Below, in pieces: positions 1 to 32,574 of a stretch of DNA of 32,574 bases (positions are counted from its first letter, which is position 1; every line of letters begins with the position of its first letter). The notes under the pieces are model-generated. The model made no database searches and had not been told where the DNA came from. It saw nothing but the letters and a program-made list of their open reading frames with translations. Origin of the DNA: Nitrococcus sp. (lineage in GTDB: Bacteria > Pseudomonadota > Gammaproteobacteria > Nitrococcales > Nitrococcaceae); contig JAKDMQ010000011.1 of assembly GCA_030452265.1 (NCBI GenBank), positions 1-32,574 on the forward strand, given 5' to 3'. The translations under genes and the position numbers were made by a program.

Positions 1-1623
1 TTGCAGCATGTGGTGGAGGGTTCGACCGAGCGGTTGCGCGATGACCCCTGGGTCGATTACTTGAAGCTGCCCGACTGGATGAGCGGGCTTATCAAGGCCG
101 GGGCGCTGGGGCAGAAATCCGGCGCCGGCGTCTACCGCAAGGTAGGCAAGGAAATCCAGGTGCTCGACGCTGATAGCGGCGATTATCGACCCGCTGAGCC
201 GGAGGCCGCGGCCGAGCTTCAGGAGATTCTTGGCCAGGCCGATCCGGGCCGCATGCTCGAGCGATTGCGTCAATGCGAGCACCCGCAGGCGCAGTTTCTC
301 TGGTGTATCCACCGGGACATGTTCCACTATGCGGCCTACCTGCTGGCACATATCGCGGATAACGCGCGTGATGTGGATCTGGCCATCCGCTGGGGCTTCG
401 GCTGGCACCGCGGACCGTTCGAGCTTTGGCAGGCCGCCGGCTGGCGCGAGATGGCGGCCGCGATCCAGGCGGACATCGACGCCGGGCGCACTCTGGCCGC
501 CGTGCCCCTGCCCGATTGGGTGCACCGGATCGAGACGGTGCATAAAGCCGAGGGCTCCTACTCGCCGTCGGACGACGAGTATCGTCCCCGCTCCGCGCTG
601 GCGGTCTACCAGCGGCAATATTTTCCCGACAAGCTTCTGGGCGAGCGACCGGCGGCACGCGGCGAGACGGTGTTCGAGACCGAGGCGGTGCGTCTGTGGA
701 ACATCGAGCCGGATATCGCGATCCTGAGCTTCAAGTCGCGCCAGCACGCAATCGGTAGTGACGTTCTGGATGGGGTCATAGAGGCCGTGGCCATCGCCGA
801 GCGCTCGTTCCGAGGCCTCGTGTTATGGCAGAGCTCCGAGCCGTTTTCGGTCGGAGCCAACCTAAAGCAGGTGCTCGCGGCCCTCGAGGCCGATGACTAC
901 TCGAGCCTGGAGCGAACGCTAGTGCGTTTCCAGCAGGCGACCGGGTGCCTGCGCGACTCATCAATCCCGGTGGTCGCCGGCGTGCGCGGAATGGCGCTCG
1001 GTGGGGGCTGCGAGTTCCTCATGCACTGCGATCATGTGGTGGCCGCGCTCGAGAGCTACATCGGCTTGGTCGAGGTGGGGGTGGGCCTCGTTCCGGCCGG
1101 CGGCGGCTGCAAGGAGCTTGCGCGGCGGGCGGCGCAGCTTAGCCCGGATGGCGATCCGTTCCCGTTCCTGCGCGGCTACTTCGAGTCGGTAGCCAAGGCC
1201 ACCGTGGCGAAGAGCGCGCGCGAGGCGCAAACACTCGGGCTGCTCGGGGCCAATAGCACAGTCATTATGCATACCGATGAGGTGTTGCACGTGGCGCAGC
1301 AGCAGGCCATCGCGCTTGCCGAGGCCGGCTATCGCCCGCCATTGCAGCGGCCGTTGCGCGTTGCGGGGCGGGACGGGGCGGCCACGCTCGATGCCATTTT
1401 GGTCAATCTCCGCTGCGGCGGCTTTATATCCGCGTACGACTATGAGGTTGCCGCGCGTTTGGCTAGCGTACTCTGCGGGGGCGGGGTGGATGCGGGGACC
1501 AGCGTGTCCGAGAGTTGGCTGCTGCACCTCGAGCGTGAGAGCTTCATGGCGCTGCTGCGCAATCGAAAGACCCAAGATCGGATCGCGCACACGCTCGAGA
1601 CCGGTAAGCCGTTGCGGAATTGA
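1..1623 (+). CDS. 3-hydroxyacyl-CoA dehydrogenase / enoyl-CoA hydratase fusion, 5' end outside window
   Basis: Beta-oxidation enzyme that hydrates trans-2-enoyl-CoA and oxidises the 3-hydroxyacyl-CoA. The frame is open to the window edge, so the NAD-binding domain is missing from view. Visible are the end of the dehydrogenase core (GQKSGAGVYRK near residue 38), a second helical 3HCDH C-terminal domain (about 95-180), and a C-terminal enoyl-CoA hydratase domain (about 225-420). That domain has an oxyanion-type segment (SVGANLK) and both glutamates expected for hydratase activity: E338 in GGCEF and E358 in GLVEVG. Their 20-residue spacing is that of FadB. The order dehydrogenase then hydratase is that of FadN-like proteins and the reverse of E. 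coli FadB. The stop is 14 bases before the thiolase start, so the two are surely co-transcribed. Family assignment is firm; chain-length specificity cannot be read. Confidence 0.93.
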   Translation: MQHVVEGSTERLRDDPWVDYLKLPDWMSGLIKAGALGQKSGAGVYRKVGKEIQVLDADSGDYRPAEPEAAAELQEILGQADPGRMLERLRQCEHPQAQFLWCIHRDMFHYAAYLLAHIADNARDVDLAIRWGFGWHRGPFELWQAAGWREMAAAIQADIDAGRTLAAVPLPDWVHRIETVHKAEGSYSPSDDEYRPRSALAVYQRQYFPDKLLGERPAARGETVFETEAVRLWNIEPDIAILSFKSRQHAIGSDVLDGVIEAVAIAERSFRGLVLWQSSEPFSVGANLKQVLAALEADDYSSLERTLVRFQQATGCLRDSSIPVVAGVRGMALGGGCEFLMHCDHVVAALESYIGLVEVGVGLVPAGGGCKELARRAAQLSPDGDPFPFLRGYFESVAKATVAKSAREAQTLGLLGANSTVIMHTDEVLHVAQQQAIALAEAGYRPPLQRPLRVAGRDGAATLDAILVNLRCGGFISAYDYEVAARLASVLCGGGVDAGTSVSESWLLHLERESFMALLRNRKTQDRIAHTLETGKPLRN

Positions 1624-1637
1624 CCCAGGAGAAGACC

Positions 1638-2837
1638 ATGACGGCACAGATTCAGGACGCATTCATCGTCGCGGCCGTACGCACCCCGGTCGGCAAGGCA
1701 CCGCGCGGCGTGTTTCGATCCACCCGGCCGGACGATTTGCTCGTCCACGTATTGCGCGGCGTAATCGATGCGGTCCCCGGCTTGGAGCCGGCGGCGATCG
1801 AGGACGTGCTCATCGGCTGCGCCATGCCCGAGGCGCAGCAGGGGCTCAATGTGGCTCGAATGGGGGCCTTGCTCGCCGGATTGCCGGACTCGGTGCCCGG
1901 CGCCACCGTCAACCGCTTCTGTGCATCCGGGCTGCAGGCCATCGCCATGGCCGCGGATCGCGTGCGCCTGGGCGAGGCCGATTGCATCATCGCCGGCGGG
2001 GCCGAGAGCATGAGCGCCATTCCCTGGATGGGCAACAAGCCCTCGTTCAATCCGGAGATCTTCGCGCACGAGGAGAACATCGGCATCGCTTTCGGCATGG
2101 GCCTGACGGCCGAGCAGGTGGCCGAGCGCTGGCGGGTCTCGCGCGAGGATCAAGACGCTTTCGCGGTGCAGAGCCACCAGCGCGCCCTGCATGCGATCGA
2201 AACCGGCGAGCTCGGCGCCGGAATCCTGCCCTATACCGTGCGCCGGCGGACACCCTCCGCCGATGGCCAGACGGTTGCGGTACACGAGCGGATCGTGGAT
2301 ACGGATGAGGGACCAAGGCCGGGTACCACACCGGAGGTTCTGGCCAAGCTGCGCCCTGTGTTTGCGGCGCGGGGGACGGTGACCGCCGGAAACAGCTCGC
2401 AAACCAGCGACGGGGCCGGGGCGGTGGTGATCATGAGCGAGCGGATGATCAAACGCCTTGGCGTGCGGCCGCTCGGTCGCTGGGTTGCATTTAGCGTGAT
2501 CGGCGTGCCGCCGCGGATCATGGGCATTGGCCCGAAGTTTGCGATTCCACTGGCGCTCGAGCGAGCGGGCCTCGCTCAGGATCAGCTCGAATGGATCGAG
2601 CTCAACGAGGCGTTCGCGGCCCAAAGCCTGGCGGTGATCCGCGAACTAGGGCTGGACTCCGAGCGCGTCAACCCGCTGGGCGGGGCCATTGCGCTTGGTC
2701 ACCCGCTCGGCGCCACCGGTGCTATCCGCACCGCCACTTTGCTGCACGGTATGCGCCGGCGCGGGCTGCGTTACGGGATGGTGACCATGTGCGTCGGCAC
2801 CGGTATGGGCGCGGCCGGTATTTTTGAGGCGGTCTAG
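1638..2837 (+). CDS. fadA: acetyl-CoA C-acyltransferase (3-ketoacyl-CoA thiolase)
   Basis: Last step of beta-oxidation, cleaving 3-ketoacyl-CoA with CoA to give acetyl-CoA. It is 399 residues long, normal for the family. All thiolase signatures are present: nucleophile C95 in NRFCASG, the [12 protein letters not shown] loop, H355 in GHPLGATG and C385 in MCVGTGMG. The ATG at 1638 is chosen because AGGAGA sits 5 bases upstream; an in-frame ATG at 1620 would overlap the previous stop and lacks such a site. It follows the dehydrogenase/hydratase gene directly, forming the usual two-gene beta-oxidation unit. A biosynthetic thiolase is less likely given this partner. Confidence 0.95.
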
Positions 2838-2939
2838 GAGGCTCTCCCCCGCTGGGTCGAGATGCCGCCGACGGTCCCGCCTGAGCGTACCGCCCCGGCC
2901 CGACAATGCTTCTGCAAACATCAGCAATAGGAAGTTGCC

Positions 2940-5642
2940 GTGAAATTGTCCACTCCCCGTTCTGCCGCCGCCTGTCTCCGTGTTCTCGCCCTAGTAGGCG
3001 CCGCCGCGCTGCTGCTGGCGAGCTGCGATAGCGCGCCGAGCAGTGACGAGGCTGACGCGGACAACGTGCTGCGCGCGCAGTTGGACAATGGCTTACGGGT
3101 GGTTGTCGTTCCCAATCGCCTGGCGCCGGTGGCCACTAGCGTGGTCACTTACCGGGTCGGCGCCAACGAGACACCAGAGGGCTTTCCGGGCCGCGCCCAC
3201 GCTCTCGAGCACATGATGTTCCGCGGCAGTCCCGGGCTCAGCGCGGAACAGCTCTCCGCCATATCCTCGGCTACCGGCGCAAGCTTCAACGCGGTCACTC
3301 GGCAGAGCGTTACCCAGTATTACTTCACCGCACCGGCACAGTTCCTGGGCGTGATCTTGCACATGCAGGCACTGCGCATGAGCGGCATCATGAACGCCCC
3401 GGCGCTGTGGCAGAAGGAGCGCGGTGCCATCCTTCAGGAAGTAGCCTCAAATCTCTCCAACCCAGAGTATAAGTTCTTTACCCAGCTAATCGAGCGGATG
3501 TTCGCGGGTACCCCCTATGCCATCGACGGACTAGGCACGGTTGAGGGCCTAAAGAATACCACCGCCGCCGAATTGCAGGCGTTCTACGACGAGTGGTACG
3601 TGCCTAACAATGCAACCCTGGTGGTGGTTGGCGACGTGGACCCGCAACGGGTGTTGGAGCGCGTGCGCGCGCTGTTCGGCGATATCCCTTCGCACCCGCT
3701 GCCAAAGCGCCCCAAGGTGGATCTGCAAGCGCTGGAGCCGGAGCAACTCAGCACCGAGACGGCCGCTCCCTATGGTCTGGCGGTGATCTCTTTTCGGTTG
3801 CCGGGCTACATGGATGAGGACTACGCCGCCGCGGCCGTATTGGCCGATGTGCTCGATAGCCGCCGCGGCGACCTCTATGCCCTGGTCGCCCGCGGCAAAG
3901 CACTGGCTGCCAACTTCGCGCTCAACGCCTATCCGCAAGCCGGCATGGGTTACGTTATCGGTGCGTTTCCCCGCGGCGGTGACGGTGAGGCGCTGCTGCA
4001 GAGGATGCGTGAGGTCATTCGCGAGCGGGTGCGCAAAGGCATTTCGCCGGCGCTGGTCGAAGCCGCCAAGCGCAGCGCGGTTACCCGCGCCGAGGCTGAG
4101 CAGAACTCCATCTCCGGTTTGGCTATGAGCTGGGCCTATGCGCTCACGGTGCAGGGCCTGGATTCGCCGGACGCCGTGGTGGATGCCATTCAGCGCGTCA
4201 CCGTGGCGGACGTCAACCGTGTGGCGCGGCGCTACCTGAACCTGGATACCGCCATTACCGGACTCCTGCGGCCAACCCGCACCGGGGAGGCGGTCGCGGG
4301 TGGGGCGAGTGGCAGCGCCGAGCACGACTTCGAGCTTACCAACCTCGGCGATGTCAAGCTGCCGGACTGGGCCGCCGCCAAGTTGCAGCAGCTCTCCATG
4401 CCCGATATCAAGATTGACCCTGTGGTCACCACTTTGGATAACGGCCTCAAGGTGATCGTGCAGCCGGCCTATACCAGCGACACGGTCTCGGTTTACGGCC
4501 AGATCCGCAATGAGCCGGCGCTCACCATGCCTAAGGACGAAGAAGGGGTGGATGAGGTGCTGGACCAGCTATTTGCGTATGGGACCGAGCAGTTGGACCG
4601 GCTCGCCTTGCAGCGTGAGCTGGACGAGATCGGTGCGCAGGAATCAGCCGGTCAGGACTTCACCCTGGTGGTGCTCTCCGAGCATTTCGAGCGCGGCGTC
4701 GAGCTGCTCGCACAGCATGAGCTGCACCCTGCGCTGCCGGCGAAGGCCTTCAAAACCGTGCGCTCCCAGGTGGCGGCCGCAGTTGCCGGGCGGCTGCAGA
4801 GCCCGGATTACCGTTTCCGCCGCGCGCTGCTCAAGGCGCTTTATCCGAAGGGCGACCCTACCCTGCGCCAGGCTACACCAGAAACCGTATCTAGCCTGGA
4901 GCTCGCGGATGTGGAAGCCTATTATGGGAGGATATTCCGGCCTGACCTCACCAGCGTCGTTGTGATAGGCAATATTGAGCCGCAACGCGCGCTCGATACC
5001 ATTCGCCGCTACTTCGCCGACTGGCAAGCCGAGGGCGCTCAGCCGGACACCACCCTGCCGCCGGTGCCGCCAAGCGGCACAACCCACATTAGCGTGGTCG
5101 ACCCAACTCGGGTGCAGGATCGGGTGGTGCTGGCGCAGACCCTGGCCGTGACCCGTAAGGGTCCGGGCTACTACGCGCTGCAACTTGGGAATCAGGTATT
5201 AAGCGGCGGCTTTTACGCAAGCCGCCTGTATCGTGCCCTGCGCAGCGAGCGCGGGCTAGTTTACTACGTGCATTCCGATGTCGACGCCACCAAGACACGC
5301 GCGGATTTCTCCATCGCCTTTGCCAGCGACCCGGAGAACGTCGACATTGCCAGCGCGATCATCCGCCAGAATCTCTCACAAATGCAGCACGAGCCGGTGG
5401 CGGGCGAAGAGTTGTTCCGCGCCAAGGCACAACTGGTGCGGGCGATTCCGCTGGCCCAATCGAGCCAGCAGGGCATCGCCGAGGGTCTGCTCTACCGCGC
5501 AGCCCACGACTTGCCGCTGGACGAGCCGCTGGACGCTGCCCATGCCTACCTTAAGATGGATGGACGCGAGGTCATGGAAGCCTTCCGGCAGTGGGTGCGG
5601 CCGCGGGAGCTGGCCCGAGTCAGCCAGGGGCCGCCGCAATAG
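2940..5642 (+). CDS. M16 family zinc metallopeptidase, two-domain lipoprotein
   Basis: Predicted periplasmic zinc peptidase of the insulinase/pitrilysin family, 900 residues. A lipoprotein signal ends in the lipobox LLAS-C29, so it is probably anchored to a membrane facing the periplasm. The inverted zinc motif HxxEH is H87-A-L-E90-H91, and the distal ligand is probably E167 in QEVASN, which fits the family spacing. The second half (from about residue 490, starting TLDNGLKVIV) repeats the fold but has DEVLD where HxxEH should be. It is therefore the inactive half, as is usual in this group. The GTG start at 2940 is supported by AGGAAG at 2929-2934. A gap of about 100 bases separates it from the thiolase gene, so it may have its own promoter. 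Substrate unknown. Confidence 0.92.
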   Translation: MKLSTPRSAAACLRVLALVGAAALLLASCDSAPSSDEADADNVLRAQLDNGLRVVVVPNRLAPVATSVVTYRVGANETPEGFPGRAHALEHMMFRGSPGLSAEQLSAISSATGASFNAVTRQSVTQYYFTAPAQFLGVILHMQALRMSGIMNAPALWQKERGAILQEVASNLSNPEYKFFTQLIERMFAGTPYAIDGLGTVEGLKNTTAAELQAFYDEWYVPNNATLVVVGDVDPQRVLERVRALFGDIPSHPLPKRPKVDLQALEPEQLSTETAAPYGLAVISFRLPGYMDEDYAAAAVLADVLDSRRGDLYALVARGKALAANFALNAYPQAGMGYVIGAFPRGGDGEALLQRMREVIRERVRKGISPALVEAAKRSAVTRAEAEQNSISGLAMSWAYALTVQGLDSPDAVVDAIQRVTVADVNRVARRYLNLDTAITGLLRPTRTGEAVAGGASGSAEHDFELTNLGDVKLPDWAAAKLQQLSMPDIKIDPVVTTLDNGLKVIVQPAYTSDTVSVYGQIRNEPALTMPKDEEGVDEVLDQLFAYGTEQLDRLALQRELDEIGAQESAGQDFTLVVLSEHFERGVELLAQHELHPALPAKAFKTVRSQVAAAVAGRLQSPDYRFRRALLKALYPKGDPTLRQATPETVSSLELADVEAYYGRIFRPDLTSVVVIGNIEPQRALDTIRRYFADWQAEGAQPDTTLPPVPPSGTTHISVVDPTRVQDRVVLAQTLAVTRKGPGYYALQLGNQVLSGGFYASRLYRALRSERGLVYYVHSDVDATKTRADFSIAFASDPENVDIASAIIRQNLSQMQHEPVAGEELFRAKAQLVRAIPLAQSSQQGIAEGLLYRAAHDLPLDEPLDAAHAYLKMDGREVMEAFRQWVRPRELARVSQGPPQ

Positions 5643-5746
5643 ACGGCAATAGACGCCGTGGCGGGAGCGGGAGTATTGGACGTATATGAAGAAAAGTGTT
5701 TCGAGCGCGGCTCGCATGGATTGACGGCTGGCGGTTGGGTGCTTGC

Positions 5747-6292
5747 ATGATCGCACGCGGGTCAAATCCGCTCTATCTCGGCATTGCCGTAGCTTGTATC
5801 CCGCTGCTCGCGGGGTGCAGTCTAGTCTATGATCCACCCGCGACGCCGCCGTTCACCACAGCGCAAGCCTTCGCGCGCCTAGCTCCGGTCGCCCGAAACT
5901 TGCAGTTCATCGCCGCGCCGAGTCCGGAGACGGCGGCTACGCCGATCGCCCCGCCTAGCACATACCAGGGCTTGCTCCCTTGCGCCGACTGTCCGGGGAT
6001 CGACTATCATCTCAATCTGCTTCCAGACCACAGCTACCACATGCGCCTGGATTATCAAGGCCGCGATGCCAGTTTCAACGAATACGGCCGCTGGCGGTTG
6101 GCGGATGGCGGCAAGAAATTGCTATTACAAGAAGTAGGTACACGCCCTTCGATACAGCAATGGGCCGTGCTCGACCACGGCTGGCGGCTGCGCGTGCTCG
6201 ATCGCACGGGGCAGCCCATTCATTCCGAGTTAAGTTACGATCTCACGCGTAGCGCGCAGTTCGAACCGTTAGCTGCAAAATCCGCTGATTGA
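5747..6292 (+). CDS. NlpE-like copper-resistance lipoprotein
   Basis: Small exported lipoprotein, 181 residues from the ATG at 5747. That start places a lipoprotein signal directly at the N-terminus, with lipobox LLAG-C24; a start at 5696 would add 17 residues in front of the signal and is less likely. The C-terminal half matches the N-terminal domain of NlpE: YQGLLPCADCPGI with the C79-x-x-C82 pair, then LLPDHSYHMRLDYQG and a GRWRL strand. In E. coli NlpE such a domain senses surface adhesion or copper and signals to Cpx. No second (OB-fold) domain is present, so this is a single-domain form. The link to Cpx signalling here is only by family resemblance. Confidence 0.75.
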   Translation: MIARGSNPLYLGIAVACIPLLAGCSLVYDPPATPPFTTAQAFARLAPVARNLQFIAAPSPETAATPIAPPSTYQGLLPCADCPGIDYHLNLLPDHSYHMRLDYQGRDASFNEYGRWRLADGGKKLLLQEVGTRPSIQQWAVLDHGWRLRVLDRTGQPIHSELSYDLTRSAQFEPLAAKSAD

Positions 6293-6381
6293 TCGCCAAC
6301 CTCGCCGCCCATGTGCACGCTGCATGAGTGATTTACCATGACGAGGCTCGTTAGCTGACCCACTGTATCTTACGCCCAATT

Positions 6382-6855
6382 TTACTCTTTTCCCGGTTTT
6401 GGTATAATCATTACTGGGCATTGTGCCTTTCTGGCTACACTTTCTGATACGCTTCCAGAAATAAAATGATCCAGGCCAGTTCTTCCGTGTGTCCCCAAAA
6501 TGATCAGGTCTGCCTTATATTCTTCAGCTACTGCCAGTATCTCATCCTGCGCTCTGCCAACCCGTGTATATTTTGCGATCTGCAGACCCTCTCCATATTG
6601 CTTTTGTATCCTACTAAATAGGTCTTTACTGGCTTGTTCTCGTATTTCCATGAGAGCAGGCGCCATAACGGAGGGCTCGCCAAGCAGAGGATCCGCAAGA
6701 TTAGGGCTGTTGACAGGAATATCATCAACATGAACAAGGGCTACTTTTGAACGGAGCTTGTTCGCCAGCAACATCCCATAATGAACGGCCTGATCTGAAT
6801 AGGGGCTGTCTTCAACCGCTATGAGGATTCTGTCAATATTATCTGGACTCTTCAT
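6382..6855 (-). CDS. universal stress protein (UspA family)
   Basis: A 157-residue single-domain Usp protein, probably cytoplasmic. The ATP-binding signature G-x2-G-x9-G-S is complete (G121, G124, G134, S135, starting at GTHGRTG), so it belongs to the nucleotide-binding branch. The N-terminal strand RILIAVEDS and the VHVDD strand are also typical. It is the only minus-strand gene in the first 16 kb, convergent to the NlpE-like gene. Its base composition and that of its flanks (about 6360-6990) are visibly more AT-rich than the surroundings, which suggests later acquisition or different selection. The exact stress it serves cannot be told. Confidence 0.92.
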   Translation of the reverse strand: MKSPDNIDRILIAVEDSPYSDQAVHYGMLLANKLRSKVALVHVDDIPVNSPNLADPLLGEPSVMAPALMEIREQASKDLFSRIQKQYGEGLQIAKYTRVGRAQDEILAVAEEYKADLIILGTHGRTGLDHFISGSVSESVARKAQCPVMIIPKPGKE

Positions 6856-7006
6856 GATATTTATAAGAGTATTAATGGTTTATGTTTACCCGGATATCCT
6901 CCGGAGTCTTCAAGTCATTTCGCGTCTCCAGCTCCTGGAGCCGACTCTATGTTATTTTGGATCTAAGCGTTATTCAATATAAACGTACCCGTTAGCGGCG
7001 GATCCT

Positions 7007-7795
7007 ATGCATGATCGCGTGTTAGTCAGGTCGAGGCGGTTTGCTTCTCTGATCGCCGGCGTGTTGTTGGTGTTGCTCGCGAACCTTGCAGTGGCATCGC
7101 AGATTGAGGTCATCGAGCTGCGCCATCGGCTCGCCGAAGAGCTGGCGCCGACGCTCTCCGCGGTGGCGGGCGAGGATGTGGTAGTCAGCGCGGCCGGCTC
7201 ACGGTTGATCGTGCGCGGCAGCCCTGAGGCCATCGAACGGATGCGCAAGCTGGCGGCGGAGCTTGATACCGCCACGCAGTCGCTGCGCATCAGCGTACGG
7301 CGCGTCAGCGGCGCCGCGGCTGGGCGTGGAGGAGTTGGCGCCGACAGGAAAGGTGTCGAGGTGTACAGCAGTCGATCGGCGCAAGACAGCCGCTTGTTAC
7401 AGACCGTAACGGTTCGGGCCGGCCAGCCCGCCTTCATCGATACAGGGAAGAGCGTACCGATAACGGATCGCCGCGTGATTTTGAGCACGCTCGGTGCGGC
7501 CTATACCGAGCGTCGCCGCTATCAGCACCGGCCGCAAGGCTTCTATGCTACCGCGCGGCTCGTTGACGGGCGCGCCATTGTCGACATCAGCGTGGCGGAC
7601 AGCAGCGGCAATACTGGTGGTGCGGTGCAGCATAGGCGTCTCGTCAGCACCGTCTCCGGAGAGTTGGGGGAATGGATAGGGATCGGTACGGTGCGGGAAG
7701 GCGCGGCGCGAGAGGGCTCCGGCATCATCTTCAGTACCCGAAACGTCGAATCGGATTGGCAACAGATCGAGATCAGAGTCGACGTTGCGGAGTAA
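7007..7795 (+). CDS. exported protein with secretin-type N domain and secretin-like strand region
   Basis: Protein of 262 residues with an N-terminal signal peptide (hydrophobic segment about 13-31, cleavage near AVAS). Residues about 33-95 (IEVIELRH...VIVRGSPEAIERMRKLAAELD) have the pattern of a short Secretin_N/NolW-type domain: a beta strand, a helix, GSRLIVRGSPE, then a helix with the LD end. After it comes RAGQPAFIDTGKSVPI, which resembles the start of a secretin beta domain, but the protein is far too short to form a full secretin pore. No pilus or secretion genes stand beside it. It may be a periplasmic accessory or an orphan relic. The next gene, pabB, is unrelated and about 80 bases away. 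Function unknown. Confidence 0.6.
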   Translation: MHDRVLVRSRRFASLIAGVLLVLLANLAVASQIEVIELRHRLAEELAPTLSAVAGEDVVVSAAGSRLIVRGSPEAIERMRKLAAELDTATQSLRISVRRVSGAAAGRGGVGADRKGVEVYSSRSAQDSRLLQTVTVRAGQPAFIDTGKSVPITDRRVILSTLGAAYTERRRYQHRPQGFYATARLVDGRAIVDISVADSSGNTGGAVQHRRLVSTVSGELGEWIGIGTVREGAAREGSGIIFSTRNVESDWQQIEIRVDVAE

Positions 7796-7873
7796 GGAGG
7801 TTCAACTCCACGGCCAGCGATTCCTCTCCAGCGAGCTTCTTCAGGTCATTCGAGCGATCTGTCAGCGCGCTTG

Positions 7874-9325
7874 ATGCCTGTTAAGCTATCGCGGAACCCG
7901 GGTGGGATGGATTCAGTGCCGATAAAGCATGCTACACCGCTTGCGACGGCGCGCGTCTGCCGCGAAGCAGTGGATCTGCTGGATCTGCATACCTATCGCC
8001 CTGCACGCTACCCGCATTTGCTAGAGAGCGCCGCTTTTGGCACCGCCCAGGGGCGTTACGATATTCTGTTCGCGTTTCCGGGCGAGTCCCTCGAGCTTGG
8101 CGCGAACGGCTGCCTATCGGGTCCGGTTATTGCCCACGATGCTGGATTCCTAACTAACCTGGATACCTGGTGGCGGCAGTCGGCTTTGCCGCCTGGGGCG
8201 CAGGATTCCGGCGCATTGCCGTTTACCGGCGGATGGTTTTTGTTTTTTGGCTACGAGCTGGCCGCGGAGATTGAGCCGGTACTGCGGCTACCGAGAGGCT
8301 CGGCCGTGCCGATCGCGCTGGCGACCCGGATGCCTGCCGCCGTCATCCGCGATCATGAACAACGCCGGACATGGCTTGTTGCCGAGACCGAGCACGCCGA
8401 TCTGCTCGATCGCATCGAGGCCGATATCCGGATGCTGGCCGGCCGCCGTCCGTTCGCGGGCCGCGATGGCGTACTGGCTGGTGCGTTGGCCGAAGAGCCT
8501 GAGCCGCGCTACCTTGATGCCGTGCGCCGGATAAAGCGTTACATTCGCGCCGGGGATGTATTTCAGGCGAACCTTTCCCGGCGCTGGTCCGGGCGGTTAC
8601 GACCAGGGACAACATCAAGCGAGCTTTACCGGCGGCTGCGACGCGCCAATCCCGGACCATTCGCGGGCCTGGCGACCTGGGAGGACCGGGCGGTGATCAG
8701 CTCATCCCCGGAACGGTTGGTGCGCGTGCGCAACACAATGGTGGAGACGCGCCCGATCGCCGGCACTTGGCCTCGGCAGCGCACGCTCGCCCGGGACGAA
8801 GACGCCACGCGGGCACTGCTAGCGCATCCCAAGGAGCGCGCCGAGCACATCATGCTGATCGATCTCGAGCGCAACGACCTCGGCCGAGTCTGCCGACCGG
8901 GCTCGGTCGTGGTCAATGAGCTGATGGCCTTGGAGTCCTACGTGCACGTGCACCATATCGTCTCGAATGTGCAGGGGCGCCTCGCGCACGGCGTATCACC
9001 CGGCGAGGTCATCCGCGCCGTCTTCCCCGGCGGAACCATCACCGGCTGTCCGAAGGTGCGCTGCATGGAAATCCTCGCCGAGCTGGAACAATCGCCGCGC
9101 GGCGCTTATACGGGCTCGATGGGCTATCTCAACCGCGACGGCAGTCTGGATCTCAACATTTTGATCCGCACCATGGAACGCTTCGGCGATGCGCTGAGCT
9201 TTCGTGCGGGCGGCGGAATCGTCGTGGATTCCGTGCCGAGCCGAGAGTTGGCGGAAACGCGAGCGAAGGCGCGCGGTCTCATCCTCGCGCTGGAGGCAGC
9301 CGATGATCCCCCCGCGCGGCCATGA
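7874..9325 (+). CDS. pabB: aminodeoxychorismate synthase component I
   Basis: Converts chorismate plus ammonia to 4-amino-4-deoxychorismate, the first step to p-aminobenzoate and folate. About 483 residues from the ATG at 7874; TTG 7871 and ATG 7907 are alternatives, none with a strong ribosome site. The chorismate-binding domain (about 210-475) is complete: GDVFQANLS, RPIAGTWPR, ERAEHIMLIDLERNDLGRV, FPGGTITGCPK, and the FRAGGGIV end. The N-terminal domain has the family's GGWFLFFGYELA segment. At the position where classical PabB has PIKGT with a catalytic lysine, this protein reads PIAGT (alanine codon 8759-8761), as in anthranilate synthase TrpE. The four-base overlap (ATGA) with pabC argues for PabB rather than TrpE. 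Confidence 0.9.
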   Translation: MPVKLSRNPGGMDSVPIKHATPLATARVCREAVDLLDLHTYRPARYPHLLESAAFGTAQGRYDILFAFPGESLELGANGCLSGPVIAHDAGFLTNLDTWWRQSALPPGAQDSGALPFTGGWFLFFGYELAAEIEPVLRLPRGSAVPIALATRMPAAVIRDHEQRRTWLVAETEHADLLDRIEADIRMLAGRRPFAGRDGVLAGALAEEPEPRYLDAVRRIKRYIRAGDVFQANLSRRWSGRLRPGTTSSELYRRLRRANPGPFAGLATWEDRAVISSSPERLVRVRNTMVETRPIAGTWPRQRTLARDEDATRALLAHPKERAEHIMLIDLERNDLGRVCRPGSVVVNELMALESYVHVHHIVSNVQGRLAHGVSPGEVIRAVFPGGTITGCPKVRCMEILAELEQSPRGAYTGSMGYLNRDGSLDLNILIRTMERFGDALSFRAGGGIVVDSVPSRELAETRAKARGLILALEAADDPPARP

Positions 9326-10152
9326 ATGATGCTGGCTACCATGGTCCGGACTTACTGGATCCGCGCGACCGCGGGCTGCAATACGGTGATGGCCTGTTCG
9401 AGACCATGGCCGTGCGCGATGGTCGCATTCCCTGGCTCGCCTACCATTTGCGTCGCCTGCGGGCGGGCTGCAGCCGATTGCGGATTAACCCGCCCAGAAC
9501 GGTCGAGCTGCGCCGGGAGATTGCTAAGCTGGCGGCCGGGCAATCCCGCGCAATCATCAAGCTGATCGTGACTCGCGGCATAGGCGGGCGCGGCTATCGG
9601 CCCGATCCGAGCGCTCCTGGCCGTCACATCATTCTGCGCCACCCTTGGCCGGCCCATGCCTACGTGCGGGAGCACGAGGGAATCCGACTGCGGGTCTGTT
9701 GGACTCGACTCGCGGTCAATCCCGCATTGGCGGGCCTCAAGCACCTGAATCGCCTAGAGCAGGTGCTGGCCCGCATGGAGTGGCGCGATGACAGTCGATA
9801 TCAGGAGGGTTTGATGCTCGATGTTCAAGACCGGGTAATCGAGGGCACCATGACCAACTTCATCATCGTTCGCGACGGCTCTCTGCTGACTCCGGAGCTG
9901 ACGGGGAGCGGCGTCGCCGGCGTGATGCGCGAGATTATCCTGGAAGCGGCGGCGCGGCAGGGGATACCCTGCCGGGTTACGGCGCTTGCCCTGCCGGATG
10001 TAGCGCAGGCGGACGAAGTCTTTGTCTGCAACTCGGTGATCGGGATCTGGCCCGTTGTTGCGTTGACCAGGCAACGCTACCCGCTTGGCCCCATGACGCG
10101 CCAATTGGCGGCGGCGGTCGAAGCCCGTGCCGCGGGCGGTAGGTTGGGGTGA
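9322..10152 (+). CDS. pabC: aminodeoxychorismate lyase (class IV PLP enzyme)
   Basis: Releases pyruvate from aminodeoxychorismate to give p-aminobenzoate. 276 residues, normal length for PabC. Class IV aminotransferase-fold marks are present: GLQYGDGLFETMAVRDG at the N-terminus, the PLP lysine K140 in GLKHLNRLE, and EGTMTNFIIVRDG followed by GVMREIILE. The ATG at 9322 overlaps the pabB stop as ATGA, so translation is coupled. The last codons and the TGA stop lie inside a REP-like palindrome (10143-10168), so the C-terminal RLG was probably supplied by that element. A branched-chain or D-amino acid aminotransferase is the usual alternative for this fold; the pabB partner makes PabC far more likely. 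Confidence 0.93.
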   Translation: MNDAGYHGPDLLDPRDRGLQYGDGLFETMAVRDGRIPWLAYHLRRLRAGCSRLRINPPRTVELRREIAKLAAGQSRAIIKLIVTRGIGGRGYRPDPSAPGRHIILRHPWPAHAYVREHEGIRLRVCWTRLAVNPALAGLKHLNRLEQVLARMEWRDDSRYQEGLMLDVQDRVIEGTMTNFIIVRDGSLLTPELTGSGVAGVMREIILEAAARQGIPCRVTALALPDVAQADEVFVCNSVIGIWPVVALTRQRYPLGPMTRQLAAAVEARAAGGRLG

Positions 10153-10168
10153 GCTTGCGAACCCCAAC
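10143..10168 (+). repeat. REP-like palindrome, copy 1, overlapping the pabC stop
   Basis: Perfect 8-base inverted arms GTTGGGGT and ACCCCAAC with a 10-base loop. The TGA at 10150-10152 within it is the stop of pabC. The 26-base unit matches copy 3 (read on the other strand) at 25 of 26 positions. A second small inverted repeat, AACATC/GATGTT, follows at 10166-10183. Confidence 0.8.
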
Positions 10169-10242
10169 ATCTGCCCCGATGTTCGACCCAACGCGGCTAC
10201 CGGAGTTGTTGGAGTTCCTTCGTCACCCTAGGCGAGCTGACC

Positions 10243-11445
10243 ATGGTTCCGCCAACATCAGCAAACAAGCCCAAGATGGATAAGTACGCCTTCATCGATC
10301 AGGCCCTGACGGAACGCAAAGACAAGGATCAGCTGCGTTGCCTGCGGACGCTCGTGCCCGATTCGAGCGATCCAGTAATTGCCTACAAAAAAGGCAGGCG
10401 CATGCTGAACTTCTGCTCCAACGATTACCTAGGCTTGTCCCGCCATCCCAGGCTCAAGGAGCGGGCAATGGACTATGCGCGCAGTCATGGCTGCGGTGCA
10501 ACCGCCTCCCGGCTCGTGTGCGGGACGTTCGATATTCACTCTGGGCTGGAAGCCAAGCTGGCGCGCCACTTTGAGCGTGAGGCCGCGCTTGTTCTCAATT
10601 CGGGTTTCCAGGCCAACAGCTCGTTGATCGGCGCTTTGGCCGGGCGCGGCGCGCTCGTACTGGCCGATAAGCTCAGCCACAATAGCTTGCTGCAGGGCGC
10701 ATTGCTCAGCCGCGCCACCTTCAGACGCTATCGGCACCGAGATATGGCGGATCTCGAGCGCAAGCTCGGAGGCGCCGGCGGGCGCTACGAGCGAATTTTG
10801 ATCGTAACGGAGTCCATCTTCAGCATGGACGGCGATCGCAGCGATGTAGATCGGCTCGTGCAGTTGGCGGACAAACACCAGGCATTGCTGATCGTCGACG
10901 ATGCTCATGCGGTCGGGGTGTGGGGCGAGCAGGGCATGGGATTGACAGCGAAAAAAGACGGTATCGATTTGGTGATCGGAACCTTCGGCAAGGCCTACGG
11001 CAGTTTCGGCGCTTTCGTGCTCTGCTCCGACCGGGTAAAGGACTATCTGATCAACTTCTGCCCAGGGTTTATCTATACTACCGCGCTGCCGCCACCGGTC
11101 ATCGGAGCGATTGAAGCCGGCCTCGATCTAGTCCCAACAATGGATCAGGACCGCGGCTATTTGCAGGGTCTCTGCGACCAAGTGAGGGCAAGACTGCGTG
11201 CGATGGGCTTCGACACACACAGCTCAAGCTCGCAGATTATCCCCATTTTGCTCGGCGATGAACGGCTCACCTTGAGTCTGTCACGATGGCTGGAACTAAA
11301 CGGGATACTGGCGACGGCCATTCGCCCGCCGACGGTGGAGGCAGGTAAGTCGCGGATTCGCATTGCGCTGTCGAGTTGCCACACGGGTGAGCACATCGAG
11401 TATTTTTTGCAGGTGCTGCGGGGCTGGAATGGGGCCAAAAGCTGA
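10243..11445 (+). CDS. bioF: 8-amino-7-oxononanoate synthase
   Basis: Condenses pimeloyl-ACP (or pimeloyl-CoA) with alanine to form KAPA in biotin synthesis. 400 residues from ATG 10243; ATG 10276 would give 389 and is possible. Alpha-oxoamine synthase marks: NFCSNDYLGLSRHP, GCGATASRLVCG, HNSLLQG, D220/H222 in VDDAHAVG, and the PLP lysine K250 in GTFGKAYGSFGAF. It starts a compact bioF–hydrolase–bioD–bioA run. No BirA-type operator (a long TTGTAAACC palindrome) is seen in the 90 bases upstream. A glycine C-acetyltransferase (Kbl) is excluded by the biotin neighbours. Confidence 0.95.
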   Translation: MVPPTSANKPKMDKYAFIDQALTERKDKDQLRCLRTLVPDSSDPVIAYKKGRRMLNFCSNDYLGLSRHPRLKERAMDYARSHGCGATASRLVCGTFDIHSGLEAKLARHFEREAALVLNSGFQANSSLIGALAGRGALVLADKLSHNSLLQGALLSRATFRRYRHRDMADLERKLGGAGGRYERILIVTESIFSMDGDRSDVDRLVQLADKHQALLIVDDAHAVGVWGEQGMGLTAKKDGIDLVIGTFGKAYGSFGAFVLCSDRVKDYLINFCPGFIYTTALPPPVIGAIEAGLDLVPTMDQDRGYLQGLCDQVRARLRAMGFDTHSSSSQIIPILLGDERLTLSLSRWLELNGILATAIRPPTVEAGKSRIRIALSSCHTGEHIEYFLQVLRGWNGAKS

Positions 11446-12106
11446 AATACTGGCTTTCCACGGCTGGGGATTCGATCGGAACGCCTGGAGCGCATGGCAG
11501 GATTATCTTGCCCCTTGCTGCCGGCTGCAGGCATTTGATCGTGGCTATTACGGCCAACCCCATGATCCCGTGTTCAGCGACCCGGGTAGCCGGAAAATAA
11601 TCTTTGCCCATTCATATGGGCTGCATCTTTGCCCGCCGCGAGAGTTGGAATCCTGTGACCTTCTGGTCATATTCAGCGGCTTTATCCACTTTCATCAGGA
11701 AACACCACCGTTACAAAAAAAATCACGCCTGATCCTTAAACGCATGCAGGAGCGCTTCGCAACCGAGCCCACGGCGGTCATGCGCGATTTCATGCGCCGT
11801 TGCTATGCGCCCGCGGCGTACGAGGATCACCTGAGCGGTAAGCCCGACCTGAACCGACTGGCCGAGGATCTGTGTTTGCTGGGCCGCAGCCGGGTGACCA
11901 CCGGCACATTTTGTGAAGTGCCGCGCATACAGATATTACACGGCGCTGAAGACTGCATTGTGCCGAGTTGGCAAGGCCGCGCGCTGTTCGAAGCGCTACG
12001 GCAGCATGATGCCCGCTACCATGAAATCGAGGGAGCCGGGCATGGGCTGCCCTTCTCGCATATGCGCAAATGCTGGAACATCCTGGAATCCGTGCTAATG
12101 AGCTGA
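11429..12106 (+). CDS. BioH-like alpha/beta hydrolase of the biotin cluster (divergent)
   Basis: Small alpha/beta hydrolase, 225 residues, starting inside the end of bioF (17-base overlap), so translation is coupled. Its place suggests it removes the methyl ester from pimeloyl-ACP methyl ester, the BioH step. The fold starts with LAFHGWGFDRNAW, like the HGWG oxyanion segment of BioH and BioG. A full triad can be proposed: S62 in AHSYG, D175 in GAEDCIVP, H205 in GAGHGLPF. The nucleophile elbow reads A-H-S-Y-G and lacks the first glycine of the common G-x-S-x-G. Overall similarity to E. coli BioH looks low, so this may be one of the several unrelated BioH-replacing esterases. The role is inferred from context. 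Confidence 0.75.
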   Translation: MGPKAEILAFHGWGFDRNAWSAWQDYLAPCCRLQAFDRGYYGQPHDPVFSDPGSRKIIFAHSYGLHLCPPRELESCDLLVIFSGFIHFHQETPPLQKKSRLILKRMQERFATEPTAVMRDFMRRCYAPAAYEDHLSGKPDLNRLAEDLCLLGRSRVTTGTFCEVPRIQILHGAEDCIVPSWQGRALFEALRQHDARYHEIEGAGHGLPFSHMRKCWNILESVLMS

Positions 12107-12155
12107 TGCGTAATCCAGTTGCGATATCTTCACGAAGTGGTTGCAAAGCGTTGAT

Positions 12156-12791
12156 ATGAATACCCGTGCGCGCTTACCTCAAAGCGTGTTTATTACCGGC
12201 ACGGACACCGGGATTGGGAAAACCGTGGTATCGGCCATGCTGGCCCTGGGATTGCGAGCGCATTACTGGAAGCCAGTCCAATCCGGTCTGGAGGAGGAGA
12301 CCGACACCCGGTTCGTCAAGCGCGTAACGGGGTTGCCTGATGCCCATTTCGCTGAGGAGCGCTTCCGCTTGACGGCACCATTATCGCCCCATGCCTCCGC
12401 CGCAATGGATGGCATTGAGATTCATCTGCATGATTTTGCGCTGCCAACCGCCATGTCCGAGGAATGCCTTGTGGTCGAGGGCGCCGGCGGTTTGATGGTG
12501 CCGCTCAACTCGACCCACATGATGATTGACCTGATCGCTTACCTAGGCCTCCCCGCGGTTTTGGTCGCACGCACGGGCCTTGGTACAATTAATCACACGC
12601 TATTGTCCATCGAGCAGCTTCGACTCCACTCTATACCAATTGCCGGGGTCATCATGAATGGGCCAGAGAATGCCGGTAATCTTAAAGCGATCGAGCATTA
12701 TGGGAAAACTCAGGTAATTGGCGTGATTGAGCCGATGGATGCGATCAATCCTCATACGTTGCAACGCGCATTCGATGATCTTTTTCGATAA
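12156..12791 (+). CDS. bioD: dethiobiotin synthetase
   Basis: ATP-dependent carboxylation and ring closure of DAPA to dethiobiotin. 211 residues from the ATG at 12156 (a TTG five codons upstream is also open). The P-loop is GTDTGIGKT near residue 15, then YWKPVQSG, SPHASAA, the VVEGAGGLMVP motif and a late VIMNGPEN segment that binds adenine. All are typical of BioD. It lies 49 bases after the hydrolase gene and 21 bases before bioA. Somewhat shorter than E. coli BioD (225 residues), without a missing core motif. Confidence 0.95.
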   Translation: MNTRARLPQSVFITGTDTGIGKTVVSAMLALGLRAHYWKPVQSGLEEETDTRFVKRVTGLPDAHFAEERFRLTAPLSPHASAAMDGIEIHLHDFALPTAMSEECLVVEGAGGLMVPLNSTHMMIDLIAYLGLPAVLVARTGLGTINHTLLSIEQLRLHSIPIAGVIMNGPENAGNLKAIEHYGKTQVIGVIEPMDAINPHTLQRAFDDLFR

Positions 12792-12812
12792 AAACTGAGA
12801 TTTCTTTCAGCT

Positions 12813-14111
12813 ATGCAAGAGAAATTCCCGGGAGCCCATCCAAATATTTGGTATCCATTCACCGCCATTAAAGGAGCGCCATCGCCGCTGAAAGTGTTGT
12901 CCGGAAACGGGGCCTGGATCGAGCTGGAAGGAGGCAAGCGGCTGCTTGACCTGATATCGAGCTGGTGGGTCAACCTGCTTGGCCATGCAAGGCCAGAAAT
13001 AGCCGATGCCATATGTCGGCAATCGCAGCGGCTGGAGCACGTTATTTTCGCTGGATTCACCCATGAACCGGCGGAAGACCTTGCTGAGAAACTTGCTGGG
13101 AAACTGCCGGGTCAATTGAATCGGGTTTTCTATTCCGATGATGGCTCGACCGCGGTCGAGGTCGCTATCAAGATGGCTTGGCAGTATTGGGCCAACCTCG
13201 GGGAGAAGCGTAAATCGTTTATCGCCTTCGATCATGCTTATCACGGCGATACTTTCGGGGCGATGTCGATCAGCGCTCGATCGCTGTTTACGGATGGTTT
13301 CAAGGAGCTGCTGTTCGATGTGGAGCACGTGCCTTATCCGGCGACTTGGCTCGACGATGGTGAGGTTGAAGCCAAAGAAGCCGCGGCGATACGCCGGATT
13401 GCGCATCTTCTCGAACAAAATCCCAAGCGCTACGCGGCGATCATAATCGAGCCGCTCGTCCAAGGCGCCGGCGGCATGCGCATGTGCCGAGTCGAATTTC
13501 TGCAAGCGCTGCGGCGATTGTCACGCCAGCACGACACGCTTTTCATCTTCGATGAGGTAATGACCGGTTTTGGCCGCACAGGAGAGTGGTTCGCTTGCGC
13601 GCGGGCCGCCATCGATCCGGATGTGATTTGCCTTGCCAAGGGTCTGACGGGTGGGTTCTTGCCGCTGGCGGTAACGGTTTGTTCAGACGACATCTACGGC
13701 GTATTCTCGAGCCCCGATCCAGATAAGACTTTGTTTCATGGCCACAGCTATACCGCGAATCCGCTGGGCTGCGCCGCCGCGCTCGCGACCATGGAATTGC
13801 TCGAACAAAACGAAGAATGGTTCAAGACCCTGGAGCAGGCGCATGGCAAACATCTGGCGCCGCTGATCGCCCATCCCAAGCTGGATAGAATCCGGGTAGC
13901 AGGCACCATTGCCGCCATGGACATCAAGACGGATGAGCGCGAGGGATACCTGAATACGGTCTCCGCTACAATCAAACGCAAAGCCTTCGAACGCGGCTTG
14001 CTGTTGCGCCCGTTGGGCAATGTGCTGTACTTGATGCCGCCATACTGCATCAGCAAGGACGAGCTTGCCTGGGCTTACCGGGGGATTGCATCGATAGTGG
14101 ACGAGCTATGA
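12813..14111 (+). CDS. bioA: adenosylmethionine--8-amino-7-oxononanoate transaminase
   Basis: PLP enzyme that aminates KAPA to DAPA, usually with S-adenosylmethionine as amino donor. 432 residues, complete. Class III aminotransferase marks: WYPFTAIKG at the N-terminus (the BioA substrate region), DDGSTAVEVAIKMA, HAYHGDT, D247 in FIFDEVMTGFGRTG, and PLP lysine K276 in CLAKGLTGG, then FHGHSYTANPLGCAAA. It closes the biotin run. With bioF and bioD it covers every step from pimeloyl-ACP to dethiobiotin; only bioB would be needed to finish, and it is not in the window. Confidence 0.96.
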   Translation: MQEKFPGAHPNIWYPFTAIKGAPSPLKVLSGNGAWIELEGGKRLLDLISSWWVNLLGHARPEIADAICRQSQRLEHVIFAGFTHEPAEDLAEKLAGKLPGQLNRVFYSDDGSTAVEVAIKMAWQYWANLGEKRKSFIAFDHAYHGDTFGAMSISARSLFTDGFKELLFDVEHVPYPATWLDDGEVEAKEAAAIRRIAHLLEQNPKRYAAIIIEPLVQGAGGMRMCRVEFLQALRRLSRQHDTLFIFDEVMTGFGRTGEWFACARAAIDPDVICLAKGLTGGFLPLAVTVCSDDIYGVFSSPDPDKTLFHGHSYTANPLGCAAALATMELLEQNEEWFKTLEQAHGKHLAPLIAHPKLDRIRVAGTIAAMDIKTDEREGYLNTVSATIKRKAFERGLLLRPLGNVLYLMPPYCISKDELAWAYRGIASIVDEL

Positions 14112-14357
14112 ACGCAGATGGCCCTCGGGATCGCCGAGTTGTACTTGAAGTTTTGGTCGGTTGCTGATTTCATAGCCATATAGTCTCCCGATTGTTCGGG
14201 ATGGCTCCGCAAGCCTGAATGCGTGGGACAAAATTCTAGAATCTCGTGACGCCGCCATTTTCTTCGGCGAAGCGGCTTTATCCAACAAGGCGCTGCACCG
14301 GACGACAGCTCCGCGCTCTATTGTCGTCCGTGAGCTTGCCTGTTTGCAGGAACAATC
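14112..14357. other. noncoding gap between bioA and methyltransferase gene
   Basis: No gene, RNA or convincing terminator was recognised in these 246 bases. The only support for function is the AGGA ribosome site directly before the next start. The gap separates the biotin run from a gene of doubtful relation to it. Confidence 0.4.
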
Positions 14358-15170
14358 ATGGACACCACAAGACAGCAGCTTTTCTGCCAAGGGCAGGAGA
14401 TAAGCACGACGGCAGGCGTGATGGATGGCCAGCACACGTATTTTACTTCCCAATTTCCAAGGGTTTATGAGAGTATCCGGCGGTTTGATCTGCTGTCTCA
14501 GCGCTTGGGAGACGTGTTGGAGATAGGTCCCTTCTATGCGTATCTGCCTTTCTTCCTGCGTAAGCATGCGGCATCGTACACCGTCATGGAGGGAGATGAT
14601 CCCGCCGTATATCCGCTTTTGCCGCTATACCAGGAGCAGGCCATTGAGTACTCATGTGTCGATTTGTTCGAGATGTTCGGGCCGGTCCATTCTGCGAAGC
14701 ATGCGCTGCCGTTACCAGATGAGGCTTACGACACAATCCTATGCTGGGACACGATTGAGCATTTCAGTTTCAACCCCGTCAAATTCGTGCGCGAGCTCCA
14801 TCGGCTCCTGAGGCCGGGAGGAAGGGCATATATTACGGTTCCCAACCGTGCCTCCTTTCAGAATCTGGTTGACGTGTTATTTGGGCGCAACGAGCAAGCG
14901 CATATCGCGGCGTACTATCAGTTTGAAAACTATGAGTCGAATGGTAAGAAGGCGTACTACGGTTTTCACTGGCGCGAGTATTCCCCTCCGGAATTGCGGC
15001 GCCTATTCACCGGCGCTGACTTCCGGGTTACGGCCTGCCGCTCGTTCACGGCCTTCCAAGACTATGGTAGCGTAAGCGTCCCTCGAAACATCGCCAGGGC
15101 CGCGTCTCGCTGGGGAACTTCGCTCCTGCCGCGATTCGGCACCCATGTGCTGCTGATGGCTGAGAAGTAG
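14358..15170 (+). CDS. class I SAM-dependent methyltransferase, substrate unknown
   Basis: 270 residues with a methyltransferase type 11/12 core. Motif I is the unusual VLEIGPFYAYLP (about 53-64) instead of a glycine-rich GxGxG loop. The acidic strand-2 end is VMEGDD, motif IV is YDTILCWDTIEHFSF, and RLLRPGGRAYITVPNR follows. The start has AGGA six bases upstream. It follows bioA in the same direction after 246 bases. One may ask whether it replaces BioC, but it shows no BioC-like N-terminus, and its core looks more like methyltransferases of surface-sugar clusters. Target therefore unknown. Confidence 0.8.
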   Translation: MDTTRQQLFCQGQEISTTAGVMDGQHTYFTSQFPRVYESIRRFDLLSQRLGDVLEIGPFYAYLPFFLRKHAASYTVMEGDDPAVYPLLPLYQEQAIEYSCVDLFEMFGPVHSAKHALPLPDEAYDTILCWDTIEHFSFNPVKFVRELHRLLRPGGRAYITVPNRASFQNLVDVLFGRNEQAHIAAYYQFENYESNGKKAYYGFHWREYSPPELRRLFTGADFRVTACRSFTAFQDYGSVSVPRNIARAASRWGTSLLPRFGTHVLLMAEK

Positions 15171-15286
15171 CGATCTGGCACACCGCTGGTTTGCTCGCCG
15201 TTGGCTAAGGCCAGGGGCCATTAAGCTAATATAAATCGCATGTGCGCTGAAATTCGCAAGTGACGTGGAATGCGCAGCCCCAGCAG

Positions 15287-15311
15287 GTTGGGGTGACGAA
15301 GGAACCCCAAC
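15287..15311 (+). repeat. REP-like palindrome, copy 2
   Basis: Arms GTTGGGGT and ACCCCAAC, perfect over 8 bases, with a 9-base loop that differs from copies 1 and 3. It lies in the gene-free stretch 15171-15480. Confidence 0.75.
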
Positions 15312-15379
15312 AAATACCGCTCTACGATTGCATTCTAATGTTTACTGGTTGCGCGATAGTGGCGGATGGTTTTGAAACT

Positions 15380-15405
15380 GTTGGGGTTCGCAAACTCACC
15401 CCAAC
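15380..15405 (-). repeat. REP-like palindrome, copy 3, inverted
   Basis: The same 8-base arms with a 10-base loop, in the opposite orientation to copies 1 and 2, about 70 bases from copy 2. On the minus strand it differs from copy 1 at one position in the loop. Copies 2 and 3 thus form an inverted pair, like the paired REP units known from other gammaproteobacteria. Confidence 0.78.
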
Positions 15406-15483
15406 CTACGCTTTGGTGGATGGTAGGGACAGCGGTGTCGAGCCTTTCAATCACACACTGCTTCCATTTTGCTAAACCCACTT

Positions 15484-15810
15484 TCTGGCAACCACCCCTT
15501 GAGCTCGCTCTGCCAGGCACTCGACATCGCGCACCGCCCTGTCCGCCCGAAGTGCCCGCGGACTAATGACATGGTCGAGCGCATTAACAGCCGTATCAGC
15601 GAGGTATGCCCCCTGACCTCTCGTTCATGATATTTGACAATAATTCCCTAAAGTGCTACCACTAAAGCACTACTCCTAAAGTGTTATCTCTGGCTCTACA
15701 ATCACCACCTTACCCAGAAGACCGTCGAGCACCAGAGCGCGGTCAAAACCATGAAAAGCTGGTGCGCGAAACAGCGTTCTGATTCATTCAGAAACCACAG
15801 AATCGTCGGG
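15484..15810 (+). pseudogene. IS481-family transposase remnant (C-terminal part)
   Basis: One frame (frame of 15571) gives LCQALDIAHRPVRPKC and then RTNDMVERINSRISEV. This corresponds to the conserved DDE region of IS481 transposases, whose usual form is roughly EHRLTRPxxPQTNGMVERFNGRI, with the catalytic E in MVER. After stops at about 15634 and 15649 the same frame resumes with LLLKCYLWLYNHHLTQ and KTVEHQSAVKTMKSW, the C-terminal YNHH...ALxxW part of the same family. The first two thirds of the transposase are absent and the 14-base repeats at 15648-15689 interrupt it. The end near 15810 is an estimate. Confidence 0.72.
15648..15689 (+). repeat. three imperfect 14-base tandem units
   Basis: Units CTAAAGTGCTACCA, CTAAAGCACTACTC and CTAAAGTGTTATCT follow each other exactly. 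Units 1 and 3 agree at 11 of 14 positions. Units 1 and 2 also form a small inverted repeat AGTGCT/AGCACT. They sit within the decayed transposase. Confidence 0.55.
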
Positions 15811-15852
15811 GATCTGACAAATAGTCAGTTTCCTTGTAGGGAGAGATCCGGA

Positions 15853-16560
15853 GTGCTAAGGAAACGAACGCTCAAAGGTTTGCTATCGCGTTGGCACAAA
15901 ACAAAGCCCGATTCTCTCACGTACAGCAGAGCATTGTGGTCCCGCCAGGCTCAGAAAGGCGAGTTGGCGTTTCACAAACAGGACCAGAAGCGCCAAGGTG
16001 TGGGATTCGATGCAAACTCCAAATTTTTGTTTGAGCACTTCGGGCTCATACGGGAGCATTTCCGTGGCTGCACAGTCATTGACCTAGGCGCTGGCAGTAA
16101 GCTACGCACCAAATATTTCGATGAGGCTCAAGTGATCGCGATCGAACCCTTGGCCGATCGCTTTCTCGACGAAGTTCCTTGGTGCGACTTGAACGTCGCG
16201 CACGCCGTCTATTCACAACCGGCGGAACACCGCATCGAGGCGTTGATCGGGTGCGCGGATCTAGTCATAAGCATCAACGTTTTGGACCACTGCTACAATT
16301 TCTATCAGATTATTTCCAATATCCGCGCCTACCTCAAACCCGACGGTGTTGCTTTTCTCTCGTTCGATGAGCATAAATACCGCGATTCCATGCACCCCCT
16401 TATTCTATCTGATGAGATATGCCATGAGGTGTTTAGGGACAATGGGCTTGCGGTATCGCGCCATACGAAAGGCTTTGGAAACGTGAAGTGGATTGCGAAG
16501 GGGCGCGAATCCTATGGGCACGGCGATTTCTGCCTAAATTACTGGTTGTCATCGGCCTGA
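15853..16560 (+). CDS. SAM-dependent methyltransferase-like protein
   Basis: 235 residues from the GTG at 15853, which has a GGGAGAG ribosome site about 7 bases upstream. The frame is also open back to an ATG at 15751, but that stretch encodes the tail of the IS481 transposase and should not be counted. The methyltransferase core is seen in TVIDLGAGSKLR (motif I, about 74-85), VIAIEPL (strand 2), DLVISINVLDHC (motif IV) and YLKPDGVAFLSFDEH. A basic N-terminus precedes it. It is not closely similar to the methyltransferase at 14358. Substrate unknown; its position behind a dead insertion sequence suggests acquisition by transfer. Confidence 0.7.
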   Translation: MLRKRTLKGLLSRWHKTKPDSLTYSRALWSRQAQKGELAFHKQDQKRQGVGFDANSKFLFEHFGLIREHFRGCTVIDLGAGSKLRTKYFDEAQVIAIEPLADRFLDEVPWCDLNVAHAVYSQPAEHRIEALIGCADLVISINVLDHCYNFYQIISNIRAYLKPDGVAFLSFDEHKYRDSMHPLILSDEICHEVFRDNGLAVSRHTKGFGNVKWIAKGRESYGHGDFCLNYWLSSA

Positions 16561-16656
16561 CTCAAGCAACCTCAGGAATAACGACCGGCGGCCCGAATAG
16601 GGGTTCAGAATGTTCAGCCGCCATTCGGCAAATCAACACATAAGGCGACTTTGGTG

Positions 16657-18162
16657 TCAGTATTCCGCCAGTATCGCTTCGATATCCTCCTGATAGGCGA
16701 TCACGGTGTCATAAAACCCGATGGAGGAGCGTTGCGGCGTACCATTGATGATGACGGCGAAAGCGCCGAAGCCGCCGTCGTGCATGCGAAAGTAGCCCGC
16801 CAACGCGCGCACGGTGACCGGTTCGGTGAGGGTGCCGGTCTTGGCGCTCAGCCGCGTGAGCCATTGGTGGTTGCCGTGTTTGAGCGTACTCGTAATCGAG
16901 GACACTGGCACCGGAATAGCGCCATAGAAGGCGGGAAACAGCGCGGCTTGGTGATACATGTGATTGAGCAGGGCGACTATGTGGCGCGCGGAGAGCTTGT
17001 TGCCGACCGCCAGGCCGCTGCCGCTGTCGAAGATGGGCGCAGGCACGTCACCGGCGCGTTCGGGGTAGGTTTCTAGCATGGCTTGGCGCGCAAGCTTCTC
17101 CAGGGTTTTCGAGGCACCGGCCAGGGTCAGCGGGGATTCGCCGCCGCGGGCCGAGGCGATGTCGAGCGTGAGCACGTCGGCCATGTAGTTGTTGCTGTAG
17201 GCTAGCATGGGGATAAGTTGCTCGGCGAGGCGGTCGCTCTTGATCTGCGCAATCGGCATGAGCACTCGGTTGGCAAGCGGGCGTGCCCAGGCACTGCCTT
17301 CGACTTCGATGCCCGCGTCGCTCAGCAGCGTCGCCACGACGCGGGCAGTCTGCGTCGCGGCATTCGTGACGGCGCGGTACACATCGTAATGGCGTTCGTC
17401 CGCGGGCAGTTCGCCGCGCAGGTGCAGGATGTTTTGCCCGTCGTCGTATTCGCGCCAGACGGCAAGGGCGGGCCGGGTGCCCGGCACGCCGGTGGTGACC
17501 CGATTGTCGATTACGTAGCCGGGCAGGCCGAGTGGGTGTAACACGGTGCGCGCGGTGTCGCCAGCCTGTTCGCCGGGGTAGATCGTGAGCTTGACCGTGC
17601 CGAAGTTGACGCCGGCCGATGAGAGCGGCGCGCTGTAGGCTTCTCCGGCTCGGGTCAGTGCCTTGCAACGGTCCTTGATCCGGCAGGTAAATGGCCCGAA
17701 CAGGCCGTTGTCGACGATGAGATGGCCCTTGACTCGGGTAATGCCCGCGGCCTTAAGGCGCTGCACCAGTGCCCACAGTCGCTTGCTGTCCAGCGATGGG
17801 TCGCCGTCGCCGATGAAGACCAAGTTGCCGTGGACCACGCCGTCGTTCACGCCGTCGCCGGTTGCGAATGTGGAGGTAAAACGGTAATTCGGGCCGAACT
17901 GCTCCAGCGCCCCGGCGGCGACGAACAACTTGCTGACCGAGGCGGGAGTCAACTGCATGTCGGGGTTGAGCGCTGCGATGGTGGACATATCCGCCAAGTC
18001 GACTATCAGCGCCGTGACCCTGGCATGGTTTGAATCCAGTTCGCGCAACTGGTCGAGCCATTGGCTGCTGGCGGGCGCTGGCGTCGCGAGTAGCGCAAGC
18101 GCCGCCATCGCGGTTGCCATGGAGCGCAACAAGTCGTCGGGAAGGCATGATATGCGCCACAT
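16657..18162 (-). CDS. dacB: D-alanyl-D-alanine carboxypeptidase/endopeptidase (PBP4 type, family S13)
   Basis: Periplasmic penicillin-binding protein that trims peptidoglycan side chains and cleaves D-Ala-mDAP crosslinks. 501 residues with an N-terminal signal (hydrophobic 15-32, cleavage near PASSQ). The three penicilloyl-serine motifs are present: S75-V-S-K78 in PASVSKLF, S323-N-N325 in YSNNYMAD, and K441-T-G in SAKTGTL. The large insert between motifs 1 and 2 is the PBP4 hallmark. ATG 18162 gives the full signal; ATG 18120 is an alternative with a shorter one. A CRP-like palindrome lies about 90 bases upstream. Confidence 0.95.
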   Translation of the reverse strand: MWRISCLPDDLLRSMATAMAALALLATPAPASSQWLDQLRELDSNHARVTALIVDLADMSTIAALNPDMQLTPASVSKLFVAAGALEQFGPNYRFTSTFATGDGVNDGVVHGNLVFIGDGDPSLDSKRLWALVQRLKAAGITRVKGHLIVDNGLFGPFTCRIKDRCKALTRAGEAYSAPLSSAGVNFGTVKLTIYPGEQAGDTARTVLHPLGLPGYVIDNRVTTGVPGTRPALAVWREYDDGQNILHLRGELPADERHYDVYRAVTNAATQTARVVATLLSDAGIEVEGSAWARPLANRVLMPIAQIKSDRLAEQLIPMLAYSNNYMADVLTLDIASARGGESPLTLAGASKTLEKLARQAMLETYPERAGDVPAPIFDSGSGLAVGNKLSARHIVALLNHMYHQAALFPAFYGAIPVPVSSITSTLKHGNHQWLTRLSAKTGTLTEPVTVRALAGYFRMHDGGFGAFAVIINGTPQRSSIGFYDTVIAYQEDIEAILAEY

Positions 18163-18251
18163 TACATTTTTCGTGCTGAATGGCGGGGCCAGTGCAAAAG
18201 CGCGGCATTAGATCCTAACGTGAGATGTTACAGCCGTACACCCAACTTGAT

Positions 18252-18267
18252 CGTGACAATAGTCACA
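18252..18267. promoter_or_regulatory. CRP/Vfr-like palindrome upstream of dacB
   Basis: CGTGACAATAGTCACA keeps the GTGA-N6-TCAC core of the CRP consensus (TGTGA-N6-TCACA) with one change in the outer half-sites. It lies about 90 bases before the dacB start. No promoter elements were confirmed next to it, and a chance match is possible. Confidence 0.3.
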
Positions 18268-18353
18268 TCCGGCGGCAGTCAGGTGGGGGAGGGACGATAT
18301 CGCTGCTACGCTTAGCTGGTCCGCGGCCCTGTTTTGCGGAACGTAGGGCAGCC

Positions 18354-19649
18354 TCAGTAACGATACAGATAAGAGCAGATCGCCACGGCGGCGCAAACGC
18401 CGGCCAGATCGGCCGTCAGGCCGGCGGCGAGCGCATGGCGTATGCGCCGAATCTGAACCGCGCCGAAGTACACGGCGAGAATATAGAAAGTGGTTTCGGT
18501 CGATCCCTGTAGGGTCGATGCTAGGTAGGCGGTGTAGCTGTCCGGGCCAATGGCCGGATCGTTCAGGATAGACGCCAGGACGCCGTACGCCCCCGAGCCC
18601 GACAGAGGCCGCAACAAGGCCATGGGCAACGCCTGCGCCGGTAGTCCAACCTTTTCCGTCAACGGTCCGAGCAGGTGGACCGTGGCCTCGAGCGCCCCGC
18701 TGGCGCGGAGCATGCCAACGGCGACCAGGATAGCCACGAGATAGGGTATGATCCGTACTGCCACTTGGAATCCGTCTTTCGCCCCTTCGACGAATACTTC
18801 GTAGACCGCGACCCGGCGGAGGTAGCCGAATACGAGGAACCCTATGAACAGCAGCGGGATGATCCAGGGCGAGAGCGCGTGACCGAAGAAGATCGTGAGC
18901 GGGATCAACGCCAGCAGCGCGCTCAGCGCGAGTATTGATACCTTGAGCGGGTAGGGCTCGCCCGGGCTCTGCGCGAGCGCGGTGACCTCGCCCGCCGGCT
19001 CGAGGTCCGGGGGCGGGGCACTGGTGGCAGTTTCAGGCGGGATCGGGACCGAATCGAAGGGTACCAAGAAGCGGTAGAGCTTGGCGGCCAGGATAGCTAC
19101 CGTGGTGGAGGCTATGGTCGCGACCAGCGTGGTTGGCAAGATTGCCGCGGGATCGGCCGATCCGGCGGACGCGCGTAGAGCGATGACCCCGGTCGGCAAC
19201 AGGGTCACGCTGGAGGTGTTGATGGCTAAGAACAAGACCATGGGATCGGTTGCGACCCCTGGTTTGGTGTTCAGGCGATCCAATTCCTGCATCGCCCGAA
19301 TTCCAAACGGGGTGGCCGCGTTGCCGAGCCCGAGGACATTGGCGGAGAGGTTGAGGATCATCGCCCCCATCGCCGGGTGATCCGGTGGAACCTCCGGAAA
19401 CAGCGGCGCCATCAAGGGGCTGATAAGCCGTGCGATGATGCTGAGCAAGCCTCCGGCTTCGGCAACCTTCATCAAGCCAAGAAACAGCGCCATGATCCCG
19501 ATGAGGCCGATCGCGAGCTCGACCGCGCCGGCGGCGGATTCGATCATGGCCTGGCTCAGTGCCGACATGCCGGCGCCATCCCCGGTGATCTGGCCCCAGG
19601 CGGCAAACCCGAAGGAGATAACGACAATTGCAAAGAAGACGGCGTTCAA
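18354..19649 (-). CDS. fused SpmA/SpmB-like nucleoside-recognition (Gate) membrane protein
   Basis: 431 residues, about ten hydrophobic segments. The N-terminal half resembles spore maturation protein SpmA: VELAIGLIGIMALFLGLMKVAE and NVLGLGNAATPFGIRAM. The C-terminal half resembles SpmB: VFVEGAKDGFQVAVRIIPYLVAILVAVGML and LRPLSGSGAYG. The two are separate genes in Bacillus but a single chain here, as in many Gram-negative bacteria that do not form spores. The role in such bacteria is unknown, possibly transport. The start is TTG at 19649, because a TAG lies two codons upstream; the next ATG would lose the first membrane segment. It begins 11 bases after the preceding gene, so translation is probably coupled. 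Confidence 0.85.
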   Translation of the reverse strand: MNAVFFAIVVISFGFAAWGQITGDGAGMSALSQAMIESAAGAVELAIGLIGIMALFLGLMKVAEAGGLLSIIARLISPLMAPLFPEVPPDHPAMGAMILNLSANVLGLGNAATPFGIRAMQELDRLNTKPGVATDPMVLFLAINTSSVTLLPTGVIALRASAGSADPAAILPTTLVATIASTTVAILAAKLYRFLVPFDSVPIPPETATSAPPPDLEPAGEVTALAQSPGEPYPLKVSILALSALLALIPLTIFFGHALSPWIIPLLFIGFLVFGYLRRVAVYEVFVEGAKDGFQVAVRIIPYLVAILVAVGMLRASGALEATVHLLGPLTEKVGLPAQALPMALLRPLSGSGAYGVLASILNDPAIGPDSYTAYLASTLQGSTETTFYILAVYFGAVQIRRIRHALAAGLTADLAGVCAAVAICSYLYRY

Positions 19650-19660
19650 ACGCTACGTTT

Positions 19661-20458
19661 TCAGACCGTTATCGCCGAAGGTGATAGGGCGGTGATTGCG
19701 CGCCGGTTATCCCAGCGCCATCTTACTCTATAGGGACGAAACCCCGTTTCTTTCTTGAATTGCCTAAGCCCAGGGGATCGCACGAAATAGCTGTCATGCT
19801 GCAGCCAATATGGCACACCATGCTGTTGACGAATTTTGATCATGTCCCTGAAGATACCGAACATCAAAAGAAACATGATGCCTTGCCTTAAGTCCGCGTG
19901 ATGTCCAATGCAGCGGCGCAAGACAAAAACCTCACCGCAGAGGGTGCCATGTGCGTAAGCCCTTAGTTCGTCATTGCAATCGAAAATACCATAGATCTGC
20001 ACGTTGCGTTCACAACATTCTTGAACCAGGCGTCGATCAGCCAAATGGTACTCAACTGGCCGATTCTGCCTAATCGGTGCCGACATGTTGATTGAATGTA
20101 TTTCATCCAAAAAGTCTTTAGATGGCGCCTTTTTTTCAACTCTGAACCCTGCTTCGAGCGCACGATTTTTCTTGCGACGGGCTTCATGAAAGTGCTTACC
20201 ATGAAAAACCTCGTGGGATTTTCCCGGAACCCGCGACAGGGCAACCCCAAGAGTTTTATTGCCTACGATGCGAAATTTCCGGTGTGGAGCTGAGAATCTC
20301 TGATAGATGAGGTTGGCTTCAGAGTCACCAAACATCGTTATTTCAGCCTTGTTACACGTCGCAATGCCGATGGATTTTTCGGCGACAAACCGCCCGCCGA
20401 TCGTGTCGGCAATCGTGTAGAGGGTTGTCTTTGGAAGCTGGCTTAGTTTGCTAGGCAT
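19661..20458 (-). CDS. acyltransferase-like (GNAT/FemAB-type) protein of unknown function
   Basis: 265 residues. The clearest hint is the C-terminal part: GIMFLLMFGIFRDMI, then YWLQHDSYFV, and LRQFKKETGFRPYRVRW, a form common at the end of GNAT or FemAB-type acyltransferases. A tract with many basic residues lies at about 85-110, and there is no signal peptide or membrane segment. ATG 20458 has AGGA about 9 bases upstream. Less GC-rich than its neighbours, and followed closely by the SpmAB-like gene. The call rests on pattern only; substrate unknown. Confidence 0.5.
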   Translation of the reverse strand: MPSKLSQLPKTTLYTIADTIGGRFVAEKSIGIATCNKAEITMFGDSEANLIYQRFSAPHRKFRIVGNKTLGVALSRVPGKSHEVFHGKHFHEARRKKNRALEAGFRVEKKAPSKDFLDEIHSINMSAPIRQNRPVEYHLADRRLVQECCERNVQIYGIFDCNDELRAYAHGTLCGEVFVLRRCIGHHADLRQGIMFLLMFGIFRDMIKIRQQHGVPYWLQHDSYFVRSPGLRQFKKETGFRPYRVRWRWDNRRAITALSPSAITV

Positions 20459-20571
20459 AGGCGCAGTTCCTTGTTCTGGGTGTTGATTTTATTGGTTGCT
20501 CAATCCAATGATATGCTGGTGGAGCTGGGGCGGTAGCGAGCACGCCTGGTCTTAGGGGCTCCGCGCCTTGT

Positions 20572-20700
20572 CCGTGGGTACGATGTCCCATGATAGACCG
20601 CCTCCTCGCGTACGCTATAAGCGACTGCCACGGCGATCGCGTCCCTGTGCATGTCCAGACCTACGTAGCTTATAGACTCACTCGTGTCTATTTTGTTCCG
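20572..20700 (-). pseudogene. IS110-family transposase N-terminal remnant
   Basis: Read on the minus strand, one frame gives RNKIDTSESISYVGLDMHRD, AIAVAVAYSVREEAV and then YHGT. This corresponds to the start of IS110-family (DEDD) transposases, usually YVGLDVHKDxIxVAV with the first catalytic aspartate in GLD. Homology stops after about 45 codons, and the rest of the transposase is missing. Confidence 0.6.
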
Positions 20701-20720
20701 TCCATGTCTACTTTGTTCCG
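20685..20720 (+). repeat. 20-base tandem duplication at the IS110 remnant
   Basis: TGTCTATTTTGTTCCG at 20685-20700 and TGTCTACTTTGTTCCG at 20705-20720 differ at one base and are spaced 20 bases apart. On the minus strand this repeats the RNK(I/V)D codons and breaks the frame before the transposase core. Confidence 0.6.
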
Positions 20721-20831
20721 CTGCCCGCGCCGCCGATCATCTGATGCTGCGCGAGCGCAAGTGAGAGCTGAGTTGAAGGCATTCGGGGCTTTGGCCCGAC
20801 GGCTGTGCTCCATGACGGATGCACGGCCGCA

Positions 20832-21320
20832 CTATGACGGCCCGTTCGCTCCGGCAAAACCGAGCTGACGCCAGGCCTCAAAAACCGCCACGGCGACGGC
20901 ATTGGACAGATTGAGGCTGCGGTTTCCCGCTACCATCGGCAAGCGCAAGGTGTCTTCCTCATCAAACGTATCGAGCAGACTCCGCAGCAGGCCGCGGCTC
21001 TCCGAGCCAAACAGCAAACCATCACCGGGCTGGTAATGGGCCGTATGGAAAGCGCGCCGGGCGCTTGCGGTGAATGCGAATAGTCGCGACAAATGTACCT
21101 GGCCGCGGAAAGCCGCATAGCTTGGATGTTCTTGGACGCGAGCGTACTCCCGATAGTCCAATCCCGCGCGCCGTAGCCGGCGGTCGTCCATCCGGAAGCC
21201 AAGCGGATGAATTAGATGCAGCTGCGTGCCGGTGTTGGCACAGAGTCGGATCACATTGCCCGTATTGGGTGGAATCTCGGGTTCGAACAAGACGACGTGC
21301 AGCAGGGGTGGTTCACACAT
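20832..21320 (-). CDS. trmL: tRNA (cytidine/uridine(34)-2'-O)-methyltransferase
   Basis: SPOUT enzyme that 2'-O-methylates the wobble base of tRNA-Leu isoacceptors in E. coli. 162 residues from ATG 21320, close to the 157 of E. coli TrmL. Signatures: LFEPEIPPNTGNVIRLCANTG near the N-terminus, LLFGSESRGL, and the knot segment LPMVAGNRSLNLSNAVAVAV. An upstream ATG at 21338 shares one base with the stop of the DUF99 gene (TGATG), giving a form six residues longer; either start implies coupling to DUF99. Last gene of the chrA–DUF99–trmL run. Confidence 0.94.
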   Translation of the reverse strand: MCEPPLLHVVLFEPEIPPNTGNVIRLCANTGTQLHLIHPLGFRMDDRRLRRAGLDYREYARVQEHPSYAAFRGQVHLSRLFAFTASARRAFHTAHYQPGDGLLFGSESRGLLRSLLDTFDEEDTLRLPMVAGNRSLNLSNAVAVAVFEAWRQLGFAGANGPS

Positions 21321-21337
21321 CGCTAGACCTGTCCCCA

Positions 21338-21904
21338 TCACACCCGCTGTCTTGACTTGGCGCCGACGAGACCGCCGGCGATGATATGAGCGGTCCGCAG
21401 CGGCTCGGGTATGCGGCTGTGCAGGCAAAACCGCTCGAGCAACGCTTCAGCCTGCGCCATGGTCAGCCCCGCACGTTGGATATGCACCCCTGCCAACGGC
21501 TGCATAGGCCCGAGTCGCTCGATCAAACGCCACTTTCGCCGCCCTCCAGCGACCCGAGTCAACAATGCTTCCCGAATGGCCTGCCTGTCGGGTCGGCGTC
21601 GAGCCACCACCAACACAGGGAGCATGAGCAGTTCAGACAAGCGCGGCACATCGATCACATTAAAACCGCCCAGTGCCACCCCTTGCAGTAGAACGCCCTG
21701 CAAATGAGCCGCAAAGCGTGATTCGCGCACCATTCGCACCAACTCTCGCGTGGAGTTGGCGCCGTCGCGGCGAACACGACCTGTCAATACACCGTCGAGC
21801 CGCGTTCCAGCGAAAACAGCGCCGACAACCGTTACATCGCCGCGGTGCCCGCTGGGGAACGGGGCGTCGTCAAAACCGACAACGTGTGACAGGCGGCCGC
21901 TCAC
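21338..21904 (-). CDS. DUF99 (UPF0215) protein, endonuclease V/dU-like fold
   Basis: 188 residues with a GTG start three bases after the chrA stop. Family marks are VVGFDDAPF at the N-terminus, VGAVFAGTRLDGVLTG, GVALGGFNVIDVPRLSELLMLPV, and IPEPLRTAHIIAGGL at the C-terminus. The family is best known from archaea and is a distant relative of endonuclease V, so a role in handling deaminated bases in DNA or RNA has been suggested. The acidic pair DD in the first strand fits a metal site. Tightly placed between chromate exporter and tRNA methyltransferase genes. The biochemical role here is not known. Confidence 0.82.
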   Translation of the reverse strand: MSGRLSHVVGFDDAPFPSGHRGDVTVVGAVFAGTRLDGVLTGRVRRDGANSTRELVRMVRESRFAAHLQGVLLQGVALGGFNVIDVPRLSELLMLPVLVVARRRPDRQAIREALLTRVAGGRRKWRLIERLGPMQPLAGVHIQRAGLTMAQAEALLERFCLHSRIPEPLRTAHIIAGGLVGAKSRQRV

Positions 21905-21907
21905 CTT

Positions 21908-23113
21908 TCAGCCGCCTCCGCCGATAGGGATCAATAGGGGATAAAGCACCAGGCCGATGAGTGCGGCGCCGAGTACGATAAGCGGCTCTTGCAGCTTCTT
22001 GAACCTCCATAACAACACCACGGTACCCAGCGCGAGCAGCACAGTCGGCACGTCCGTGATGGATCGCTGCGCGATGACGATAACTGCACCGGTGATCGCT
22101 CCGATCGCCGCCACGGTGACACCGTCGACAAAAGCGGCCACCCCCGGCCGCTTGCCGTGTTTCTTGAAGTAGGGCGCCGGAAGGATCGTGAGCAAATAGC
22201 AGGGCAGAAAGGTCGCGACAGAGGCAATGGCCGCACCAGGCAAGCCGGCGACCAGATAGCCGATAAAGCCGACGATGATCACCACCGGGCCTGGGGTGAT
22301 CATCGCCACCGCGACGGCATCGATGAATTGGCTCTCGGTGAGCCACTGCAATTCAGTGACCGTCTCACCGTAGAGGAAAGGCACGATGGCGAGTCCAGAG
22401 CCGAACACGAACGCACCACCCTTGATGAAAAGAAGCGCAATTTGCGGGAGAATTCCCGGGTCAGCGGCGAGCGCCGTCGCGCTCTGCGGCAAGGATAGCG
22501 GCGCCACCGCCGCCAGCCTGCCGCCAAAACGCGGCCTGACACGCACCACCCACACCAGTACCCCGCTCGCAAGTACGAGCCAGACGGGCTCCGCCTCCTG
22601 GATCACCGTCGTCACCACCAGCGCCAGGTAGACCGCCCACAGGAGCTTATCCTCGCCGATGCTCTTGCGCGTGAGCTTGTACGCGCTCATGGCGATTATG
22701 CCAACGACGGCCGCCCCCACGCCGTAGAACACCGCCTGCATCCAGGCCAGTCCACCGTAATTGACATAGGCCCAGCCGAGCGCGACAACCATGAGAAACG
22801 ACGGCAGCACGAAGACGATGCCCACTAGGGTGGCGCCGAGCAGCCGGTAGTGCACGAAGCCCATATAGATGCCGAGTTGGGCGGCCAACGGCCCCGGCGC
22901 GAGCTGGGCGAGCGCCATTCCGACGTTATAGTCGGTGTCTGTAATCCAGCCCCGCTCCTCGACGAGGTCGCGGTACATATAACCCACCAAGGCCACCGGG
23001 CCGCCAAAACCGAACGTGCCGAGCCATAGGAAGTACAAAACGAGCTGCCAGAGGCTATAGCTCGCCTCATTCTCGGCGAAGGTGGTTGTTTCACGGGCGG
23101 TCGGTTCGCTCAT
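21908..23113 (-). CDS. chrA: chromate efflux transporter (CHR family, long form)
   Basis: Inner-membrane exporter expected to remove chromate. 401 residues from ATG 23113; an in-frame TTG at 23155 adds 14 residues with no ribosome site. Two homologous CHR domains are visible: the first with FGGPVALVGYM and LAQLAPGPLAAQLGIYMG, the second with KGGAFVFGSGLAIVPF and MITPGPVVIIVGFIGY. There are about ten hydrophobic segments. A charged loop lies between the domains (about 215-235). It heads the chrA–DUF99–trmL run. No chrB-type regulator is seen, though a DUF1259 gene lies just upstream. Confidence 0.95.
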   Translation of the reverse strand: MSEPTARETTTFAENEASYSLWQLVLYFLWLGTFGFGGPVALVGYMYRDLVEERGWITDTDYNVGMALAQLAPGPLAAQLGIYMGFVHYRLLGATLVGIVFVLPSFLMVVALGWAYVNYGGLAWMQAVFYGVGAAVVGIIAMSAYKLTRKSIGEDKLLWAVYLALVVTTVIQEAEPVWLVLASGVLVWVVRVRPRFGGRLAAVAPLSLPQSATALAADPGILPQIALLFIKGGAFVFGSGLAIVPFLYGETVTELQWLTESQFIDAVAVAMITPGPVVIIVGFIGYLVAGLPGAAIASVATFLPCYLLTILPAPYFKKHGKRPGVAAFVDGVTVAAIGAITGAVIVIAQRSITDVPTVLLALGTVVLLWRFKKLQEPLIVLGAALIGLVLYPLLIPIGGGG

Positions 23114-23276
23114 CGGCTCGCTCTCGATGCGCTGAGCGATGGGCAGGGGCGGCAATGGGATGGCAGTGACACTCCCCTCCAGTCGCCCAGGCTCAGATGG
23201 GCAAAGCTAAAGGCCCGTTACATCTATCCGCTCAACGACAAGTTGGCGAGTTTGACGCGAATTAGGCCGGTCTCAA

Positions 23277-24203
23277 CTATTGCTGAGTATCGAGCGCCGC
23301 TTGCACCCCCCGCGCCAGGGCCTCGGGATCACCTTTTCCCCAGTAATGCAGAAAATAGTAGAGCGGTTTTCCTCCAAGCATGTGGCTGTGCAGCGCGACG
23401 ATGTGAATGCCCGCTTTGCGCAAGGCGTGCATGACCGGCTGCACTTCCTCGGCCGTCATGGCAAAGTCGCCGTCCACCACCGCGTACTGCGCGTTGCCTG
23501 TGAATGCCGCCCAAGTGGCGATCCCCATTGCGGCACCAATCGTCGTACCGTGCATAGTGGCTTCGCGGCCAAAGCTGAACTTTACGACGCCATTGTTCAC
23601 GCTGGGCTTGGTACCGAGGATCGCTCTCAAGGCGGCGATATCGAATTCGCCGGTCTTATCGGGCACGCGCCCGCTGAACTCATTGGCCGGTGTTGGGTCC
23701 GCCGCCCGCACGGCCTTAATCGCAGCCCATACGGCACGCATGCCTTTCGCAAGCTCAGCGGCATCTTGGCCGTGCCCGCCGATGTGCATGTAATAGACTG
23801 GCGGACGATCGAAAACAAAGTGATTGTGCAAACCGGTCACGCTCAGGCCGTGGGCGAAGGCGGCGTCCATAGCCGGCGTGATCTCGTCTTCGAAGACTAC
23901 GGAATCACCCATTACCATCACGCCGCCATTCGGCAGGGCCTTGAATGCGGCCCAACTTCCCAAGCCCGCGGCGGGCGGGAATGGCATTCCGTCCACGGTG
24001 ACCGGCACATCGTCGCGGCTCCAGCCGATGCGCACTACGCCGTGGTCCTTGACGGTGGCTTTTATCCCGGCCGCCCGCCCGATGGCGTTTGCATCGAGGC
24101 CGTTGGGCTGGGCCTGAACGGCCGTGAACACGCTACCTGTAAGCAGAATAAGGGGAGCGAGCCAATGGACAAAGATCCTGCGGGAACGGCGACGATCCGG
24201 CAT
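23277..24203 (-). CDS. exported DUF1259 protein, tandem domains
   Basis: 308 residues from ATG 24203, chosen because GGAG lies six bases upstream; a GTG at 24215 is the alternative. A signal peptide runs to about AVQAQ (residue 31). Two copies of the DUF1259 domain follow (about 38-165 and 186-305), each ending in a histidine-rich stretch: GLHNHFVFD...YYMHIGGHG (H126, H128, H140, H144) and ALHSHMLGG...YYFLHYWGKG (H272, H274, H286). Such conserved histidines suggest metal binding in the periplasm, but no function is established. It lies upstream of chrA in the same direction, 163 bases away, and may belong to the same metal-response group. Confidence 0.85.
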   Translation of the reverse strand: MPDRRRSRRIFVHWLAPLILLTGSVFTAVQAQPNGLDANAIGRAAGIKATVKDHGVVRIGWSRDDVPVTVDGMPFPPAAGLGSWAAFKALPNGGVMVMGDSVVFEDEITPAMDAAFAHGLSVTGLHNHFVFDRPPVYYMHIGGHGQDAAELAKGMRAVWAAIKAVRAADPTPANEFSGRVPDKTGEFDIAALRAILGTKPSVNNGVVKFSFGREATMHGTTIGAAMGIATWAAFTGNAQYAVVDGDFAMTAEEVQPVMHALRKAGIHIVALHSHMLGGKPLYYFLHYWGKGDPEALARGVQAALDTQQ

Positions 24204-24270
24204 GGACAACTCCACATTTAGTTAACGTATAAACCCGCACCGGGCTCGATACGGGACCCGGTACTTTTGG

Positions 24271-24350
24271 ACCGCGGGCATCCCTGCCCGCATACGGCCT
24301 GAGAGGGCCGTTTTCGCCTTGCCGGGCGGGCAGGATGCTCGCGCTCCGAG
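24271..24350. repeat. inverted pair of GC-rich palindromes
   Basis: ACCGCGGGCATCCCTGCCCG begins the first unit at 24271; the second unit, on the minus strand at 24350-24324, reads GAGCGCGAGCATCCTGCCCG. Each is a self-complementary GCGGGCA...TGCCCGC type hairpin. Between them CGGCC/GGCCG with TTTT (about 24295-24314) could act as a plus-strand terminator, though no plus-strand gene precedes it. The rest of the gap 24204-24487 holds nothing recognised. Confidence 0.55.
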
Positions 24351-24487
24351 AAAAAGCCCGCGAGGCCTAATGCACGAAAGCGGCTTCGCCCTCAATTAGT
24401 ATGCGATTACCCTGGTGTGAGCAGTTACCACTGCTAAATGCAAAACGGTTGGGGCCAATAAGCCGACCCTGACTCAAGAGGACCGAC

Positions 24488-24817
24488 CTACCACCGGCCT
24501 TCTTCCTCTTGCTCATGCCCTTGTTTATGCGAGTGGTGAGCAGCGATCTCGCCGTTTGGATAAACGTAGACCTCGTACTCCTCACCGTCTTGGTAATGCT
24601 CGGCTTCGTAGAGCACCACGATGCCCTCATAGCTGATCTTCTCGAGTTCGTCGATCTTTTTGTTGCCCAGCTCGCTCTGCATCGTTTTCGCCACCGCTGG
24701 CGGCAAATCCTGCATCGAGATCTTTTGCTCCGTCAATTCATCGGCCAGGGCGGGGGTGCTGATGGCGAGAGCGAGTACTACCCATGGCAGCGTGTATCGT
24801 ATGGGCTTGAGAGTCAT
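24488..24817 (-). CDS. periplasmic PepSY-like protein
   Basis: 109 residues with a clear signal peptide ending at ALA (residue 25). The mature part has the PepSY pattern: SMQDLPPAVAKTMQSEL, a helix with KIDELEKISYEG, and IVVLYEAEHYQDGEEYEVYVYPNGEI, ending in a His/Glu-rich tail. It has a strong GGAGG ribosome site. It is divergent from an OmpR-type regulator and sensor kinase, with 145 bases between, an arrangement common for PepSY proteins that are regulated by, or sense for, the adjacent two-component system. The acidic, His-rich tail may bind cations. Confidence 0.82.
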   Translation of the reverse strand: MTLKPIRYTLPWVVLALAISTPALADELTEQKISMQDLPPAVAKTMQSELGNKKIDELEKISYEGIVVLYEAEHYQDGEEYEVYVYPNGEIAAHHSHKQGHEQEEEGRW

Positions 24818-24877
24818 GGTTGTCCTCCTTCTATATCAACCTGGGGGTGAAGACATGATGGACCTTACATCGAGTTG

Positions 24878-24894
24878 TTTAAGGCAGAATTAAC
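24878..24894. promoter_or_regulatory. PmrA/QseB-like direct-repeat box
   Basis: TTTAAG-GCAGA-ATTAAC is a direct repeat with an 11-base period. It resembles the YTTAAK-N5-YTTAAK box bound by PmrA/QseB-type regulators; the second half-site is weaker. It stands 60 bases before the PepSY gene and 68 before the regulator gene, so it could serve both. Confidence 0.4.
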
Positions 24895-24962
24895 GGCGTC
24901 AATTACTGCCATGCGCTCTGCTACAGTAGCGCACAGGCGTTGCGAGAGGACGAAACACGCGC

Positions 24963-25643
24963 ATGCGGCTGTTATTGGTCGAGGACGAGTGTCGCCTCAT
25001 AGAGACGATCAGCGAAGGGTTGAGCCGGGCGGGCTTTGTGGTCGACGCCCTGGATACTCTCCGGGAGGCCGAACAAGCGCTTAGCGGCGTACTTTACGAC
25101 GTGGTGGTCCTGGATCTGGGTCTGCCGGATGGCGATGGCCTGAATCTGCTCGCGAGCATGCGCCGCAAGCACAGCGAAATGCCCGTGCTGATCCTGACGG
25201 CGCGTGACGCGGTGGAGGATCGGGTCGCGGGTCTGAACGGCGGCGCCGACGATTATCTGGTCAAGCCGTTCGCGATGAGCGAGCTGCTCGCCCGCATCAA
25301 GGCGCTGCTGCGCCGCCCCGGTGCGGCACTGGGCACGACGCTGACGGCCGGTAGTCTCAGCTTTGACAGCATCGCGCGCGAAGCCGCGGTGGCCGGGCGG
25401 CGTCTCGACCTCTCGCGCCAGGAACTCGCCCTGCTGGAACAGCTCATGCGCCGTCTGGGCCGAGTCGTGCCTCGATCGGTGCTGGAAGAAAAATTGTATG
25501 GCTATGCAAACGAGCCGAACTCAAATCCGGTGCCGGTGCACATACACCATCTACGCCGGCGGCTGGAAGGGGCGGGCGCTTCGGTCGGCATCCATACCGT
25601 GCGCGGGATCGGCTATCTGCTCACTGATGAGGGTGCCCATTGA
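24963..25643 (+). CDS. OmpR/PhoB-family response regulator
   Basis: 226 residues. Receiver domain (1-115) with the acidic pair in VEDE, phospho-acceptor D51 in VVLDLGLPDGDG, T79 in LILTA and K101 in YLVKPF. The winged-helix domain (about 128-222) ends in VPVHIHHLRRRLEG and HTVRGIGYLL, as in QseB/PmrA/TctD-type regulators. Its TGA overlaps the TTG start of the kinase, so the two are coupled. Likely controls the divergent PepSY gene. Confidence 0.95.
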   Translation: MRLLLVEDECRLIETISEGLSRAGFVVDALDTLREAEQALSGVLYDVVVLDLGLPDGDGLNLLASMRRKHSEMPVLILTARDAVEDRVAGLNGGADDYLVKPFAMSELLARIKALLRRPGAALGTTLTAGSLSFDSIAREAAVAGRRLDLSRQELALLEQLMRRLGRVVPRSVLEEKLYGYANEPNSNPVPVHIHHLRRRLEGAGASVGIHTVRGIGYLLTDEGAH

Positions 25644-26713
25644 GGTTTGACCGACACTCCCTGCAGTTTCGGCTCGCCTGGCGGCTGGCGGCCGTGTTCG
25701 CGCTGACTATGGTGATGCTCATGATCGGCGTTATCTTCGAAGCGCGCGAGACGGCCCACTTATCCGACGCACGGATCCCCGAGGGCCAAATGCCGGCCGA
25801 GCTTGAGCGCCGCGAAGACTTCGCCCATGTGGTTTTGGAGGAATTTCTGACCGATGTAGCGTGGCTGATCCCGGTCGTGGCCGCCCTGACGCTCTCGATT
25901 GGGGTGTTGAGCCTGCGCCGAGGGTTGCGCCCGCTGCGCGCGGTCTCGGCGCAGGCCCATCGGATCGGCCCGCATGATCCCAGCATCCGCTTGGCCGCCG
26001 CGCAGTTGCCTTCCGAGCTCGTGCCGCTGGTGCGAGCGGTGAATCAGGCGCTGGACCGGCTCGAGGTCGGCATGGAGCAGCAACGCCGCTTCACCGCCAA
26101 TGCCGCGCATCAGCTGCGCACGCCGCTTGCGATCCTGACGGCAGGGCTCGATGTGCTGGAGGGTAACGGCAAAATCCAGGCGCTGCGCGGCGATGTGGCG
26201 CGCATGAACCGCCTGGTGGATCAGCTGCTGTGCGCGGCGCGCCTTGACAGCGTGTCGCTTGACCTCTCGCAGATCGTTAACCTGGGCGCCGTTGCTGCGC
26301 AGGAAACCAGCGCGCTGGTGCCGCTCGCGCTCCAAAAGGGGTGCGCAATCGCACTGGAGGAGCCCGATGCGCCGATTCACATCAAAGGCAACCCCGATGC
26401 CATCGCGGATGCCGTGCGCAACCTGATCGAGAACGCCATCGCCCACAGCCGATCCGGCGGCGAGATCACGCTCAGCATCCTTGGCCCTGCCACGCTTCGC
26501 GTCGCGGACCAAGGCCCCGGCATTCCGGCTGGTCTGCACGAGCAGGTGTTTGAGCGGTTCTGGCGCGCGCGCGGGGATCGGCGCACCGGTGCCGGCCTCG
26601 GGCTCGCCATCGTGCGCGATATCATGCGCGCTCACGGGGGCACCGTGCACATCACCGATAATCCGGGCGGCGGCAGCGTGTTCATTCTCGAGTTTGGAGG
26701 AGATTTGTCGTGA
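25640..26713 (+). CDS. membrane sensor histidine kinase
   Basis: 357 residues, partner of the preceding regulator. The start is TTG at 25640, overlapping the regulator stop as TTGA; a later start would cut into the first membrane segment (about 13-33). A short periplasmic loop (about 35-72) lies before membrane segment 2 (about 73-93), so the sensory part is small. A HAMP-like linker follows, then the dimerisation helix with H157 in AAHQLRTPL, and the ATPase with the N box NLIENAIAHS, G1 ADQGPGIP and G2 GAGLGLAIV. The short loop fits a QseC/PmrB-like kinase that may take input from a partner such as the PepSY protein. Confidence 0.94.
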   Translation: MRFDRHSLQFRLAWRLAAVFALTMVMLMIGVIFEARETAHLSDARIPEGQMPAELERREDFAHVVLEEFLTDVAWLIPVVAALTLSIGVLSLRRGLRPLRAVSAQAHRIGPHDPSIRLAAAQLPSELVPLVRAVNQALDRLEVGMEQQRRFTANAAHQLRTPLAILTAGLDVLEGNGKIQALRGDVARMNRLVDQLLCAARLDSVSLDLSQIVNLGAVAAQETSALVPLALQKGCAIALEEPDAPIHIKGNPDAIADAVRNLIENAIAHSRSGGEITLSILGPATLRVADQGPGIPAGLHEQVFERFWRARGDRRTGAGLGLAIVRDIMRAHGGTVHITDNPGGGSVFILEFGGDLS

Positions 26714-26898
26714 TCAAATCAATCGTCGCCGCGGTGGCCATCGCCTATCGCCAGAATCCGCCGGCCCTGCTGAGTGTACTTGGCGTAATCCGCGCAGCAA
26801 ATCGCCTGCCGCGCACCGCGGCGGCCCGAAAATGCAGTGGATCATCAGGCGAACACGGTTCGCCTAGACGGGAGGTCGAGCATGCAATGTGTCATTGA
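26710..26898 (+). CDS. short open frame after the kinase, perhaps a gene start that has been cut
   Basis: A GTG overlapping the kinase stop (GTGA) opens a 62-codon frame that begins with a weakly hydrophobic stretch, IKSIVAAVAIAY. After about 30 codons the frame loses any recognisable character. The coupled start suggests that a third gene of the operon once followed and was truncated by a rearrangement. It may not be expressed; low confidence. Confidence 0.25.
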   Translation: MIKSIVAAVAIAYRQNPPALLSVLGVIRAANRLPRTAAARKCSGSSGEHGSPRREVEHAMCH

Positions 26899-26915
26899 GC
26901 TATGGCCAAAGCGCA

Positions 26916-27011
26916 TGCCTGGAAGAGCTGCTCGCGGCCAACGAGAAAGTAAACACCGTGTACAGCCCGAACCCGGTAGGGCTTTTTGTGCATACCTACC
27001 GCTTACTGTAA
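26916..27011 (+). pseudogene. possible transposase fragment (ISL3-like)
   Basis: One frame reads LEELLAANEKVNTVY before losing similarity and reaching a stop. This pattern recalls the LLxANExLNxxYLLK segment of ISL3-family transposases. The match is short, no other part of the element was found, and the call is from memory of the family. The remainder of 26899-27072 holds nothing recognised. Confidence 0.28.
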
Positions 27012-27072
27012 CGGGCCCGGTTGTTGGGCGGCGCTGGAATCAGGCACTAAGTCGCTGTTTCTACAAGTGTAT

Positions 27073-27162
27073 TGGCGGAGAGAGAGGGATTCGAACCCTC
27101 GATGGGTGTTAACCCATACTCCCTTAGCAGGGGAGCGCCTTCAGCCGCTCGGCCATCTCTCC
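27073..27162 (-). tRNA. tRNA-Ser, anticodon GCU
   Basis: On the minus strand the gene begins GGAGAGATGGCCGAGCGGCT and ends with TCTCTCCGCCA. The acceptor arms GGAGAGA/TCTCTCC pair fully, the anticodon stem-loop is CTCCC-CTGCTAA-GGGAG, the T arm carries GGTTCGAATCC, and a long variable arm (TATGGGTTAACACCCAT) marks it as a class II serine tRNA. The CCA end is encoded. Its position next to csrA is typical for gammaproteobacteria. Confidence 0.97.
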
Positions 27163-27192
27163 GGTGTGCGTCGTTGGCTGCGCTCGCGATGA

Positions 27193-27209
27193 ACGGGCCT
27201 GTGGCCCGT
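27193..27209. other. perfect hairpin between csrA and tRNA-Ser
   Basis: ACGGGCC-TGT-GGCCCGT, a 7-base stem with a 3-base loop. No T-run follows on the minus strand, so it is not a standard terminator for csrA. It may be a processing or pause site. Confidence 0.4.
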
Positions 27210-27279
27210 GCAGGGGAGCGCGTTGCTGCAGGATAGAAAAAACTGCCGTGCCCGTAAACCCGTAGGTGCCCGGGCCGGC

Positions 27280-27492
27280 TCACTCCGAATGATCGCTCTC
27301 GCCACCGCCCGATTCAGACCTTTCCCGCTGCTCGCGCTGAATCCGATCGTAGATTTCCTCACGATGCACCGACACGTGTTTGGGCGCATTCACACCGATT
27401 CGAACCTGATTGCCCTTCACACCTAGCACGGTAACGGTCACATCGTCACCGATCATCAAGGTCTCACCTACTCTTCGAGTGAGAATGAGCAT
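27280..27492 (-). CDS. csrA: carbon storage regulator, RNA-binding
   Basis: A 70-residue post-transcriptional regulator that binds GGA motifs in mRNA leaders. The core [20 protein letters not shown]...[19 protein letters not shown] is fully conserved, including L4, R6/R7 and R44 of the RNA-binding surface. The tail is Ser/Glu-rich and longer than in E. coli (61 residues). The GAGGAG ribosome site is strong and includes GGA, which would allow autoregulation. Its place between lysC and tRNA-Ser is the normal gammaproteobacterial one. Confidence 0.97.
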
Positions 27493-27681
27493 TTTTCAAA
27501 CTCCTCTCCATGCTTTCGATCCGCCCAGGTCCTGCCCCGCAACGCCATGGCGTTTTCTGCGTCCTCACATCCCGGATAGCGTCTGTCAACCACTCCCCAA
27601 CCCGCAATCAAGCCACGTGCATATTACTCTATTTATACAAGGATTTAACGGTCTAGCCGCTGTCCGAGCTTGCAAGTGACG

Positions 27682-28944
27682 TCAACCGACCTCCGCGCCT
27701 TCAATTTTCACCTTTCGCCCATCCTTGTCATCGAGATCGAAAGCGCGATGCAATGCACGGGCACCGAGCTCCAGATATTTCTCATCGACCACGACCGAAA
27801 TCTTTATCTCCGAGGTAGAGATCATCTGGATGTTGATTCCCTCATCCGCGAGCGCGCGGAACATTCTGCTAGCCACGGCGGCATGCGAGCGCATTCCTAC
27901 CCCGACCAGCGAGAGCTTGACGATGTTGGTATCGCCAAACACCTCTCGGGCTCCCAGCTCGCGGGCGTGCTTCTGGCTAAGCTCGAGCGCCTTTTCGTAC
28001 TCGCTGCGATGGACGGTGAATGTGAAGTCTGTTAGCCCCTCCTTGCTGATGTTCTGAACGATCATATCGACATTGATATTGGCATCGGAAACCGGCACGA
28101 GGATTTGGGCTGCGATACCTGGGCGATCCGGTACTCCGAGGATGGTAAGCTTTGCCTCGTCGCGATTGAACGCGATACCTGAAATCAGCGGTTCTTCCAC
28201 GCCCTCTTCCTCGTGTGCAATGAGTGTGCCCGGGCCTTCCTCAAAGGACGACAGCACGCGCAGCGGGACTCGGTACTTGCCGGCAAACTCTACGGCCCGA
28301 ATCTGCAGTACCTTGGAGCCGAGGCTCGCCATCTCCAGCATTTCTTCACAGGTAATGCGTTCCAAGCGCCGTGCCGTGGGCACCACTCTGGGATCAGTGG
28401 TATATACGCCATCGACGTCAGTAAATATTTGGCACTCGGCCGCGCCGAGCGCGGCGGCCAGCGCAACGGCGGTCGTGTCCGAGCCGCCGCGTCCGAGCGT
28501 GGTAATGGCACCTGTCCCATCAACGCCCTGGAAGCCGGCGACGACCACTACGCGTCCCAGTCTCAAATCCTCGAGCATATGCTCCTCGTCGATGTCGAGG
28601 ATGCGCGCCTTGCTATGAGTACTATCCGTCAGTATACGCACCTGCGCGCCGGTATAGCAGCGAGCGGCCGTGCCCAGGCGCTCGATCGCCATGGTCAGCA
28701 AGGCGATGGTTACCTGCTCACCGGTGGACAGGAGCATGTCAAGCTCGCGCGGTGACGGATTCTGACACTGTGAAGCCTCGTAGGCGAGCGCAAGCAAGCG
28801 ATCCGTCTCGCCCTTCATCGCCGAGAGCACGACGACGACGTCGTTACCCGCGCTACGAGTGGCTATCGCTTTGCGGGCGACGTGCTCGATGCGCGGAATG
28901 TTCGCTACCGAGCTGCCGCCATATTTCTGAACAATGAGCGCCAT
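27682..28944 (-). CDS. lysC: aspartate kinase
   Basis: Phosphorylates aspartate at the entry to lysine, threonine and methionine synthesis. 420 residues. The kinase domain begins with IVQKYGGSSVA (K7) and includes TLGRGGSDTTAVALAAALGA and FTDVDGVYTTDPR. Two ACT domains occupy about 265-415 (LGVPDRPGIAAQIL...VNVDMIVQ and VGVGMRSHAAVASRMFRAL...INIQMIST), so feedback inhibition by lysine or threonine is expected. It has the monofunctional length seen in Pseudomonas, without a homoserine dehydrogenase domain. It stands 55 bases after alaS, 190 before csrA. Confidence 0.97.
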   Translation of the reverse strand: MALIVQKYGGSSVANIPRIEHVARKAIATRSAGNDVVVVLSAMKGETDRLLALAYEASQCQNPSPRELDMLLSTGEQVTIALLTMAIERLGTAARCYTGAQVRILTDSTHSKARILDIDEEHMLEDLRLGRVVVVAGFQGVDGTGAITTLGRGGSDTTAVALAAALGAAECQIFTDVDGVYTTDPRVVPTARRLERITCEEMLEMASLGSKVLQIRAVEFAGKYRVPLRVLSSFEEGPGTLIAHEEEGVEEPLISGIAFNRDEAKLTILGVPDRPGIAAQILVPVSDANINVDMIVQNISKEGLTDFTFTVHRSEYEKALELSQKHARELGAREVFGDTNIVKLSLVGVGMRSHAAVASRMFRALADEGINIQMISTSEIKISVVVDEKYLELGARALHRAFDLDDKDGRKVKIEGAEVG

Positions 28945-28999
28945 GTTTCCGTTTACTGCTTAGTCGCTGCGCACCAGCCCCGCTGCACTGAAGCTCCTC

Positions 29000-31609
29000 T
29001 CAAGCCAGTCGCTCCTGCACCCACGCCGCCACCGATGCAAGCGCCTGATCGAGCTGGCCGGGTTCAGTTCCGCCCGCTTGGGCAAAATCCGCTCGGCCGC
29101 CACCTCGCCCACCGACCTGCACGGCCACCGCATTGATCAGATCTCCGGCCTTGACTCGATTGGTGAAGTCGTTCGTCACCCCGCCAACCAAGCGCACTTT
29201 ATTCCCCTCCACACTGGCGAGCACTATTATCGCGCTGCCGAGCTTCTCTTTGAGCTGATCCACCGTATAGCGAAGCGCTTGGCTATCGACTGTATCCACC
29301 TTCGTCTCCAGTACGTTGACCCCGTCGATCAGCACGGCCCGATCGGCCAGGCTGCTGCCGGCCTGACTGGCGAGCTTCTGTTGCGCCCGCGCCACCTCCT
29401 TCTCCATCAGGCGATTACGATCGATCAGCTGTTCGAGCCGGGGCTCGATATTATCGGTGCTGCAGCGCAAGAGCTCGCTCATCCGGGCGATCCGGCGGGA
29501 AACCGCCTCGGCCCAGGCCACCGCCGCTAGGCCGGTTATCGCCTCGATCCGGCGTATACCCGCTGAAATGCCGGTCTCGGCGATGATCTTCAAAAAGCCG
29601 ATTTCCCCGGTGCGGCGCACATGGGTGCCGCCGCAAAGCTCGGTGGAAAAATCGCCAAAGCGCATCACCCTCACGGTATCGGCATATTTCTCCCCGAACA
29701 GCGCGACCGCGCCGAAGCCCATTGCCTCGTCGTAGCTCATGTAGCGCACATCGGCTGCATCGTTTGCGCGGATCCACGCGTTGACCAGTTGTTCGACCTG
29801 CTCAACCTGTTCGCGGGTCATGGGCTCAAACTGCGCAAAATCGAAGCGAAGCCGATCCGGAGCAACCAGCGAGCCCTTCTGCTGCGCGTGCTCGCCAAGC
29901 ACTTTGCGCAGGGCGGCGTGCAGCAAATGAGTGGCGGAATGGTTTAGCACCGTGGCTTGGCGGCGCTCGGCATCGACCATTGCGCTAACCCGATCACCCT
30001 CGGCGATACGGCCGCGCCGCAGCACGCCGATATGTCCAAAGGCGCCACGATACTTGACGGTGTCTCGAACCTCAAACTCCAGGCCGGCTGCCTGCAACCG
30101 GCCCTGGTCGCCCACTTGGCCGCCGGACTCGGCATAGAAGGGAGTTCGGTCCAGTATGGCCATGCCCTCTTCGCCCGCCTCCAGGTTGCTACGCCGCTCG
30201 CCCTGTGCATAAAGCGCGCTGATCGTGCTTTGGTCCTGCAGATGTTCGTAGCCGGTGAACTCCGTGGCCCCCTCGAAATTGCCCGTCTCGCCGTAGTCGG
30301 CCTTGAACGCGCTGGCCGCCCGCGCACGCGCGCGCTGAGCGGCCATAGCTTGCTCAAAGCCCGCCATATCGAGATCGAGGCCGCGCTCGCGCGCGATATC
30401 GCCCGTTAGGTCCACCGGGAAGCCATACGTATCGTAGAGCTTGAAGATGCTCGCACCGGGTATGGTGTTGCCCTCGAGGCGCCGCAAATCCTCCTCGATG
30501 AGCTTCAAGCCCTGCTCCAAGGTCTCGCGGAACCGCTCCTCTTCCTGCTCGAGGATGCGCTCGGCCTGAGCTTGCCCGCGTTCGAGCTCCGGATAGGCCG
30601 CGCCCATCTCCTGCACCAGCGGTGGGATCAAGCGGTAGAAAAACGGCTCCTCTATACCAAGCTTATAGCCGTGGCGTATGGCGCGACGAATGATCCGGCG
30701 CAATACGTAGCCTCGTCCTTCGTTGCTCGGGATTACCCCATCGACGATCAGGAAGGCGCAGGCGCGGATATGATCGGCGATCACGCGCAGCGAGCTGTTG
30801 GGCAGGTCGGCGCTACCGGCGATCCGCGCCGCTGCCTGAACGAGACGGCGAAATAGATCGATCTCGAAGTTATTGTGCACGCCCTGAATGACGGCGGCGA
30901 TGCGCTCGAGCCCCATGCCGGTGTCCACGCAGGGCTTGGGTAGCGAAGACAGCCGCCCGTGCGCGTCGCGGTCGTATTGCATGAACACGAGATTCCAGAT
31001 CTCGACAAAACGATCGCCGTCCTCCTGCGCCGTGCCGGGCGGACCACCAGCAACTTGTGGGCCATGATCGTAGAAGATTTCCGAGCAAGGCCCGCAGGGC
31101 CCCGTATCGCCCATTGCCCAGAAGTTGTCGCGCGCGCCGATGCGGGCAAATCGCTCAGGCGCCACGCCGATCTCCTCGAGCCAGATGCGAGCCGCCTCGT
31201 CGTCCTCCTCGAAAACTGTTACCCACAGGTGCCGCGGCGGCAGACTTAAGATCTCGGTGAGGAATTCCCAGGCATACCGGATGGCCTCGCGCTTGAAGTA
31301 GTCGCCGAAGCTGAAGTTGCCCAGCATCTCGAAGAACGTATGATGCCGGGCCGTATAGCCCACATTCTCCAGGTCGTTGTGTTTGCCCCCCGCGCGTACG
31401 CAGCGCTGTGCACTGGCGGCACGGCTATAGGAGCGCTGCTCGCGGCCGAGGAATACTTCCTTGAACTGGACCATGCCGGCGTTGGTGAACAGCAAGGTTG
31501 GGTCATTCGCGGGCACCAGAGGGCTGCCGGGCACGATCTCGTGGCCCCGTGCACGGAAATAATCGAGAAACGCCTGGCGAATCTCTGCGCTCGTTTTGAT
31601 TATGTCCAT
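29000..31609 (-). CDS. alaS: alanyl-tRNA synthetase
   Basis: Charges tRNA-Ala. 869 residues, near the usual 875. Class II catalytic core at the N-terminus (start [18 protein letters not shown], then [15 protein letters not shown] and [14 protein letters not shown]). The editing domain has the zinc/hydrolysis motif H557-SAT-H561 and C659-GGTH663, so removal of mischarged serine and glycine should be intact. The C-terminal C-Ala domain ends [15 protein letters not shown]. It lies 15 bases after the remains of recX, much closer than when a full recX is present, so it may be read from the recA transcript. Confidence 0.97.
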
Positions 31610-31624
31610 ATAATGATCAGTAGG

Positions 31625-31786
31625 TTATTCCAACGTGCAACAATCGTCCGCGACCCTATCTTCGAATACAAGGGGTGCATACTCGCGCTGACACAGCTTG
31701 CCCGTCAATCGGTGGGCCGTATGCTCACGTTGGCTCAGGAGGCGCGCCGCACACTCGCGCGCCCGCCGCCGCACTTGCTCATCCAT
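31625..31786 (-). pseudogene. recX: truncated recX (regulatory protein of RecA)
   Basis: The ATG at 31786, ten bases after the recA stop, opens a frame of 53 codons that begins MDEQVRRRARECAARLLSQR and continues EHTAHRLTGKLCQRE. This is the first RecX three-helix repeat (RARxxALRLLSxREHSxxELxxKLxxRG). It then ends in DRVADDCCTLE and a TAA. Full RecX is about 150-165 residues, so two of three repeats are missing, and only 15 bases remain before alaS. The loss is therefore a deletion and not a simple stop. The short product is unlikely to inhibit RecA filaments as normal RecX does. Gene identity is supported by position and sequence. Confidence 0.78.
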
Positions 31787-31796
31787 GGTGTGTGGG

Positions 31797-32574
<778 letters not shown>

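Follow-up and report, generated by a model that had tools for sequence, protein, structure and literature searches.

Probable decay of recX to a 53-codon remnant between recA and alaS in Nitrococcus, a genus apparently without LexA

RecX is a small protein that keeps RecA, a protein of DNA repair, in check and is usually described as a brake upon it. The full-length protein comprises ~150-190 residues arranged in three repeats, and in Proteobacteria its gene is commonly located beside recA. To our knowledge, the dispensability of RecX in nature has been little studied. In E. coli, RecX acts on the RecA filament and thereby inhibits RecA (PMC9252578, PMC1193525), while in Neisseria gonorrhoeae loss of RecX is reported to lower recombination (PMC1193525), so the sign of the effect of RecX loss is not certain. 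Treponema paraluiscuniculi encodes a C-terminally elongated RecX (PMC3105029), a genome-wide survey gives RecX as missing in Xylella fastidiosa (PMC7828034), and a survey of 117 species reports some without RecX (e.g. Helicobacter pylori) and some with recX located away from recA (PMC1193525). The Nitrococcus locus described here resembles the X. fastidiosa case in being that of a gammaproteobacterium without RecX, and it differs from that listing in that a remnant, together with a larger deletion in a sister species, shows stages of the loss (PMC7828034). Like the 117-species survey, which concerns other lineages, it suggests that recX is dispensable in evolution (PMC1193525). The loss of recX is thus ordinary gene decay of a kind already reported elsewhere, and the more interesting part is the order of events, in which LexA seems to have been lost first.

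The window, i.e. the whole 32,574-nt stretch of DNA that was analyzed, belongs to a Nitrococcus sp. genome (G000; 3.68 Mb in 419 contigs, 95.66% complete, 5.86% contamination), and the three genes concerned all lie on its minus strand. The 3' part of recA (31797..32573) is an ORF reaching the contig end, with its 5' end off the contig, and the encoded C-terminal part of RecA is 86-93% identical to RecA of four congeners. A 10-nt spacer (31787..31796, minus strand) leads from the recA stop to the start of the recX remnant, a frame of 53 codons (31625..31786) with its ATG at 31786 and its stop ending at 31625. An intact alaS encoding 869 aa (29000..31609) begins with an ATG at 31609, 15 nt downstream of the remnant stop. 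These coordinates confirm the gene order, the two spacings, and the 53 codons given in the preliminary description, and its estimate of about 100 deleted codons is close to the net loss of 109 that we find by comparison with the 162-codon recX occupying this position in three congeners. The 53-residue product matches RecX_HTH1 (PF21982) over residues 9-40 (profile positions 1-32 of 40) with 27.4 bits and an E-value of 3.4e-6, a partial match barely over the Pfam cut-off of 26 bits. Six NCBIfam RecX models match it weakly (best E 0.0011), and RecX_HTH2 (PF02631) does not match it. Set against the RecX family as a whole (PF21982/PF02631; structures 3c1d and 3dfg, both of which are matched by the RecX of the congener G001), the remnant is alike in its position between recA and alaS, its adjacency to recA being a trait of functional RecX, and in the sequence of its first repeat. 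It differs in lacking the second and third repeats, in the replacement of a conserved Glu, and in the net loss of 109/162 codons.

The genus is represented by five genomes (G000-G004). In G001, G003, and G004, an intact 162-codon recX lies between recA and alaS exactly where the remnant is found, and a full-length recX search recovers these genes with E-values of 1e-84 to 1e-104. In G002, the same interval holds a frame of only 7 codons in which the start and last bases of recX are kept; a TGGA micro-homology at this junction, seen by eye, was given no weight. Both lesions occur in fragmented assemblies (419 contigs for G000 and 660 for G002), each ~95% complete. A tree built from parts of recA and alaS of eight genomes places G000 and G002 as sisters with a support of 98, and the two share a changed recX start region as well: the recA-recX spacer measures 10 nt in both and 2 nt in the other three, and the distance from a GAGG motif in the recA tail, presumably the ribosome-binding site of recX, to the ATG is 15 nt rather than 7 nt. 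Given that the longer spacer is common to G000 and G002, decay probably began in their ancestor. The loss of recX proposed earlier from the window is borne out by the lack of a second copy, by the intact orthologs of three congeners, and by the larger deletion in the sister species, whereas its supposed recency is only half right in view of the shared spacer. We regard the 53-codon frame as a non-functional remnant of a decayed recX, with a probability of roughly 0.9.

Alignment to the intact genes of G001, G003, and G004 divides the remnant into two pieces. The first is the recX 5' part (31664..31786, minus strand), which keeps ~41 codons and thus most of the first three-helix repeat, and the second is the recX 3' end with small deletions and the ancestral stop codon (31625..31659, minus strand, as an outer limit, the tested part being the last 27 nt). 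These last 27 nt match the final 32 nt of recX in the congeners, with the two stop codons aligned. In a shuffle test, the score of this 3' match was reached in 0/5000 trials against G004, 48/5000 against G003, and 65/5000 against G001, and it was reached at 0/417 other positions within each of the three congener genes; in one of two MAFFT settings the match grows to ~35 nt. Since the remnant 3' end corresponds to the old end of recX, stop included, the lesion is best described as an internal deletion rather than a 3' truncation. The large loss described previously stands, but the frame does not simply end after 53 codons with the rest of the gene removed. As the alignment shows, an internal deletion fused the first repeat with what had been the 3' end of the gene, and small deletions followed, for a net loss of 327 nt. 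Where exactly the junction lies is uncertain, as the two alignments disagree.

The principal alternative is that the frame encodes a functional mini-RecX, in which one three-helix repeat would still bind RecA or regulate alaS. We consider this improbable, even though the frame is open, its start is intact, and most of RecX_HTH1 scores above the Pfam cut-off. Over the 36-40 retained codons, dN is 0.29-0.42 between G000 and intact recX versus 0.04-0.09 among the intact genes, and omega is 0.36-0.63 versus 0.14-0.26, while recA and alaS in G000 pairs show an omega of 0.04-0.13. The omega of the remnant is below 1, which may be counted in favor of a mini-RecX, and its bootstrap ranges are wide (0.13-1.5 over 36-40 codons) and overlap those of the intact pairs. 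Constraint acting over part of the branch would be expected to give a value below 1, although a weakly selected peptide would also fit. The large deletion is clear, and relaxed constraint on the remnant is indicated by these rates within wide bootstrap ranges. Residue 27 also argues against a working repeat, as it is Glu in 78/81 relatives (two Asp and one Gln in the others) and Arg in G000 only (0/81 others). At remnant position 15, Ala replaces Arg (Ala in 0/80 others), one of several residues peculiar to G000. These comparisons derive from an 82-sequence alignment consisting of four sequences from the genus plus 78 of 109 loci having a tblastn match, with 31 loci dropped. An N-terminal repeat that is still clean, as first described, is difficult to reconcile with the near-invariant Glu27 having become Arg and a profile match that stops at position 32 of 40. 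The suggestion of a retained short peptide fares no better, given the raised rate of amino-acid change and the sister species G002, which has no such product. Likewise, the last residues of a mini-RecX would stem from a degenerate 3' end carrying small deletions, and its start is at the longer spacing from the GAGG motif.

Still less probable, in our estimation, is that recX was relocated to another part of the genome, with decay only of the copy beside recA. Such a relocation has precedents in Photorhabdus luminescens and Neisseria meningitidis, in which recX is reported away from recA (PMC1193525). However, a RecX_HTH2 search that was positive in 8/14 control genomes found no match in the whole G000 genome, RecX_HTH1 is found at a single place, the remnant itself (E 3.4e-5), and the full-length RecX of G001 yields, besides the remnant, only matches of E 0.31 or worse. 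Similarly, a full-length search of the G002 genome gives no RecX match at E <= 1. The checks proposed with the preliminary description thus returned a RecX_HTH1 match for the product without RecX_HTH2, no second recX by either profile or by the whole G001 protein, and three intact congeners beside a more heavily deleted sister. The searches for a second recX cover ~95% of G000 and of G002, and the missing 4-5% could hold one. The least probable alternative, a full recX collapsed or mis-joined during assembly, might be suggested by the 419 contigs, the 5.86% contamination, and the contig end inside recA, but the retained sequence exhibits many substitutions and small deletions rather than a clean cut, and the corresponding locus of G002, on a contig of its own, carries a lesion of another form.

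If the frame is a decayed recX, as we favor, the simplest order of events would begin in the ancestor of G000 and G002, in which the spacing from the ribosome-binding motif in the recA tail to the recX start was probably lengthened. This may have weakened translation, and recX would no longer have been maintained. Separate or stepwise deletions would have followed in the two lineages: in that of G000, the alignment shows that a deletion removed most of the gene after the first repeat and brought the remaining part up against the former 3' end, and in that of G002, the gene was deleted entirely save for the start and last bases still seen there. Without RecX in the cell, it would fall to RdgC and to RecA itself to control the RecA filament. 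The loss of recX would take a brake off RecA, and RdgC is still encoded.

Among the other regulators of RecA and the SOS response, RdgC, an inhibitor of RecA in E. coli, is encoded in 5/5 genomes of the genus. In G000, the gene is split across two contigs (L138, G000:C70; L139, G000:C142), and a broken rdgC was rejected, as the exact 55-base overlap of the contig ends points to an assembly break. Profile searches for DinI gave no match in the five genomes of the genus, and among 14 control genomes DinI was found in E. coli only. The LexA_DNA_bind profile has no match in G000, G002, and G003 and weak matches (E about 1e-4) in G001 and G004; in each of the 18 further family members sampled (G005 to G022), it matches with an E-value of 1.3e-25 or better. 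The weakly matching protein of G001 resembles SufR and was not accepted as LexA. Peptidase_S24 matches occur within the genus in G000 and G003 only, and these proteins (L136, L137) score 36-41 bits versus a LexA cut-off of 111 and each have an integrase-like frame nearby; they are read as putative prophage-type repressors rather than LexA substitutes. Judging from the profiles, all five genomes of the genus seem to lack a recognizable LexA. With LexA gone in five of five and recX intact in three, recX would have been lost after the SOS repressor.

It is conceivable, though we hold it only tentatively and rather doubt it, that recX ceased to be kept by selection once LexA had been lost at the root of the genus, inasmuch as, in the absence of a LexA-controlled SOS response, RecA would no longer surge and its brakes could go. 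Loss of LexA alone as the cause is opposed by G036, G038, G040, and G050, which belong to a different family, show no LexA match, and have kept RecX_HTH2; the link between the two losses is therefore not strict. If the proposal were correct, an order of loss would be visible within the genus, with neither LexA nor DinI left in any of the five genomes, recX intact in three, fragmentary in one, and gone from another, and RdgC kept throughout. Whatever the cause, the five genomes, which are all without recognizable LexA and of which three have recX and two do not, constitute a natural series in which RecX loss can be considered apart from the SOS response. Our literature searches, mostly at the level of abstracts, found no report tying recX loss to LexA loss, and the 117-species survey did not look at such a link, LexA occurring 0 times in its available text (PMC1193525).

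Beyond the genus, RecX_HTH2 is found in 54/59 genomes (G000 included), the misses being G000, G002, G009, G041, and G055, and in 35/39 sampled genomes of the order that are at least 90% complete, all of which are among the 59. The absences in G009 and G041 were set aside as uninformative because an AlaS match is also absent in their assemblies; in G055, alaS is present and its locus yields neither recA nor recX. Locus organization was compared over 89 loci, comprising 80 among the matches listed for an AlaS query, 8 from within the genus and its family, and locus L123. The query is too conserved to single out close relatives, and its 80 loci accordingly serve as a background sample. Among the matches listed, 50/89 loci have recA and alaS on one strand, and these 50 include 46 with a full RecX match, the G000 remnant, and three with none (G002, L093, and L112). 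Both L093 (Photorhabdus namnaonensis) and L112 (Proteus hauseri) have recA next to alaS, and no RecX remnant was recognized between the two genes by eye or by tblastn. As for the several dead insertion sequences mentioned in the preliminary description, nine ORFs of the window were searched and none has a transposase match. A tRNA-Ser (gct) lies at 27073-27162, and the plus-strand ORF that overlaps it (26837-27112), which is without a Pfam match, is probably spurious.
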